Source of the DNA: Flagellimonas sp. HMM57
GTDB lineage: Bacteria; Bacteroidota; Bacteroidia; Flavobacteriales; Flavobacteriaceae
Assembly (NCBI RefSeq): GCF_021390175.1
Contig: NZ_CP090004.1
Coordinates: forward strand, 2,046,001-2,110,000
Direction of reading: 5' to 3'
Length of the DNA stretch: 64,000 nucleotides
Shown: positions 1-64,000 of the stretch, in pieces
Position numbering within the stretch: position 1 is the stretch's first letter
How the letters are laid out: the number at the start of each line of letters is the position of its first letter
Made by a program: the position numbers and the translations under genes
The notes under the pieces: generated by a model
Seen by the model: the letters and a program-made list of their open reading frames with translations, nothing else
Database searches by the model: none
What the model was told of the DNA's origin: nothing

Positions 1-167
1 GATTGTGATAAACCGGTTTTATCCTGTATAAAACCCACACAGACCCCATCATCAAAATGGTCGATATCCTGGTGCGGAGGAAAGTTCGCTTCAGGATTCT
101 TCAACCATTTTAGAATGTTGACCCTTGTTTTATTGGATAACACTTTGCTGATTTCAACAATATTCAT
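1..167 (-). CDS. ArsR-family HTH transcriptional regulator (partial, N-terminal 55 residues)
   Basis: The minus strand is open from the left edge to an ATG at 167. It begins MNIVEISKVLSNKTRVNILK and continues to VGFIQDKTGLSQ. This is the start of a winged-helix ArsR/SmtB-type regulator: the LSNKTRVNILKWL helix is followed by the first half of the DNA-recognition helix-turn-helix (IQDKTGLSQ). The remainder, including any metal-binding cysteines, lies outside the window, so the effector is unknown. A TATATTTG -7 box on the minus strand (172-179) sits only 4 bp before the ATG, and a perfect inverted repeat lies just upstream (194-213); together these suggest autoregulation. The family call is fairly secure; the ligand cannot be judged. 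Confidence 0.75.
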   Translation of the reverse strand, partial: MNIVEISKVLSNKTRVNILKWLKNPEANFPPHQDIDHFDDGVCVGFIQDKTGLSQ

Positions 168-171
168 AAGG

Positions 172-179
172 CAAATATA
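172..179 (-). promoter_or_regulatory. -7 promoter element of the arsR-like gene
   Basis: The minus strand reads TATATTTG, a match to the Bacteroidota -7 consensus TAnnTTTG. It ends 4 bp before the ATG at 167, so a transcript starting at the usual distance would have essentially no leader. Confidence 0.5.
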
Positions 180-193
180 AATTAAATATTTAT

Positions 194-213
194 ATATCTA
201 AATAAATAGATAT
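194..213. promoter_or_regulatory. Inverted repeat, candidate ArsR operator
   Basis: ATATCTA (194-200) and TAGATAT (207-213) are perfect inverted arms separated by 6 bp. The repeat lies between the divergent arsR-like gene and the beta-barrel protein gene, about 15 bp upstream of the arsR -7 box. ArsR-family dimers bind such palindromes in their own promoters. Binding here is inferred from position and symmetry only. Confidence 0.45.
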
Positions 214-289
214 GTTAATTTTCATTTTATTGCAAGTTCTCTTTTAAAAAGTATATCACATAGAAAATTGGGATTTTACATAATCCAAT

Positions 290-297
290 TATATTTG
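290..297 (+). promoter_or_regulatory. -7 promoter element for the secreted beta-barrel gene
   Basis: TATATTTG matches TAnnTTTG. A TTG triplet at 268-270 lies 19 bp upstream, where the -33 element is expected. The ATG at 331 follows 33 bp downstream. The box lies inside the longer reading frame that opens at 268, which supports the internal start at 331. Confidence 0.55.
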
Positions 298-330
298 TAC
301 AAGCAGCAAGCCCCCCAAATCTTTATCGAT

Positions 331-882
331 ATGAAAAAAAACTGCCTACATTATTTGGCATTTTTGGCTATGCTCATGATTTCCTTTGAACATGTCTATT
401 CACAAAGAAGTGACTTTTTCTTTGATGTAGTGCCAAGCTACAAAACGAACGGATATGGTTTAAACGCCAATATCAATTACTATCACAACACTACGGATTT
501 TTTTAGGGTATCGTTTGTTTTTGCCTCAACAAAAGAACAGCCAGACGGTGGTCTTGAGTTTCCGTATGAAGACTATTTGTTGGACCTTGGCTATTTTACA
601 ACAGTGTTAACATCGCCAAATAGGGGATTCTTTATTTATTTTGGGGGTGGTCCCTCTTTGGGCTATAAGCATATCAATGATGGGGAAACCGATTTCCCCT
701 TCGATGCAGTTGAAGCGGAAAGTAGCTTTATCTATGGTGGCTTTGCCACTTTTGAACTGGATTTTTTCCTGTCGGATACGTTTTCAATAATTCTTCCTGT
801 TACGGGATTCTATCATTTCAATAGCGACCTTAATGAAACTGCGCTCTTGGTAGGTGTGGGACTGCGGTATTATTTGGATTAG
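331..882 (+). CDS. Secreted outer-membrane beta-barrel-like protein of unknown function
   Basis: 183 aa. The start chosen is the ATG at 331, because it begins a clear signal peptide (MKK, then a hydrophobic stretch ending near HVYSQ) and lies just downstream of a good promoter; the frame is open back to a TTG at 268. The mature part has alternating hydrophobic and aromatic residues, many Gly/Tyr/Phe, and a C-terminal LRYYLD segment, as in small 8-strand outer-membrane barrels. No specific family was recognised. A 7-bp hairpin (879-900) overlaps the stop codon but has no T-run. The gene is divergent from the ArsR-type regulator and shares the intergenic region with the candidate operator, so it may be its target. 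Confidence 0.6.
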   Translation: MKKNCLHYLAFLAMLMISFEHVYSQRSDFFFDVVPSYKTNGYGLNANINYYHNTTDFFRVSFVFASTKEQPDGGLEFPYEDYLLDLGYFTTVLTSPNRGFFIYFGGGPSLGYKHINDGETDFPFDAVEAESSFIYGGFATFELDFFLSDTFSIILPVTGFYHFNSDLNETALLVGVGLRYYLD

Positions 883-936
883 GCTTTTTGATTAGCCTAA
901 GTATCTAGAAAAAGTATATTGAAAAACCTATTGGGA

Positions 937-1680
937 TCAGGATTTCACCTTATTTTTCAAATACTTATTTATTTCTTTAAAGGGTAAGGTTAAAAGAATA
1001 GGACCATCTGCATAGGAAGCCACTTCGTACTGGTTGTATACAAATTGGATTCCATCTTCCGTGTATCCAATATTTTCGGCCAAATGGAATTCATCATCTT
1101 CGAACATAAATCCTGTAACATTAATGTTACCTTTTTCCGGAATACTTTCCTGAGCTCTGAACTTAGCTTCCGCCAATTTTTGAAAGTCTTCTAAATCCTC
1201 AAAAAGCTCCCAATTTTCCAACTCTGTTCCCTTTATCTTATCAAAATTTAAAAATGTAGTTGCGCCATACCCGTGTGCACCGCCCGTATAAATATAGGTT
1301 TTCATCGCAAGTGTCAAGATATTCTGGTCTTCGTAAACAACTTCGCCATCCACTTTAGCCTCCCATCCAACGGTGTCTTCAGGAAATCTGGTAGCCAGTT
1401 CTTCAAAACTTTTAGTAAAAGATACGATTGCATCGTTCAGGGTTTCAATATCCTCTTCCTCATCAAAAGAAAGATATGAGATGATTTCTTCTTCGGTACT
1501 ACGGTTTATCGTATTTGCAATTGCAGTGTCGTCAATGGCCTTGGGAACGTCAATGTCGATTTTGGGGCAAGTTGCACAATCCTCGCCAACTATTTGTAAG
1601 GGTTCAAAAGTAAGTTTATCACTGTTTTCGCAACCAATGGCTATCAATACAAGAAGGAGTATGCCTATAGATTTTTTCAT
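937..1680 (-). CDS. Lipoprotein with DUF4163/DUF3298 (PdaC/RsiV-like) domains
   Basis: 247 aa from the ATG at 1680; the frame extends further upstream but without a signal sequence. The N-terminus is MKKSIGILLLVLIAIGC, a type II signal peptide with lipobox AIGC. The body contains TYIYTGGAHGYGATTFLNFD, the typical junction between a DUF4163 and a DUF3298 domain, a pair found in RsiV-like anti-sigma factors and PdaC-type envelope proteins. A catalytic role is not implied, since no deacetylase domain is attached. A minus-strand TATTTTTG at 1701-1708 is a plausible -7 box, 20 bp upstream of the start. Confidence 0.7.
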   Translation of the reverse strand: MKKSIGILLLVLIAIGCENSDKLTFEPLQIVGEDCATCPKIDIDVPKAIDDTAIANTINRSTEEEIISYLSFDEEEDIETLNDAIVSFTKSFEELATRFPEDTVGWEAKVDGEVVYEDQNILTLAMKTYIYTGGAHGYGATTFLNFDKIKGTELENWELFEDLEDFQKLAEAKFRAQESIPEKGNINVTGFMFEDDEFHLAENIGYTEDGIQFVYNQYEVASYADGPILLTLPFKEINKYLKNKVKS

Positions 1681-1739
1681 ATTGGAGGTTTTAGGGGCTT
1701 CAAAAATAATACATCGTTGATTACTCCAAAAGATAACGA

Positions 1740-1747
1740 TACATTTG
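1740..1747 (+). promoter_or_regulatory. -7 promoter element of the cystathionine gamma-synthase/lyase gene
   Basis: TACATTTG matches TAnnTTTG and ends 18 bp before the ATG at 1766, which is why that start is preferred to an in-frame start at 1745. Confidence 0.55.
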
Positions 1748-1765
1748 TACGCAGATTTAGAAAAA

Positions 1766-2920
1766 ATGAGCAAAAAAGACTTAAAATTCAACAGTAAGAC
1801 CATTCACGGGGGACAACACCCAGATAAAGCTTATGGTTCGGTTATGCCACCGATTTATCAAACATCGACCTATGCCCAAACCACTCCAGGAGGACATCAA
1901 GGGTTTGAATATTCCCGTAGTGCCAATCCAACAAGAACTGCATTGGAGAATTCTTTAGCGAGTATTGAAAACGGCACATATGGACTTGCATTTGCAAGTG
2001 GACTTGCTGCTATTGATGCAGTTATAAAGCTTTTGAATCCAGGCGATGAGGTAGTCTCAACCAATGATCTCTACGGAGGTAGTTATCGTTTGTTCAAACA
2101 GATATTTGAAAAATATGGGATTACGTTCCATTTTATAGGCATGCAAAGCGTTGCCGCAATTGAGGAACGCATCAACAATAATACAAAGCTTATTTGGGTT
2201 GAGACTCCTACCAATCCTATGATGAACGTTATTGATGTTAAAGCAATATCGGCTTTAGCCAAAAAGCATGATTTACTTTTAGCGGTAGACAATACGTTTG
2301 CCACTCCTTACTTACAGCGACCCTTGGATTTAGGAGCTGATATTGTGATGCATTCGGCCACAAAATACTTGGGAGGTCATAGCGATATTGTTGTGGGTGC
2401 CCTGGTCGTCAAGGATAAAGACTTGGCTGACAAACTGTATTTTATTCAAAATGCAAGTGGTGCGGTATGCGGTCCTATGGATAGCTTTTTAACACTACGC
2501 GGCATAAAAACATTGCACGTCCGTATGCAACGGCATTGCGAAAACGGAAAGGCCATTGCAGAATACCTGGTCAAGCATCCAAAAATTGGAAAGGTATATT
2601 GGCCAGGATTTGAGACACATCCAAACCATGATGTGGCCAAAGCCCAAATGGATGATTTTGGCGGAATGATTTCCTTTGTTCCAGATGGAAGTAGTTATGA
2701 AGATGCGATTAAAATAGTTGAGAAATTAGAAGTTTTTACGCTTGCAGAATCTTTGGGCGGAGTTGAAAGTTTAGCGGGTCATCCTGCAAGTATGACACAT
2801 GCAAGTATTCCAAAAGAAGAACGGGAGAAAAGTGGTGTAGTGGATGCGTTGATCAGGTTAAGTGTGGGAATAGAGGATGCTGATGACTTAATAGCAGACT
2901 TGGAACAGGCGATAGGGTAG
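1766..2920 (+). CDS. Cystathionine gamma-synthase / gamma-lyase family PLP enzyme
   Basis: 384 aa, a full-length Cys/Met-metabolism PLP-dependent enzyme (fold type I). Visible motifs include YSRSANPTRTALE near the N-terminus, the ASGLAA glycine-rich segment, the DNTFATPY segment with the PLP-binding aspartate, and the Schiff-base lysine K200 in HSATKYLGGHSD. The C-terminal ESLGGVESLAGHPASMTH segment is typical of cystathionine gamma-synthases and gamma-lyases. These act in transsulfuration: O-acyl-homoserine plus cysteine to cystathionine, or the reverse cleavage. Sequence alone does not separate synthase from lyase. The gene is monocistronic and divergent from the lipoprotein gene. Confidence 0.85.
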   Translation: MSKKDLKFNSKTIHGGQHPDKAYGSVMPPIYQTSTYAQTTPGGHQGFEYSRSANPTRTALENSLASIENGTYGLAFASGLAAIDAVIKLLNPGDEVVSTNDLYGGSYRLFKQIFEKYGITFHFIGMQSVAAIEERINNNTKLIWVETPTNPMMNVIDVKAISALAKKHDLLLAVDNTFATPYLQRPLDLGADIVMHSATKYLGGHSDIVVGALVVKDKDLADKLYFIQNASGAVCGPMDSFLTLRGIKTLHVRMQRHCENGKAIAEYLVKHPKIGKVYWPGFETHPNHDVAKAQMDDFGGMISFVPDGSSYEDAIKIVEKLEVFTLAESLGGVESLAGHPASMTHASIPKEEREKSGVVDALIRLSVGIEDADDLIADLEQAIG

Positions 2921-2972
2921 TAAAATTTTGCAAAATTTTTAAAAAAGGCACATTCTAATTATGTAAATAGTA

Positions 2973-2980
2973 TAATTTTG
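2973..2980 (+). promoter_or_regulatory. -7 promoter element of gdhA
   Basis: TAATTTTG matches TAnnTTTG. It predicts a leader of about 65 nt before the ATG at 3053, and the leader contains the dispersed repeat at 3010-3029. Confidence 0.5.
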
Positions 2981-3009
2981 CCGTCAAATTCCTAATTTAT
3001 TAAAAACAG

Positions 3010-3029
3010 CCCTGAGCAGAGTCGATGGG
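3010..3029 (+). repeat. Dispersed CCCTGAG...GTCGA repeat in the gdhA leader
   Basis: CCCTGAGCAGAGTCGATGGG. A close relative occurs at 54005-54024 (CCCTGAGAACAGTCGAAGGG), and a reverse-oriented remnant with CTTCGACAAGCTCAG lies at 62470-62491. Such short imperfectly palindromic sequences are common extragenic repeats in Flavobacteriaceae. This copy lies in the predicted 5' leader of gdhA. Confidence 0.5.
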
Positions 3030-3052
3030 ATAACAAACTAGTAATCCGTTTT

Positions 3053-4396
3053 ATGGAAGCAAAAATCAAAGCATTTATGGATGAGGTCAAGACCCGAAAT
3101 GGTCATGAACCAGAATTCATCCAAGCGGTACAAGAGGTTGCGGAAACCGTTATACCTTATATCGTAAAGCATGATATCTATCATGGAAAGAACATTTTAC
3201 TTCGCATGGTCGAGCCAGAGCGTTTAATTTCTTTTCGCGTAGCTTGGGTAGATGATGATGGTGAGATTCATGTAAACCGTGGATATCGGATTCAGATGAA
3301 TTCGGCTATTGGGCCTTACAAAGGAGGTTTAAGGTTTCACCCAACGGTCAATGCCAGCGTTTTGAAATTCTTGGCTTTTGAGCAAGTTTTCAAAAATAGC
3401 TTGACCACCCTTCCCATGGGCGGAGGAAAAGGAGGTTCCGATTTTGACCCAAAAGGTAAATCGGACGATGAAATAATGCGTTTTTGTCATTCCTTCATGA
3501 CCGAGTTATGCCGTCATATTGGCCCAAATACCGATGTACCTGCCGGTGATATTGGTGTTGGTGCCCGTGAAATCGGGTTTTTGTTCGGAAAATATAAAAA
3601 GATACGAAACGAATTCACCGGGGTCCTTACCGGTAAGGGTATCTCTTGGGGTGGTTCGTTAATTCGTCCAGAAGCTACGGGCTACGGTACCGTATATTTT
3701 GCAGATAGTATGCTGAAAACGAACAACGACTCTTTTGAAGGTAAAAAAGTGGTTATTTCGGGATCGGGAAATGTTGCACAATATGCAGCTGAAAAAGTGT
3801 TACAGTTAGGTGGAAAAGTATTGACGTTATCTGATTCGGGCGGTTACATTTATGACAAAGATGGTATTGATAGTGAAAAACTTTCCTTTGTCATGGACCT
3901 TAAGAACAATCGAAGAGGAAGAATTTCTGAATATGCGGATAAGTACACTTCTGCAGAGTTCTATAAAGGTAAAACACCATGGGAGGTTGCATGTGACGTT
4001 GCCTTACCATGTGCAACGCAGAACGAACTAAATGGAGACGACGCAGCAACTTTAATAAAAAATGGCTGTGTAGCAGTGGCCGAAGGTGCCAATATGCCAT
4101 CGACCCCAGAAGCTATCCATGCTTTCCACGATGCAAAAATACTATTTGCTCCGGGTAAAGCCTCCAATGCCGGTGGTGTCGCCACTTCAGGATTGGAAAT
4201 GTCGCAGAACTCTTTGCGTATAAGCTGGACAAGAGAAGAGGTGGACGAACGCCTTAAAGGTATTATGGAAGACATTCATGATTCTTGTATCGAGTACGGT
4301 AAAGAAGAAGGCGGATATTGTAATTACGTAAAAGGAGCAAATATTGCCGGTTTCGTAAAAGTAGCCGATGCGATGTTGGCGCAGGGCGTAATCTAA
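3053..4396 (+). CDS. gdhA: NADP-specific glutamate dehydrogenase
   Basis: 447 aa, the usual length of hexameric GdhA. It catalyses 2-oxoglutarate + NH4+ + NADPH to glutamate, a main entry point of ammonium into amino acids. The N-terminal Glu-binding domain has YKGGLRFHP and the catalytic-lysine motif LPMGGGKGG (K126). The Rossmann domain carries VVISGSGNVAQYA. The C-terminus has NAGGVATSGLEMSQNS, the family signature around the active-site cleft. The gene has its own promoter (2973-2980) and a strong terminator (4429-4470), so it is probably a single-gene unit. Confidence 0.95.
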   Translation: MEAKIKAFMDEVKTRNGHEPEFIQAVQEVAETVIPYIVKHDIYHGKNILLRMVEPERLISFRVAWVDDDGEIHVNRGYRIQMNSAIGPYKGGLRFHPTVNASVLKFLAFEQVFKNSLTTLPMGGGKGGSDFDPKGKSDDEIMRFCHSFMTELCRHIGPNTDVPAGDIGVGAREIGFLFGKYKKIRNEFTGVLTGKGISWGGSLIRPEATGYGTVYFADSMLKTNNDSFEGKKVVISGSGNVAQYAAEKVLQLGGKVLTLSDSGGYIYDKDGIDSEKLSFVMDLKNNRRGRISEYADKYTSAEFYKGKTPWEVACDVALPCATQNELNGDDAATLIKNGCVAVAEGANMPSTPEAIHAFHDAKILFAPGKASNAGGVATSGLEMSQNSLRISWTREEVDERLKGIMEDIHDSCIEYGKEEGGYCNYVKGANIAGFVKVADAMLAQGVI

Positions 4397-4428
4397 GGTA
4401 CAAAATTAGAAATACGAAGTACGAATGA

Positions 4429-4470
4429 AGACCCTTCGGATTTTAAAATCCGAAGGGTCTTTTTGTTTGA
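4429..4470 (+). terminator. Rho-independent terminator after gdhA
   Basis: A perfect 32-bp palindrome (AGACCCTTCGGATTTT and its reverse complement, 4429-4460) is followed by TTTTTGTTT. It lies 33 bp downstream of the gdhA stop and 107 bp before recO. Confidence 0.85.
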
Positions 4471-4576
4471 TGACATAAGCTTTTCTTGCAAAATATTTCG
4501 AACTAACTACATCTGATTTCTTAATTCGTACCTCAAACTTTTTCAGATTATCTTTATCTAGATTCAACTTCGGTAA

Positions 4577-5296
4577 ATGCAGGTAACTACAAGGGCAATA
4601 GTACTTTCTTCGTTAAAATATGGTGACACCAGCCTTATCGTTAAAGCCTTTACTGCTTCTGATGGTTTAAAGTCCTATTTATTAAAAGGGGTATTGAGTT
4701 CAAAAAGGGGCAAGGTTAAAGCTGCATATTTTCTTCCATTAATGCAGTTGGAGATTGTAGCGGTACATAAGAATAAGGGGACACTGGAAAGCATACGAGA
4801 AGTTAGGGTAATCCACCCTTATAAAACACTCCATACCGATATCATCAAAAATAGTATGGTACTTTTTTTAGCGGAAATGTTGGGAAATAGTATTCAAGAG
4901 CAAGAAGAGGACAAAGCCCTTTTTCAATATCTTGAATATGCATTGTACTGGCTGGATGAGCATCCTTCAAACTCCAATTTTCATATTTTGTTTCTGCTGA
5001 ACATAACCAAGTACCTAGGATTCTATCCGGACACTTCTTTTCAAGATGCACTTTTTTTTGATTTAATGGAAGGAAGCTTTTCCAAAACACCTACCCTCAA
5101 CCCTTTGATTCAAGATGAGGACTTAATTCATTTCAAGAAGTTTTTAGGCATAAATTTTGATGCACTAAATGCGATACAAATGGGTAAATCGCAGCGACAA
5201 GAGCTCCTAAAAAAAGTTATTCTATATTTTGAATTACATTTGCACGGTTTCAGGAAACCGAAGTCTTTGGCGGTTTTAAACGCAGTTTTTGAATAG
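4577..5296 (+). CDS. recO: DNA repair protein RecO
   Basis: 239 aa. The N-terminal OB-fold begins MQVTTRAIVLSSLKYGDTSL, followed by VKAFTASDGLKSYLLKGV, the characteristic RecO start. The helical C-terminal domain follows (LLNITKYLGFYPD). RecO loads RecA onto SSB-coated single-stranded DNA in the RecFOR pathway. The zinc-finger cysteines seen in some RecO proteins are absent. The stop codon lies 1 bp before the next gene, so the receptor at 5298 is probably cotranscribed. Confidence 0.9.
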   Translation: MQVTTRAIVLSSLKYGDTSLIVKAFTASDGLKSYLLKGVLSSKRGKVKAAYFLPLMQLEIVAVHKNKGTLESIREVRVIHPYKTLHTDIIKNSMVLFLAEMLGNSIQEQEEDKALFQYLEYALYWLDEHPSNSNFHILFLLNITKYLGFYPDTSFQDALFFDLMEGSFSKTPTLNPLIQDEDLIHFKKFLGINFDALNAIQMGKSQRQELLKKVILYFELHLHGFRKPKSLAVLNAVFE

Positions 5297-5297
5297 T

Positions 5298-7712
5298 ATG
5301 CACAGCAAAGGTTTTATCCTCTTTTTTTTATTGATTTCCTGTACCATTTTTTCTCAGGAAATCAAGGTTGTGGATGCGGTTACGGGTAATCCAATTTCCA
5401 ATATTGCGGTGTACAATAAGGATAAATCCAAAACAACGATTTCTGACTTTGACGGTAAATGCGACTTAAAAGCTTTCTCCAAAAACGAAACGATACTGTT
5501 TAAGCATATTAGTTACCAGACCTATGCTACGACCAAGGCACAAATAGCCAAGAAAGGAAACCGGGTCTATTTAGATTTAAAACTGGAAGAACTACAAGAA
5601 ATAGTGATGTCCGTGTCTAAATGGGAACAGCAAAAAAAAGATATTCCGCAAAAGATTGAATCCATTGATGCAAGAACCGTATCCTTTACCGCACCACAAA
5701 CATCGGCTGACTTACTCCAGAATAGCGGAAAGGTTTTTGTTCAAAAGAGTCAACTTGGTGGTGGTAGCCCTATGATTAGGGGGTTTGCAACAAGCAGACT
5801 ATTGTTGTCTGTGGACGGAGTTCGTATGAACAATGCCATTTTTAGAGATGGAAATATTCAAAATGTGATTTCTGTAGATCCCTTTACCATAAAAAATACG
5901 GAAGTAATCTTTGGCCCCGGCTCTGTTATTTATGGAAGCGATGCCATTGGGGGTGTGATGAATTTTTTCACTAAAAAGCCAAGATTTTCCTTTACGGATA
6001 GTCTCACGTTTTCAGGAAATGCCAATTATAGATTTGCTTCAGCAAACAATGAAAGTACTACGCACTTAGATTTTAACATAGGCAAAAAGAAATGGGCATC
6101 GTATACCAGTTTCACGTATAATGATTTTGATGACTTGGTCATGGGAGAGCACGGTCGCGATTCGTACCTGCGGAACACTTTTGTAAGAAGGGAAAATGGG
6201 GTGGATGTATTGGTACAAAACGATGACCCTAGAAAACAGGTTACTTCTGGATATGATCAAATAAATTTTCTTCAAAAGTTTACCTATAAACCCAATACTA
6301 CCTGGAACTATGATTTAGGACTGTATTACTCGGAAACTTCCAATTTCTCTAGATACGATAGGTTGATTCGCCCTAACAGTGATGGAGATGGGCTACGTTC
6401 TGCAGAGTGGTTTTATGGTCCTCAAAAGTGGTTCATGGGAAATTTTCAATTGACCAAAAAAGGAAAGAACAAATTCTATGATGGCGTTAAACTAACCGCA
6501 GCCTATCAGCATTTTGAAGAAAGCAGAAATGAAAGAGGTTTTCAAGAGGATGATAGGTTTACTACAGAGGAAAAGTTAGATGCACTATCCGTAAACCTGG
6601 ACTTTGAAAACAAAAAAATTGGAGATCTTAGATTGTATTATGGTGCTGAGTATATCTTTAACAAAGTAAATTCTGAAGGAACCCAAACAAATATAGAAAC
6701 TAATGAAGTTACCGCAGCGGCATCAAGATACCCAGATGGAGCTACTTGGCAGACTTTTGCAGGGTACTTAAATAGTGAATGGCAACTGAAACCGAATTTT
6801 ACCTTATTGTCCGGAGCTCGATATAGCCAAGTTTGGGTAGATGCCCAATTTGACAAGACTTTCTTTCAATTTCCTTTTGATGAAGCGGACTTGATAACAG
6901 GCGCTTTCACAGGTAGTGTCGGGTTTAGCTGGTTTCCAAAAGCCAATCTTCAAATTACGTTGAACGGCTCCACAGGTTTTAGAGCTCCGAACATAGATGA
7001 TATTGGAAAAGTGTTTGACTCTGAACCCGGTTCTGTGGTAGTTCCAAATCCAGATTTAGAACCTGAATATGCTTACAATGCAGAAGTGGGTGTTCGAAAA
7101 AATTTCAATGATAGGTTGGTATTAAAAGGAGCGGCATATTACACCTATTTGGTAGATGCTTTGGTAAGAAGAGATTATGAGTTCAATGGGGCATCGGAGA
7201 TCATATACAATAATGAATTGAGCAATGTACAAGCTATCCAAAATGCAGCAAAAGCTTACGTGTACGGTTTTGAACTAAGTATGGAAGCTTTCTTGAGCGA
7301 TAATTGGTCCTTTTTTTCAAATCTTACCATTACCGAAGGTATCGAAGAAGATGAAGATGGTACGGATTCACCTGCAAGACACGTGGCGCCAACATTTGGA
7401 GACTTTCATTTGGTATGGCAGAACCAGCGATTAAAAACAGATTTCTTTCTAAATTACAATGGTGAAATCAGTTTTAATGATTTGGCATTCTCGGAACGCA
7501 GCAAAGAGTTTATTTATGCTACCGATGAAAACGGCAACCCATTTTCACCTTCTTGGTACACCTTAAATTTTAGGTCACAATATAGAATATCCAATGCTTT
7601 AAAGACAACAATAAGCTTGGAAAACATGACAAATCAGCGTTATAGAACGTATTCTTCAGGTATCGTGGCTCCCGGTACAAATTTCATTTTAGGATTGGGA
7701 TATAGTTTTTGA
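5298..7712 (+). CDS. TonB-dependent receptor, haem/haemoglobin-receptor-like
   Basis: 804 aa from the ATG at 5298; a TTG at 5289 in the same frame overlaps recO but leaves the signal peptide less well placed. A signal peptide (SCTIFSQ) is followed by a carboxypeptidase-regulatory-like domain (about residues 20-95), a plug domain (about 115-225) and a 22-strand barrel ending in aromatic F. The plug holds LGGGSPMIRGF, LLSVDGVRMNNAIFRDGN and FGPGSVIYGSDAIGGVMN, a signature of the haemin/haemoglobin/lactoferrin branch of TonB receptors. The substrate is therefore probably haem or a haem protein, but this is a subfamily inference. The hairpin at 7722-7756 follows. Confidence 0.8.
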   Translation: MHSKGFILFFLLISCTIFSQEIKVVDAVTGNPISNIAVYNKDKSKTTISDFDGKCDLKAFSKNETILFKHISYQTYATTKAQIAKKGNRVYLDLKLEELQEIVMSVSKWEQQKKDIPQKIESIDARTVSFTAPQTSADLLQNSGKVFVQKSQLGGGSPMIRGFATSRLLLSVDGVRMNNAIFRDGNIQNVISVDPFTIKNTEVIFGPGSVIYGSDAIGGVMNFFTKKPRFSFTDSLTFSGNANYRFASANNESTTHLDFNIGKKKWASYTSFTYNDFDDLVMGEHGRDSYLRNTFVRRENGVDVLVQNDDPRKQVTSGYDQINFLQKFTYKPNTTWNYDLGLYYSETSNFSRYDRLIRPNSDGDGLRSAEWFYGPQKWFMGNFQLTKKGKNKFYDGVKLTAAYQHFEESRNERGFQEDDRFTTEEKLDALSVNLDFENKKIGDLRLYYGAEYIFNKVNSEGTQTNIETNEVTAAASRYPDGATWQTFAGYLNSEWQLKPNFTLLSGARYSQVWVDAQFDKTFFQFPFDEADLITGAFTGSVGFSWFPKANLQITLNGSTGFRAPNIDDIGKVFDSEPGSVVVPNPDLEPEYAYNAEVGVRKNFNDRLVLKGAAYYTYLVDALVRRDYEFNGASEIIYNNELSNVQAIQNAAKAYVYGFELSMEAFLSDNWSFFSNLTITEGIEEDEDGTDSPARHVAPTFGDFHLVWQNQRLKTDFFLNYNGEISFNDLAFSERSKEFIYATDENGNPFSPSWYTLNFRSQYRISNALKTTISLENMTNQRYRTYSSGIVAPGTNFILGLGYSF

Positions 7713-7721
7713 AAACAAAAA

Positions 7722-7756
7722 AGGGCCTCCAAAAGAAATTTCTTTTTGGAGGCCCT
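7722..7756 (-). terminator. Hairpin between convergent genes; terminator on the minus strand
   Basis: GGGCCTCCAAAA pairs with TTTTTGGAGGCCC through a long stem with one bulge. On the minus strand the stem is followed by a T-rich run (CTTTTTTGTTTTC), so it should terminate the lipoprotein transcript; on the plus strand it lacks a T-run but may still mark the end of the receptor mRNA. Confidence 0.75.
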
Positions 7757-7780
7757 CAATTGTCTTTGCTTGTAGGCAGT

Positions 7781-8134
7781 TTAGTGCTCTACTTTTTCTT
7801 TTGCATCTTCTGCGGCCTTTTTAAGGTCATTTGCTGTTTTGTTGGCAGTATCTTTCATGTCTTCGCCCATTTCTTTGGCTTTGTTCATGGTTTCTTCACC
7901 AGCTTTTTCAATACTGTCCATAGCTTTTTCACCAGCAGCTTTCATGTCTTCCCCAGCTTCCTTCATGGTATCGGCTGCGTCATCGGCCGCTTTTTTCAAA
8001 TCATTGCCAGCCTCTTCTAAAGACCCAGCTGCTTCCTCTGTAGCCTCTTTGGCTTTATCCGAAGCTTCCTTGCAGGATACCATTGTAGTTGCGGATATCA
8101 ATAACGCAACAATTGCAATACATACTTTTTTCAT
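7781..8134 (-). CDS. Small lipoprotein with amphipathic Ala/Lys/Glu repeats
   Basis: 117 aa. The type II signal peptide ends in TTMVSC. The rest is almost entirely short charged repeats such as KEATEEAAGSLEEAGNDLKK, AADDAADTMKEAGED and KAMDSIEKAGEE, rich in A, K, E, D and lacking aromatic residues and proline. The roughly 11-residue periodicity resembles apolipoprotein- or LEA-like amphipathic helices or an extended coiled coil. Such proteins can coat membranes or protect during stress, but no function is shown here. Homologous low-complexity lipoproteins occur in other flavobacteria. Divergent from ileS. Confidence 0.75.
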   Translation of the reverse strand: MKKVCIAIVALLISATTMVSCKEASDKAKEATEEAAGSLEEAGNDLKKAADDAADTMKEAGEDMKAAGEKAMDSIEKAGEETMNKAKEMGEDMKDTANKTANDLKKAAEDAKEKVEH

Positions 8135-8274
8135 TTTAAAAATGGTTTAGTGTTAATACTGTGAAGATATATATTTTGGTTTAAATGGGAACTTACGGTG
8201 TATCATATTTAGATTAAGCATTTTATACAAATTCAAATACCTGATTAGGAAAGCTATAATTCCCAGTAAATTTT

Positions 8275-8282
8275 TAATTTTG
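8275..8282 (+). promoter_or_regulatory. -7 promoter element of ileS
   Basis: TAATTTTG matches TAnnTTTG and lies 34 bp before the ileS ATG. Confidence 0.5.
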
Positions 8283-8316
8283 CAAACTTGGAAATCTAGA
8301 AGAAGTAGCTATACAT

Positions 8317-11300
8317 ATGAAGTTTGCTGAATATAGGGGATTGGATTTACCTAAAGTATCAGAAGAAATACTGAACTTTTGGAAAGAAAACGGGATTTTT
8401 GAAAAAAGTGTCTCTACCAGAGAGGGAAAGGAAAGCTATGTTTTTTACGAAGGGCCTCCGTCTGCCAACGGAATGCCTGGAATCCACCATGTAATGGCTC
8501 GTACCATTAAGGATATCTTTCCTAGGTACAAAACCATGAAAGGACATCAGGTAAAGCGGAAAGCGGGGTGGGACACCCACGGATTGCCCATCGAAATTGG
8601 TGTTGAGAAAGAACTGGGCATCACAAAAGAAGATATTGGTAAAAAGATTTCGGTCGAGGAATATAATGCTGCCTGTAAAAAAGCGGTCATGCGTTACACA
8701 GATGTTTGGAATGAGATGACCGAGAAAATAGGATATTGGGTAGATATGGATGACCCATATATTACCTACAAATCCAAGTATATGGAATCTGTTTGGTGGT
8801 TGCTAAAACAGATTTACGACAAAGGACTTTTATATAAAGGGTACACCATACAGCCTTACTCTCCTAAAGCGGGAACAGGTTTAAGTTCCCATGAGTTGAA
8901 TCAACCGGGCACGTATCAAGATGTTACGGATACTACGGTTACGGCTCAATTCAAGATAAAAAAAGAAACATTGCCTGCTATTTTTGATGGTATCGATGGG
9001 GAGGCCTATTTTTTGGCATGGACGACCACACCTTGGACACTGCCATCAAATACTGCGTTGACCGTAGGACCAAAGATTGACTATATTCTGGTTCAAAGCT
9101 TCAATCAATATACTTTTGAGCCTAGCTATGTGGTTTTGGCAAAAAGCTTGGTCGGGAAGCAATTTGGCGGCAAATTCTATGAGGCGCAAAGTGAGGAGGA
9201 TTTTGCTAACTACACAACTGCGGATAAAAAAATACCTTACCAAATCATTGCTGAAACAAAAGGAGTTGATTTAGTAGGTATCGAATACGAACAACTTATC
9301 GATTACGTTCAGCCCTATCAAAACCCAGAGAATGCATTCAGGGTCATTGCCGGCGATTTTGTAACCACAGAAGATGGAACTGGAATTGTGCATACTGCTC
9401 CTACCTTTGGTGCAGATGATGCTTTTGTAGCAAAACAGGCAAAACCAGAAGTCCCACCAATGCTGGTTTTGGATGAACATAACAATCCGGTTCCGTTGGT
9501 CGATTTACAAGGGAAATTTAGACCAGAACTTAAGGAGTTTGGCGGTAAATACGTAAAAAACGAATATTATAACGAAGGAGAGGCACCTGAGCGTTCCGTT
9601 GATGTTGAGATTGCCATCAAACTAAAAGAAGAGAATAAAGCGTTTAAGGTTGAAAAGTATGTGCACAGTTATCCGAATTGCTGGCGTACGGACAAACCTA
9701 TTCTTTACTATCCTTTGGATTCGTGGTTTATTAAGGTTACCGATGTTAAGGACCGTATGTTCGAGCTGAACCAAAGCATAAATTGGAAACCAAAGGCCAC
9801 AGGGGAGGGTCGTTTTGGAAATTGGTTGTTGAATGCCAATGACTGGAATCTTTCCCGTTCCCGTTATTGGGGGATTCCGTTGCCCATTTGGCGTACCGAA
9901 GATGGGAGCGAAGAATTATTGATCGGTTCTGTAGAAGAACTGAAAACAGAAATGGTGAAAGCCGTTGAAGCTGGATTGCTTGAAAAAGATGTTTTTGAAG
10001 ATTTTGTAGTGGGCGATATGAGCGAGTCCAACTATGATAAAATCGATTTACATAAAAACATAGTAGATCAAATTACTTTGGTCTCGCCTTCCGGAAAAGC
10101 AATGAAAAGGGAGTCGGACCTGATCGACGTTTGGTTTGATAGTGGTTCCATGCCCTACGCACAATGGCACTACCCTTTTGAAAATGAAGAATTGATAGAT
10201 GGTGGTATAGCATTCCCTGCTAACTTTATCGCCGAAGGCGTGGACCAAACAAGGGGTTGGTTCTATACTTTACATGCTATTGCAACCATGGTTTTTGATA
10301 CGGTATCGTATAAAAATGTGGTTTCCAATGGTTTGGTACTTGATAAGGAAGGCAAGAAGATGTCTAAAAGGTTGGGCAATGCCGTAGATCCTTTTCAAGT
10401 TTTACCAGAACACGGGCCAGATGCCACCCGATGGTACATGATTTCCAATGCAAATCCTTGGGATAATCTCAAGTTTGATATAGATGGTATTGTGGAAGTG
10501 AAACGTAAGTTCTTTGGAACACTTTATAATACGTATTCCTTTATGGCCTTATACGCCAATATTGATGAATTTGATTATTCCGAAGCACAAATACCATTGG
10601 CCAAGCGACCAGAAATAGACCAATGGATTCTTTCTGAGTTGCATTCCCTGATTCAGAAAGTGGATGAGGCGTATGCGGATTATGAAGCTACGAGGGCGGC
10701 AAGAATGATTTCGGATTATGTTCAGGAAAACCTTAGTAATTGGTACGTAAGGCTTAGTAGAAGACGCTTTTGGAAAGGCGACTACCAAGAAGACAAAATT
10801 TCGGCGTACCAGACCTTATATACCTGTTTGCTTACCGTAGCGAAACTATCTGCGCCCGTTGCACCTTTCTTTATGGATAGATTGTACCAAGACTTGAATG
10901 CAACGACCAAGAAAGAGGATTTTGAAAGCGTTCATCTTGCTGACTTTCCTGTTTTTGATGCCGCAATGGTGAATAAGCAGTTGGAGCGAAAAATGCAGTT
11001 GGCCCAAAAAGTATCTTCACTTGTATTATCCATCCGTCAGAAAGAGAAAATAAAGGTACGTCAGCCTTTACAAAAAATCATGATTCCTATTCTGGACAAT
11101 GAACAGAAAGAAGATATCGAGGCAGTTTCCGAACTCATAAAATCGGAAGTGAATGTAAAGGAAATTGAACTGTTGGATGATGCTTCTGGAATATTGGTAA
11201 AACAGATAAAACCTAATTTTAAGGTTTTAGGACCAAGATTTGGCAGGGATATGAAAGCTATTGCGGCGGCAGTAAATCAACTAGGTCAAGAAGATATCCA

Positions 11301-11718
11301 AAAAATTGAACAAGAAGGCGAATTAATGCTTGCATTGGAAAATAAAAGTATTAATTTACAGTTATCCGATGTAGAGATTAGCTCGCAAGATATAGAGGGT
11401 TGGTTGGTTGCAAGTTCTGGCTCTTTAACGGTTGCTTTGGATGTGACCATAGATGAAAATTTAAGAAAGGAAGGAATAGCCAGAGAATTGGTCAATAGAA
11501 TCCAGAATCTGAGAAAGGAATCTGGATTTGAGGTAACCGATAAAATAGATATTAAGATTTTGAAAGATGGTTTTGTGGAAAATGCGGTCTCCAGTAACGA
11601 GAATTATATAAAAACGGAAACACTAACGGCAGAACTTAATTTTGAAGAAAAATTAGACGAAGGCGTCGCAATTGCTTTCGATGAAGTGAATACAAAATTG
11701 TTTATCCAAAAACACTAG
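8317..11718 (+). CDS. ileS: Isoleucyl-tRNA synthetase, type 2, with inverted GXHH signature
   Basis: 1133 aa, long as in the eukaryote-like type-2 IleRS. It charges tRNA-Ile. The N-terminal catalytic Rossmann fold starts YVFYEGPPSANGMPGIHH; the first class-I motif, normally HIGH, reads G55-I56-H57-H58, so positions 1 and 3 are exchanged. The second motif is canonical: KMSKR at residues 681-685. The CP1 editing domain (about 190-400) contains the TTTPWTLPSN motif and GTGIVHTAP. The anticodon-binding domain and a long C-terminal extension follow. The dksA-like gene follows 5 bp after the stop. Exchange of the signature is known in a subset of type-2 IleRS and is linked to very high mupirocin resistance. 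Confidence 0.95.
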   Translation: MKFAEYRGLDLPKVSEEILNFWKENGIFEKSVSTREGKESYVFYEGPPSANGMPGIHHVMARTIKDIFPRYKTMKGHQVKRKAGWDTHGLPIEIGVEKELGITKEDIGKKISVEEYNAACKKAVMRYTDVWNEMTEKIGYWVDMDDPYITYKSKYMESVWWLLKQIYDKGLLYKGYTIQPYSPKAGTGLSSHELNQPGTYQDVTDTTVTAQFKIKKETLPAIFDGIDGEAYFLAWTTTPWTLPSNTALTVGPKIDYILVQSFNQYTFEPSYVVLAKSLVGKQFGGKFYEAQSEEDFANYTTADKKIPYQIIAETKGVDLVGIEYEQLIDYVQPYQNPENAFRVIAGDFVTTEDGTGIVHTAPTFGADDAFVAKQAKPEVPPMLVLDEHNNPVPLVDLQGKFRPELKEFGGKYVKNEYYNEGEAPERSVDVEIAIKLKEENKAFKVEKYVHSYPNCWRTDKPILYYPLDSWFIKVTDVKDRMFELNQSINWKPKATGEGRFGNWLLNANDWNLSRSRYWGIPLPIWRTEDGSEELLIGSVEELKTEMVKAVEAGLLEKDVFEDFVVGDMSESNYDKIDLHKNIVDQITLVSPSGKAMKRESDLIDVWFDSGSMPYAQWHYPFENEELIDGGIAFPANFIAEGVDQTRGWFYTLHAIATMVFDTVSYKNVVSNGLVLDKEGKKMSKRLGNAVDPFQVLPEHGPDATRWYMISNANPWDNLKFDIDGIVEVKRKFFGTLYNTYSFMALYANIDEFDYSEAQIPLAKRPEIDQWILSELHSLIQKVDEAYADYEATRAARMISDYVQENLSNWYVRLSRRRFWKGDYQEDKISAYQTLYTCLLTVAKLSAPVAPFFMDRLYQDLNATTKKEDFESVHLADFPVFDAAMVNKQLERKMQLAQKVSSLVLSIRQKEKIKVRQPLQKIMIPILDNEQKEDIEAVSELIKSEVNVKEIELLDDASGILVKQIKPNFKVLGPRFGRDMKAIAAAVNQLGQEDIQKIEQEGELMLALENKSINLQLSDVEISSQDIEGWLVASSGSLTVALDVTIDENLRKEGIARELVNRIQNLRKESGFEVTDKIDIKILKDGFVENAVSSNENYIKTETLTAELNFEEKLDEGVAIAFDEVNTKLFIQKH

Positions 11719-11723
11719 AACAC

Positions 11724-12107
11724 ATGGCAGAAGATTTAAAAATAAGATACTCAGATAGCGACTTGGAAGAATTTAAAGTGCTAATCGAAGAGAAAATAGA
11801 TAAGGCGAAAAACCATTTGGACTTACTAAAAAGCTCCTATATGAACGATGGCAACAACGGTACAGATGATACCTCGCCAACTTTTAAGGCTTTTGAAGAA
11901 GGTTCCGAAACCATGAGCAAAGAAGCGAATACCCAACTTGCAATCCGTCAGGAAAAATTCATTAGGGATTTAAAGAATGCTCTATTACGAATAGAGAACA
12001 AAACCTATGGCATTTGTCGCGTAACCGGAAAACTGATCAACAAGGAACGGTTAAAATTGGTTCCACATGCTACGCTCAGTATTGAAGCTAAAAACATGCA
12101 GAAATAA
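11724..12107 (+). CDS. TraR/DksA-family protein with degenerate zinc finger
   Basis: 127 aa. The N-terminal helices are followed by ENKTYGICRVTGKLINKERL and LVPHATLSIEAK, the C-terminal DksA/TraR zinc-finger region. Of the four cysteines of the normal CxxC-x17-CxxC, only C98 remains; the others are T101, S119 and A122. DksA-like proteins bind the RNA polymerase secondary channel. This version may act without zinc. It is 5 bp downstream of ileS and is closed by a terminator, so ileS and this gene form an operon. Confidence 0.8.
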   Translation: MAEDLKIRYSDSDLEEFKVLIEEKIDKAKNHLDLLKSSYMNDGNNGTDDTSPTFKAFEEGSETMSKEANTQLAIRQEKFIRDLKNALLRIENKTYGICRVTGKLINKERLKLVPHATLSIEAKNMQK

Positions 12108-12110
12108 TAA

Positions 12111-12133
12111 AAAAACGCCGAAAGGCGTTTTTT
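12111..12133 (+). terminator. Rho-independent terminator after the dksA-like gene
   Basis: AAAAACGCC and GGCGTTTTT pair around a GAAA tetraloop, followed directly by T residues. It ends the ileS/dksA-like unit; the next ATG (12138) lies only 5 bp beyond, so that gene's mRNA must either begin very close to its start codon or depend on read-through. Confidence 0.85.
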
Positions 12134-12137
12134 GTTT

Positions 12138-12758
12138 ATGAGAACGCTGCTCTTTTTTTTTAGTGTTTTTTCTTTCTGTGCCATGAATGGTCAGAAGTTG
12201 ATAAAAAAAGCCTTTATCAATCCTGAAACGCAATTTATTCAAATTGACTCCCAAAATTGTTATAAGGTTAGTATTGGTACCTCTAAAAAAGAAGAGGTTA
12301 CTATTGCTGGGAGCATGGAAGGAGAGTATTCCAAAGATTTATTGGTCACTATTGAGCAAAAGGGGGCCACTGTATTAATAAGTACAGGATTTCAGCCCAA
12401 CTTCACTAATCCCAATGATAAACTAAGTGCACATAAGGTCATTTCTATAGAACTGAATATAAGTTTGCCAGAATACAAAGATGTTTCCGTTTATGGAACC
12501 AATTGTAATGTTTTAGCCGAAGGGGACTATAAAAGACTCAAGATAAAATTGGCCGATGGTACATGTTCGCTAGAAAACGTTGGGGAAACTGTTGAAGTCA
12601 ATACTCAAAAAGGAAACATTTTTCTTTCTACTTCGAATGGGGATGTTGTGGCAAAAAGTACGTATGGCGAAGTGCGTCGCGAGACTATTCCTAAAGGGGA
12701 TAATGTATTTGTACTGAATACGGTCGAAGGCAATATCTATCTAAAGAAAACGAAATAA
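12138..12758 (+). CDS. Secreted DUF4097-like beta-helix protein
   Basis: 206 aa from the ATG at 12138; the signal peptide runs to about FCAMNGQ. The mature part has short repeating beta-strands (VSVYGTNCNVLAEGDY, LKIKLADGTCSLENVG, VEVNTQKGNIFLSTSNGD, VVAKSTYGEVRRETI) as in DUF4097/GIN-type putative adhesin right-handed beta-helices. The cellular role is unknown. It lies between the dksA-like gene and lspA, 32 bp before lspA, which has its own promoter. Confidence 0.7.
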   Translation: MRTLLFFFSVFSFCAMNGQKLIKKAFINPETQFIQIDSQNCYKVSIGTSKKEEVTIAGSMEGEYSKDLLVTIEQKGATVLISTGFQPNFTNPNDKLSAHKVISIELNISLPEYKDVSVYGTNCNVLAEGDYKRLKIKLADGTCSLENVGETVEVNTQKGNIFLSTSNGDVVAKSTYGEVRRETIPKGDNVFVLNTVEGNIYLKKTK

Positions 12759-12764
12759 TATCCA

Positions 12765-12772
12765 TATTTTTG
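12765..12772 (+). promoter_or_regulatory. -7 promoter element of lspA
   Basis: TATTTTTG matches TAnnTTTG and lies 18 bp before the ATG at 12791. A start at 12770 would begin inside the box, so 12791 is preferred. Confidence 0.5.
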
Positions 12773-12790
12773 CAATCTGTTTTTAAAAGC

Positions 12791-13426
12791 ATGAATTTAA
12801 AGAAGTCCCTATCGCTCATCATCATTGTTCTTGTAGTTGACCAGATAAGCAAAATCTATGTCAAGACTAATTTTGTTCTGGGTGAATCTACATTGGTTTT
12901 TGACTGGTTTAGAATTCTTTTTATTGAAAACGAAGGTGCTGCTTGGGGAACCAAGCTCAGTGATATTTTACCAATATCGGAATCAACGGGAAAGTTGGTG
13001 CTAACTATTTTTAGACTTTTTGCCATTTTTGGTATTGGATATTGGCTTTGGGATATTATAAAAAAGCAATCGCCAAAAACTTTAATTTTAGCCGTTTCCC
13101 TCATTTTTGCCGGGGCTTTGGGGAATATTATCGATTCCGTTTTTTACGGAATTATTTTTGACAGCAGCAGTAACCAAGTGGCTACACTGTTTTCAAGTGA
13201 ACCTTATGGGAACCTTTTTTACGGTAAAGTTGTAGATATGCTCTACTTTCCACTAATAGATACAACTTGGCCAGAATGGGTTCCATCCGTAGGGGGAAAT
13301 AAGTTTCGTTTTTTTGAACCTGTCTTTAATATTGCCGATACTGCAATCAGCACGGGTGTTGGAATTTTGATTGTATTTAATAAAAAAGCTTTTCCCAAAA
13401 GTATAAAAGCTAAGTCAGCGGATTAG
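12791..13426 (+). CDS. lspA: Lipoprotein signal peptidase (signal peptidase II)
   Basis: 211 aa. This inner-membrane aspartic peptidase cleaves prolipoprotein signal peptides after lipid attachment, and so serves the many lipoproteins seen in this window. Four membrane segments are visible. The conserved first segment holds VVDQISKIYVK; the catalytic aspartates are D115 in GALGNIIDSVFYG and D183 in FNIADTAIS. The insert between them makes the protein longer than the 165-aa proteobacterial enzyme, as is usual in Bacteroidota. Its stop overlaps the convergent cyclo-ligase gene by 4 bp. Confidence 0.93.
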   Translation: MNLKKSLSLIIIVLVVDQISKIYVKTNFVLGESTLVFDWFRILFIENEGAAWGTKLSDILPISESTGKLVLTIFRLFAIFGIGYWLWDIIKKQSPKTLILAVSLIFAGALGNIIDSVFYGIIFDSSSNQVATLFSSEPYGNLFYGKVVDMLYFPLIDTTWPEWVPSVGGNKFRFFEPVFNIADTAISTGVGILIVFNKKAFPKSIKAKSAD

Positions 13427-13983
13427 AATTTGTAAACCCTATCTGGTGTTACGCAATAATCCAATCCCACATCATGTTCATGGGTTTCATGAGTACTGGT
13501 TTCAGCCTCAAAAAGTGATAAACCTATTTTAATGGTCTCTTTTCTACAATTATTTAAGAAGGTATCATAGTATCCTTTACCATAACCAACACGGTTTCCT
13601 TTTAAGTCAAAGGCCAATAATGGTAAAAAAACAACATCAATTTTGTTTTCTGGAACTATAATTCCATCCACTGGTTCAGGAATCCCCCATTTATTTTTCT
13701 TAAGAACTGTATTGTCCAAAAGTAAATAGTTTTCTAAGATGTTTTCCCCGTTCACCTTGGGTATAATCACGTTTTTGTCTTTCCCCTGAAGGATAGCCAG
13801 TATAGGTTGGGTATCAATTTCCTTCTGTTCATCAATACTCAAAAAAATATGGAAATAAAAAAAATCCCAAATAGGGATTTGAAGTATTCTATTCGCAAGT
13901 GTTATACTCAAATCTGAAACTTCTTCGAGCGAAAGCTCTTGTCTCAAATCTTTATATTTTTTTCTTAGCTCATGCTTCAACAT
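13423..13983 (-). CDS. 5-formyltetrahydrofolate cyclo-ligase
   Basis: 186 aa. It converts 5-formyl-THF to 5,10-methenyl-THF with ATP. The N-terminus MLKHELRKKYKDLRQEL carries the conserved RKxxxxxR substrate/ATP element, and the C-terminal half has the hallmark PLLAFDLKGNRVGYGKGYYD, which forms the nucleotide and folate pocket. The length is typical. It belongs with the one-carbon gene fhs at 45.7-47.4 kb functionally, not by position. Confidence 0.92.
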   Translation of the reverse strand: MLKHELRKKYKDLRQELSLEEVSDLSITLANRILQIPIWDFFYFHIFLSIDEQKEIDTQPILAILQGKDKNVIIPKVNGENILENYLLLDNTVLKKNKWGIPEPVDGIIVPENKIDVVFLPLLAFDLKGNRVGYGKGYYDTFLNNCRKETIKIGLSLFEAETSTHETHEHDVGLDYCVTPDRVYKF

Positions 13984-14027
13984 TAAATGCTGAAATTTTT
14001 TTGGGGTGTTTTGGGGAACCCTTTATT

Positions 14028-14114
14028 CTATTTTCTGGTTGACACAGAAAAGAAGATTTTGAAGAAAAGCATCAAAATCAAATACATTCCCAAAACGATT
14101 ACATAGTTCTCCAT
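14028..14114 (-). CDS. Possible 28-residue single-span membrane peptide
   Basis: The ATG at 14114 opens a frame encoding MENYVIVLGMYLILMLFFKI followed by FFSVSTRK. It has one strongly hydrophobic helix and a basic C-terminal tail, the topology of small membrane regulators or complex subunits. No homologue is recognised, and no clear -7 box was found upstream. Chance occurrence is possible in AT-rich sequence. Confidence 0.3.
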   Translation of the reverse strand: MENYVIVLGMYLILMLFFKIFFSVSTRK

Positions 14115-14259
14115 AAGAATTGTATTTATATGGTTAAATGTAAGTAAAAGAATTGAAAACTTGACTACCAAATGCACATTTTATCGACGAAATGCATCTT
14201 TTTTAATAGTTGTTTAACACTAAAGACATTTTTTTAAAAGAGTATTAAGAATGTAAGTT

Positions 14260-14457
14260 ATTGAAAAAAAAGACATTAAAGCTCTTTTTAAAGAAGAATG
14301 CGATTTTAGTAAAAAAGAAAAAGATTACAAAAAAAATTGCCTTAACCATGTATATCTTGTAAAGGGCAATTCAATACTGGTAGAAAAAATGATTTCTTTT
14401 TATAAAAGTGAATATTCCAGGCGCTCAAACATGCCATTCATAAACCAAAACCCTTGA
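14260..14457 (+). pseudogene. Coding-like 65-codon stretch without a normal start codon
   Basis: After an in-frame TAA at 14254, the frame is open to TGA at 14455-14457. It reads IEKKDIKALFKEECDFSKKE near the start and later NHVYLVKGNSILVEKMISFY. The mixed charged/hydrophobic composition looks like protein, but the only initiator possibilities are ATT at 14260 or an internal ATG at 14389. A run of eight A directly follows; one more A would join the frame to a TTG start at 14261. It could be a decayed gene, an indel artefact, or chance. Confidence 0.25.
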
Positions 14458-14516
14458 ATAGTAAAAACTAACAAGAGATCCATCAATTTAAACTATAAAA
14501 CACTGGTATAAAACCC

Positions 14517-14524
14517 TAATTTTG
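14517..14524 (+). promoter_or_regulatory. -7 promoter element of uvrC
   Basis: TAATTTTG matches TAnnTTTG, 25 bp before the uvrC ATG. Confidence 0.5.
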
Positions 14525-14549
14525 TTTTCAGGTCAATTACCAAGGTTTT

Positions 14550-16340
14550 ATGTCCAACCTTTCATCCATTCATATTCAAATAAGCGTCCTTCCAAATAAT
14601 CCGGGAGTGTACCAGTTTTATGATTCTGATGATAAAATTCTATATGTGGGCAAAGCAAAGAATCTAAAAAAAAGGGTATCCTCCTATTTCAACAAAAAAC
14701 AGGAATATGGTAAGACCAGAGTGTTGGTAAAAAAGATAGCATCGGTCAAGCATATTGTGGTTCCTACCGAATCCGATGCGTTGCTTTTGGAAAACAATCT
14801 TATCAAAAAACTGTTGCCCCGATACAATGTTTTGCTCAAGGACGATAAATCCTATCCTTGGATCTGTATTAAGAACGAACGCTTTCCACGGGTTTTTCCA
14901 ACTAGAAAACATATTAAGGACGGTTCTGAATATTATGGACCCTACACCAGCATGAAAACTGTAAGAACTCTCCTTGATCTGGTAAGGGGCGTATATCCAC
15001 TTAGGACCTGCAATTATGACCTTTCCAACGAGAAGATAACTTCGGGCAAATATAAGGTATGCCTTGAGTTTCATTTGGGCAATTGCTTGGGACCATGTGA
15101 GGGATTACAATCAGAAACGGATTACCATCGGCAGATTGATGACATTCGGGAAATCATTAAAGGTAATTTCAAAAGTTCCCTCAACTATTTTAAATCCCAA
15201 ATGAAGGAGCTTGCCGGCAATATGGAGTTTGAGAAAGCTCAACTTGTAAAGGATAAGATAGAGATTCTGGAAAACTACCAGGCAAAATCGACGGTGGTCA
15301 ATCCAAAAATCAACAATGTTGATGTATTTACGATTATCTCCGACGAAACCCATGGCTATGTAAATTTTCTACAACTTTCCCATGGTTCTATTATAAGGTC
15401 CCATACCATGGAAATCAAAAAGAAATTAGAGGAATCGGATGAGGAGTTGTTAGAATTGGCCATTATTGAAATTCGGCAAAGGTTTAACTCACGATCCAAA
15501 GAGATTTATTTGCCCTTTCCAGTAGCAGTTGAAGAGAATATTAAGATAACACTACCTAAACTTGGGGACAAACGAAGGATATTGGAACTTTCTGAACGGA
15601 ATGCGAGATTTTTTAGACAGGATAGGTTCAAGCAGATAAAAATTATAGATCCAGATAGGCATACCAAGAGAATAATGGCCCAGATGAAGGCTGATTTAAG
15701 ACTTTCAAAAGAACCGACCCACATAGAGTGCTTTGATAATTCGAATATCCAAGGAAGCGATCCAGTAGCCGCTTGTGTGGTTTTCAAAAATGGCAAACCC
15801 TCAAAGAAAGATTACAGGCATTTTAACATAAAGACAGTGGAAGGGCCAGATGATTTTGCCAGTATGGAAGAAGTGGTCTTTAGAAGATATAAAAGATTGC
15901 TCAATGAAGATGAGCCTTTGCCACAACTTATTGTTATAGATGGTGGAAAAGGACAACTGTCTTCTTCGCTCAAGAGTTTGGACATATTGGGCCTTCGTGG
16001 AAAAATTGCTATAATTGGCATAGCCAAACGTCTAGAGGAGATTTATTTTCCAGAAGACCCAATACCATTGTATCTGGATAAAAAATCCGAAACCTTAAAG
16101 ATTATCCAGCAATTACGAAACGAAGCGCATAGGTTTGGAATTACACACCATAGAAATAGAAGAAGCAAGGGAGCTATAAACTCAGAGCTTGAGAATATAG
16201 AGGGTATTGGTAAGAAGACCGCAGAACAATTGTTGAAAAATTTCAAGTCGGTAAAGCGAATTAAAGAAGCCTCTATTGAAAATCTTGCCCAGTCGGTAGG
16301 CATGGCAAAGGCAAAAAAAATTTATAAGTCTTTTCACTAG
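14550..16340 (+). CDS. uvrC: Excinuclease ABC subunit C
   Basis: 596 aa, the normal length. UvrC makes both incisions around DNA lesions in nucleotide excision repair with UvrAB. Domains in order: GIY-YIG nuclease (NNPGVYQFYDSD, LYVGKAKNLKKRVSSYF; 3' incision), the UvrB-interacting region (about 205-240), the RNase H-like 5' nuclease domain (HIECFDNSNIQGSDPVAACV, LIVIDGGKGQL) and a C-terminal double helix-hairpin-helix (IEGIGKKTAEQLL, AQSVGMAKAKKIY). The gene ends 3 bp before the patatin gene, suggesting cotranscription. Confidence 0.95.
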   Translation: MSNLSSIHIQISVLPNNPGVYQFYDSDDKILYVGKAKNLKKRVSSYFNKKQEYGKTRVLVKKIASVKHIVVPTESDALLLENNLIKKLLPRYNVLLKDDKSYPWICIKNERFPRVFPTRKHIKDGSEYYGPYTSMKTVRTLLDLVRGVYPLRTCNYDLSNEKITSGKYKVCLEFHLGNCLGPCEGLQSETDYHRQIDDIREIIKGNFKSSLNYFKSQMKELAGNMEFEKAQLVKDKIEILENYQAKSTVVNPKINNVDVFTIISDETHGYVNFLQLSHGSIIRSHTMEIKKKLEESDEELLELAIIEIRQRFNSRSKEIYLPFPVAVEENIKITLPKLGDKRRILELSERNARFFRQDRFKQIKIIDPDRHTKRIMAQMKADLRLSKEPTHIECFDNSNIQGSDPVAACVVFKNGKPSKKDYRHFNIKTVEGPDDFASMEEVVFRRYKRLLNEDEPLPQLIVIDGGKGQLSSSLKSLDILGLRGKIAIIGIAKRLEEIYFPEDPIPLYLDKKSETLKIIQQLRNEAHRFGITHHRNRRSKGAINSELENIEGIGKKTAEQLLKNFKSVKRIKEASIENLAQSVGMAKAKKIYKSFH

Positions 16341-16343
16341 CAA

Positions 16344-18623
16344 ATGAGAATAAAACGTAACATAACTATACTGCTTACTATCTTCTTTAGTGTTCTAGGC
16401 ATATCCCAAACTATAGAAAAACCAGAGGATTTTAAGGTTGGTTTAGTGCTTAGTGGTGGTGGTGCCAAGGGGCTGGCACATATTGGCGCATTAAAGATTA
16501 TCGAAGAAGCAGGGGTCAAAGTGGACTATGTAGGAGGTACAAGCATGGGAGCTATTGTAGGGGCGCTCTATGCCTCTGGCTATTCTGCTACCGAGTTGGA
16601 TTCAATCTTCAGGGTAACTGATTTTACGAAACTAATTCAGGACGAAGTTCCCAGGGGAGCCAAGACTTTTTACGAGAAAGATGATTCCGAACGATACGCG
16701 CTTGGCCTTCCTTTCACAAATTTTCATGTTTCCTTTCCGCAGGCAATTTCTGGAGGACAAAATATCTACAATGAATTGGTGAAATTGCTTTTTCATGTAA
16801 AAGATGTTGAAGATTTCAAAGATTTGCCCATCCCTTTTCTGTGTATCGCCACAAACGTGGAGACTGGGGAAGAAGTGCTACTGGATAAAGGATATTTGCC
16901 AGAGGCCATAATGGCAAGCGGAACTTTTCCCTCACTGTTCGAACCTTCCGAAATAGATGGAAAAATTTTGATAGATGGTGGGGTCGTGAACAATTACCCC
17001 ATAAATGAAGTACGGGAAATGGGGGCGGATTTGATTATTGGGGTGGATGTCCAACATGGTCTGTCCGATAGAGAAGCTCTATCCTCTGCTACAGAGATTT
17101 TACTTCAGATAAATAATTATAGGACAGTCAACGACATGAAAAAGAAAGTCGATGATACTGATCTCTATATCAGACCAAACATTGACAATTTTTCTGTGAT
17201 TGATTTTGATAGTAGTGAAGATATTGTTCTAAGTGGTGAAGATGCTACTATAAAAAAGTTTGCTGAACTACAAAAAATAGCACAGGACCAAGGTAACGCT
17301 CCTGTATTGAAAAATAGGATTGAACCAACAGACAGTTTGACCATAAATAGATTGATAATAAGAGGTAATGACAGGTATACGAGAGGCTATATAAAAGGAA
17401 AGCTCAGGTTTGATTTGGCAGAGAAGATCTCTTTTGAAGAAGTTAAACAGGGAATAAGCAATTTATCGGCCACAGGTAACTTTAAAACAATACGATATCA
17501 TTTAGAATCTAATGGCTTGGGAACGGATTTGATACTGAAACTGGAGGAGACCGAAACCAAAATGTTTTTAAAGTTGTCCGCACATTATGATGATTTGTAC
17601 AAGAGTGCTGCCTTGATAAACCTTACCAAAAAGAACTTTCTGCTTAAAGACGATGTTGCCTCCTTCGATTTTATATTGGGCGATAATATTAGATATAATT
17701 TAGAATATTATCTGGATAAAGGATTTTATTGGAGTTTTGGTGTAAAATCTGAATTTACCAACTTTGAGACCAATGTGAATTTTGAATTGCTCAGGTCAAA
17801 TTTTGATATTCCTAATATACCAAGTGATCCAAACATTCGCGAAATCAATTTGGACGTGGCAGACCTTACCAATCAAATTTACATGCAGACGGTTTTACAG
17901 GAAGAATTTGCAGTTACATTAGGCTTGGAGCATAAACTTTTAAGATATAGTACCCGTACCATAAATCAATTGGTCAATAATGATGAGGACGATTTTGTTC
18001 CCATAGATTCTGATCGTACTTTTTTTGATAATTCAAATTATTTCAGCGCTTACGGAAAGATAACGTTGGATACCTATAATGACAAATACTTTCCTACGAA
18101 AGGTCTTCTCTTTGACAGTGATTTCCATTTTTATTTACTTTCCTCGGATTTCAATGAAAATTTTAAGGAATTTTCAGTAGGTAAGGCCAGACTTGGTACT
18201 GCATTCAATCTTTTTGACAAAGTAAGCCTTAACCTAGAGGCTGAAGGAGGTTTTAAGCTGGGAACTTCCAATGTTACTTCTTTTGATTTTGTTCTGGGAG
18301 GGTACGGAAATGATTTTGTAAATAATTTCATTCCCTTTTTTGGGTACGACTTTTTAAGTCTACCAGGAAACAGTTTCGTAAAAGCTTATGGCAGGTTGGA
18401 TTATAACTTTGCTCCCAAAAACCATTTTATGTTTTCTGCAAATTTTGCAAATGTGGATGATGACTTGTTCCGAACAGGGGAATGGTTCTCTGAACCAACT
18501 TTTTCAGGATACGGAATAGGGTATGGTTATGAATCTTTTTTAGGACCGGTCCAAATATTTTATTCATGGACTCCAGAGATGGACAATAGCAATGTATTCA
18601 TAAGTGTTGGATATTGGTTTTGA
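16344..18623 (+). CDS. Patatin-like phospholipase fused to POTRA and Omp85-type barrel (PlpD-like)
   Basis: 759 aa with a signal peptide ending near GISQ. Residues about 30-310 form a patatin domain: the oxyanion loop SGGGAKGLAHIGAL, nucleophile S67 in GTSMGA and dyad D211 in IDGG. Residues about 330-400 look like one POTRA domain (RLIIRGNDRYTRGYIKGKL). The C-terminal half is an Omp85/surface-antigen barrel ending in GYWF. This is the architecture of type Vd autotransporters such as PlpD, in which the barrel carries the lipase to the surface or periplasm. All catalytic residues are present. Confidence 0.88.
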   Translation: MRIKRNITILLTIFFSVLGISQTIEKPEDFKVGLVLSGGGAKGLAHIGALKIIEEAGVKVDYVGGTSMGAIVGALYASGYSATELDSIFRVTDFTKLIQDEVPRGAKTFYEKDDSERYALGLPFTNFHVSFPQAISGGQNIYNELVKLLFHVKDVEDFKDLPIPFLCIATNVETGEEVLLDKGYLPEAIMASGTFPSLFEPSEIDGKILIDGGVVNNYPINEVREMGADLIIGVDVQHGLSDREALSSATEILLQINNYRTVNDMKKKVDDTDLYIRPNIDNFSVIDFDSSEDIVLSGEDATIKKFAELQKIAQDQGNAPVLKNRIEPTDSLTINRLIIRGNDRYTRGYIKGKLRFDLAEKISFEEVKQGISNLSATGNFKTIRYHLESNGLGTDLILKLEETETKMFLKLSAHYDDLYKSAALINLTKKNFLLKDDVASFDFILGDNIRYNLEYYLDKGFYWSFGVKSEFTNFETNVNFELLRSNFDIPNIPSDPNIREINLDVADLTNQIYMQTVLQEEFAVTLGLEHKLLRYSTRTINQLVNNDEDDFVPIDSDRTFFDNSNYFSAYGKITLDTYNDKYFPTKGLLFDSDFHFYLLSSDFNENFKEFSVGKARLGTAFNLFDKVSLNLEAEGGFKLGTSNVTSFDFVLGGYGNDFVNNFIPFFGYDFLSLPGNSFVKAYGRLDYNFAPKNHFMFSANFANVDDDLFRTGEWFSEPTFSGYGIGYGYESFLGPVQIFYSWTPEMDNSNVFISVGYWF

Positions 18624-18840
18624 AACAGCTCTAGTTGTTACTTTTCTTACATAGCGCTTTTGAGCCTGTTTTTAGCAAACCCTTTAAAAAAAGGATTTAG
18701 CACATTGAAAACTAGGGAAAACCATAAAAAAATTAGGATTTTTTCTTAATGCAATACTAATTATTTCTTGGATTTTCGCCAAAAATAGAAAAGGATAGTT
18801 AAAGTCCGTTAAAAACTTATTTTCCTACAAAAGCTTGATG

Positions 18841-18960
18841 TATCTTTATAAAACATAAGGGGTGGTTCCCTTATAACTTTAAGTATTGGTTTTTCATAAT
18901 TTAAAGTTTGGTTGGTTATTTAGGAAAAGCCCAGTTTTGAAACTGGGCTTTTTTTTTATA
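18841..18960 (+). ncRNA. Candidate structured small RNA with terminator
   Basis: The 425-bp gap 18624-19048 has no gene but holds three successive hairpins: ATAAGGG/CCCTTAT (18855-18874), AACTTTAA/TTAAAGTT (18875-18908) and a rho-independent terminator (18925-18958). TATCTTTA at 18841-18848 is a near match to the -7 consensus and would place the transcript start just before the first hairpin. This is consistent with a free-standing RNA of about 105 nt. It could instead be the 3' end of the patatin mRNA, although the 220-bp distance argues against that. No Rfam family could be assigned. Confidence 0.4.
18925..18958 (+). terminator. Rho-independent terminator in the 18.6-19.0 kb gap
   Basis: AAAAGCCCAGTTT and AAACTGGGCTTTT pair perfectly and are followed by an uninterrupted T-run to 18958. 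It lies 302 bp downstream of the patatin stop codon. Confidence 0.88.
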
Positions 18961-19048
18961 CTATTTTGGAACAAGTTTTGTTTATGTAAATGTAAACTCA
19001 CTTTGCTGGAAGAGTGATTTTAGTAATTTTATCAAAACATTACAGTTT

Positions 19049-19828
19049 ATGAAAAAGATAGCTATACTTTTTTCCTTAATGTTTGCAATGCATGCAACAG
19101 CGCAAAATGTACGTCCTGCATACAAAGCTGGGGAATGGCTTAAATTTCGTATTCATTACGGATTCTTAAATGCAAGCTATGCTACCTTAAACTTGACCAA
19201 CGATAGTATAGACGATATCCCCGTATACCATGTTGTAGGTAGAGGCAAGACTACAGGGTTTGCAAGTATTTTTTTTAAGGTTGACAACACGTTCGAAAGT
19301 TATTTTGGAAGAAAAGATGGGAAGCCGTATCGTTTTATAAGAAAAACTAATGAAGGCGGATATACAAAAGACATAGAAATTGACTTTTTCTACAACGAGG
19401 ACAAGGCAATTTTGAAAGATAACAAAAATGGTAAAGAATTTAACTTCTCTGTAAACGATGATATTCAGGATTTAATATCAGCTTCTTATTATTTACGAAA
19501 CAGGTATAGTCTAGATGAATTTGAAGTTGGTAAATCGATAAATATGGATATGCTGTTTGACGATGATGGGGTTTACAAATTCAAACTGAAATTTTTGGGA
19601 AAAGAAATCATTCGTACCAAGTTTGGGAAAGTAGAATGTCTTAAATTTAGACCCATTGTTCAATCAGGTCGCGTTTTTAAGGAAAAAGAAAGTCTCACCT
19701 TGTGGGTTTCAAACGATTTGAACAAAATTCCGATCAGAATAAAGGCCGATTTGGCCGTAGGATCGCTAAAAGCTGATTTAGATGGATACAATGGCCTCAA
19801 AAACCAGTTTAAAATAATAATGAAATAG
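19049..19828 (+). CDS. DUF3108 domain-containing secreted protein
   Basis: 259 aa with a signal peptide ending at ATAQ. The body matches DUF3108: YKAGEWLKFRIHYGFLNASYATLNL near the N-terminus, FFKVDNTFESYF, and GKVECLKFRPIV in the second half. The family is periplasmic and of unknown function, with a lipocalin-like beta fold expected. TAATTTTA (19024-19031) is a possible -7 box. The dioxygenase gene begins 4 bp after its stop, so 19.0-23.7 kb may be one transcript. Confidence 0.8.
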   Translation: MKKIAILFSLMFAMHATAQNVRPAYKAGEWLKFRIHYGFLNASYATLNLTNDSIDDIPVYHVVGRGKTTGFASIFFKVDNTFESYFGRKDGKPYRFIRKTNEGGYTKDIEIDFFYNEDKAILKDNKNGKEFNFSVNDDIQDLISASYYLRNRYSLDEFEVGKSINMDMLFDDDGVYKFKLKFLGKEIIRTKFGKVECLKFRPIVQSGRVFKEKESLTLWVSNDLNKIPIRIKADLAVGSLKADLDGYNGLKNQFKIIMK

Positions 19829-19832
19829 TTTA

Positions 19833-20795
19833 ATGAAGCATGATGAGCGAATTGAATCCCAAATCAATAAGCTTGAAGAGAAGTTCAAAGATTCTGGTCA
19901 AGACTTAAGCTCTTATCTCGATGGGCTTCTTTATCAGAGGTATCTTACCTATTGGGACTACATCCATTTAGATACCTTGCTTAGTATCCAAGTCCCAAGG
20001 ACACACTTTCCAGATGAAGAGATATTCATCATGTACCATCAGATTACGGAACTGTATTTTAAGCTTATCCTGCACGAGCAAAAGCAAATTGTTGAGGATA
20101 AATCACAGAACCTCGATTTCTTTGTAGAAAAGGCAAATCGCATCAACAGTTACTTCCAAGCATTGATATCTTCATTTAAGATTATGATCAATGGAATGCA
20201 ACGGGAACAGTTTTTGCGTTACCGTATGGCACTCCTACCTGCCAGCGGTTTTCAATCGGCGCAATACCGAATGATTGAGATTTATGCAACATCTTTGGAA
20301 AATTTGGTACATCATACAGAACGGGATTCCTTTTCCGCAAAAAATAACATTGAAGAACTTTTTGAACATATCTATTGGAAAAAAGGGGCTACCGATATTG
20401 TTACCGGAGAAAAGACATTGACACTCAAACAATTTGAGTTTCGATATACCCCTAGACTCTTACGGATATCCAATGAAGTCAAAAACAGTACTATTTATGA
20501 CAAGTACCTTCAACTGCCTGCAGCATCAAGAGAAAATGAAACGCTAATAAGCGCTTTAAAAGACTTGGATGTTAACGCTAACGTTAATTGGCCATTGATG
20601 CACATGGGTTCAGCATATAGATATTTAGCCAAAGAAGGAAAGAATGTAGATGCTACTGGTGGTACCAATTGGAAAGCTTATTTGCCACCTAGTTTTCAGA
20701 AAATAATTTTTTTCCCAACTTTGCACTCAGAAGAGGAAAGAAATATGTGGGGGAAACAGTGGGTAGACCATATATTTAATCCAACGAATACGTAA
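19833..20795 (+). CDS. Tryptophan 2,3-dioxygenase family protein
   Basis: 320 aa. A haem enzyme that opens the indole ring of tryptophan to N-formylkynurenine. Family features visible are SYLDGLLYQRYLTYWDYIHLDTLL near the N-terminus, EEIFIMYHQITELYFKLILHE, LLPASGFQSAQYRMIE with the substrate-binding arginine, and the proximal haem histidine H257 in MHMGSAYRYL. The C-terminus has DATGGTNWKAYLPPSFQ. No other kynurenine-pathway gene lies nearby. Downstream is the M23 peptidase, 9 bp away. Confidence 0.9.
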   Translation: MKHDERIESQINKLEEKFKDSGQDLSSYLDGLLYQRYLTYWDYIHLDTLLSIQVPRTHFPDEEIFIMYHQITELYFKLILHEQKQIVEDKSQNLDFFVEKANRINSYFQALISSFKIMINGMQREQFLRYRMALLPASGFQSAQYRMIEIYATSLENLVHHTERDSFSAKNNIEELFEHIYWKKGATDIVTGEKTLTLKQFEFRYTPRLLRISNEVKNSTIYDKYLQLPAASRENETLISALKDLDVNANVNWPLMHMGSAYRYLAKEGKNVDATGGTNWKAYLPPSFQKIIFFPTLHSEEERNMWGKQWVDHIFNPTNT

Positions 20796-20804
20796 TCAAT
20801 AACA

Positions 20805-22082
20805 ATGCAGAAATTTTTTGGGGCACTGTTGGCACTTTTGATTGTAGTGTCATGTAAAGAAGAAAAAGTATTGGTGCAGGACACGGCGCCAGAAGAACCA
20901 CTTGAAAAACAAGTTGTAAAGCACTTTGGATTTAATTTAGAGGAGTTCAATGTGGTCCACGATACTGTACGCAACGGAGATAGTTTTGGGGAGCTGATGC
21001 TAAAGAACAAAGTGGACTACCCCAAAATTTATAATATATCTGAAAATTTTAAGGATACCTTCGATGTTCGAAAAATAATGGTCGGCAAGCCATATGTGAT
21101 TTTAAAGTCGAAGGACACATCAGAAGTTGCAGAAGTATTCATTTACCAAAATGATCGTATCAACTATACCGTAGTGGACTTGAGGGATAGCGTACGTGCA
21201 TACAAGAGTAAAAAGAAAGTAAAGTATGTAGAACGTGAAGCTTCGGGAATCATAGAGACATCATTGTCAGAAGCAATTTTAGATCAGGGCATAGATTACA
21301 ATATTACGTTGAACCTTTCCGAGATATACGCGTGGAGCATTGATTTCTTTAGATTGGAAAAAGGTGATAAATTCAAGGTAATCTATAAGGAACGCTATAT
21401 CAATGATTCCATTTATGCAGGCGCAGAACCTATCGAGGCAGCTTTTTTTGAACATAAGGGGAAACCAATTTACGCCTTTGCTTATGAAGCGGATTCCCTA
21501 AAACAAATGACGGACTACTTTGATGAAGAAGCCAATAACCTACGAAGTACATTTTTAAAAGCTCCAATAAAATTTGGGTATCGATTATCATCCAGATATA
21601 ACTTAAAACGAAGAATTGCATATTATGGATACAAGGTGCGACCGCACAAAGGAACGGATTATGCCGCGCCAATAGGTACTCCCATCATTGCCACCGCAGA
21701 TGGAACCGTGACAGAATCAAGAAGAAGGGGCGGTAATGGCAAATATGTAAAGATCAGACATAACGGTACCTACAGCACTCAGTACCTGCACATGAGGAAT
21801 CAGAAAGTGAAAAAAGGAGAGTTTGTTAGGCAAGGTGACGTAATAGGATGGGTAGGAATGACAGGAAATACAGGTGGACCCCATGTCTGTTACAGATTCT
21901 GGAAAAACGGCAGCCAAGTAGACCCGTTACGAGAAAAGTTGCCAGCGGCCGAACCTATTGCAGATTCCCTTAGAACGGATTATATAGCGACCATTACCCC
22001 TCTTAAAGCACAATTGGACTGTATCGAGTTCATGACTCCAAATCCAGAACCCAAAGAAAATTTGATAACACTTAACAAATAA
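20805..22082 (+). CDS. M23-family peptidase, lipoprotein, with HxC in place of HxH
   Basis: 425 aa. The lipoprotein signal peptide ends VVSC. The N-terminal part is a LysM-like/OapA-like region, and the C-terminal LytM domain carries the zinc and catalytic motifs: H281xxxD285 (HKGTD), H329 (YLHM) and GGPHVCYRF, where the usual HxH is H360-V-C362. Cysteine can also ligate zinc, so activity against peptidoglycan crosslinks is still likely. This HVC form appears to be a Bacteroidota variant. The pgi gene follows 1 bp after the stop. Confidence 0.85.
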
Positions 22083-22083
22083 A

Positions 22084-23721
22084 ATGGCATTACCCCATAT
22101 CGACCCAACTACTACAGAAGCTTGGAACGCTCTTTTAGCCCACTACAAAGAAAATAAGAACATACATCTTAAAGAATTGTTTGCCTCAGAACAAGATAGG
22201 GGCGAGAAGTTAACCATACAATGGAACGATTTTCTGATTGACTATTCGAAAAACCGTATTACTGGGAAAACACTCAAATTGTTATTTGAACTGGCTGAAG
22301 AAGTTGGTTTAAAAGATGCGGTTTCAAGTTATTTTAAGGGAGATACCATTAATCAAACAGAAGGAAGGGCAGTTTTGCATACGGCATTACGAGCTAAGCA
22401 GGACGATGAGGTGTATGTTGATGGAACGAATGTTGTCCCAGAAGTATATGAGGTAAAAGAAAAAATAAAGGTTTTTTCAGATGCTGTAATTTCTGGAGAG
22501 CGAAAAGGATATACGGGAAAGAGTTTCACAGATGTAGTAAATATAGGTATTGGAGGTTCGGATTTAGGGCCCGCAATGGTCGTTGAAGCCCTCAAATACT
22601 ACGGCAACCATTTAAAAATGCACTTTGTCAGTAATGTGGATGGCGATCACGTAAACGAAGTGTTGAAAGCATTGAATCCAGAAACCACACTATTCGTTGT
22701 GGTGTCCAAAACCTTTACTACACAAGAGACTTTGAGCAATGCCATGACCATTAAAAAGTGGTTTTTGGAACATGCCTCCGAAAGTGATATTGCAAAGCAT
22801 TTTGTGGCAGTATCCACCAATACTGAAAAAATAAAGGAATTTGGAATAGCTGACGAAAATGTCTTCCCCATGTGGGATTGGGTAGGCGGTCGTTTTTCAC
22901 TTTGGAGTGCCGTAGGATTGTCCATTGCCTTGGGTGTTGGCTATGAACATTTTAATGGACTGCTGTCAGGAGCCAACGAAATGGACGGGCACTTTAAGAC
23001 CGCACCATTTTCAGAAAATATTCCTGTGGTATTGGCATTGATAAGTGTCTGGTACAATAACTTTTTTGAGGCAGAGACTGAAGCAATAATACCTTACACA
23101 CAATATTTAAGTCGCTTTTCGGCCTATTTACAACAAGGTATTATGGAAAGTAACGGCAAAAGTATGGATAGGTCTGGCAATCCAATATCGTATGAAACCG
23201 GAACTATTATCTGGGGAGAACCGGGAACCAATTCCCAGCATGCCTTTTTTCAGCTCATTCATCAAGGCACAAAACTGATTCCAACGGATTTTATCGGTTT
23301 TAAGGAATCTTTGCATGGCGATGTAGGTCATCATAACAAATTAATGGCTAATTTCTTTGCCCAGACCGAAGCCCTAATGAACGGTAAGACCAAAGAAGAG
23401 GTAAAAAAAGAACTTCAAAGCCAAGACTTAAATCCAGAAGAGCTAGCGGCACTGTTGCCGTTTAAAATTTTTCAAGGGAATAAGCCTACCAACACCATCC
23501 TGATTAATAAACTTACTCCTAAAAGTTTGGGATCACTTATTGCGTTGTACGAACATAAAATCTTTGTTCAAGGTATTATTTGGAACATTTACAGCTATGA
23601 CCAATGGGGCGTGGAATTGGGCAAGCAACTTGCAAAAAATATCCTTTCGGATATTGAAAATCCAGAAATTGGCAAACATGACAGTTCTACATTAAATCTT
23701 TTGCAATTTTTTAAGAATTGA
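22084..23721 (+). CDS. pgi: Glucose-6-phosphate isomerase
   Basis: 545 aa, full length. Interconverts glucose-6-P and fructose-6-P in glycolysis and gluconeogenesis. Motifs include [13 protein letters not shown] (phosphate binding), [14 protein letters not shown], the catalytic glutamate in GKSMDRSGN through [17 protein letters not shown], and the C-terminal [15 protein letters not shown] and [12 protein letters not shown] signatures. It starts 1 bp after the M23 peptidase stop and is the last gene of the tight run 19.0-23.7 kb. Confidence 0.96.
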
Positions 23722-23890
23722 TTTAGAATTTCGTAAAATCTATAAAATATTTAATATGCTGATTTAAAGCTTCTTAGTTTTAAACGCTACACTTTTTAAT
23801 ACCGTATTTCTTAACGTTATCTTAATATTTGTAAGAATTAAAAGCGAGACTTTTGCTACGCTAATTAAACACTAATAAACATTTATTAAG

Positions 23891-26800
23891 ATGAAGAAAA
23901 TTTATTTGGTCATTTTCGCCATGCTAACGGCTACAATGGCATTTTCACAGGGTGTAACCACGTCTGCAATTGGTGGTAAAATAACCGATGCAACTGGTGA
24001 GCCTTTACCAGGTGCAAGCGTAATCGCAGTGCATACTCCATCAGGAACAACCTACGGAGCTGCTGCGGATTTTGATGGTTTTTATCGTATTTCTGGTATG
24101 AGGACCGGAGGACCGTACAAAATTACTATATCTTACGTAGGATTCAACGATGATGTCAGAGATAATATCAATTTAGGCTTGGGTCAGACCGAAAGATTCA
24201 GTGCACAGCTTTCTGAATCTGCTACTGCATTGGATGAGGTTGTTATTGTTGCTCAGTCTAATGGTGCTTTTGATTCTGGTAAAACGGGAGCAGAAACCAA
24301 CGTTTCTAGTGAGCAAGTGAATACACTTCCTTCAATATCTAGGAACATTGCCGATTTTGCACGATTAACACCACAAGCAAAGGTTACGGGTGATGATGTT
24401 ATATCTATTAGTGGACAGAACAACCGTTTTAATGCAATCTACATAGATGGCGCTATCAATAATGATGCATTCGGTTTGGCTGGCAATGGCACAAATGGTG
24501 GGCAAACAGGAGTAAGCCCCATTTCTTTAGATGCTATTGAGTCTTTCCAAATTAATATTGCCCCTTTTGATGTAAGACAATCAGGGTTTGCAGGAGGTAG
24601 CATTAATGCCACTACAAAATCGGGAACAAACGAAATCATTGGTTCTGCATATGCTCTCTTCAGGAATGAAAACTTTTCGGGAAAAACTCCTGTTGATTTG
24701 ACAGGTGATGATGGCGAAAGAGAAAAGCTAGACGAGTTTACAGCAAATACATATGGTGTTCGATTGGGAGGTCCAATAATAAAAGATAAATTGTTCTTTT
24801 TCGTGAACTACGAAAGACAGGAAGTTGAAACTCCTCAACCTTTTGATATTGACACGTATCGAGGAGCTGCTACTGAAAGTGATCTGTTGGGATTATCTGA
24901 TTTCTTAGTTAATAACTTTGGCTATAACCCAGGTACTTTTGAAAACAGTATCGAATCATTGACAAGTGATAAACTGATTGCCAAGATTGATTGGAATATC
25001 AATGAAAGTAACAAGCTTTCTTTTAGACACAGCTATGTAAAAGCTGTGCAGTTCGATGCTGCTGCTTCAAATCAAGGTACAATCAACTTTTTAAATAGAT
25101 CAATTAATTTTGAATCTATTACGAACTCATCTGCTTTAGAATTGAATTCTCAGATTGGGGATAACATGTCCAATAACTTCGTATTGGGATATACGAGGGT
25201 CCGTGACGACAGAGATCCGTTTGGAAACCCTTTTCCTTCCGTTCAGATTTTTGATGCCTCAAGTACTTCAATTTTCTTTGGTTCAGAACCGTTTTCAACG
25301 GCAAACGTATTAGATCAGGACATTTTCACTATTACAGATAACTTTCAAATCTATTCAGGACGCCATACAATAACAATAGGTACGAACAACGAATTTACCT
25401 CTGTGAGAAATGTATTCTTCCGTCAAAACTTTGGGGACTATAGATTTAATAGCCTGAATGATTTTTTAAATGGGGAACTAGCCAATAGATATCGTCATGG
25501 ATATTCCTTAATAGGTGGTTTTGGAGATGAATCAGAAGGTGCTGCGGAGTTTGATATTTTTCAATTTGGATTATATATTCAAGATGAAGTTGATATCACG
25601 GATAATTTTAGATTTACATTGGGAGCCCGTATTGATGTTCCTTATTGGAAAGATGGTTTGGAGAATGAAGATTTCAATACACGAACAGTAGCTATTCTTG
25701 AAGCTAATGGTAAGGATTTGCAAGGAGCCCGTGTAGGCCAAGGAATCGATGCAAATGTGCATTTTTCTCCAAGAGTTGGTTTTAATTGGGATGTAAATGG
25801 AGATAAAACTACACAAATAAGAGGTGGTTTGGGAATCTTTACTTCTAGAGTTCCATTGGTTTGGCCAGGTGGACAATATACAAACAATGGAGTGTCGACC
25901 GGATTCATACAAAGAACTTCAAGTGACGGTCCAGTACCTGTATTTAATCCTGATCCTAACACGCAATTGCAAGATCCTCCACAAGGTTCAGGTTCGGTTG
26001 GTGGCCAAGTCGATTTATTTGCAAAGAACTTTAAACTTCCTCAGATATTCAAAACGAATATCGCTATAGACCAAAGGTTACCCTGGGATATGGTTTTCTC
26101 CGCGGACTTCATTTGGAACGATAACGTTAATACCGTTTTTTACGAGAATTTAAACCTAGAAGGCCCACAATTCACGACAACAGGTGCGGGGTCTAGACCT
26201 AATTATAGATTTAGTCGAGTAGACTCTACTTATGACGCTATTTATTTAGGTACAAATACCAGTGCAGGTAGTTCTTACAATATAACGGGAACGTTGAGCA
26301 AGAATTTCTATAGTCCTAAAATTGATGCAAACACTCAAGTTTCCTATTCATATGGTGATTCAGATGGACTTTTTGATGGTACCAGTTCGCAAAACAGTTC
26401 GCAATGGAGAAATTTAGAAACAGTAAACGGATCTAATCGCCCTGACCTATCAACTTCTGATTTCTCTCCAGGGCACAGGATTATTGCTAATTCTACACTT
26501 ACCTTTAAATGGACGGATAATATTAAAACCAGAATAGGTCTATTTTATGAAGGAGCTGAAGGAACACCTCTGAGCTACGTTTATAATGGTAGTGGACTAT
26601 TGTCAGATACAGGAAGCTTTTCTGCTTTGGTATATGTGCCAGGAAATGAATCTGAAGCACAACTCGTTGACCTATTTGACGATGACGACAATCTTGTCCT
26701 TACAGCGAATCAACAATGGCAAGCACTCGATGCTGCAATAGAAGGCGATGAGTATTTGAAAAGTAGACGTGGACAGTTTGCTGAGAGAAATGCAAGTCGT

Positions 26801-27118
26801 ACCGATTGGACACATATCATTGATTTAAAATTTGCCCAAGAGTTCGGGATTAAATTTGGAGAAAATGTACACAAAATTGAACTGACGGCAGATATCTTTA
26901 ACTTCACTAATTTGTTGAACAAGGAATGGGGAGTAAGAACTTTTACCAATTTTAACCAAGTACAACTACTTAACTTTGAAGGTTTTGCTGATGATGGTAC
27001 AACGCCCGAGTTTACATTTGAGCCAGGTGCAGAAGACACAAAAAACATCATTGATGATGCAGGATTGGTTTCATCAAGATGGCAAATGCAGTTAGGAATA
27101 CGTTATAGCTTCAACTAA
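23891..27118 (+). CDS. Oar-like TonB-dependent receptor with regulatory-like N-domain
   Basis: 1075 aa with a signal peptide ending MAFSQG. Residues about 25-115 are a carboxypeptidase-regulatory-like domain (GGKITDATGEPLPGASVIAV). The plug follows (NTLPSISRNIADFARLTPQA, FNAIYIDGA, FDVRQSGFAGGSINATTKSG), then a large barrel ending GIRYSFN. The plug pattern places it with Oar/OmpA-related receptors of Bacteroidota and myxobacteria rather than SusC. In myxobacteria Oar secretes PopC, so export rather than import is possible; the substrate is unknown. Monocistronic, with a terminator at 27141-27170. Confidence 0.85.
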   Translation: MKKIYLVIFAMLTATMAFSQGVTTSAIGGKITDATGEPLPGASVIAVHTPSGTTYGAAADFDGFYRISGMRTGGPYKITISYVGFNDDVRDNINLGLGQTERFSAQLSESATALDEVVIVAQSNGAFDSGKTGAETNVSSEQVNTLPSISRNIADFARLTPQAKVTGDDVISISGQNNRFNAIYIDGAINNDAFGLAGNGTNGGQTGVSPISLDAIESFQINIAPFDVRQSGFAGGSINATTKSGTNEIIGSAYALFRNENFSGKTPVDLTGDDGEREKLDEFTANTYGVRLGGPIIKDKLFFFVNYERQEVETPQPFDIDTYRGAATESDLLGLSDFLVNNFGYNPGTFENSIESLTSDKLIAKIDWNINESNKLSFRHSYVKAVQFDAAASNQGTINFLNRSINFESITNSSALELNSQIGDNMSNNFVLGYTRVRDDRDPFGNPFPSVQIFDASSTSIFFGSEPFSTANVLDQDIFTITDNFQIYSGRHTITIGTNNEFTSVRNVFFRQNFGDYRFNSLNDFLNGELANRYRHGYSLIGGFGDESEGAAEFDIFQFGLYIQDEVDITDNFRFTLGARIDVPYWKDGLENEDFNTRTVAILEANGKDLQGARVGQGIDANVHFSPRVGFNWDVNGDKTTQIRGGLGIFTSRVPLVWPGGQYTNNGVSTGFIQRTSSDGPVPVFNPDPNTQLQDPPQGSGSVGGQVDLFAKNFKLPQIFKTNIAIDQRLPWDMVFSADFIWNDNVNTVFYENLNLEGPQFTTTGAGSRPNYRFSRVDSTYDAIYLGTNTSAGSSYNITGTLSKNFYSPKIDANTQVSYSYGDSDGLFDGTSSQNSSQWRNLETVNGSNRPDLSTSDFSPGHRIIANSTLTFKWTDNIKTRIGLFYEGAEGTPLSYVYNGSGLLSDTGSFSALVYVPGNESEAQLVDLFDDDDNLVLTANQQWQALDAAIEGDEYLKSRRGQFAERNASRTDWTHIIDLKFAQEFGIKFGENVHKIELTADIFNFTNLLNKEWGVRTFTNFNQVQLLNFEGFADDGTTPEFTFEPGAEDTKNIIDDAGLVSSRWQMQLGIRYSFN

Positions 27119-27140
27119 TTCTTAATTTTATAAGATTTTA

Positions 27141-27170
27141 AAAACCCTTGCCATTGGCAAGGGTTTTTTT
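27141..27170 (+). terminator. Rho-independent terminator after the Oar-like receptor
   Basis: AAAACCCTTGCC and GGCAAGGGTTTT pair around an ATT loop, followed by T residues. Confidence 0.88.
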
Positions 27171-27210
27171 ATCCCTAAAAATCACTATTTTTAATCCCTA
27201 AACCAAACCT

Positions 27211-27648
27211 ATGGAAATTCTTCAAAATGTACATTCCTATCTCGCCTATGTGGTATTGGCCATATTGATTTTCGCATTTTTCAATGCCTTAATAGGGTGG
27301 CTTGGAAAAAAAGAGTTTGCCATGGAGAAAGACTTAAGAATTAGTCTATTTGCATTGATTTTGAGCCATATTCAACTTTTAATTGGCCTAATTCTTTACT
27401 TTGTATCTGCAAATGGCCTAAAGGCGATACAGGTATTGGGTATGGGAGGTTTAAACTCAGCTGCTCGTCTGTTGGCTTTGGAACATCCCTTGATCAACAT
27501 CATTGCAATCGCTTTTATAACCATAGGATGGTCACGCCATAAAAAGAAGCTGGAAAGCAGTGCAAAGTTTAAAAGTATCGCTATTTTCTATGGTTTGGGA
27601 TTGCTTTTGATTCTAAGCCGTATTCCCTGGGCACAGTGGTTCAATTAG
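27211..27648 (+). CDS. Small four-helix membrane protein
   Basis: 145 aa. Four hydrophobic helices (about residues 10-30, 45-68, 88-106, 120-140) with histidines H8, H52, H91 and H105 in or next to helices. The pattern recalls small cytochrome b-like or haem A synthase-like four-helix proteins, and similar flavobacterial proteins are often labelled cytochrome b-like, but haem binding is not proved. It starts 41 bp after the terminator and is convergent with the nuclease gene. Confidence 0.6.
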   Translation: MEILQNVHSYLAYVVLAILIFAFFNALIGWLGKKEFAMEKDLRISLFALILSHIQLLIGLILYFVSANGLKAIQVLGMGGLNSAARLLALEHPLINIIAIAFITIGWSRHKKKLESSAKFKSIAIFYGLGLLLILSRIPWAQWFN

Positions 27649-27652
27649 TTTT

Positions 27653-27677
27653 GTCATTCCCGCGTAGGTGGTAATCT
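27653..27677 (+). repeat. Degenerate short extragenic palindrome
   Basis: The segment starting GTCATTCCCGCGTAGGTGG resembles a widespread REP-like sequence (CATTCCCGC-gtag-GCGGGAATG) with a decayed right arm. It lies between convergent genes. Confidence 0.35.
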
Positions 27678-27678
27678 C

Positions 27679-28719
27679 TCAGTGATTAGCTTCTTTAATC
27701 AAAAACAAATACACCGGAAAATGGTCGCTATACCCTCCTGTGTAACTGGTACCAGAATACGTTCTAAAGAGATATCCCTTAAACTTGCCATCAGAGGTTT
27801 TCAAATAATCAGGAGAAAATATTCCAGCTTTCCAATAAAAATATACGTCTTCACTTTTGTGGATAAGATTAGAGGTCATAAAAAACTGGTCAAAAAGATT
27901 CCATTTATCCCGGTAAGCCAACGACCCCAGTCCTTTTTTGTAAAGCCGTTCCATAGGATTAAAAAGTGTAAGACTGTCCAGTTGGGTTGCTTTACCAGAG
28001 GTTTTCAATATCTTTTTTAGACTATCGTCCCTAGGATCATCATTTAGGTCGCCCATGCTTATGATTTTGGCGTCCCAATGTAGCTTTTGAATGGAATCGA
28101 TAATACGCTTGTTCAATAAGGCTGCTTTTACACGGTTGGGCTTGCTTTTACTCGACCCACCTCTCCTAGAAGGCCAATGGTTAACGATAAAATAAAGTGC
28201 TTCATCGTCCAGCACGCCACCTACGACCAACTGATCTCTCGTATATATTCTTTCCCCTATCCCATCAAACAACAAAAGCCTATGACTTTTAAAAGAAGTG
28301 GGTAGGTAAGCAGCTTTTTTATACAGCAGCGCAACATCAATACCGCGCCTATCGGGAGAATCAAAATGTACAATGCCATATTCCTTATCCTGTAGATTGG
28401 GATGGTTTATCAAATCATCGAGAACCTGTCTGTTCTCAACTTCGCACAGTCCAATGACATCTGGGGATGTTTCCGTTACATCCATTCCAATTTCGGACAA
28501 TACTTTTGAGATGTGTTCAATTTTCTTATCGTATCGTTTCTGGTTCCAATGATAGCTTCCTTCGGGAGTTCTTTCATCATCAAAGACCAAGGTATCATTT
28601 ACCGTATCAAAAAGGTTTTCAACATTGTAAAAAGCAATGGTCCGTATGGTAAAGGATTTTTGGGATTGGGCAAGAAAGGGCACAACGAGGCTTACTAGTA
28701 GGTATCGTAAAAACTTCAT
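27679..28719 (-). CDS. Secreted endonuclease/exonuclease/phosphatase-family protein
   Basis: 346 aa with a signal peptide (VVPFLAQSQ). The DNase I-like fold is shown by FYNVENLFD, the metal-binding glutamate in LCEVENRQVLDDL, VNHWPSRRGGSS, GDLNDDPRDDS and the C-terminal SDHFPVYLF. All catalytic positions of the family appear intact. Export suggests action on extracellular nucleic acid (or phosphodiesters). It is divergent, 101 bp apart, from a TonB receptor that is followed by a lamin-tail lipoprotein. This gene set recurs in Bacteroidota to my knowledge and supports a scavenging role. Confidence 0.85.
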   Translation of the reverse strand: MKFLRYLLVSLVVPFLAQSQKSFTIRTIAFYNVENLFDTVNDTLVFDDERTPEGSYHWNQKRYDKKIEHISKVLSEIGMDVTETSPDVIGLCEVENRQVLDDLINHPNLQDKEYGIVHFDSPDRRGIDVALLYKKAAYLPTSFKSHRLLLFDGIGERIYTRDQLVVGGVLDDEALYFIVNHWPSRRGGSSKSKPNRVKAALLNKRIIDSIQKLHWDAKIISMGDLNDDPRDDSLKKILKTSGKATQLDSLTLFNPMERLYKKGLGSLAYRDKWNLFDQFFMTSNLIHKSEDVYFYWKAGIFSPDYLKTSDGKFKGYLFRTYSGTSYTGGYSDHFPVYLFLIKEANH

Positions 28720-28820
28720 TTATATTTTGATTTTAATCCGAAAATAAGTAAGATTGTTTTTTCTTACAAAGAATAAAGACAATAACCCCAATTTTACGAA
28801 AGTAACCTACTGCAAAGCCT

Positions 28821-31562
28821 ATGAGAATCTCGTTGTTCTTGGTGGTGCTCTGTTGTACCACATTTTTGAGGGGGCAAGGAGTCACTACCATTTCTGGAAG
28901 CATAAAAGATGCTGCCACAAAAAATCCAGTTCAGAATGTTGTAATTAAGATTGATGGCTCGTCCAAAGAGTTTTTTACGGATAACGAAGGGCATTTTGAA
29001 GTAACGACTTCTTTAATAGGGGAAAAATACCTAAAAATCTCAGCACTTGATTTTTTATCCAAACAATTTATGATTGTTTTAGATGGAGTGCCCATAAACT
29101 TGGGAGATATCTTTTTGGAAAAGGACATTACTTTAGAAAAGACGGCTAATCTCATCACCTTAACGGATAATGACCTGGCTGAGGATGATGCAGCTGTCTC
29201 GGGCGCATCAGGTTTATTGCAATCCACAAAGGATATCTTTTTGAATCGGGCCGCCTTCGATTTTGGGCAAGCATTTTTCAGGGTAAGGGGATACGATTCC
29301 AGTTATGGTGAAGTACTGCTCAATGGCATTCCTATGAACAAGTTTTTTGATGGTAGGCCGCAATGGAACAACTGGGGTGGATTGAACGATGTTATCCGAA
29401 ACCAAGAGTTCTCAAGTGGACTGGCACCGAACCGGTACACTTTTGGAGGGATATTGGGAAATACCAATATCAATACCAGACCTTCACAACTAAGACCGGG
29501 AATACGTGTTTCAAGTTCCGCATCTAATCGCACTTATAGGGGACGGCTTATGGCAACATATAACTCTGGAGTGCAGGCCAACGGATTGGCTTATACCATT
29601 TCTTCATCTAGAAGATGGGCAAAGACGGGCTATATGGAAGGCACTTTATACGATGCCTATTCTTTTTTTGGTGCGTTGGAATACAAATTGAATGACCAAA
29701 ATAGTCTCGCATTGACGGCTATAGTGGCAAAAAATAGACGTGGTCGTTCCTCTGCGGTTACAGAAGAAGTCTTTGATTTGATGGGAAACCGTTACAATCC
29801 CTATTGGGGAAGTCAAGATGGGAACATAAGAAATTCGAGGGAACGCACCATTTTTGAACCGTTAGTTATGCTGAATCATTTTCTGCAATCAGATAGATTT
29901 AAGTTGACAACGGGCATTGCGTATCAATTTGGAACAAACAGTAGGAGTAGGTTAGGCTACTACAATGCTCCAAACCCAGATCCCACCTATTACAGATATT
30001 TGCCAAGTTTTTATATCAATAGTTCCATTGGTGCCGATTTTACCAATGCCTCTTTAGCAAAAAATGGGCTCATGGAAAATCCACAAATCCAGTGGTCTCA
30101 AATCTATACTGTCAATTCCAATACTTCTTCAGAAGGAAAAGCAGCCTATTTACTTTATGATGATGTGGTAGCGGACAAACAGCTATCGGCATCCAGTACT
30201 TTTGATTACAAAATCAATGATAATCTAAATGTTGGGGGAGGAGTAAACTTTAAAACGTTGGCTTCAGAAAATTTTGCCCAAATCCAAGATTTACTGGGTG
30301 CGGATTTCCATGAAGATATGGATTCTTTTTCCAATACGCTGAATGATATCAATGGGAATCCTGTCAAAACTACCGAAGAAAAATTCAACTATAACTACAT
30401 ACTCAATACTTCAGTAGTTGAAGCTTTTGGTCAAATAACGTTTGCATTTAAAAATTGGAGTGCTTTTGCTTCGGGGACCTATTCAAATTTTGGTACGTTG
30501 CGAAATGGATTGTTCAAGAATGAACGGTTTTTAGAAAACTCTTTCGGCAACAGTGAAAAGATTTCATTTTCCGATTTTGGCTTCAAATCTGGGGGAACTT
30601 ACTTTATATCAGGCAGGCATTGGTTGAATGTAAATGGTGCGATCATAAATAAACATCCAACACTTCAAAATATCTTCATCAATCCAAGAGAAAACAATAA
30701 CAGTGTTCCAGAAATTCAACAGGAAACTATTTCCAGTTTAGATGTAAATTATATTGTTAAGCTACCAGATGTAACGGGACGGATAAGTGCATTCTATTCT
30801 CGATTCCAGAATACTACGGATATCAATTTCTTTTTTGTCGATTCCGGTTTGGGATCTGACTTTGTGCAGGAAGTAATAACAGATTTAGATAGACTGCATA
30901 AAGGTATTGAACTTGGGGTGGTGTATGAAGTTTCTTCCAGCGTAAAACTATCGTTGGTAGGTAACTTGGCGCGTTACGTTTATGCCAGTAATCCCGCTGT
31001 CGAAATAAACTTTGATACTGCAGGAGCATCCGAAGACCTTATAGATCCAGAAGGAACTATTGATTTAGGCATAGCTCAACTAAAGGATTTGAAATTGGCC
31101 CAAGGTCCACAAACAGCGTTTGCTTTTGGAGTCGAATACAGAAGTCCAAAATATTGGTGGCTTGGAGCAACAACAAATTATTTGGCCGATAACTATGCCA
31201 ATATTTCAACCATCACCAGGACCCAAAGTTTTTTAATCAATCCAGATACCGGTCAACGTTTTCCTGATGCCACCCCAGAAAATGTTGCTCAAATTCTGAA
31301 TCAACAAAAGTTAGATGATTTCTACTTATTGAATCTAGTAGGCGGAAAGTCATGGATAATCAACAAAAAATATGTAAGTGCTTTTGTGAGTGTTAATAAT
31401 GCTTTTGACCAAACGTTTAGAACAGGTGGTTTTGAGCAGAGCAGGAATGGTAATTATGGTCAGTTAAAACAGGACAATCTCAGTGGTTCACCTTCTTTTG
31501 GGCCTAAGTATTGGTACGGCTTTGGCAGAACGTATTTTTTGAATTTAGCCGTCAGTTTCTAA
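28821..31562 (+). CDS. TonB-dependent receptor next to a secreted nuclease
   Basis: 913 aa. Signal peptide MRISLFLVVLCCTTFLRGQG, then a carboxypeptidase-regulatory-like domain (about 22-105), a plug region (SGLLQSTKDIFLNRAAFDFG, FRVRGYDSSYGEVLLNGIPM) and a barrel ending LNLAVSF. The plug lacks the haem- or SusC-type signatures. The substrate is unknown; the location between a secreted nuclease and a DUF5689/lamin-tail lipoprotein suggests import of nucleic-acid breakdown products or DNA-bound phosphate. The lipoprotein gene begins 26 bp downstream, so they are likely one operon. Confidence 0.82.
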   Translation: MRISLFLVVLCCTTFLRGQGVTTISGSIKDAATKNPVQNVVIKIDGSSKEFFTDNEGHFEVTTSLIGEKYLKISALDFLSKQFMIVLDGVPINLGDIFLEKDITLEKTANLITLTDNDLAEDDAAVSGASGLLQSTKDIFLNRAAFDFGQAFFRVRGYDSSYGEVLLNGIPMNKFFDGRPQWNNWGGLNDVIRNQEFSSGLAPNRYTFGGILGNTNINTRPSQLRPGIRVSSSASNRTYRGRLMATYNSGVQANGLAYTISSSRRWAKTGYMEGTLYDAYSFFGALEYKLNDQNSLALTAIVAKNRRGRSSAVTEEVFDLMGNRYNPYWGSQDGNIRNSRERTIFEPLVMLNHFLQSDRFKLTTGIAYQFGTNSRSRLGYYNAPNPDPTYYRYLPSFYINSSIGADFTNASLAKNGLMENPQIQWSQIYTVNSNTSSEGKAAYLLYDDVVADKQLSASSTFDYKINDNLNVGGGVNFKTLASENFAQIQDLLGADFHEDMDSFSNTLNDINGNPVKTTEEKFNYNYILNTSVVEAFGQITFAFKNWSAFASGTYSNFGTLRNGLFKNERFLENSFGNSEKISFSDFGFKSGGTYFISGRHWLNVNGAIINKHPTLQNIFINPRENNNSVPEIQQETISSLDVNYIVKLPDVTGRISAFYSRFQNTTDINFFFVDSGLGSDFVQEVITDLDRLHKGIELGVVYEVSSSVKLSLVGNLARYVYASNPAVEINFDTAGASEDLIDPEGTIDLGIAQLKDLKLAQGPQTAFAFGVEYRSPKYWWLGATTNYLADNYANISTITRTQSFLINPDTGQRFPDATPENVAQILNQQKLDDFYLLNLVGGKSWIINKKYVSAFVSVNNAFDQTFRTGGFEQSRNGNYGQLKQDNLSGSPSFGPKYWYGFGRTYFLNLAVSF

Positions 31563-31588
31563 AAATCCGCTTTGAAAAAACAAGAATC

Positions 31589-32956
31589 ATGAGGAATAGA
31601 TTAGTTTATTTTATATCATTCTTATTTATTTTGTTGGTGACAACGTCATGTGTTGGTACTACAGAATTTGATGTTCCAAAGAAAAACTGCAATCCAAATT
31701 TGACTACTAATATTACTTTAGATGAAATACTTGAATTATTCGAAGATGGTACTTTTCAAATTCAAGAAGATTGGATCATTGAAGGCTATGTTATCTCTTC
31801 AGATGTTGCAGGTAATTTTTTTGGCGAGCTTTACATTCAAGATGCAAGTAATCAACCATCCTATGGTTTTCAAATAGAAATCGATTTACGGGAGTCACAT
31901 CTATTTTTTGAAGTAGGAAGTAAGGTTTTCATAAAACTAAAGGGCTTGTATTTGAACAAGAAAGAAGAAATGCTAAAACTGGGGAGTCCGTTCTCCGCAT
32001 TTGGAAATATTTCTGTTGGCAGAATACCAGCGTTAAAAGTTCCAGAGCACATTTTTTTATCCTGTGATGGAGTCGCAGAAATGATACCTGTACCTGCCGA
32101 GATTAAAGCGTTGGAAGACTTGAAGGTCAATACCTTGGTGCGTTTTGAAAGTTTGGAAGTGGTAGAAGAAGAACTGGACAGTATTTTTGCTATTGCTAGG
32201 GAAGAAACGACGCGTACGCTACAGGATTGTGAAGAAAACAACATTGCGCTTATCAACAGCGGTTTCTCAGATTTTCAGGCTGATACGCTACCACAGGGCA
32301 ACGGGAAGATTACAGGTATTTTTCTTAAAGATGGCAATGAGTTTCAAATCGTTGTCCGAGATTTGGACGATATAGCATTCACGGATGAGCGCTGTCCAGA
32401 GATCATAACGGAATTTGCATCGACCCATATTTTTATTTCTGAATTGGCAGACCCGGAAAACAATACGGGCGCAAGGTTTGTAGAACTGTTCAATTCCGCA
32501 AAAGAGCCGTTAGATTTGAATAAGTGGATATTGAGGCGATATACTAATGCCAATACAGAGGTGAGCTCCACTATTGATTTATCCGGAATGATAATTGGTG
32601 CGGAAAATACCTTGGTCATTTCTCCAAATGCCGAAGCGTTTGGACTGGTTTATGGCTTTAGTCCAGACCTTGGCGTTTCTACCAACAGTCCGGCAGATTC
32701 AAATGGAGATGACAACTTGGAACTGGTAGACCCATTCGGTACTATCATAGACGTTTTTGGAGTGGTTGGTGAGGACGGAACAGGGACCAATCACGAATTT
32801 GAAGATGGCCGGGCACTTCGGAATATTAACATAACACAAGGCAATCCAGTCTATACGTTTAGTGAATGGACCATTTATAATGACACTGGTGATGCAGGAA
32901 CAATAAACCAGCCCCAAAACGCTCCAGTAGATTTTTCCCCTGGCATTAGGGAATAA
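31589..32956 (+). CDS. Lipoprotein with DUF5689 and lamin-tail domains
   Basis: 455 aa from the ATG at 31589, which gives a clean lipoprotein signal (FLFILLVTTSC). Residues about 40-275 match DUF5689, an OB-like region (DWIIEGYVISSDVAGNFFGE, LYIQDASNQPSYGFQIEID). Residues about 300-440 are a lamin-tail domain (IFISELADPENNTGARFVEL, FNSAKEPLDLNKWILRRYT). Lamin-tail domains in bacteria commonly accompany secreted nucleases. The protein is probably a surface substrate-binding partner of the receptor upstream. Confidence 0.8.
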   Translation: MRNRLVYFISFLFILLVTTSCVGTTEFDVPKKNCNPNLTTNITLDEILELFEDGTFQIQEDWIIEGYVISSDVAGNFFGELYIQDASNQPSYGFQIEIDLRESHLFFEVGSKVFIKLKGLYLNKKEEMLKLGSPFSAFGNISVGRIPALKVPEHIFLSCDGVAEMIPVPAEIKALEDLKVNTLVRFESLEVVEEELDSIFAIAREETTRTLQDCEENNIALINSGFSDFQADTLPQGNGKITGIFLKDGNEFQIVVRDLDDIAFTDERCPEIITEFASTHIFISELADPENNTGARFVELFNSAKEPLDLNKWILRRYTNANTEVSSTIDLSGMIIGAENTLVISPNAEAFGLVYGFSPDLGVSTNSPADSNGDDNLELVDPFGTIIDVFGVVGEDGTGTNHEFEDGRALRNINITQGNPVYTFSEWTIYNDTGDAGTINQPQNAPVDFSPGIRE

Positions 32957-32962
32957 AAGTCA

Positions 32963-33226
32963 TCAATGAATGAAAACAAAATAAACGGCAGATAAACCAA
33001 TAACTTCTACTAAAAACCAAACGATATTGGAGGTCGTTATCTTCTTGTTCGCTTTTTTATAGGCCAGTCCGCCGGCCTTTAGTTTTTTAGCGGTTTCGCT
33101 ATTGTCTCTTCTCGAAAGAGCTTCACATTCTTCGGAAAATCGAGTCAATTCTCTAGAATTACGTATAATTACCAGTAACTTATAAACCCAATAACAAAAG
33201 ACGACCCCAATCAGCAACTCTACCAT
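32963..33226 (-). CDS. Small two-span membrane protein, unknown
   Basis: 87 aa. A hydrophobic helix at each end (MVELLIGVVFCYWVYKLLVI; NIVWFLVEVIGLSAVYFVFI) encloses a charged middle segment (RFSEECEALSRRDNSETAKK). No family recognised. The start lies 32 bp from the divergent gene at 33259, and the stop lies 6 bp from the lipoprotein stop (convergent). Confidence 0.5.
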   Translation of the reverse strand: MVELLIGVVFCYWVYKLLVIIRNSRELTRFSEECEALSRRDNSETAKKLKAGGLAYKKANKKITTSNIVWFLVEVIGLSAVYFVFIH

Positions 33227-33258
33227 TGTAAAATTTAGATTTATTGAAAGATAGAAAA

Positions 33259-33699
33259 ATGAAAACAGTTCGTGAGGACAAAACCATAAAAATAAAACCC
33301 CTATATCGATTGCTTATTTTGGGAATCACACAATTGTATGGAGCCTTTGTGATCTTCAGATTGGGTGTTTTTGTCATAAAGGAGCCTTGGATAAACACTA
33401 TTTGTGCTATTGCAGCTCTTGGTTTAGTGCTTTGGGGGTTTTATATCCTTTATAATTTTTTGAGGATATACAAGGTAAAAGAACGCAAGATTATTCTTAG
33501 GGATGAGACTTTTGTACTCTTTGGAAGTGAGCTTAGTTATGCTGATGTTGAGAATGTAACGATAAACAATGACGGTTCGGAATTGGCCATGGACATCCAC
33601 CTTAGACAATTGGAAAAACCAATACCCCTGGTAGCAGTATATATGCAACTAAAGGAATTTCACGAAATATATAAGACTTTAGTAAACCAGTCCCTATAA
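33259..33699 (+). CDS. Membrane protein with cytoplasmic PH-like tail, unknown
   Basis: 146 aa from the ATG at 33259; an in-frame TTG at 33244 adds only five residues. Two membrane helices (about 20-40 and 50-72) precede a beta-rich soluble tail (IYKVKERKIILRDETFVLF, SYADVENVTINND) like a bacterial PH domain. Function unknown. Confidence 0.5.
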   Translation: MKTVREDKTIKIKPLYRLLILGITQLYGAFVIFRLGVFVIKEPWINTICAIAALGLVLWGFYILYNFLRIYKVKERKIILRDETFVLFGSELSYADVENVTINNDGSELAMDIHLRQLEKPIPLVAVYMQLKEFHEIYKTLVNQSL

Positions 33700-33720
33700 A
33701 TGGATTGGAGACCTCAAAAT

Positions 33721-34251
33721 CTAAAAGGAATTGTAACTAAACTTTTGTCCTCCCACAGAAGCATCGGCCATTAATCCAGCTTTTGGTAAAGCAAACACAG
33801 CTACACCATCTTTATATTTTGCATTGAAGGCAATTCCAGATTTTAGTGCCACTGCCGAAGTTTCAGCGGCAAAAGCGAATTTCCCCTCTTTAAACCGATC
33901 TAAATCTGTTTGGGTCTCAAAAAAGATGACCTCTATGATGGCTTGTCCTCCAGCTTGTAACCCTACATTTAGTTTTTTGAGTCCTGCCATTCCAACAGTT
34001 TCTCCACCTTCGTAGACGACACCATTGCCAGAAGCTCCACCAATAATAAAGCCACCTTTGCCTACATTGGGAAAAATGACATAACCTGCGGAACTGTCAA
34101 AAAAGCTTTGGAGCCCAGAATCTGCTTTCAAGAGTGTTTTCTTGGCTTCTTTGGCATCACTCATAATCTTTCTATCTTTTTTAGATTGCGCAGAAATAGT
34201 AAAAGCTAGTAATAACGTGCTTAACAGCAAAAAGGATTTAAATGTTCTCAT
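33721..34251 (-). CDS. SYLF (Ysc84-like) lipid-binding domain protein
   Basis: 176 aa with a signal peptide ending FTISAQ. The SYLF/YSC84 domain is evident in SAGYVIFPNVGKGGFIIGGA, SGNGVVYEGGE, GLQAGGQAIIEVIFF and AGLMADASVGGQKF. The domain binds phosphoinositides in eukaryotes; the bacterial secreted forms are of unknown function. It lies between convergent and same-strand envelope genes, with a terminator of the DinB-like gene just upstream. Confidence 0.85.
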   Translation of the reverse strand: MRTFKSFLLLSTLLLAFTISAQSKKDRKIMSDAKEAKKTLLKADSGLQSFFDSSAGYVIFPNVGKGGFIIGGASGNGVVYEGGETVGMAGLKKLNVGLQAGGQAIIEVIFFETQTDLDRFKEGKFAFAAETSAVALKSGIAFNAKYKDGVAVFALPKAGLMADASVGGQKFSYNSF

Positions 34252-34270
34252 GTCTAATTATGTAAGGGAT

Positions 34271-34309
34271 AAAATTAAAAAAATAAGCCCCTTCAATAGT
34301 AGAAAGGGC
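34271..34309 (-). terminator. Rho-independent terminator after the DinB-like gene
   Basis: On the minus strand GCCCTTT pairs with AAGGGGC (plus positions 34303-34309 and 34287-34293), followed by a T-rich run (plus 34271-34286 is almost all A). It separates the DinB-like gene from the SYLF gene. Confidence 0.65.
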
Positions 34310-34335
34310 CAACTTTTAGGTTTCTCTTAAGAGAA

Positions 34336-34947
34336 TCAATCTTTTTTAGGAAAGCTTTCATGTGCCATAATTTCTTCCATTTGAGATACATGTCGCTCTG
34401 TATGACCGGCAGCAAAGAGTATTACCTGCAGACCATCCACAGTTCCAAAGGGAAGATCACTATTAAAACTGTTCCTTAAGTCATCTTCGGTAGTCTTTAC
34501 ATATTCAATATGTTCGTTTCTTTTATCAACAAATGCTTTTACGGTTTCTTCGTGAGAACCAAACTTTCCACTTGGTTCAAACGGCTCGGAAGTTTTTACC
34601 CTATTGCTTCTGTCCTTGATGATATCCATTAGTTTTTCATCGGTTAGTTTAACAGAGTCCTTCATTGCAGGGCTTGGACCGGCAGCGACGGTTTTCTGCA
34701 CAAGTCCACCAAAAGCATTTTCAGAAATAGTAAGATGCTCAACACATTCTGCGATTGACCATGCCCCTTCTTCGGGTTTAAAATGCAATTGCTCATCAGT
34801 GAGCCCGTCAAGTACATTGGTCATGTGATCACGACTTTCCATTAAATGTTTGACGGCCATTTTACGGTCATCGTCAGAAAGTTTAAAAATATCGTTACTA
34901 AAACTGAGAAGTAACAAGCCTACAATGGGTAATATCATTTTTTTCAT
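34336..34947 (-). CDS. DinB-superfamily protein with signal sequence
   Basis: 203 aa. An N-terminal hydrophobic signal (MILPIVGLLLLSFSND) precedes a DinB/DfsB-like four-helix bundle: HLMESRDHMTNVLDGLTDEQL, FKPEEGAWSIAECVEHLTISE and AAGHTERHVSQMEEI. The three metal-binding histidines of the superfamily seem present (in VEHL and GHTERH). Superfamily members include bacillithiol-dependent transferases, but the exported location is unusual and the activity unknown. Confidence 0.8.
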   Translation of the reverse strand: MKKMILPIVGLLLLSFSNDIFKLSDDDRKMAVKHLMESRDHMTNVLDGLTDEQLHFKPEEGAWSIAECVEHLTISENAFGGLVQKTVAAGPSPAMKDSVKLTDEKLMDIIKDRSNRVKTSEPFEPSGKFGSHEETVKAFVDKRNEHIEYVKTTEDDLRNSFNSDLPFGTVDGLQVILFAAGHTERHVSQMEEIMAHESFPKKD

Positions 34948-37518
<2,571 letters not shown>

Positions 37519-37567
37519 TTTTATCATAAAATCAATTAAACTATAGAAAAAGAAAATTAACGTAAAG

Positions 37568-37603
37568 ACTGTCATGACCGCAAACGGTTGTGGCAGTTTT
37601 TTT
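37568..37603 (+). terminator. Rho-independent terminator after katG
   Basis: ACTGTCA/TGGCAGT and ACCG/CGGT form an interrupted stem around a CAAA loop, followed by a T-run. It ends 16 bp before the ankyrin-protein start, so read-through or a separate short-leader promoter must serve that gene. Confidence 0.7.
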
Positions 37604-37618
37604 ATACCTTTCCCTATC

Positions 37619-38104
37619 ATGATGAACAACAAGAAAGACTTCTTTGACCAAATAAGAAATGGTAACGTAAAAGCCATAGAAGAAACACTGGAAACTAATC
37701 CCGAATTATTGGAATCTACAGATGAGAGAGGCTCTACGCCCTTATTGTTATCCACCTACTACGGACATGAAAAGGTCGCAGCCCTTTTATTGGAAAAGGG
37801 AGCAAAAATCGATATGAAGGATAGTTCTGGAAATACGGCATTAATGGGCGTATGTTTTAAAGGATATGTCGGTATTGCTAAATTATTGATAGATGCAGGA
37901 GCCAATGTCAATCACATCAACGCAATGGGTGCTACCTGCCTTATTTACGCAGCTACGTTCAATCGGTTGGATATGGCCCAGTTGTTACTTGATCACGGTG
38001 CGGACAGTGCTACCAGAGATGCAAGAGGACATACTGCGCTAGATCAAGCAAAGATGCAAGACTTTAAAGAATTGATAGCACTACTGGAAACCCACACATC
38101 CTGA
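37619..38104 (+). CDS. Ankyrin-repeat protein next to katG
   Basis: 161 aa from the ATG at 37619 (ATG at 37622 equally possible). Four ankyrin repeats are visible, with consensus pieces GSTPLLLSTYYGHEKVAALLL, GNTALMGVCFKGYVGIAKLL, GATCLIYAATFNRLDMAQLL and GHTALDQAKMQDFKELIALL. No signal peptide, so cytoplasmic. Ankyrin proteins encoded beside catalases support catalase activity in Pseudomonas (AnkB with KatB) and Campylobacter; the neighbourhood suggests an analogous role here. The Nudix gene starts 7 bp downstream. Confidence 0.88.
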   Translation: MMNNKKDFFDQIRNGNVKAIEETLETNPELLESTDERGSTPLLLSTYYGHEKVAALLLEKGAKIDMKDSSGNTALMGVCFKGYVGIAKLLIDAGANVNHINAMGATCLIYAATFNRLDMAQLLLDHGADSATRDARGHTALDQAKMQDFKELIALLETHTS

Positions 38105-38111
38105 TTACTCT

Positions 38112-38735
38112 ATGAATCCGAAAGAGCAGCTCAATCTTATCAAGCGTATCAAGTCGATTTCTGAAATAGGATTGATTTATGCCAAAGACCCTTATGACCA
38201 AGAGCGGTACGAAGAATTGAAACACATAAGCCTCGAACTGCTATCTGTTGTTGGAGACGCTCCAATTGAAGCGTTAAAGGACTTCTTTGTTCCGGAAAAG
38301 GACTATCCAACGCCAAAAGTGGACGTAAGGGCTTTAGTACTGAATGAGAAAGATGAAATTTTGATGGCGAAGGAAAGTGTAGATAATAAATGGACAATCC
38401 CCGGGGGTTGGGCGGATATTGGAAGCACCCCTTCGGAAATTGCCGTTAAAGAAGTTGCCGAAGAAACAGGGATTCAAGTAGAAGTTGTACGGTTTTTGGG
38501 AGTCTACGATAAACAAGTTCATCCCCATCCACCAGAACCCTATTATATTTACAAGCTTATTTTTCTTTGTAGAATGGTGGGAGGTAACCTCAAACCTGGA
38601 TTTGATATGTTAGGTGCGGATTTTTTCTCGCTGGACCATCTTCCAGAGCTATCAGAGGAACGAATTTTGGAAAGTCAGTTGAAACACTTGTTCCATTTGG
38701 CAAAATCTTCAACAACTGAAGTATATTTTGATTAG
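38112..38735 (+). CDS. Nudix hydrolase with N-terminal helical domain
   Basis: 207 aa. The N-terminal part (IKRISEIGLIYAKDPYDQER-like, about residues 10-65) matches the helical domain that precedes some Nudix hydrolases of nucleoside diphosphate-linked substrates. The Nudix box region reads GGWADIGSTPSEIAVKEVAE then ETG; the catalytic EVAEE core is intact, but the box arginine is lysine and the first glutamate is replaced (S). Substrate unknown. It is in a tight run with the ankyrin gene (7 bp) and the omega-amidase gene (5 bp). Confidence 0.85.
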   Translation: MNPKEQLNLIKRIKSISEIGLIYAKDPYDQERYEELKHISLELLSVVGDAPIEALKDFFVPEKDYPTPKVDVRALVLNEKDEILMAKESVDNKWTIPGGWADIGSTPSEIAVKEVAEETGIQVEVVRFLGVYDKQVHPHPPEPYYIYKLIFLCRMVGGNLKPGFDMLGADFFSLDHLPELSEERILESQLKHLFHLAKSSTTEVYFD

Positions 38736-38740
38736 CAAAG

Positions 38741-39514
38741 ATGGCATCGGAACTTAAAATAGCATTAATTCAATCCCAGCTACATTGGGAAAATCCAGTA
38801 GCGAACAGGGCTATGTTTTCAAAAAAGATAGCCACTATTCCAAAAGATACCGAGTTAATTGTGTTGCCAGAGATGTTTACCACTGGCTTTACCATGAATC
38901 CACAGAACATTGATAGTGCGGAAGCTGCTAAAACCATAGCGTGGATGCAGCAAATTGCCCAAGAGAAAAGTGCGGCCATCACGGGAAGTATCGTTTTTAC
39001 CGAGAAGGATAAAAACTTCAATCGTTTGTTTTTTTGCTTTCCAGACGGAGAATTGGCGGTTTACGATAAAAAGCACACCTTTACTTTGGCAGGAGAGGAT
39101 AAGGTATATGAAGCAGGAATTACAAAATTGCTTGTTTCCTATAAAGGGTTTAAAATACAACCCATGATCTGCTACGATTTGCGTTTTCCTGTATGGGCTA
39201 GAAATACAGAAGACTACGATGTGCTTATCTATGTAGCAAACTGGCCAAAACCGAGAATAGATGCTTGGGATGCCTTGCTCAAAGCCAGAGCTATTGAAAA
39301 TATGTCTTACTGCATAGGCGTAAATAGGATTGGATTGGATGGGCTTGGGTATGAATATTCAGGCCATTCGGCAGTTTATGATGTACTGGGACACCGAACC
39401 GCGTACTCGGAAAAAGAAGAGATAACATATGCAAACCTTGATAAAAAGCACATAAAATCAATGCGCGAAAAACTAAGGTTCTTGGAAGATAGAGATGATT
39501 TTAATCTAGTATGA
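38741..39514 (+). CDS. Omega-amidase / nitrilase-superfamily amidohydrolase (YafV-like)
   Basis: 257 aa. The catalytic triad is complete: E44 in VLPEMFTTGF, K110 in VYDKKHTF and C144 in MICYDLRFP. The family hydrolyses 2-oxoglutaramate or 2-oxosuccinamate made by glutamine/methionine transaminases, a metabolite-repair step in methionine salvage. Its 3' end overlaps the convergent Ig-like lipoprotein gene by 14 bp. Confidence 0.88.
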   Translation: MASELKIALIQSQLHWENPVANRAMFSKKIATIPKDTELIVLPEMFTTGFTMNPQNIDSAEAAKTIAWMQQIAQEKSAAITGSIVFTEKDKNFNRLFFCFPDGELAVYDKKHTFTLAGEDKVYEAGITKLLVSYKGFKIQPMICYDLRFPVWARNTEDYDVLIYVANWPKPRIDAWDALLKARAIENMSYCIGVNRIGLDGLGYEYSGHSAVYDVLGHRTAYSEKEEITYANLDKKHIKSMREKLRFLEDRDDFNLV

Positions 39515-41120
39515 TAAAGGTCTGCTCCAGTTCCCAATTAGCCCTAACGTCTATAATATCTGGATAGTAACTTACTTTTTCTGGCTGAATTTTATTGAGG
39601 TAGCTCCCCGTATCCCAAACACCGTTGCCATTATCATCAAGAATAACACGGATGGCATATTTTCCAGGGTCTAAATTGTTGAATTCAAAAACCTTGGGTT
39701 CTGTTGCTTTGGTTTCACGCACAATTTCACCTTGCTCATCGGTTAACTGAAGGATGAGGGGATACCGAACAGCACCACTTAAGTTTACCCGTAAGTTCCC
39801 ATAATCGGCAAAACTTCCTGTTGAAAATCTGTACTCTAAAGAGTCATTTTCAATTCCAAAAAAGTCGGTGACAGCACCAGGCAAAAAAGTAAAGCGATAG
39901 CTTTCATTTGGCTCAACAGCAAAATCAAAATCAATCTTATTGCTTACAGAATCCACGACATACGTATAAGGTTCGCTTATGGAATCACTTATATAAAAAT
40001 CAATTTTAGAGGAATCTATTTGGGTCACTGGAGTGTTGGCCAAAAGACTGTACATATCCTCAAAATTGAATTTTCCACTTACGCTAGGACTCAGCTTCAA
40101 CGAATCCAAACCTAATTTTCTGGTTTTTACGGTAAACGTGTCTATTGCTTCCATTTTTTCATTGCTCACGGTGAAAACAATGGAATCAATATCGGTGGGC
40201 GTAAGCCAATAGTCCAAAGTATCCTTTTCACGATCTTTTAGAATCGTGGTTTTTACGGAATCCGGTAATTGGGTCAAAGGTTCAATTTGGATATCTCTAT
40301 AATCCCCTTGATACCCAAAAAGAATATGATTTTTGGCCACATAACTTGGAAAGGAAACACTGTAATCTGGCTGTTCTTGGAATAGTGTGAGCAAATAGAT
40401 GGAATCCGTAGGGATTGTAATCGTATCCTGTAAAAATCCTATTTTGTCCTGTCTTTGGTCAAAAGTGTTGTTTTTATTGATATCCTTTATGGCGACCAAC
40501 TTATATTTTCCTTCTTTTAAGTTTTTAAGCTCGAAAAGTGGAAGACTATCCAACGTATTGGTAATATAATTAGGGGGTGACTTGTAAATCGTGGAATCTG
40601 TGTATGCCGTATCTATTTCATAAAGCATAACACTTATAAATTCCTCAGCTTTTCGATTAAAGGCATCCTTAACGGCCCCAGATAAGGTAAGGGAATCAAT
40701 ATAAGACCCAGTTGAAAACACATAGGTCAAAAAACTATTGGGATTTCCCTCGTTGTTGTCCACTATACTCTGTCCAAAGTTGATGGTATAGGTTGTATTT
40801 TCTTTGAGGGTATCTTTTAAGGTAACTTCAATATACTTGCTTGCGCCACCTTGAGGCCTTACTTCTGGAGGATATTTTAAAGGTGGAGAAACGATCAATT
40901 GGTTTTGTACATCTTCCAGCTTTATAAATTCGTCAAAGTACAGCCGTATTTTTTCTGCTTTAAAATTGATTGAAAAATTATCCGGCTCTGTTCGCAAGAG
41001 CTCTGGGGGTGTTTTATCTTCGGGGCCGCCGGTAGGATTTCCTCTTCTGGCACATTGCCAAAGTGCAAGTCCAAGTAGCATGATAAAAGAAAAGCTCAAC
41101 AGTTTTTTTAGATACCGCAT
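39501..41120 (-). CDS. Lipoprotein with N-terminal bacterial Ig-like (Big_5) domain
   Basis: 539 aa from the ATG at 41120, giving the lipoprotein signal MLLGLALWQC. Residues about 25-135 form a Big_5-type Ig-like domain (PPELLRTEPDNFSINFKAEK, IRLYFDEFIKLEDVQNQLIV, NTTYTINFGQSIVDNNEGN). The remainder is beta-rich, with two similar YFSTG-type and LKEGKYKLVAIKDINKNNTF / LDPGKYAIRVILDDNGNGVW segments suggesting repeated domains. A surface or periplasmic structural protein of unknown function, well conserved in Bacteroidota as I recall. Confidence 0.82.
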   Translation of the reverse strand: MRYLKKLLSFSFIMLLGLALWQCARRGNPTGGPEDKTPPELLRTEPDNFSINFKAEKIRLYFDEFIKLEDVQNQLIVSPPLKYPPEVRPQGGASKYIEVTLKDTLKENTTYTINFGQSIVDNNEGNPNSFLTYVFSTGSYIDSLTLSGAVKDAFNRKAEEFISVMLYEIDTAYTDSTIYKSPPNYITNTLDSLPLFELKNLKEGKYKLVAIKDINKNNTFDQRQDKIGFLQDTITIPTDSIYLLTLFQEQPDYSVSFPSYVAKNHILFGYQGDYRDIQIEPLTQLPDSVKTTILKDREKDTLDYWLTPTDIDSIVFTVSNEKMEAIDTFTVKTRKLGLDSLKLSPSVSGKFNFEDMYSLLANTPVTQIDSSKIDFYISDSISEPYTYVVDSVSNKIDFDFAVEPNESYRFTFLPGAVTDFFGIENDSLEYRFSTGSFADYGNLRVNLSGAVRYPLILQLTDEQGEIVRETKATEPKVFEFNNLDPGKYAIRVILDDNGNGVWDTGSYLNKIQPEKVSYYPDIIDVRANWELEQTFIILD

Positions 41121-41192
41121 GTAAACAACTAGTATGGAACAAAGAAACAACTAATTTAAAAATTGAAAAGAAGCATTAATAAAATTTAACCC

Positions 41193-41897
41193 TTATGCAA
41201 CAACGGCAATACTTAGTACGGAAATACAGATTCCTTCAATTTTGAAGAGTGTTTGTGCGGCCGCTTCTATGGTTGCTCCCGTGGTAATAACATCATCGAC
41301 CAGTAATACATGGGTAAAATCCTTTTTCGTGTGGACATTCAATTGAAAGATATCCTTTGCATTTTCCCAACGTAACTGTCTGTCTTTTTTGGTTTGGGTT
41401 TTTGTGTTGACAACCTTTAGAAGAATGTCATCCCTATATTCAGCATTGATGGATTGCGCTATTTTTTCTGCAAACAATGCTACCTGGTTATAACCTCTTT
41501 TCTTCTTTTTTTTAGGATGCAACGGAATAGGAACCACTACATCTACATTCTTTAACGTTTTCTCTTCCTGTAAAGAAGCCCCGATCCAATCTCCAAAAAA
41601 GCCACCTATTTGCTCCTGATTTTTATACTTCAAGTAGTGCATAAGGTTCTTTACAATTCCGTTTTTGGTGAAAAAAACGAAGGACATGGCCTTATTTATA
41701 GGAATTCTCCCATAAAAAATATGGTCTACTGTATTTTGATCAGTATAGTTATAATCGGTGAGTGGCAGCTCATGTCGACAAACTGCACACAAAATGCGTT
41801 CTCCTCTGGTTATTTGGGTATTACATCCAAAACATACCTCTGGCAATAGGATGTTGTTAATATCGTTTAGTATCTTAGCCAACCTTTTTGGAATCAA
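41193..41897 (-). CDS. comF: ComF-family phosphoribosyltransferase-like protein
   Basis: 234 aa. The N-terminal zinc ribbon has C22, C25, C37 and C40 (CFGC, CAVC). The middle holds FFTKNGIVKNLMHYLKYKN and VVPIPLHPKKKKKRGYNQ; the C-terminus has the PRPP-binding loop VLLVDDVITTGAT. ComF-like proteins are needed for DNA uptake in naturally competent bacteria and are widespread in others, where the role is unclear. It is divergent from the coiled-coil gene with only 32 bp between starts. Confidence 0.88.
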   Translation of the reverse strand: MIPKRLAKILNDINNILLPEVCFGCNTQITRGERILCAVCRHELPLTDYNYTDQNTVDHIFYGRIPINKAMSFVFFTKNGIVKNLMHYLKYKNQEQIGGFFGDWIGASLQEEKTLKNVDVVVPIPLHPKKKKKRGYNQVALFAEKIAQSINAEYRDDILLKVVNTKTQTKKDRQLRWENAKDIFQLNVHTKKDFTHVLLVDDVITTGATIEAAAQTLFKIEGICISVLSIAVVA

Positions 41898-41929
41898 ATC
41901 TTATACGTGTTAGAGTAGTCTATTAACCC

Positions 41930-42826
41930 ATGGATGCCCAAGATAATAATTTCAACTACAAGATTATTTTTGCTGCCCTTATCGCGGTAATAGTGGGTAT
42001 TTTAATAGCTTTCTATTACAGTTATGCGCAATCCAAAAACCAGATGTCTTTTCTGGAACAGGAAAAATCACTTTTAGTAAAGGATTTGACCTTAATGAAG
42101 GCTGATGTGGATCGTCTTTCCGGACTTAATGAGGTGAATGAAATCGAATTACAGACTTCAAGGTTCAAGGTACAACAATTGTTGGATTCTGTTGGACGCT
42201 TAAACTTCAGCATCACAAAATTGAAGGAAACTCGAAAAGAGCTCCGTATGTTAGGGGTGAAGTTTGATAGCTTAAAACTTAAAAACAATTTTCTTAGATA
42301 CAACAATAGTGTATTGGCCGACAGGTATGAGGAGACGCGAAGGCAATTAGAAGAGGTAAGAGGAAGGGCAAGCAATATGGAACGCGCGGAATCAATCTTG
42401 CGGGAAACAAATAAAGAACTCACCAAAGAACTTAAGATAAAGAGTTACCTAAAACTTCAGAACGCTGAGGGAAGCGGGTTTCGATTACGGGCAGGCAGGC
42501 CGTTAAAAACCAATAAGGCATCGACCATAGAAAAATTACGGGGTTGCGTTACGATCTTAAGCGATACGAACGAAGACGGTACCGTGAAAGTTCTATACCT
42601 GCAATTTTTAGGCCCTGATATGAAGGTTATCGAAGACAATGCTACCACAATCTCCGTAAGTGGCAATATCTATAGCAAAAAAGTGGAAATTGTTTATACT
42701 GGGAGAGAGATCAGTGTTTGTGATGCCATTACCGTCCCAGAAGGTTCCTTGGAAGATGGAATTTACACCCTTAACGTTTTTGAGGACGAAAGACTGTTGG
42801 CCTCTACCGAATTTCAGTTGAAATAA
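41930..42826 (+). CDS. Membrane-anchored coiled-coil protein, unknown
   Basis: 298 aa. One N-terminal membrane helix (about 11-33, IIFAALIAVIVGILIAFYYS), then a long coiled coil (about 38-165, heptads rich in L, E, K, R) and a C-terminal beta-rich domain (LRGCVTILSDTNEDGTVKVL, YLQFLGPDMKVIED, DGIYTLNVFEDERLL). Probably anchored in the inner membrane with the globular domain in the periplasm. No family was recognised. It precedes glyS by 36 bp, but glyS has its own promoter. Confidence 0.6.
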   Translation: MDAQDNNFNYKIIFAALIAVIVGILIAFYYSYAQSKNQMSFLEQEKSLLVKDLTLMKADVDRLSGLNEVNEIELQTSRFKVQQLLDSVGRLNFSITKLKETRKELRMLGVKFDSLKLKNNFLRYNNSVLADRYEETRRQLEEVRGRASNMERAESILRETNKELTKELKIKSYLKLQNAEGSGFRLRAGRPLKTNKASTIEKLRGCVTILSDTNEDGTVKVLYLQFLGPDMKVIEDNATTISVSGNIYSKKVEIVYTGREISVCDAITVPEGSLEDGIYTLNVFEDERLLASTEFQLK

Positions 42827-42850
42827 CCCATTTCTTTTTGGGTAAAATTC

Positions 42851-42858
42851 TATTTTTG
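42851..42858 (+). promoter_or_regulatory. -7 promoter element of glyS, 4 bp before the ATG
   Basis: TATTTTTG matches TAnnTTTG and ends 4 bp before the start codon at 42863. If used, the mRNA would be leaderless or nearly so, as also predicted for the arsR-like gene at the left edge. Confidence 0.45.
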
Positions 42859-42862
42859 CCCA

Positions 42863-44404
42863 ATGGCAAATCAAGAAGACATTTTTAAGAAGGTTATCTC
42901 CCATGCAAAGGAGTATGGCTATGTATTTCAATCCAGTGAAATATACGACGGACTCAGTGCGGTATATGATTATGCGCAGAATGGTGCTGAGTTAAAAAAG
43001 AATATTCGGGAGTATTGGTGGCAGGCCATGGTACAGCTCAACGATAATATCGTTGGGATAGATGCCGCCATATTTATGCATCCTACAACCTGGAAAGCTT
43101 CCGGCCATGTAGATGCGTTCAATGACCCGTTAATCGATAATAAAGATTCCAAGAAAAGATACCGCGCCGATGTTCTGGTAGAAGACTATGTCGCTAAAAT
43201 TGAAGCAAAGATTGATAAAGAAGTGACCAAAGCGGCCAAACGTTTTGGGGATAGTTTTGATAAAAAGCAATTTCTGGAAACAAATCCAAGGGTCTTGGGC
43301 TATCAGGCCAAAGCTAATGATATTTTAAAACGCCTTGGGAAATCATTGGAAAACGAGGATTTGGCCGATGTAAAAGCATTGATAGAGGAATTGGAAATCG
43401 CCTGTCCGCTTTCAGGCTCTAAGAATTGGACCGATGTGAAGCAGTTCAACCTAATGTTCGGAACCAAGTTGGGAGCTTCCGCAGATTCTGCAATGGATTT
43501 GTACCTGCGTCCAGAAACCGCCCAAGGAATCTTTGTCAACTTCTTAAATGTCCAGAAAACAGGGCGAATGAAAATTCCGTTTGGCATTGCCCAGACAGGA
43601 AAAGCGTTCCGTAATGAAATTGTGGCCCGCCAGTTCATTTTCCGTATGCGGGAGTTTGAACAAATGGAAATGCAGTTCTTCATTAAACCGGGAACACAAC
43701 AGGAATGGTACGAGAAATGGAAAGAAAATCGATTGAAATGGCACCTTTCCCTTGGAATGGGAGCGGATAACTATCGTTTCCATGATCATGAAAAATTGGC
43801 CCATTATGCTGATGCGGCAGCAGATATCGAGTTTAAGTTCCCATTCGGTTTCAAGGAGCTGGAGGGAATTCATTCCAGAACTGACTTTGATTTAAGTCAA
43901 CATGAGAAACATTCAGGTAAAAAGTTGCAATATTTCGACCCAGAAGTAAACGAAAGCTATGTACCGTACGTGCTCGAAACTTCCATCGGTCTTGATCGAA
44001 TGTTTTTAGCCGTTTTCTCAAATTCGTTAAAAGAGGAGGAATTGGAAAACGGTACCACAAGAACGGTACTTAAAATACCTGCGGTTTTAGCACCAACGAA
44101 AGCTGCGATTTTGCCCTTGTTAAAACGTGATGGACTTCCAGAAGTAGCCGAAAAGCTTATGGATGAACTCAAGTGGGATTTCAATGTTGCGTATGATGAA
44201 AAAGATGCCGTAGGCCGCCGTTACCGTCGCCAAGATGCCGCAGGTACACCTTTCTGCATTACGGTCGACCATCAAACTTTGGAAGATGATACCGTTACCA
44301 TTCGTCACCGCGATACTATGGAACAACAACGGGTCAAACTTTCCGAAGTAAAGGAGATTATTACAAAAGAAGTCGACATGCGCTATTGGTTACAGCGTAT
44401 GTAA
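42863..44404 (+). CDS. glyS: Glycyl-tRNA synthetase (dimeric class II)
   Basis: 513 aa. Single-chain alpha2-type GlyRS that charges tRNA-Gly. Class II motifs: YLRPETAQGIFVNFLNV (motif 1 region), FRNEIVARQFIFRMREFEQMEM (motif 2) and YVPYVLETSIGLDRMFLAV (motif 3). The C-terminal anticodon-binding domain follows (LAPTKAAILPLLKRDGLPEV). The name glyQS is used in some annotations for the single-chain enzyme. Confidence 0.95.
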   Translation: MANQEDIFKKVISHAKEYGYVFQSSEIYDGLSAVYDYAQNGAELKKNIREYWWQAMVQLNDNIVGIDAAIFMHPTTWKASGHVDAFNDPLIDNKDSKKRYRADVLVEDYVAKIEAKIDKEVTKAAKRFGDSFDKKQFLETNPRVLGYQAKANDILKRLGKSLENEDLADVKALIEELEIACPLSGSKNWTDVKQFNLMFGTKLGASADSAMDLYLRPETAQGIFVNFLNVQKTGRMKIPFGIAQTGKAFRNEIVARQFIFRMREFEQMEMQFFIKPGTQQEWYEKWKENRLKWHLSLGMGADNYRFHDHEKLAHYADAAADIEFKFPFGFKELEGIHSRTDFDLSQHEKHSGKKLQYFDPEVNESYVPYVLETSIGLDRMFLAVFSNSLKEEELENGTTRTVLKIPAVLAPTKAAILPLLKRDGLPEVAEKLMDELKWDFNVAYDEKDAVGRRYRRQDAAGTPFCITVDHQTLEDDTVTIRHRDTMEQQRVKLSEVKEIITKEVDMRYWLQRM

Positions 44405-44412
44405 CCTTAACG

Positions 44413-44486
44413 CTTCTCGGTAGTTTCAAAATATACCTCCTCATGGGGAGGTCAGAATTGCAAAAAGGCAATTCTGGGAGGAGAAG
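44413..44486. repeat. Three-stem palindromic element between convergent genes
   Basis: An outer pair CTTCTC (44413-44418) / GAGAAG (44481-44486) encloses two hairpins, ACCTCC/GGAGGT (44435-44452) and AGAATTGC/GCAATTCT (44454-44475). The layout is cloverleaf-like, and the GGGGAGGTCAG core resembles REP-type palindromes of Bacteroidota. It sits between the 3' ends of glyS and the DUF4442 gene and could act as a transcript-end structure. Confidence 0.5.
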
Positions 44487-44515
44487 TTTCTAGCAAATCA
44501 TTAATGTGGGTTTTG

Positions 44516-45046
44516 TTATCCTCTCACCTTTCGCTTGGCCAATTTCTTCTTGTAAAAAGCCTTGTCAGCTACATAAATGGTTTTTTTGACCTCGCAATAC
44601 ACTTTGTCGCCTGCTTTATTGGTCAAAGCTGTGGTTTTTATGATTTCCATTTCATTTCGTAAAGCGACTTTTTCCTTAATGCGATGTATCTCATCCAAAT
44701 CATAAGTGAAATGGGCATATAGGTTTTCTTTGGCTGGGCGTTTAAAGAAAATTTCAGCGGATTTATCCCATACCACATAGTCCTTTCCCAAAAGATTGAC
44801 CAACTGCACCATGGGAATAGGGTCTACCGCGGAAAACATACTTCCACCAAAAATGGTGTTCATGTAATTTCTGTTCTTGTAATTGATGGGAAGTTTGATG
44901 CTTATTTTTAATAAGTCTTCCGCAACATAAATGATTTTCGCCGTACTTCTTCGGTACATGGGCGAGAGGTTGAAACCATACTTAAAGAGCTTATGCTTTT
45001 TAATAAATTTTGAACCTACTTCCGTTGCTTTTTGATAAAACGACAT
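44516..45046 (-). CDS. DUF4442 (hotdog-fold thioesterase-like) protein
   Basis: 176 aa. Family features: FNLSPMYRRSTAKIIYVAED, NYKNRNYMNTIFGGSMFSAV, DPIPMVQLVNLLGKDYVVWD. DUF4442 proteins share the hotdog fold of acyl-CoA thioesterases; no substrate is known. It follows the DUF1287 gene by 5 bp and is probably cotranscribed with it. Confidence 0.82.
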   Translation of the reverse strand: MSFYQKATEVGSKFIKKHKLFKYGFNLSPMYRRSTAKIIYVAEDLLKISIKLPINYKNRNYMNTIFGGSMFSAVDPIPMVQLVNLLGKDYVVWDKSAEIFFKRPAKENLYAHFTYDLDEIHRIKEKVALRNEMEIIKTTALTNKAGDKVYCEVKKTIYVADKAFYKKKLAKRKVRG

Positions 45047-45051
45047 GAATT

Positions 45052-45651
45052 CTATTGGTTTGAAGATTGTTGTACTGCGTAACGGTAATGGCCGATAATT
45101 TTAAAATCAAAAAGCATATCCTCAAGAACCTGTCCGCGACCAATATTATGGACGATTAAATTCCGTTTTCCATCGCTCGACTTTTTGTCGACCACAATAC
45201 CAATATGTGTGATGGCACCGCCTAAATTCCAACAGACCACATCTCCTGGTAGATAATCACTTGCATTATCTGAAATTGATTTTTCAGCTCCTTCCCGCTT
45301 AAAATAGGTCATTAAGTTGGGCACCCTTCGGTGGTCAATATTTTTGTCTGTTGTTCGCAATCCCCAGATTTTTGGATACACATTAAAATTAGCCTTCATA
45401 TCTTCGTGGACCTCTTTTTGCAAATCGATTCCCAATTTTCTGTACGCCCGTATGACAACATCGGTACAGACACCTTTGTCGCTTGGTACATCTCCATTGG
45501 GGTAATCCATAGAAAAATAGCTGGGGTCGTAGGTCACGTTCTGTTCCGTTAATTCTAAGGCAGCATCAGATAACGTGAGTTGCTCAACTGCTGTTTGGGC
45601 AATTGATATATTTAAAAACAACAGTATTGGAATCAATAGGAATTGCTTCAT
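45052..45651 (-). CDS. DUF1287 secreted protein (NlpC/P60-like fold)
   Basis: 199 aa with a signal peptide ending ISIAQ. Conserved blocks: YFSMDYPNGDVPSDKGVCTD with the candidate catalytic cysteine, IDHRRVPNLMTYF, LPGDVVCWNLGGAITHIGIV with the histidine, and IVHNIGRGQVLEDML. The pattern is that of NlpC/P60-type amidases, suggesting a peptidoglycan hydrolase. TAATTTTG on the minus strand (plus 45669-45676) is a good -7 box 17 bp upstream of the start. Confidence 0.8.
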   Translation of the reverse strand: MKQFLLIPILLFLNISIAQTAVEQLTLSDAALELTEQNVTYDPSYFSMDYPNGDVPSDKGVCTDVVIRAYRKLGIDLQKEVHEDMKANFNVYPKIWGLRTTDKNIDHRRVPNLMTYFKREGAEKSISDNASDYLPGDVVCWNLGGAITHIGIVVDKKSSDGKRNLIVHNIGRGQVLEDMLFDFKIIGHYRYAVQQSSNQ

Positions 45652-45668
45652 TTGAACATAATCATTTT

Positions 45669-45676
45669 CAAAATTA
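45669..45676 (-). promoter_or_regulatory. -7 promoter element of the DUF1287 gene
   Basis: The minus strand reads TAATTTTG, matching TAnnTTTG. Confidence 0.5.
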
Positions 45677-45739
45677 GTTTCTAAAGATAACCGATTCCTA
45701 TAACCTCATTTTGTTCTTTAAGACTTAAATGGGTAAAAT

Positions 45740-47408
45740 CTAGAACAACCCGGTAATTTCCCCATCATCAGTAACATCGATTCCTTCTGATGAAGGGTGC
45801 GCTGGTAATCCTGGCATTCGCATAATATCGCCAGTTATCGGGATAAGAAAACCGGCTCCGGCAGCTATTTCTATTTCCCGAACCGTGATGATAAAATCTT
45901 TTGGACGTCCCAATAATTTTGGATTGTCTGATAACGATTTTTGGGTCTTGGCAATACAGACGGGTAGATGCTCTAACCCTAGGTTCGCTATTTTTCTAAG
46001 ATGTGCTTTTGCTTTTGAGGTATAATCCACATGTTCGGCACCGTAGATTTCTGTGGCAATTGTTTCAATTTTGTCCATAACGCTGGATTCCCATGAGTAC
46101 AAGGGCGTAAAATCAGAGGTGTCCGATTCAACGATATCAATGACATTCTGCGCCAGTTCTAGAGCACCTTCCCCTCCTTTTTCCCAAACCTCTGCCAAAG
46201 CTACTTTTATGCCTTTTGAGGCGGCAAAACTTTTAATGGTTTCAATTTCCTCTTCGGTATCCGTAACGAATTTGTTGATGGCGATGACCGGAGGCACCTT
46301 AAACTTGGAAATATTTTCAAGATGCTTTTCCAAATTTGGGATTCCTTTTTTGAGTGCTTCCACGTTGGGTTCGGTCAAGGATTTTAAATCGGCTTCTCCA
46401 TGATATTTTAGAGCACGTATCGTTGTAGTGAGAACTACAGCCTTCGGTTTTAGGCCGGCACTCTGACATTTGATATCGAAGAATTTCTCGGCACCAAGGT
46501 CAAATCCAAACCCGGCTTCGGTAACGGTATATTCAGAATGCGTCATGCCCATCAAGGTTGCAATCACCGTATTGGTTCCTTGGGCAATATTCGCGAAGGG
46601 ACCCCCATGGATAATCGCTGGATTTCCTTCAATCGTCTGTACCAAATTGGGTTTTATGGCATCTTTGAGCAAAGCCGTCATCGCCCCCTCTGCTTTTAAA
46701 TCCTTGGCATAGATGGGATTTTTGTCGAAGGTGTAACCAATAAAAATATTTCCCAACCGCTTTTTTAAATCGCTTAAATTTTCGGCCAGACACAGAATAG
46801 CCATAATCTCGGAAGCTGCGGTAATATCGAACCCAGTTTCGCGGGGCACTCCAGATGTGGTTCCGCCCAAACCAACGATGACATGCCGTAACGCTCGGTC
46901 ATTCAAGTCCACAACACGTTTCCAGGTAATGGTTCTCGGGTCCAGCCGCAACGAATTGGTTTTACTTTGAATGTTATTGTCAATAATGGCCGCCAACAGA
47001 TTGTGGGCTTTTTCAATAGCGGCAAAATCGCCCGTGAAATGTAGGTTGATGTCCTCCATGGGCAATACTTGGGAATATCCCCCGCCCGTGGCACCCCCTT
47101 TAATCCCGAAAACAGGACCCAAAGATGGCTCCCGCAAGACCACCGTCGTTTTTTTTGTTCAAGCGGTTCAGTCCTTCGGAGAGGCCGATGGACATGGTAG
47201 TTTTACCCTCGCCCGCAGGGGTTGGAGAAATGGCCGATACCAAAATAAGATGACTTTCGTTTGCCTTTTGCTTGTTGATGGCCTGCAAAGGCAGTTTTGC
47301 CTTGTACTTGCCATACATTTCCAATTGGTCCGGGGCTATGCCAAATTTTTCTGCAATCTCGGAGATGTGCTGTAACGTTGTTTTTTTGGCAATCTGTAAA
47401 TCGGTCAT
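45740..47408 (-). pseudogene. fhs: Formate--tetrahydrofolate ligase, frameshifted in an A8 run
   Basis: Two overlapping frames make one full-length enzyme of about 555 aa. The N-terminal part (47408 down to about 47157) has the P-loop TPAGEGKTTMS; the rest starts at VVLREPSLGPVFGIKGGATG and runs to the stop at 45740. The break is at eight A on the minus strand (plus T-run 47149-47156); with seven, LNRLNKK joins TTVVLREPS in frame, as expected for the family. The enzyme makes 10-formyl-THF from formate, ATP and THF. Everything outside the lesion looks intact, so sequencing error, slippage rescue or a very recent mutation are all possible. Confidence 0.88.
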
Positions 47409-47464
47409 AAAAAAGGGCTTTGAAATTGATTAAGGCATTTTTTCTTCAATGTTGACTTCGATCA

Positions 47465-50400
47465 TTATTTTGACACTTCAATTTGGTCTGCACCGTTGGC
47501 TTCCAGAATAGCATTTATTTTGGATACATCCTTTGCAAGCACTCCATTCAAATTCCCCAAGTGTTCCTCCAATTCAGCAGAAAGTTTCTTAAATACTTTG
47601 TAAGCACCATCCGTGGGTTTTGCATCCCCATTTTCAACACTTCTTCGTAAAGAGGCCAATCGGTTGTTCAGTTTTATAGGGAAATTCAACGGATCTTGAC
47701 CGGATTGATTTTTAACCTGATACAGTTCCTCTTCAACTGCCGTTATTTTCTCCAAGAAAGGTATCACTGTCCTTTTCATGGCCTTGGCTGTAATCTTCGC
47801 TTTGCTTGAATCGATTCTTGTCTTGATTTTCCGAATTTTGATAACTGCTTCATTCGCAGCAGTGGTTTTTTCCATGATATCGTTCGCCAGTGTAAACTGT
47901 TCGTCCAAATCAGCTTTGGTAATACCCTTCAAATTGGGATTAATGTGTACTTCAAAAGGGTAAGTCTGTTCGTAATCCCCACTTTTCATCCTGACTTTGT
48001 ATGTGCCCAGTGGTGCTTTTGGTCCTCTTGTGGGACGTGCGCTCCAAATGATCATTCCTTCAAACTCCGTAGCACCGGGATATCGTAAATCCCACGTAAA
48101 GGTGTTGATTCCTCTTGCAGTCGTAGGTTTGGACGACCCCCTTTTTTCCACCACGGAATATTGGGGTCTTCTTCGTATTTGGGTTTGCTTCCGGTAAACG
48201 TATCAATCAACTTATCATTGGCATCCAAAATCTCAAAAGTGATGGTATCCGTTTCGTTCTGAAGGTAATATTGGATAGTAGCATCGCTGATTCCTCGTAT
48301 CGCATCCGAAGGGGCGAACAGCACAGCAGATTGATTTTTCATTTCGTCCTTGTATTGTCGCAAGGGTTGAATATCATCCAAAATCCAAAAGCCGCGACCG
48401 TGCGAACCCAAGACCACATCGTTGTCCTTAATGACCACATCGCGAATGGGGGTATCGGGTAATTTTAATTGCAGACTTTGCCATTGCTGGCCGTCGTCCA
48501 TGGAAAAATAAACGCCATGTTCCGTAGCTAAAAACAAAAGGCCTTGTCGTACATGATCCTCCCGAATCGCTCTTGCAAAATGTCCGTCTGCTATACCGTT
48601 GGTGATTTTTTTCCAAGTTTTACCATAATCGTGTGTTTTGAACACGTAAGGTTGCCTATCATCGACCTGATAACGATTTGCAGCCACAAATAAAGTTCCC
48701 GGTCGGTGTTTGGATTCATCAATGATGCTTACACGGGAGAACTTGGGCAAACCTTCTGGGGTAATGTCCTCCCAGTTTTTGCCACCATCCCGGGTGATAT
48801 GGATTTTTCCATCATCCGAACCTGCCCAAATGGTATTGATATCATGAAAAGATGGCGCCAATGCAAAAACGGTGGCATAGATTTCAGGACCGTTCATATC
48901 CATGGTGATGACACCCCCGGTTTTTCCCAAGGTGGTAGGGTCGGCATAGGTGAGATCAGGGCTTATTTTCTCCCAGGACTGTCCATCATTGGTGGTTTTC
49001 CAAACATGCTGTGAACAGGTATACATGACATTGGCATCTTGGGGTGCGAACATGATGGGGAAAGTCCATTGCCAGCGCTCTGGTAACGCTTCGGCAGGCT
49101 CTCCGGAGAAGAATCTAGGGTATACCTGAATATCCCGTATTTGACCATTGCTTCGGTCGTATCGTGTTAATAATGCGCCCTGACTTCCTGCATAAAAAAT
49201 GTCCAAGTTTTCGGGATGTTGCGTTATCCAGCCGCTTTCCCCACCACCAACGGCATAATACCAATCTTTATTGGGTCCTCTTGCCTGCATGTGGTCCCAT
49301 CCATCGCTAGGCATAGCCAAAGTACTGTTGTCTTGTTGTGCACCCGCTACGTGATAGGGCACATCGTTTGTAGCCATTACATGGTAAAATTGCGTGGTTA
49401 CAAAATCCTGGTCTGTCCAGCTTTTGCCTCCGTTGATGGTCACGTTGCCACCACCGTCGTTGGAATTGATCATGCGGTCGGGATTGTTGGGATCAATCCA
49501 TAGATCGTGATTGTCTCCGTGCGGGGTTTTTATGATGGTATCAAAGGTTTTACCGCCATCGGTGGATTTATACATTCGAGTATTGAGGCCGTAAACGGTT
49601 TCCTTGTCTAAAGGGTCAGCATAGATTCTGGAATAGTAGAAAGCACGTTGCCGTAGTTTACGTTCATCGTTGGTACGCTCCCAGGTTTTACCCGCATCTT
49701 CGGAACGGAACACACCGCCCTCATTGGCTTCCACAATGACCCAAACCCTATTGGAATCTACTGGTGATACGGTAACTCCGATTTTCCCGATGGGCCCTTC
49801 CGGCATTCCTTCGTTACTGGTGAGGTCGGTCCAGGTATCCCCACCGTCCACGGATTTCCATAGTTTGCTGTCGCCACCGCCGCCCCACATTTTCCATGCT
49901 TTGCGGTATACCTGCCATGTGGTGGCGTACAAAACATCAGGATTTTTGCGGTCGATGATGAGGTCCACCGCCCCGGCTTTTGGGCTTGCATATAATATTT
50001 TTTCCCAGGTATCGCCCCCGTTCGTACTCCTGAATACGCCACGCTCCTCGTTGTCGCCATATGGATGTCCCAATGCGGCTACGTAAACGATATCCGGATT
50101 CGTAGGATGGATTCTGATCCGTGCAACGGCTTGGGTTTCTTTTAACCCTAAATGCTTCCACGTTTTGCCCGCATCTTCGGATTTGTAGACACCATCACCT
50201 TGGGTGATGCTTCCGCGCAACTGTACTTCGCCCATACCTATGTAGACAATGTCCGGATTGGTTTCCGCGATCGCTACGGCACCTACCGAGGAGCTGGTGA
50301 CTTGACCATCGGTGACGGGTTTCCACTCGTTGCCGCCATCCACGGTTTTCCATAATCCCCCGCCCGTAGCGCCAAAATAATATTCGTTGGGGCGGGTGGG

Positions 50401-50576
50401 GCTTCCTGCACAGCCAAGGGAACGGCCCCACGGTGCGGGCCAATGTTGCGCCATTCCAGACCTTCATAAAAGTTTTTATCTATTGAGGTATTTTGGGTCG
50501 ATTGGTTTTGGGCCGACAAATTGAAGGCAAAGCAAAAGAAAGTAAACAGTGCAGATAGGATGTAGTGTTTTTTCAT
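47465..50576 (-). pseudogene. Secreted BNR/sortilin-like repeat protein broken by two frameshifts
   Basis: Three frames together make a protein of about 1037 aa: signal peptide MKKHYILSALFTFFCFAFNL to about residue 24, then a YVTN/VPS10-like repeat region with many Asp-box motifs (KSEDAGKTWKHL, RSTNGGDTWEKI, KSTDGGKTF, ITRDGGKNWEDI) and a C-terminal helical part. Lesion 1: a G run of four (plus C4 at 50426-50429) where five are needed to join WRNIGPHRGG to RSLGCAGS. Lesion 2: the A6G5 run (plus 48137-48147) lacks one base before GSSKPTTARGIN. Such proteins are often annotated as glycosyl hydrolases, but are better seen as secreted beta-propellers of unknown function. Confidence 0.85.
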
Positions 50577-50728
50577 TTTCGGAAGGTGGTTTTGTGTTGT
50601 TTTTGGTGTCTAGCAAGCCGTTAAAACGGCTTCTCTAAATATACCATAATATGGGGAGTATTCCGAATGGGGAATGGGGTGTTTTGAATTTTTGTAAGTG
50701 CTATATAGTTTACTAAATACTATGTGAA

Positions 50729-51400
50729 TTACTTTTTCAAAATGTTTAAAATGTCAGCGATTAAATAGGCTCCACAAATTCCGATACCAAAAAGTGCGTG
50801 AGTAGGTTTTCCATTTGGTAGTATTTCAGTCAAACAGAAATAAATAATAACAATACAAACAGGGTAAAATATTAAACGAGTTAAAGTTTTCTTGAGAGTC
50901 CACTCTTTTTTCTTTGGTTTTTCTTGTTGTTTAAATTTTTCGGGATATTTTTCTCTTTCTAAGGTTTCAATTACATCTCTTAATTCTTCGGTAATAATAG
51001 TTTTCTCACTTATAGATACTTTCCTTAAAATAATAAACAATACAAAAGCTGTAAACAAAACAAATACTGAAAGTTTCCAGCCATCGATAAACCCATAGCC
51101 AACTATTGGTATTAAAGTGAAAACACTGGTTGTGACAATTGCAAGTTTATTAATTAATTTTCCAAAGGGATTTAACACGGTTGAAATTCCTTTAAGTTTA
51201 TTTTCAGAATTGAACTTCAAATGAAAAATAGGATATCCACCTCTTAGCCAGTAAGAAGATGTCCAGAGAAGGATTTCATTTTTCCGTATCTCTCCACTGT
51301 ACTTTAAGGTGTTATAAAAGAATGCATCACGGAAATGAGTTCCAAGTGTACTGCTTTTATCTTCGAGCACCAATTTCTCAACGTCTTTTTTCTCAATCAT
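50729..51400 (-). CDS. Hypothetical membrane protein (accessory island)
   Basis: 223 aa. Four likely membrane helices (about 88-104, 110-128, 170-190, 200-218) with a soluble N-terminal region (SSTLGTHFRDAFFYNTLKYS) and a Lys-rich loop (KFKQQEKPKKKEWTLKK). No family recognised. The DNA is very AT-rich (22% GC at 51001-51060, hand count) compared with 65% at 50401-50460 just to the left, which marks the island edge. Confidence 0.6.
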   Translation of the reverse strand: MIEKKDVEKLVLEDKSSTLGTHFRDAFFYNTLKYSGEIRKNEILLWTSSYWLRGGYPIFHLKFNSENKLKGISTVLNPFGKLINKLAIVTTSVFTLIPIVGYGFIDGWKLSVFVLFTAFVLFIILRKVSISEKTIITEELRDVIETLEREKYPEKFKQQEKPKKKEWTLKKTLTRLIFYPVCIVIIYFCLTEILPNGKPTHALFGIGICGAYLIADILNILKK

Positions 51401-51516
51401 AAGAGTTTTTCAAATCGCAACGAAGGGTATCACCCGTAATGGTGTTCGAAATCGTAAGATTTCTTATCATAGTAAATTCAATTGCTGATAGGTTACAGCT
51501 ATGAAGTTAGCGAATA

Positions 51517-51546
51517 GCAGCCATAAATTATAGCCATAGTTGGCAC
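51517..51546. repeat. attC-like inverted repeat, copy 1
   Basis: Plus strand GCAGCCATAAATTATAGCC followed by ATAGTTGGCAC, directly 3' of the 58-residue gene. It shares its core with copies 2 and 3 (minus-strand TATAATTTATGGCTGC). Confidence 0.5.
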
Positions 51547-51723
51547 TTAGTCGTTTTTATCTTTTTTGTTCCGTTCCATAAGTACTACGCCAATTAATGC
51601 CGCTCCTATGAAAACGCCACTTATAGCGTCCATTATTTCTCCGCTTCGAACTGCAGCATAAATTCCAGCCAGTATTGAAGCAACTCCTATTCCGATCAAT
51701 ACATACCCTGTTTGTTTTTGCAT
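51547..51723 (-). CDS. Small two-span membrane protein, 58 residues
   Basis: Starts MQKQTGYVLIGIGVASILAG and continues IYAAVRSGEIMDAISGVFIG to a basic tail RNKKDKND. Two helices with a short loop; the second is glycine- and alanine-rich. It belongs to the accessory island, with copy 1 of the inverted repeat at its stop codon. Function unknown. Open frame, good start and membrane topology support it as real. Confidence 0.5.
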   Translation of the reverse strand: MQKQTGYVLIGIGVASILAGIYAAVRSGEIMDAISGVFIGAALIGVVLMERNKKDKND

Positions 51724-51830
51724 TTTCCTAAGTCGTTTTGGTCAGTTTAGATTCCGTGTTGATTTTTAATACCAGTTGAGGCTCAAATCCAGCTGTAGTA
51801 ATGCTTATTGTGTTTCAAGGCAGTTAAAAT

Positions 51831-51859
51831 GCAGCAATGAATTATATGTCATTGTAGCC
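51831..51859. repeat. attC-like inverted repeat, copy 2
   Basis: Plus strand GCAGCAATGA, then ATTATATG, then TCATTGTAGCC: imperfect arms around an AT-rich loop, 10 bp 3' of the MORN-repeat protein gene. Confidence 0.5.
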
Positions 51860-51868
51860 ATACGTTTT

Positions 51869-52534
51869 TTAGTCTGTCCGGACAGAGTTTGAATTTAAAT
51901 CGAACCAGTTCTTTGAAATCAATACTCCTTCATCGTCAAACTTAGCGGTCATCAAAGGTGCGCCCATATTATAGTATATAACGGATTTAACGTACCCGTT
52001 TTCGTGCCATTCTGTCCAAATCCCATTTTCAAATCCACTTTCTTTTTTCCCTGATATTTTTGGATTACCGTTTTTATAGAATTCTGATATTTTTTCTTTG
52101 AAAGGAATTGGTTTAATTGATTTATCAGTTCTTGTAAATTCCAGTTTCTTTTTAAAAATGACCAAATCACCAGTCTCTTCTATTGAGAATTGGTTTTGAG
52201 AATATTCAAGCAATCTGTATTTCCGCGTTCCTATTGTTAACATCGAATCAGAAATTGAATAGTGTGCCTTGAACTGCCCAAATTCTTCTTTGATATCAAG
52301 TACTCCGTCCTTTTGAAAGAAATAGATGCTTTTGGAAGCATAACTTGATCTGTTTTCATCTTTTGGCCTTAATAGGAGTTCTGAGTCCTGTTTTGGTTTT
52401 TCATGTTCCCATATTCCTAGTATTTGTTTTTTTAATAATTCTTGTCCATTCAAAGTAATCGGAGCAATGAACAGCATTGAAAATAGGGTATGATAGATTG
52501 AATTTTTCAAAATGAATGGTAACGGTTTTAGCAA
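51869..52534 (-). CDS. Secreted protein with MORN-like (YwqK-type) repeats
   Basis: 221 aa. Signal peptide to about TLNGQ. The C-terminal part has MORN_2-type repeats (EFYKNGNPKISGKKESGFEN, GIWTEWHENGYVKSVIYYN), as in proteins often labelled YwqK antitoxin-like; this label does not show a toxin-antitoxin function. The N-terminal half has a lipocalin-like beta pattern (GIWEHEKPKQDSELL, SISDSMLTIGTRKYRLLEYS). Island gene with copy 2 of the repeat after its stop. Confidence 0.6.
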   Translation of the reverse strand: MLKPLPFILKNSIYHTLFSMLFIAPITLNGQELLKKQILGIWEHEKPKQDSELLLRPKDENRSSYASKSIYFFQKDGVLDIKEEFGQFKAHYSISDSMLTIGTRKYRLLEYSQNQFSIEETGDLVIFKKKLEFTRTDKSIKPIPFKEKISEFYKNGNPKISGKKESGFENGIWTEWHENGYVKSVIYYNMGAPLMTAKFDDEGVLISKNWFDLNSNSVRTD

Positions 52535-52569
52535 ATCTAACCTTATAATGGTTACTATGTTCCAAGTTA

Positions 52570-52614
52570 ATTAAAATGCCGTAATGGCTATAATCCATTG
52601 CTGCATTTTAATTA
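52570..52614. repeat. attC-like inverted repeat, copy 3 (best conserved)
   Basis: Outer arms AATTAAAATGC (52570-52580) and GCATTTTAATT (52604-52614) pair perfectly; inner arms CGTAATGG / CCATTGCT pair with two mismatches around loop CTATAAT. The 45-bp structure lies 9 bp 3' of the DUF4386 gene. Confidence 0.6.
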
Positions 52615-52623
52615 TTTGTTGTA

Positions 52624-53322
52624 TCATTCCAAGTTCTTGAGTCTTGACCCTTTTATTAGAAGCCACAGCATAAATACTAACTCTCCAATTGTAAGAATGA
52701 ACAAAAATTGAGTGTCTAAATTTGGAAAGAAGAATACGCTCAGATTATCAATTATCCAGCTCAACCCAGCGACTATTAAAATTATTCCAAATGCTTTCGG
52801 AATGTACGTCGCTTTATACACTAAATAACCAAGGAAAATAAGGTAGATTCCAAAAAATATCAGTCCAAAAGAACCTTCAACTCTAAAGGCTTTAAAATAC
52901 AGGAAAATACGTTCATTTATCTGCTCTATTCCCATATGTTTTATATGCTCAAGCGAATTAACAACACTCAATATGCTTAAAAGGTTATACATGGCAATGA
53001 AATACATAGCTGTGTAAATTAACCTAAACCAAGCAGTTAATAGGGATAAACTTTTGTTTACCGGTTTCAATAAAATATATAGTGCCCAAGATGCTGTAAT
53101 ATCGGCAATAAGGGTCAATAGAATCAGAAATATCGCTGTACTGAACAGATACTTATTGTTTATAATGTTTTCAGCGGTAATTGTAGGACTGTCATAATCG
53201 ATGAGTTTTGAGAATATTGAGAATTCCGCAAATGGCGTGGTCAAAACCATTACAAGCAAACTAATTCCTGCAAATAAGGCCGCTTTTGAAAGTGACAACT
53301 CCTTTCCGTTATAAGTATTCAT
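52624..53322 (-). CDS. DUF4386 integral membrane protein
   Basis: 232 aa with about six membrane helices. DUF4386 features: KAALFAGISLLVMVLTTPFA at the start, TAWFRLIYTAMYFIAMYNLL, and FRVEGSFGLIFFGIYLIFLG then IPKAFGIILIVAGLSWIID. The family is common in Bacteroidota and actinobacteria and has no known function. Island gene with copy 3 of the repeat at its 3' end. Confidence 0.78.
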   Translation of the reverse strand: MNTYNGKELSLSKAALFAGISLLVMVLTTPFAEFSIFSKLIDYDSPTITAENIINNKYLFSTAIFLILLTLIADITASWALYILLKPVNKSLSLLTAWFRLIYTAMYFIAMYNLLSILSVVNSLEHIKHMGIEQINERIFLYFKAFRVEGSFGLIFFGIYLIFLGYLVYKATYIPKAFGIILIVAGLSWIIDNLSVFFFPNLDTQFLFILTIGELVFMLWLLIKGSRLKNLE

Positions 53323-53539
53323 TGATGCTATAGTTTATATCCTTTTCAACGCGACGATGTTTCATGAAAATTGTTACAAAAGATAAAATTCATTTGAGGT
53401 TTGAATGAAGCACAAGGGTATTTAACATGATTTCGATACGGACATTTTCAACAGGAAATTGTCCACCTAAACCTAAAGATAATTGATTACAGGAATTTTT
53501 ACCTAGAAATAATTATGCACCGTATTGGCAACCGCCAAT

Positions 53540-53707
53540 CTAATCAAACCCTTTACTGAAAAATTCTTCGAGGGTCATATCGAACGCCTTGGCTATTTTG
53601 AGCAGACTGGTAAACTGCATGTCCGTTCCCGTTTCATACCTTCGATATTGCGCCCTATGGATTTTATTATCCAATGCAAAATTTTCATAACTGCTACTAA
53701 TTAGTAG
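53540..53707 (-). pseudogene. 5'-truncated XRE-family HTH regulator
   Basis: The frame from an in-frame TAA (53708-53710) to the stop encodes ISSSYENFALDNKIHRAQYR and later FTSLLKIAKAFDMTLEEFFS. This is the C-terminal three quarters of a small XRE-family HTH protein of the type ending LEEFFSKGFD; the first 12-20 residues (usually RIRELRKEKGY-like) and the start codon are missing, and no other frame upstream supplies them. The truncation point coincides with the promoter region of the divergent gene at 53760, so a rearrangement probably removed the 5' end. Confidence 0.7.
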
Positions 53708-53730
53708 TTATTCAAAATTTATTTTTGAGA

Positions 53731-53738
53731 TACATTTG
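53731..53738 (+). promoter_or_regulatory. -7 promoter element of the 66-residue protein gene
   Basis: TACATTTG matches TAnnTTTG and ends 21 bp before the ATG at 53760. Confidence 0.5.
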
Positions 53739-53759
53739 ATAACACGAATTTCTGGTTTG

Positions 53760-53960
53760 ATGTTTGGAGAAAAACAACAAAAATGTTTGAACGACCTAAT
53801 TTTGGATGCCTATGGTACTCCAGAAGAATTGGCAAAAATCCTCGATTTGGGAATCGAAATGCTGTTCTATCTGGAAGCGGATACCTTTGAGCGCAGGGAA
53901 GTCCAGCATGTGGTTTCCGCACTACGGGAAATCAGTACTATTCTGCGGCAACGGGATTGA
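53760..53960 (+). CDS. Small hypothetical protein, 66 residues
   Basis: Starts MFGEKQQKCLNDLILDAYGT; helical, acidic, no membrane segment (later EELAKILDLGIEMLFYLEAD). The start at 53760 rather than 53736 is chosen because of the promoter at 53731-53738. The only plus-strand gene of the island. It is next to the truncated XRE gene. No family recognised. Confidence 0.45.
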   Translation: MFGEKQQKCLNDLILDAYGTPEELAKILDLGIEMLFYLEADTFERREVQHVVSALREISTILRQRD

Positions 53961-54004
53961 GTTTTTCAAATTCGTTTTTGTCCGTTAAAGGGAATTCAAG
54001 CCAG

Positions 54005-54024
54005 CCCTGAGAACAGTCGAAGGG
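54005..54024 (+). repeat. Dispersed CCCTGAG...GTCGA repeat, second copy
   Basis: CCCTGAGAACAGTCGAAGGG; 17 of 20 positions match the copy at 3010-3029. Confidence 0.5.
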
Positions 54025-54049
54025 TAGGCGAGAACGAGCAATCACTTAG

Positions 54050-54067
54050 GCCATTGTTAGTTATGGC
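54050..54067. repeat. attC-like inverted repeat, copy 4 (short)
   Basis: GCCAT-TGTTAGTT-ATGGC; perfect 5-bp arms, overlapping the stop codon of the lipoprotein gene that begins at 54067. It contains the CATTGTTAG segment also seen in copy 5 (CAATGTTAGC). Confidence 0.4.
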
Positions 54068-54747
54068 TACTTATTATATTCAACAAACTTCTTCATAATC
54101 TTATCATTGGTTTTCTTTACCCTTTCAATCGATTCAGTTCCATTCAAATCCAAGTAATAACCCGCATAAACCAAGTGATTTTTTATTACAATTAGGTTAA
54201 ACACGTAGACCACAATAATATCGTGATAATTTGAGTACGGTTTTACAAATTTTACTGCTGAAAGAATATTTGGATGTGGTTTATATTCTTCGATTACAAC
54301 TGGTTTGTCGACGCGTAAAAAAGTAGTATCAGAATATACTTTATTCAAAGCAAAATCCTTATCGAAATTTTCAATTCCTTTTTTTCTTTTTTGAATCCTA
54401 AAAATTCTTTTTAAATCATTTCCAGTCAATTTCCATTTTTGTTCATTCACGTTGACCATAAAAACTGCATAATCCTCAAAGTCGATTATGGCAAGACTGT
54501 CCTTTTTTAAATAGGTTTTATTGTTTAAGTAAACACCAACATTTTCAATTTTTTCAAACATTAAAAAACTATCAAAATAGTCTTTTACCTCTTTTTCGTC
54601 GTGACACTCCGTCCATTCTCCAAACTCTGGAAACCTGAATTCTATAAACTCTACATCATTCTTTTCATTTGAATAATAGTCATCACTTTTTTCGGACTTG
54701 CAAGCAATCAATGAGACGAGAAATATTGAGCAAAGAATTCTATTCAT
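54067..54747 (-). CDS. Hypothetical lipoprotein
   Basis: 226 aa. Type II signal MNRILCSIFLVSLIAC (lipobox LIAC). The body is rich in D, E, K, N and Y, with mixed alpha/beta pattern (EFIEFRFPEFGEWTECHDEK, YHDIIVVYVFNLIVIKNHLV). No family recognised. Island gene with copy 4 at its stop codon. Confidence 0.6.
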   Translation of the reverse strand: MNRILCSIFLVSLIACKSEKSDDYYSNEKNDVEFIEFRFPEFGEWTECHDEKEVKDYFDSFLMFEKIENVGVYLNNKTYLKKDSLAIIDFEDYAVFMVNVNEQKWKLTGNDLKRIFRIQKRKKGIENFDKDFALNKVYSDTTFLRVDKPVVIEEYKPHPNILSAVKFVKPYSNYHDIIVVYVFNLIVIKNHLVYAGYYLDLNGTESIERVKKTNDKIMKKFVEYNK

Positions 54748-54874
54748 AAATATGGATGTCTCGGTTATGATTTCCTTGTTACAACGTCTGCAAAGCAGCG
54801 AGGGATTTAGAGCTTAGGCAAGACAGTATTTTTCTTCCGAAATCTAACTGTTTGATTTATATTTTTTTTGGTAT

Positions 54875-54914
54875 GGCAGAAAACCACAATGAATTGTATC
54901 CAATGTTAGCTGCT
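54875..54914. repeat. attC-like inverted repeat, copy 5 (diverged)
   Basis: Contains CACAATGAATTGTATCCAA followed by TGTTAGCTGCTG; the CAATGAATTRTAT core matches copy 2. It lies 5 bp 3' of the gene at 54920. Confidence 0.4.
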
Positions 54915-54919
54915 GTATT

Positions 54920-55648
54920 TTATCCAATCATTGTTATCCACTCTCCAAAATTATTAAGCAGAAATTTAATTCCTCTTTTAAAAACTTCCTTTCGCCCTAA
55001 TTCCAAAACTTCTTTAAGTAGTGGTAAACTCTTTTTCCGAACTTTAGCGAAGAATCTGCTAATTTTCTTTACAGTAGTCCGCTTAGTCATTGAGGGAATA
55101 TTGTCCTTTATTTCCTCTGCTTCTTTAATCAAGCCTTCATTTTCCTGTTCATTCCGTTTTAGAAGATGAATTACATTTACAAAATAGGTATGAATTATAA
55201 CTTGTTTCTCAAGTTCATAAGGTTTAGTGTCCGCATCTTCGTCAAGTATTTCAAAATTTGCATAAAATTCTTGTTCGTATTCATTTAGAATACTTTCTTC
55301 TGCTGAAAGTTCAGTTTTGTTATATGCCTTAATCAGATTAGTCCATCGCTCCAATAAAGAGACAATAGAATTTTCTTCTGTTTTTATTTTTTTTGTTGCT
55401 AAAGAAACACTATTGGTGGGATTGAATTCGGCTTCAAAGAATATTTTATTGCTATTATTTTGAGTAGGATTGGAAACAGAAAATTGGAAATCAGAATATT
55501 TTGATTTGTCCTCGATTAATAATTCAAAAGGCTCATTTTTGGTTAATTCAAAAATATCGCTGTTCACTTCGACAAATGTTCTTATCCTCTTGAAAAGTCT
55601 CTCTACAGTTTGAAGTAGGACTAAAGTGTGTTTCTTTTTGTTAATCAT
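54920..55648 (-). CDS. Hypothetical mostly helical cytoplasmic protein
   Basis: 242 aa, no signal peptide. Helical throughout, acidic middle and a basic C-terminal third (MTKRTTVKKISRFFAKVRKK, SLPLLKEVLELGRKEVFKRG). No family recognised. The last gene of the AT-rich island; the next gene to the right is a higher-GC TonB receptor. Confidence 0.55.
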   Translation of the reverse strand: MINKKKHTLVLLQTVERLFKRIRTFVEVNSDIFELTKNEPFELLIEDKSKYSDFQFSVSNPTQNNSNKIFFEAEFNPTNSVSLATKKIKTEENSIVSLLERWTNLIKAYNKTELSAEESILNEYEQEFYANFEILDEDADTKPYELEKQVIIHTYFVNVIHLLKRNEQENEGLIKEAEEIKDNIPSMTKRTTVKKISRFFAKVRKKSLPLLKEVLELGRKEVFKRGIKFLLNNFGEWITMIG

Positions 55649-55755
55649 TTATTTAATATTGCACTTAACCTTTTTATACAGCCGTAATATACATCGCTAC
55701 ATCTCCAAATATAACAGATAAACGTTATATTTTGTAAGGGATATCTGTGATTAGA

Positions 55756-57816
55756 TTAAAAAACATACTGCAACCGTACCCCACCAAAATAATTCCTGTC
55801 ATTGCCGGGATAAAAGTAACGGGGCTCCGCTCCGCCAAAGCCAACGGCATTGATCAACACGGATTGCGCAAAGACGGTATCAAAAATATTATTGACCCCA
55901 ACATTCAACCCCAAGGAGAAGTTGCTGGCCAAGGTAGTCCGGTAACTCAACTTGGCATTGAACACATTAAAGGCTTCGCTGTTTAAACTATTAGCATCCG
56001 TCAAGGGGATTTCATCCACAAACTGGTGGGTCACATTCAGCCATAGGCCATTGGCATGTTGTACATCGAACCCAGAACTTATCCGGTGTTTTGGCACTCC
56101 TGTAAGCGGATTGCCGGAGAAATCGTTTTCCCCATCCACAAAATCGGTAAAGCTATGGTCGCTGAACGTATAGCTGAGGTAGGGCGAAAACACCAATTTC
56201 CTGGAGAGCTTGTACAGGTACTTCGCATCCATTTCCAAACCTTGGTGGCGGGTCTCGCCTGCGTTTCTTCCAATAAACTGGTCTTCGCCCACACGTTGCG
56301 CCACCAACAGGTTGTTGATGTTCATGCGGTACAGTGTAAGGTTCAATGACATTCTTTTTTTTAAGAATAGCAATTTGCTTCCCAGCTCATAATTGGTGCC
56401 CGTTTCTTGGGCAATATCGGGATTGATCACGCCATCCGGGGTCAAGGTTTCTTCCAAGCTTGGATTGGAAAACCCCCTGCTGACATTGGCATAGAGTTGC
56501 CCGTTCTGTAACTGGTATCGCAATCCAAAACTCGGTAGGAGTATGGGGTCAAAATTACGTTCCGCCGAAGTGTTTTCAGCACCTTGATTGAACAGGTCCC
56601 TAAAGTTGTAATTGGTCTTGTTGAGCGTCATGCCCAATTGTGCGGAAAGCGATGGGGTAATGGGATGGGTCAACGTTCCAAAGAGATTGCACTGCCTGCG
56701 AAACTCCCGGTTCCTGCTTATACGCTCTCCAAGGAGACTCCCGTTGCCATTGTTGTCCGCAAATAAATTCTCAAAAGTGCCCCAGTGGTATTCGTCCTTG
56801 TACAGTTCGCTCCCAAACGAATATTGCACTTTCCCCAAATCCCCTTCAAAGACGCTCCTGAACCCAAACCCATTGGTGAATTCGTCCAAAATGTTAAACG
56901 GGCGGGGTTCGTAGTGGTCCAGGTAGGAATAAAAAATACTGGTGGTATTCTTCAAGGTCTTTCCAAAAGTATAGGTATGGTACAGCCCTGCCAAAACATA
57001 ATTATTGGCTTCAAAGCCCTGTGCGGCCAACCAGTTTCCCGCGGCACGCGTAGGGTCTTCGTCAAAATCCGTCTGATTGATGGAACTTGGTATCTGTGCG
57101 GTGTAATCAATATAGTTCAACAGCAGACCGACCGTACTTTTGGCACTTAACTTGATGTTGGAATTCAGCAGAAACCCGTCCCGTTCAAAACGGTTGTTTT
57201 GGCGATAACCATCGGTTTGTAGGTGATTGTAGCTAAACGTCAGGTCAAAATCCTTTTCGGCATGTTGAAACAACAGGTTGTCCTTCAGCATTCCGTAAGA
57301 ACCTACGGTAAAGGTATTGGTCAATCGGGTCTCGTCCACTTGGGGCGACTTGGTATCCAATAAAATGGTACCTCCCAGGTTTGAGCCAAAAGCGGTTCCC
57401 TTCGGCCCCTTTATGACCTCGACCGAACCTAGATTTTCCAGGTCAAACGCTTCAATGGTAGAGGAACCTGTACCATTTGTTACGGGGATTCCGTTAAAAT
57501 ACAGGCGGAGCTTGTCCGTACCAAAAGGAGTTCTCGCTCCAATGCCCCGCACCGTAATTCTATTGGTGTTCAAAGCTCCCGAAAGCACATACACCCCCGA
57601 AATCTGATTGATGGCCGCGGATACATCAATGGGACTGAATTTTTCAAAAGTGACCGAATTGATGGTTGAAGAAGGGGTAATGCCAATGGCCTTTTTGTTG
57701 GGGTTGTCTTGGGTGAGGATGATTTCATCCAACTGCGTAATGGAATCTTTTTTAACTGTCTGACCAAAAGTTTGGATTGAAAAAAACAGCAACAGTGCGA
57801 AAAGAAGACTTTTCAT
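55756..57816 (-). CDS. TonB-dependent receptor (siderophore-receptor-like)
   Basis: 686 aa with a signal peptide ending FGQ. No regulatory-like extension, so a short classical receptor. A possible TonB box lies near the mature N-terminus (DSITQLDEIILTQDN). Plug: VSAAINQISGVYVLSGALNT, ITVRGIGARTPFGTDKLRLY, LENLGSVEVIKGPKGTAFGS; barrel ends VRLQYVF. The organisation is that of FecA-like iron-chelate receptors, but the ligand is not shown. GC is about 50% (30 of 60 at 56041-56100), well above the island to its left. It lies 27 bp downstream of the isochorismatase-like gene. Confidence 0.82.
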   Translation of the reverse strand: MKSLLFALLLFFSIQTFGQTVKKDSITQLDEIILTQDNPNKKAIGITPSSTINSVTFEKFSPIDVSAAINQISGVYVLSGALNTNRITVRGIGARTPFGTDKLRLYFNGIPVTNGTGSSTIEAFDLENLGSVEVIKGPKGTAFGSNLGGTILLDTKSPQVDETRLTNTFTVGSYGMLKDNLLFQHAEKDFDLTFSYNHLQTDGYRQNNRFERDGFLLNSNIKLSAKSTVGLLLNYIDYTAQIPSSINQTDFDEDPTRAAGNWLAAQGFEANNYVLAGLYHTYTFGKTLKNTTSIFYSYLDHYEPRPFNILDEFTNGFGFRSVFEGDLGKVQYSFGSELYKDEYHWGTFENLFADNNGNGSLLGERISRNREFRRQCNLFGTLTHPITPSLSAQLGMTLNKTNYNFRDLFNQGAENTSAERNFDPILLPSFGLRYQLQNGQLYANVSRGFSNPSLEETLTPDGVINPDIAQETGTNYELGSKLLFLKKRMSLNLTLYRMNINNLLVAQRVGEDQFIGRNAGETRHQGLEMDAKYLYKLSRKLVFSPYLSYTFSDHSFTDFVDGENDFSGNPLTGVPKHRISSGFDVQHANGLWLNVTHQFVDEIPLTDANSLNSEAFNVFNAKLSYRTTLASNFSLGLNVGVNNIFDTVFAQSVLINAVGFGGAEPRYFYPGNDRNYFGGVRLQYVF

Positions 57817-57843
57817 AAAATAGGAGAGTGTTTAATTTTTGGA

Positions 57844-58407
57844 TTATGATATGCTATTGGTCAATTTCAATAAGAATGTTTGGGTATCGGTAATATGGGC
57901 AAACTCGTCTTTAAGATTGGCCAATGCGATTTGATGAACGGTCTTTGCAGCTATAGGTTCTCCATCGATTCCAATTTTGTTGAAGGAGGCCGTGGCATCG
58001 GAAATCAATGTGGTGTTAAAGCCGAGGTTTGATGCCATTCGCGTTGAGGTGGAAATGCAATGCTCCGTGGTCAATCCGGCAATAACCAAGTCTGTTATGC
58101 CTTTGGCCTTAAGCTGGGATTCCAGATCGGTTTCTATAAAAGCGCTGTTTACATTTTTTTGTACAACGGGTTCACCATCCTTTGGTGCTGCCAACGGGTT
58201 GAATGCATTGCCATTTTTGGTGGGATGTAAGGGTGATTCCGGATTTGTGGAGCAGTGTTGAATGTGAAACAAGGGCAAGTTTCTCTTTCTGAATTCATCA
58301 AGTAATCTGCTACAGTTTTTTTCTGCATCTGGATTGCTTCGTTCTTCTCCGTAGAAATCGGTTTCCTGTAAACCGAGTTGGACATCAATCAATAAAAGTG
58401 CTGTCAT
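57844..58407 (-). CDS. Cysteine hydrolase (isochorismatase superfamily)
   Basis: 187 aa. The catalytic triad is visible: D8 (LLLIDVQLG), K84 (VVQKNVNSAF) and C117 (AGLTTEHCIST) with the preceding cis-peptide region. Members hydrolyse isochorismate, nicotinamide or other amides; the sequence does not decide. It lies between a beta-barrel gene (22 bp) and a TonB receptor gene (27 bp), all on the minus strand, so an operon is likely. Confidence 0.85.
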   Translation of the reverse strand: MTALLLIDVQLGLQETDFYGEERSNPDAEKNCSRLLDEFRKRNLPLFHIQHCSTNPESPLHPTKNGNAFNPLAAPKDGEPVVQKNVNSAFIETDLESQLKAKGITDLVIAGLTTEHCISTSTRMASNLGFNTTLISDATASFNKIGIDGEPIAAKTVHQIALANLKDEFAHITDTQTFLLKLTNSIS

Positions 58408-58429
58408 TTATGTAAATTAAAATTAGCGA

Positions 58430-58945
58430 TTAAAACCTGAAACCAATGGAGAGCCCCCCTCGATACATAAAGGTATCCTGAAAATCCTCTGGGTTTATGT
58501 TCCTTCCAAAACCGCCAAAGATTTCCAAGGTAAATTTCTCGCTCCGTGTTGCCCATTTGTTTCCTAGGCCCAACCCCAAAGCTAAGGTACTGTATGTGTT
58601 GTCCCTAAAGGCATTTGGGTCATCAACTTCATCTTCCCCAGTGTAATAAAGACCAAAAGCTTCGGCAAAAAAACCGCTACGGGGCTGGTAACCAAAATAG
58701 GCCCTAAAATTGGGTCCGATTCCAAAGTCTCCGTTATATTCCGTGGCATCATTGTTAAAGTATACCGTACCGCCAATACTGGTATCCTCACCAAGAAAAT
58801 ATTCATATGAACCCTCTACGGCACCTGTAATGAGAAAAAGACCAGCGTTTAATTTTATTTCGTGGTTGTTGTCGAATCTTGGATAGGCTTGGGCATTCAT
58901 GAAATAACCCGAGATAAATAGCACTAAGAAAAATAGTTTTTTCAT
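58430..58945 (-). CDS. Small outer-membrane beta-barrel protein (DUF3575-like)
   Basis: 171 aa with a signal peptide ending MNAQA. Barrel features: NHEIKLNAGLFLITGAVEGS, YEYFLGEDTSIGGTVYF, FGIGPNFRAYFGYQP, FAEAFGLYYTGED, and a C-terminal RGGLSIGFRF strand ending in F. The N-terminal strands resemble DUF3575 proteins. Function unknown; first gene of a probable three-gene operon. Confidence 0.7.
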   Translation of the reverse strand: MKKLFFLVLFISGYFMNAQAYPRFDNNHEIKLNAGLFLITGAVEGSYEYFLGEDTSIGGTVYFNNDATEYNGDFGIGPNFRAYFGYQPRSGFFAEAFGLYYTGEDEVDDPNAFRDNTYSTLALGLGLGNKWATRSEKFTLEIFGGFGRNINPEDFQDTFMYRGGLSIGFRF

Positions 58946-59070
58946 GATTTTCGTTTTTTGGATTACCTAAAGTCATCAATTAGCGTTCCATACTTCAAAT
59001 TTAAACCATGTCCGTGTAACTTGAATTTTATATACGAATGACAATGGCTATTTTTAACAAAAATTCAAAA

Positions 59071-59835
59071 ATGAAGATTGTATCCTACAATGTAAATGGT
59101 ATTAGGGCAGCTTTGAACAAAGGCTTTATGGAATGGTTGCAAACAGTAAACCCAGATGTGGTCTGTCTGCAGGAAATCAAGGCGCTAAAGGAACAGGTGG
59201 ATGTATCTGTTTTCGAAGCCGCTGGATATAAGTTCCATTATTGGTTCAGTGCGCAAAAGAAAGGATATAGCGGGGTAGCGTTGTTGTGCAAGGAGCAACC
59301 CGATCATGTGGAATATGGCACCGGAATCGATTATATGGATTTTGAGGGGAGAAATATCAGGGCCGATTTTGGGGATATTTCGATTATGAGCATGTACCTG
59401 CCTTCTGGAACCAATATGGCACGGTTGGAACATAAGTTGACCTATATGGCGGATTTTCAAAAGTATTCCGATGTGTTGAGAAAAGAACGCCCCAATTTGA
59501 TTGTTTGCGGGGATTACAACATTTGCCATGAAGCCATGGACATCCATGATCCTGTTCGCAATAAAAATGTATCAGGATTTTTGCCCGTAGAGCGGGAATG
59601 GATCGGAAATTTTATTGAAAGCGGGTTTATTGACAGTTTTCGACATTTTAACAAAGAACCGCACAACTACACATGGTGGAGTTATCGCGCCAATGCACGT
59701 GCCAACAACAAGGGCTGGCGATTGGATTATGGTATGGTGAACGAGACTTTAAAGGATAGGCTGAAACGGTCTGTTATTTTGTCGGATGCCAAGCATAGTG
59801 ACCACTGTCCAATTTTACTGGAGGTTGAAAAATAA
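59071..59835 (+). CDS. Exodeoxyribonuclease III
   Basis: 254 aa from the ATG at 59071, which gives the standard start MKIVSYNVNGIRAALNKGF; an in-frame ATG at 59038 would add an unconserved leader. Metal-binding E in VVCLQEIKALKEQ, catalytic GDYNICHEAMDIHDP, TWWSYRANARANNKGWRLDY, and SDHCPILLEVE at the end. It acts as the AP endonuclease/3'-5' exonuclease in base-excision repair. The name xth or exoA would fit. Confidence 0.93.
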   Translation: MKIVSYNVNGIRAALNKGFMEWLQTVNPDVVCLQEIKALKEQVDVSVFEAAGYKFHYWFSAQKKGYSGVALLCKEQPDHVEYGTGIDYMDFEGRNIRADFGDISIMSMYLPSGTNMARLEHKLTYMADFQKYSDVLRKERPNLIVCGDYNICHEAMDIHDPVRNKNVSGFLPVEREWIGNFIESGFIDSFRHFNKEPHNYTWWSYRANARANNKGWRLDYGMVNETLKDRLKRSVILSDAKHSDHCPILLEVEK

Positions 59836-59868
59836 CGATTGCTTTAAACGATACCGATAAGGATTGAT

Positions 59869-59876
59869 TATTTTTG
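59869..59876 (+). promoter_or_regulatory. -7 promoter element of the aldo-keto reductase gene
   Basis: TATTTTTG matches TAnnTTTG, 21 bp before the ATG at 59898. Confidence 0.5.
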
Positions 59877-59897
59877 CCCGTCTAAAAAAATTGCCAC

Positions 59898-60938
59898 ATG
59901 AAATACACCAGACTTCCACATACCGACATTAAAGTCAGCAAGCTTTGTTTGGGAACAATGACCTGGGGCCGGCAGAATTCTGAAGAAGAAGGTCATGAAC
60001 AGATGGATTATGCTCTGGAACAAGGAATCAATTTTTTTGATACCGCAGAGTTGTACCCGATTCCTGCCAAAAAAGAACTTTATGCGGTCACTGAAGAAAT
60101 CATAGGGAAATGGTTCAAAAAAACAGGAAACCGGGATAAGGTAGTGCTTGCCACCAAAATTGCAGGTAGAGCGGAGTTTGCGAAATTTATAAGAGCAACA
60201 GGTTTTAGCAAGGATTCCATTATAAAGGCTGTTGAAGGGAGTTTACAACGATTGCAAACGGATTATATCGATTTGTACCAATTGCACTGGCCAGAGCGGA
60301 ATACCAATTATTTTGGGCAGCGTGGCTACAATGCCCATGCTATTGATCCTTGGGAAGACAACATTCACCAAGTTTTGGAAACACTTAGGGATTTGATTGC
60401 AGAAGGGAAAATAAGACAGGTGGGGATTTCGAACGAAAGTCCTTGGGGAACCATGCGCTTTTTGGAAGAAAGTAAAGTCCATAGAAGTTTACCAAGAATG
60501 CTTACCCTACAAAATCCGTATAGCTTACTTAATCGGCTCTTTGAGATAGGGCTCTCTGAAATTTCCATGCGCGAAAATATTGGTCTTTTGGCCTATTCAC
60601 CTATGGCGTTTGGGGTGTTGAGCGGAAAATATTTGGACGAGATAAAGCCGAGAAAAGCGAGAATGACACTTTTCCCCCATTACAGTCGCTATAGCGGGGA
60701 AACTGCAACGGAAGCCACGAAAAAATACTTTCAATTGGCGCAAGACCATGGATTGAGCTTGGCACAAATGGCGTTGGCTTTTGTAAACACCAGACCCTTT
60801 TTGACCAGCAATATCATAGGTGCCACAACCATGGAGCAGTTAAAGGAAAATATTGAAAGTATAGATGTGGAACTTTCCGATGAGGTGTTGAAAGGGATTG
60901 AGGATATTCACAATGAACTTCCAAATCCTGCTCCTTAA
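59898..60938 (+). CDS. NADP(H)-dependent aldo-keto reductase (Tas-like)
   Basis: 346 aa, the same length as E. coli Tas. Motifs: MKYTRLPHTDIKVSKLCLGT, NFFDTAELYPIPAKKE with the catalytic Asp and Tyr, the lysine in VLATKIAGR, LQTDYIDLYQLHWPERNTNY with the histidine, VGISNESPWG, and LLAYSPMAFGVLSGKY. The physiological substrate is unknown. The stop lies 2 bp from the convergent radA stop. Confidence 0.88.
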   Translation: MKYTRLPHTDIKVSKLCLGTMTWGRQNSEEEGHEQMDYALEQGINFFDTAELYPIPAKKELYAVTEEIIGKWFKKTGNRDKVVLATKIAGRAEFAKFIRATGFSKDSIIKAVEGSLQRLQTDYIDLYQLHWPERNTNYFGQRGYNAHAIDPWEDNIHQVLETLRDLIAEGKIRQVGISNESPWGTMRFLEESKVHRSLPRMLTLQNPYSLLNRLFEIGLSEISMRENIGLLAYSPMAFGVLSGKYLDEIKPRKARMTLFPHYSRYSGETATEATKKYFQLAQDHGLSLAQMALAFVNTRPFLTSNIIGATTMEQLKENIESIDVELSDEVLKGIEDIHNELPNPAP

Positions 60939-60940
60939 AA

Positions 60941-62302
60941 TTAGAGGAACAATACGTTTACCACATCTTCAATTTTGGAGACCAGTCTTAGTCGAATCGT
61001 AGTATTTTTAATTCCGATTTTGTTGCTTTTGGAAACATAGATTGTAGAAAAACCCAGTTTTTCTGCTTCTAAGATGCGTTGGTCTACCCGCTGTACAGGG
61101 CGTATTTCCCCTGCCAAGCCCACCTCTGCGGCAAAACACGTCCCTTTTTCAATGGGAATGTCCGCATTGCTGGATAGAATGGCGGCCAATACGGCCAAGT
61201 CAATCGCGGGATCATCTACAGATATTCCCCCCGTAATGTTTAGGAACACATCTTTTGCCCCTAATTTGAAACCTGCTCTTTTTTCCAAAACGGCCAAAAG
61301 CATGTTCAATCGTTTGGCGTTGAATCCGGTTGCAGAACGTTGCGGGGTTCCGTAAACCGCAGTACTCACTAAAGCCTGTATTTCGATAAGAAGGGGTCGC
61401 ATGCCTTCTACCGTTGCGGCTATAGCTGTTCCGCTAAGGTCTTCTTCATTCTTGGAAATCAATACTTCGGATGGATTGTTTACTTCACGCAAGCCACTCC
61501 CCTGCATTTCATAGATTCCCAATTCTGCCGTAGAGCCAAATCGATTTTTAAGCGAACGGAGAATTCGGTATACATAGTTACGGTCGCCTTCAAACTGAAG
61601 AACAGTATCCACCATATGCTCCAAGATTTTAGGTCCGGCTATGTTCCCATCTTTGGTGATGTGACCCACCAAAATAACAGGAGTACTACTTTCTTTTGCA
61701 AATTTTATTAGTTCTGCGGTACATTCCCGTATCTGTGAGATACTACCTGCGGCGGATTCAATATAATCGGTATGAAGGGTTTGAATGGAATCGATAACCA
61801 CCAAATCTGGTTCCAAAGCACCTATTTGTTGAAAGATGTTCTGCGTTTTGGTCTCGGTAAGGATATAGCAAGTTTCGCTATTGGGATGAATGCGGTCCGC
61901 TCGCATTTTTATCTGCTTCTGGCTTTCTTCACCGGAAACATACAGTGTCTTGTATGCGAGCTTCAAAGCTATTTGCAAAAGCAACGTACTTTTTCCAATA
62001 CCGGGTTCCCCTCCCAAAAGAATCAATGAACCAGGTACAATACCTCCGCCAAGTACCCTGTTGAACTCTTGATTCTGGGCATCTAATCGAATTTCTTTTT
62101 CGTTGTTGATTTCTGCGACACGCAAAGGAGTAGCAATTTTTTTTATTGTGTTGGATTCGCTTCTCCAGTTTTTCTTTTCTTCTTTTTGAATGACTTCTTC
62201 AACAATGGTATTCCACTGTTTGCAAGATGAACATTGCCCCACCCATTTGGGATATTGAGCACCACAGTTTTGACAGAAAAAAGTCGTTTTGGTCTTTGCC
62301 AT
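60941..62302 (-). CDS. radA: DNA repair protein RadA
   Basis: 453 aa. N-terminal zinc finger C10, C13, C24, C27; Walker A GGEPGIGKST at residues 97-106; the RadA-specific KNRFG motif (SLKNRFGSTAE); and a C-terminal Lon-protease-like domain (LGAKDVFLNITGGISVDDPA, FAAEVGLAGEIRPVQ). It drives branch migration of recombination intermediates. TATCTTTA on the minus strand (plus 62322-62329) is a possible -7 box. Confidence 0.95.
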   Translation of the reverse strand: MAKTKTTFFCQNCGAQYPKWVGQCSSCKQWNTIVEEVIQKEEKKNWRSESNTIKKIATPLRVAEINNEKEIRLDAQNQEFNRVLGGGIVPGSLILLGGEPGIGKSTLLLQIALKLAYKTLYVSGEESQKQIKMRADRIHPNSETCYILTETKTQNIFQQIGALEPDLVVIDSIQTLHTDYIESAAGSISQIRECTAELIKFAKESSTPVILVGHITKDGNIAGPKILEHMVDTVLQFEGDRNYVYRILRSLKNRFGSTAELGIYEMQGSGLREVNNPSEVLISKNEEDLSGTAIAATVEGMRPLLIEIQALVSTAVYGTPQRSATGFNAKRLNMLLAVLEKRAGFKLGAKDVFLNITGGISVDDPAIDLAVLAAILSSNADIPIEKGTCFAAEVGLAGEIRPVQRVDQRILEAEKLGFSTIYVSKSNKIGIKNTTIRLRLVSKIEDVVNVLFL

Positions 62303-62550
62303 GAACCGTTTTGGTTTTGGCTAAAGATACTGGTTTTGATAGATTTTTAGACTCATGGATTATTCGATTTTTGGAGCCTTGGATTGTTAGGTCGCTCAAC
62401 CTAAAGTTTTATATTCACTTGCTATCCAAAAATCAGGGAATCGAAGAATCGAGACATCAAATAAAGAATCCTTCGACAAGCTCAGTATGACACAGAATAA
62501 TCAAATCAATCCATATATCTAAAAATCTAACCTATCCAATAAATCGGGTT
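62303..62550. other. 248-bp intergenic region with repeat remnants
   Basis: No gene seen. It holds the possible radA -7 box and a copy of a dispersed flavobacterial repeat (62470-62491, CTTCGACAAGCTCAG), a reverse-oriented relative of the elements at 3010 and 54005. Confidence 0.5.
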
Positions 62551-63693
62551 TTAATATCCAAAGTCGGCCTTAAGGGCATCTATTTTTTCAAGGGCCATAT
62601 CCTTCGTTAAAAAGTCTATCTCTTCCATCTGAAAAGCTTTTTCAAATGCTTTGAAAGCCTTTTTTGGTTCCCCTAGTTGTTCAAAATACTCTCCTTCAAA
62701 ATAAAAACCTAGCATGGTATCGGGGAATAGTTTTTTACATATATCCGACAAGGGCTTTAACGATTCAAAATCTTCTTTTTTCAGGCTTGCAGCATAAATG
62801 GCCATAATGTCATTGAGTTCCATAGGTTTTTCAAAACCAAAGAGCTCTTCGATCATATTATATCTATCCTCTAGATAGTTAATGACTGGATCATTGGAAA
62901 CGAGTATTTCGGTTTTATACTCTTTTGGGCTGATAGGTTTGAACATTTGAAAGGTTCTTTCCCATGCTTTTCCCAATCCGTACGTTATTACTGAAAGTTC
63001 ATTGGCATCTGGATATTCATCAAGGGAGTAGTGTATATTTTCTTTGCCCAGACTTTTTAAGCCCCTATCCAATTGAAGAATGTTATTTGTGATTTTATCC
63101 CGATTGCCAGCGGTTATGAGATTGTAAAAAATATGTTTGTCCATTGTGGCCAAACGCTCGGGAATTCTACTTTCCATTTCTGGGGCCAAAAGTGGTGAGA
63201 TGCTTATATACGACTTGAACAACGAATGGTCCTTAAAGAGCCAATAGTTCATAAAATTCGCAGTGATATCGTATCCTATGACCATTTTGAAAGGTGCAGT
63301 ACTGTATTTTGTATCAATAGAAGGTATGATTTCCATGCCCAAAAATTCGAAAAAGAGTTTTCCTTTTTCAGTTGGCAGACCTGTTTGTTCATCAAAAGCA
63401 CAATCTTCCCAACGTAGCTCATCTTCCAATTGGTCTATACCAATGATTATGGTTTGCGGCATTCCTTGAAATTGACTGTTGAACTTGGAGATGGCCACAA
63501 CTTGGTCAAAAAGATATTCGGCATCCAATACCAAAATCAAGGGATATTTTTTTTCTTCGGAATAGTCTTCTGGGAAATAGTAGGAAACGTTTCTTCTTTC
63601 CTGCAGTTTAAAGGATTCGAAAATCTCCTTTTTTACTTGCGCGCCAAGATTGGTACATAATAGGCCTATTAGTACAAATAGACAATTTTTCAT
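62551..63693 (-). CDS. Secreted esterase-fold protein with lost nucleophile
   Basis: 380 aa with a signal peptide ending NLGAQ. Residues about 30-260 have the alpha/beta hydrolase (esterase D / IroE-like) fold: YYFPEDYSEEKKYPLILVLD, IIIGIDQLEDELRWEDC. The nucleophile elbow, normally GHSxxA, reads G140-Y-D142-I-T-A, so serine is replaced by aspartate; a C-terminal TPR-like helical region follows (FYFEGEYFEQLGEPKKAFKA). Probably not an active serine esterase; a binding or other role is possible. Confidence 0.78.
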   Translation of the reverse strand: MKNCLFVLIGLLCTNLGAQVKKEIFESFKLQERRNVSYYFPEDYSEEKKYPLILVLDAEYLFDQVVAISKFNSQFQGMPQTIIIGIDQLEDELRWEDCAFDEQTGLPTEKGKLFFEFLGMEIIPSIDTKYSTAPFKMVIGYDITANFMNYWLFKDHSLFKSYISISPLLAPEMESRIPERLATMDKHIFYNLITAGNRDKITNNILQLDRGLKSLGKENIHYSLDEYPDANELSVITYGLGKAWERTFQMFKPISPKEYKTEILVSNDPVINYLEDRYNMIEELFGFEKPMELNDIMAIYAASLKKEDFESLKPLSDICKKLFPDTMLGFYFEGEYFEQLGEPKKAFKAFEKAFQMEEIDFLTKDMALEKIDALKADFGY

Positions 63694-63725
63694 CGTGGTT
63701 AAGTTTTTAGGCGGTCGGGGTCTAC

Positions 63726-64000
63726 CTATTTTCTATTTATTAACGGTAATATGATAAAGGATATTGTGCCAAAAACGACCACCATTAAAGTTTGTGCAGT
63801 CCACATGATCCAACCATATGCGTCACCAGAAGTTTTACTTACACCATATACGGACAAGGCAGCAGTGACTACAATGGGGAAAAGCCCCAGACCACCATTG
63901 GTTGCGGCCATTGCAAAAGCACCGGCTACAAATGCCACTAAGAAGGCGCCTAAGGGAAGATTGGTAGTTTCGGGAACCGTGAATTTGATTACCCAGAACA
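63726..64000 (-). CDS. Flippase-like (lysylphosphatidylglycerol synthase TM-type) membrane protein, partial
   Basis: The minus frame is open from the right edge to the stop at 63726, giving 90 visible C-terminal residues: FWVIKFTVPETTNLPLGAFL onward, then TNGGLGLFPIVVTAALSVYG and AYGWIMWTAQTLMVVVFGTI. This is the C-terminal part of the MprF/AglD-type flippase-like family (formerly UPF0104). A GTG start at 63938 is not needed, since the frame continues past it. The N-terminus is outside the window. Confidence 0.75.
   Translation of the reverse strand, partial: FWVIKFTVPETTNLPLGAFLVAFVAGAFAMAATNGGLGLFPIVVTAALSVYGVSKTSGDAYGWIMWTAQTLMVVVFGTISFIILPLINRK

Follow-up and report, generated by a model that had tools for sequence, protein, structure and literature searches.

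A sole type 2 isoleucyl-tRNA synthetase with the exchanged class-I motif GIHH, and the distribution of this motif in a sample of its phylum

Type 2 isoleucyl-tRNA synthetases with an exchanged motif

The closest described systems are the type 2 isoleucyl-tRNA synthetases (IleRS2) treated in a study from 2023 (PMC10485003). It compares 379 IleRSs and divides the 163 prokaryotic type 2 enzymes into 77 with HXGH as the first class-I motif and 86 with G/AXHH, i.e., with Gly or Ala in the first place and His in the third; the passages of the paper used here hold no type 1 IleRS with an altered motif. By motif exchange G/AXHH was tied to a high mupirocin Ki in the mM range. The Deinococcus radiodurans enzyme, which has ALHH, shows a Ki of 6.6 mM, and this value is 823-fold lower when the motif is HVGH. 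GVHH put into the Thermus thermophilus IleRS increased the Ki from 0.20 to 35 µM, and put into Priestia megaterium IleRS2 it increased the Ki from 1.08 to 460 µM (PMC10485003, Table 1); these GVHH mutants stayed below the mM range. Crystal structures in the same paper show that the third His is able to replace the first, and the clash between this His and mupirocin is the authors' model. A natural reversion of the motif is reported in Deinococcus-Thermus.

The initial annotation of the DNA studied here had stated that a subset of type 2 enzymes, with the first and third motif residues exchanged, is reported to be hyper-resistant to mupirocin and still active, and the passages of PMC10485003 bear this account out. 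A literature search for later papers on IleRS2, the HIGH motif and GXHH gave PMC10485003 only. The phenomenon itself is in print (PMC10485003); the distribution of GXHH is what the present analysis adds. The main text of that paper contains neither "Bacteroid" nor "Flavobacter", a statement which does not extend to its figures and source data.

The ileS gene, its motif and its surroundings

The window is the whole stretch of DNA that was analyzed (64,000 nucleotides). The features of its ileS gene are collected in Table 1. No RNA family was found in the window at gathering threshold.

Table 1. Features of the ileS gene in the window.
Feature	Position	Strand	Basis
ileS, type 2 isoleucyl-tRNA synthetase, 1133 aa	8317..11718	+	Open reading frame, TIGR00392, genome search; sole IleRS found
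Class-I signature in the swapped form GXHH, Gly55-Ile56-His57-His58	8479..8490	+	Translation; alignment with HIGH of E. coli and HVGH of P. megaterium IleRS2
HYPFE, type 2/eukaryote-like signature, residues 618-622	10168..10182	+	Alignment; signature according to passages of PMC4861432
KMSKR, second class-I motif, residues 681-685	10357..10371	+	Translation and alignment
C-terminal DUF5915 domain (PF19302), residues 939-1132	11131..11712	+	Pfam; E. coli type 1 IleRS has a zinc finger there instead

The first motif is encoded as GGA-ATC-CAC-CAT, which gives G-I-H-H at codons 55-58 of an ATG-started reading frame, in the context EGPPSANGMP-GIHH-VMARTIKD. In the alignments it coincides exactly with HIGH of the E. 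coli IleRS, and in P. megaterium IleRS2 the matching residues are His54, Gly56 and His57. Places 1 and 3 of the motif are exchanged, and a shifted alignment is no explanation. Bases, frame and alignments all agree with the GIHH which the initial annotation had placed at these residues of a 1133-aa IleRS; with Gly first and His third the motif is of the G/AXHH type. The same annotation called the second motif, KMSKR, normal. Most of the window's class does have KMSKR, but E. coli, P. megaterium and most of the sampled genomes outside the class have KMSKS. Among loci L006-L095, KMSKR prevails in the class, with exceptions such as L060, L068 and L073, and the other genomes of the phylum have mostly KMSKS and sometimes KMSKT.

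Several comparisons place the enzyme among the type 2 IleRSs. It scores 999.2 bits against the ileS profile TIGR00392, exceeding the curated cut-off of 621.4. In a phmmer search of the PDB it scores 812 bits against P. megaterium IleRS2 (8c8u) versus 299.5 against IleRS1 of the same species (8c9e), and 315 bits against 1ffy; for the E. coli IleRS the order among the same solved structures is reversed, with IleRS1 above IleRS2. Against the NCBIfam profiles for MupB and MupA the scores are 756 and 734 bits. The window enzyme has PF19302 and lacks the PF06827 zinc finger, whereas the E. coli enzyme has PF06827 and lacks PF19302. Tyr59, NKIL and SSL of E. coli are aligned with Ser49, ARTI and TLH, and the presence of HYPFE together with the absence of the type 1 residues Tyr59/NKIL/SSL are signatures of type 2 IleRS according to the passages of PMC4861432. 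It should be noted that HYPFE is not a strict marker, since the exact string is found in 133 of 159 alignment rows and is missing from E. coli and 25 others. As judged from profile and PDB scores, the C-terminal domain and the signature residues, the assignment to type 2 proposed in the initial annotation is confirmed.

The window's genome is one contig of 4,159,450 bases and 100% complete. The initial annotation had pointed to a second ileS elsewhere as something to look for; one ileS was found in this genome, and all other matches were weak. The ValRS of the genome has HMGH (918.6 bits to TIGR00422) and its LeuRS has HVGH (602.7 bits to TIGR00396 over a partial sequence). Rescue by a second IleRS was rejected as none was found, and as the sole IleRS the GXHH enzyme must carry the housekeeping function.

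The gene order on the forward strand from 8317 to 13426 is ileS, a gene for a DksA/TraR-like protein, one for a 208-aa protein without a Pfam match, and lspA; in E. coli K-12 lspA is also found directly 3' of ileS. The DksA/TraR-like protein (127 aa, 11724-12107, forward strand) follows directly after ileS and matches PF01258 with 30.8 bits. Its zinc-finger stretch holds a single Cys (GICRVTGK), and the protein therefore probably binds no zinc.

Distribution and origin of GXHH

Of 8000 candidates scored in a protein search, the best 120 were examined. All 120 have GIHH together with KMSKR, and those among them which are named by genus belong to Flagellimonas, Allomuricauda or Muricauda; to judge from these names, the window comes from a flavobacterium close to Flagellimonas/Allomuricauda. 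A read-level correction restoring HXGH, which the initial annotation had kept in mind, was looked for through these relatives and none was found among the best 120 of the 8000; with GIHH in every relative read, a sequencing error behind the motif is ruled out.

The sample of the phylum comprises 198 genomes from 103 genera, and the motif was read in all of them. They were read in batches of 78, 80 and 40 genomes. The first batch came from 81 matches, including three repeat loci of the same genomes, and the last 40 were added on purpose from the low-score part, being absent from the first listing. All 198 genomes have GXHH: 141 GIHH, 55 GVHH, 1 GLHH and 1 GMHH. The codons of the motif, seen for 80 of the 198, vary between genomes. 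One genome counted among the 198 (G176) has ileS only as a fragment at a contig end, which reads GIHH. Low scores in three genomes (G057, G103, G190) raised the thought of a replaced ileS; this was rejected because they are split matches of type 2 genes which together give 996, 976.7 and 939.4 bits. In another genome (G067, locus L272) there is an in-frame TAG stop in the ileS reading frame, either a sequence error or a real break. From the named closest proteins, and from a locus titled Bacteroidota bacterium (L173) which in the kept alignment columns equals sampled genome G014, we infer that the sampled phylum is Bacteroidota.

GXHH is an old lineage trait, ordinary for its phylum and not peculiar to the strain, and it looks as if it was fixed before the sampled members of the phylum diverged. 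The rarity implied by the initial annotation was overstated, as 86 of the 163 prokaryotic type 2 enzymes have G/AXHH according to passages of PMC10485003 and the motif is universal in the sampled phylum.

For contrast, species genomes were scanned with a mixed alignment that had P. megaterium IleRS2 as its leading sequence, and the best 80 of at least 583 confirmed relatives were used; because P. megaterium leads the query alignment this set is biased to Bacillota. Among these best 80, HXGH is found in 67 (59 HIGH, 6 HVGH, 2 HAGH) and GXHH in 13 (10 GIHH, 2 GVHH, 1 GSHH), and none of the 80 has a half-swapped motif. L173 and a locus titled Ignavibacteria (L176) are two of the 13. HAGH occurs in Salimicrobium album (L097) and Rossellomorea vietnamensis (L104), and GSHH in a Solirubrobacteraceae MAG (L175); Ala and Ser as second motif residue are outside the list Ile/Val/Leu/Met/Tyr given in the passages of PMC10485003. 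In a Poribacteria IleRS2 (L174, 1570-1620, translated by eye) GVHH follows GPPFANAPP instead of GPPxANGxP.

A FastTree tree was made with the motif columns excluded from 159 rows, i.e., 78 of the 198 phylum genomes, the 80 named loci and E. coli. In it 87 rows, all with GXHH, form one branch with a support of 99; besides the 78 phylum genomes this branch includes L173, L176, one Cloacimonadota MAG (Candidatus Tenebribacter) and six enzymes with clostridial titles. Four deep GXHH rows, two from Caldiserica (L128, L170), one from Poribacteria (L174) and one from Solirubrobacteraceae (L175), lie outside this branch and are loosely placed; over the whole tree the motif state has to change at least three times. 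Because of a FastTree warning about L175, where the long E. coli branch attaches, a second, unrooted LG+C20 tree was made without E. coli from 49 hand-chosen rows of the 159. It is consistent with the 87-row branch and needs two changes. In the motif-free tree the window's phylum thus groups with other GXHH IleRS2, among rows that include no experimentally studied G/AXHH enzyme and none from Deinococcus-Thermus. One origin of GXHH would be compatible with the trees, the rooting of which is too poor to separate gain from loss.

Half-swapped motifs were also looked for directly. HXHH in the IleRS context gave 0 matches in 84,980 species genomes, in a scan for the exact pattern, with codons with a middle T for the second residue, on contigs of at least 3,000 bases; the result applies to HXHH and not to GXGH or other one-sided states, and genomes identical or very close to that of the window may be absent from the records scanned. 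As a control the same frame with GXHH recovered all 198 phylum genomes and, among the 13 named GXHH loci, 11 (L174 and L175 were missed), and with HXGH it recovered E. coli and 65 of the 67 named HXGH loci (the two with HAGH, L097 and L104, were missed). The HXHH pattern is therefore sensitive for this context. One-sided motif states are expected to be poor enzymes, and the clean split between HXGH and GXHH, with HXHH not found, sharpens the question of how the catalytic pair changes places.

We consider it very likely that the window encodes the sole housekeeping type 2 IleRS of its genome in the known non-canonical GXHH form, with the mechanism described in the literature and a predicted hyper-resistance of the enzyme. 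Because the motif departs from the class-I rule which the ValRS and the LeuRS of the same genome keep, one could think of a sequencing or assembly error, or of a degenerate and non-functional copy; GIHH in the best 120 of 8000 homologues, GXHH in every sampled genome of the phylum, and an open 1133-aa frame for the sole IleRS found in a one-contig genome leave this idea practically no room. A recent gain by the strain or the genus under mupirocin-like pressure, for example from the marine pseudomonic-acid hybrids, could be considered: the thiomarinols of marine Pseudoalteromonas target IleRS (passages of PMC3069032), and many species of the closest named genus have names that point to the sea. 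However, GXHH is found in 198 of 198 genomes from 103 genera, and the treed phylum genomes form one all-GXHH branch with Cloacimonadota and six clostridial enzymes, so the motif is far older than the genus and a recent gain is very improbable. A motif which is phylum-wide should not be read as a sign of recent mupirocin selection.

A weightier alternative is that the motif is not there for resistance, but is kept by lock-in or belongs to an editing variant of the enzyme. The persistence of GXHH without reversion in all 198 genomes from many families speaks for this, and the mixed disc results in the passages of PMC5884911 fit a trait that is not kept for resistance. For the editing variant there is the IleRS2 of Streptomyces griseus, a natural G/AXHH enzyme in which tRNA-dependent pre-transfer editing is absent. 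On the other side, the authors of PMC10485003 favor antibiotic selection and find large Ki effects of motif exchange, the natural reversion in Deinococcus-Thermus argues against a strict form of lock-in, and one enzyme pair cannot link the motif with editing. We regard this alternative as a real possibility which falls short of an even chance; as regards present function it is compatible with the housekeeping GXHH enzyme that we prefer. A more detailed and still more tentative proposal, which we hold to be rather unlikely as a whole, is that GXHH became fixed a single time, before the phylum and its relatives among Cloacimonadota and clostridia radiated, with no reversion in the 198 sampled genomes and no half-swapped relative seen, and that it has been kept by an internal constraint of the enzyme. 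This constraint would be epistatic lock-in or else an editing regime that differs at the synthetic site, mupirocin hyper-resistance being a by-product. If true, the phylum would offer a natural way of testing whether GXHH is explained by drug pressure. A possible link between the motif swap and editing could be tested in this phylum as well.

Mupirocin resistance and the known systems

In the published mechanism the active-site helix is displaced in type 2 enzymes, and because of this the His in the third place, which would be His57 here, acts in the transition state instead of the usual first His and leaves adenine undisturbed. In the authors' model this His also clashes with mupirocin, from which a very high Ki, near millimolar, would be expected. 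The motif, the enzyme type, the single copy and the conservation in the sampled phylum are observations on this gene and its relatives; that His57 serves in catalysis and that the enzyme is hyper-resistant is inferred from the literature. That the organism itself should have strong intrinsic resistance to mupirocin, as the initial annotation predicted, is a reasonable prediction.

Literature searches, mostly at the level of listings, found no mupirocin phenotype for the window's genus. The genera Flavobacterium, Chryseobacterium and Sphingobacterium, for which there are disc data, we take to belong to the window's phylum. A survey by disc diffusion with 200-µg discs counted resistant and intermediate isolates as resistant and all others as sensitive (PMC5884911). 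Mupirocin resistance is entered for Chryseobacterium balustinum and Sphingobacterium multivorum (PMC5884911, Table 2) but for neither of two Flavobacterium hydatis entries, nor for F. resinovorum or F. tirrenicum. This makes 2 of 6 entries from Bacteroidota genera resistant, in a table without genomes and for isolates whose naming basis is not given in the passages concerned. No other mupirocin data on Bacteroidota isolates were found in the literature beyond PMC5884911. Target-based mupirocin resistance is predicted across the sampled phylum; the disc survey agrees with this only partly, and uniform strong resistance of the cells following from a phylum-wide enzyme trait is not borne out there. 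Resistance-gene screens which flag IleRS as a mupirocin determinant in Bacteroidota would report a housekeeping gene; one such listing is a table row in PMC10835994.

Among the known systems, IleRS2 of Streptomyces griseus and of D. radiodurans, as described in the passages of PMC10485003, resemble the window enzyme in being type 2 with a non-canonical first motif and His in the third place. The D. radiodurans enzyme, likened here by its published description, has ALHH, whereas the window enzyme has GIHH and KMSKR and belongs to the Bacteroidota branch. P. megaterium IleRS2 (8c8u and related entries) is also of type 2, with 46% identity to the stretch used, and its Trp130 is kept as Trp131 in the window enzyme. 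It differs in having HVGH in a genome which also holds an IleRS1, and its mupirocin Ki is the 1.08 µM of PMC10485003, Table 1. Its His582, discussed at the mupirocin site in the passages of PMC10485003, corresponds to Leu673, and the two enzymes consequently differ in this pocket. The type 1 IleS of E. coli has the reaction and the class-I fold in common with the window enzyme, at 27% identity over 845 aligned residues, but its HIGH, NKIL, SSL and C-terminal zinc finger are not shared. MupA and MupB (NF000257, NF000258) are type 2 kin of the window enzyme, which at 734 and 756 bits stays far below their 1900-bit cut-offs; they are acquired as an extra copy, whereas the ileS of the window is the sole and chromosomal gene.
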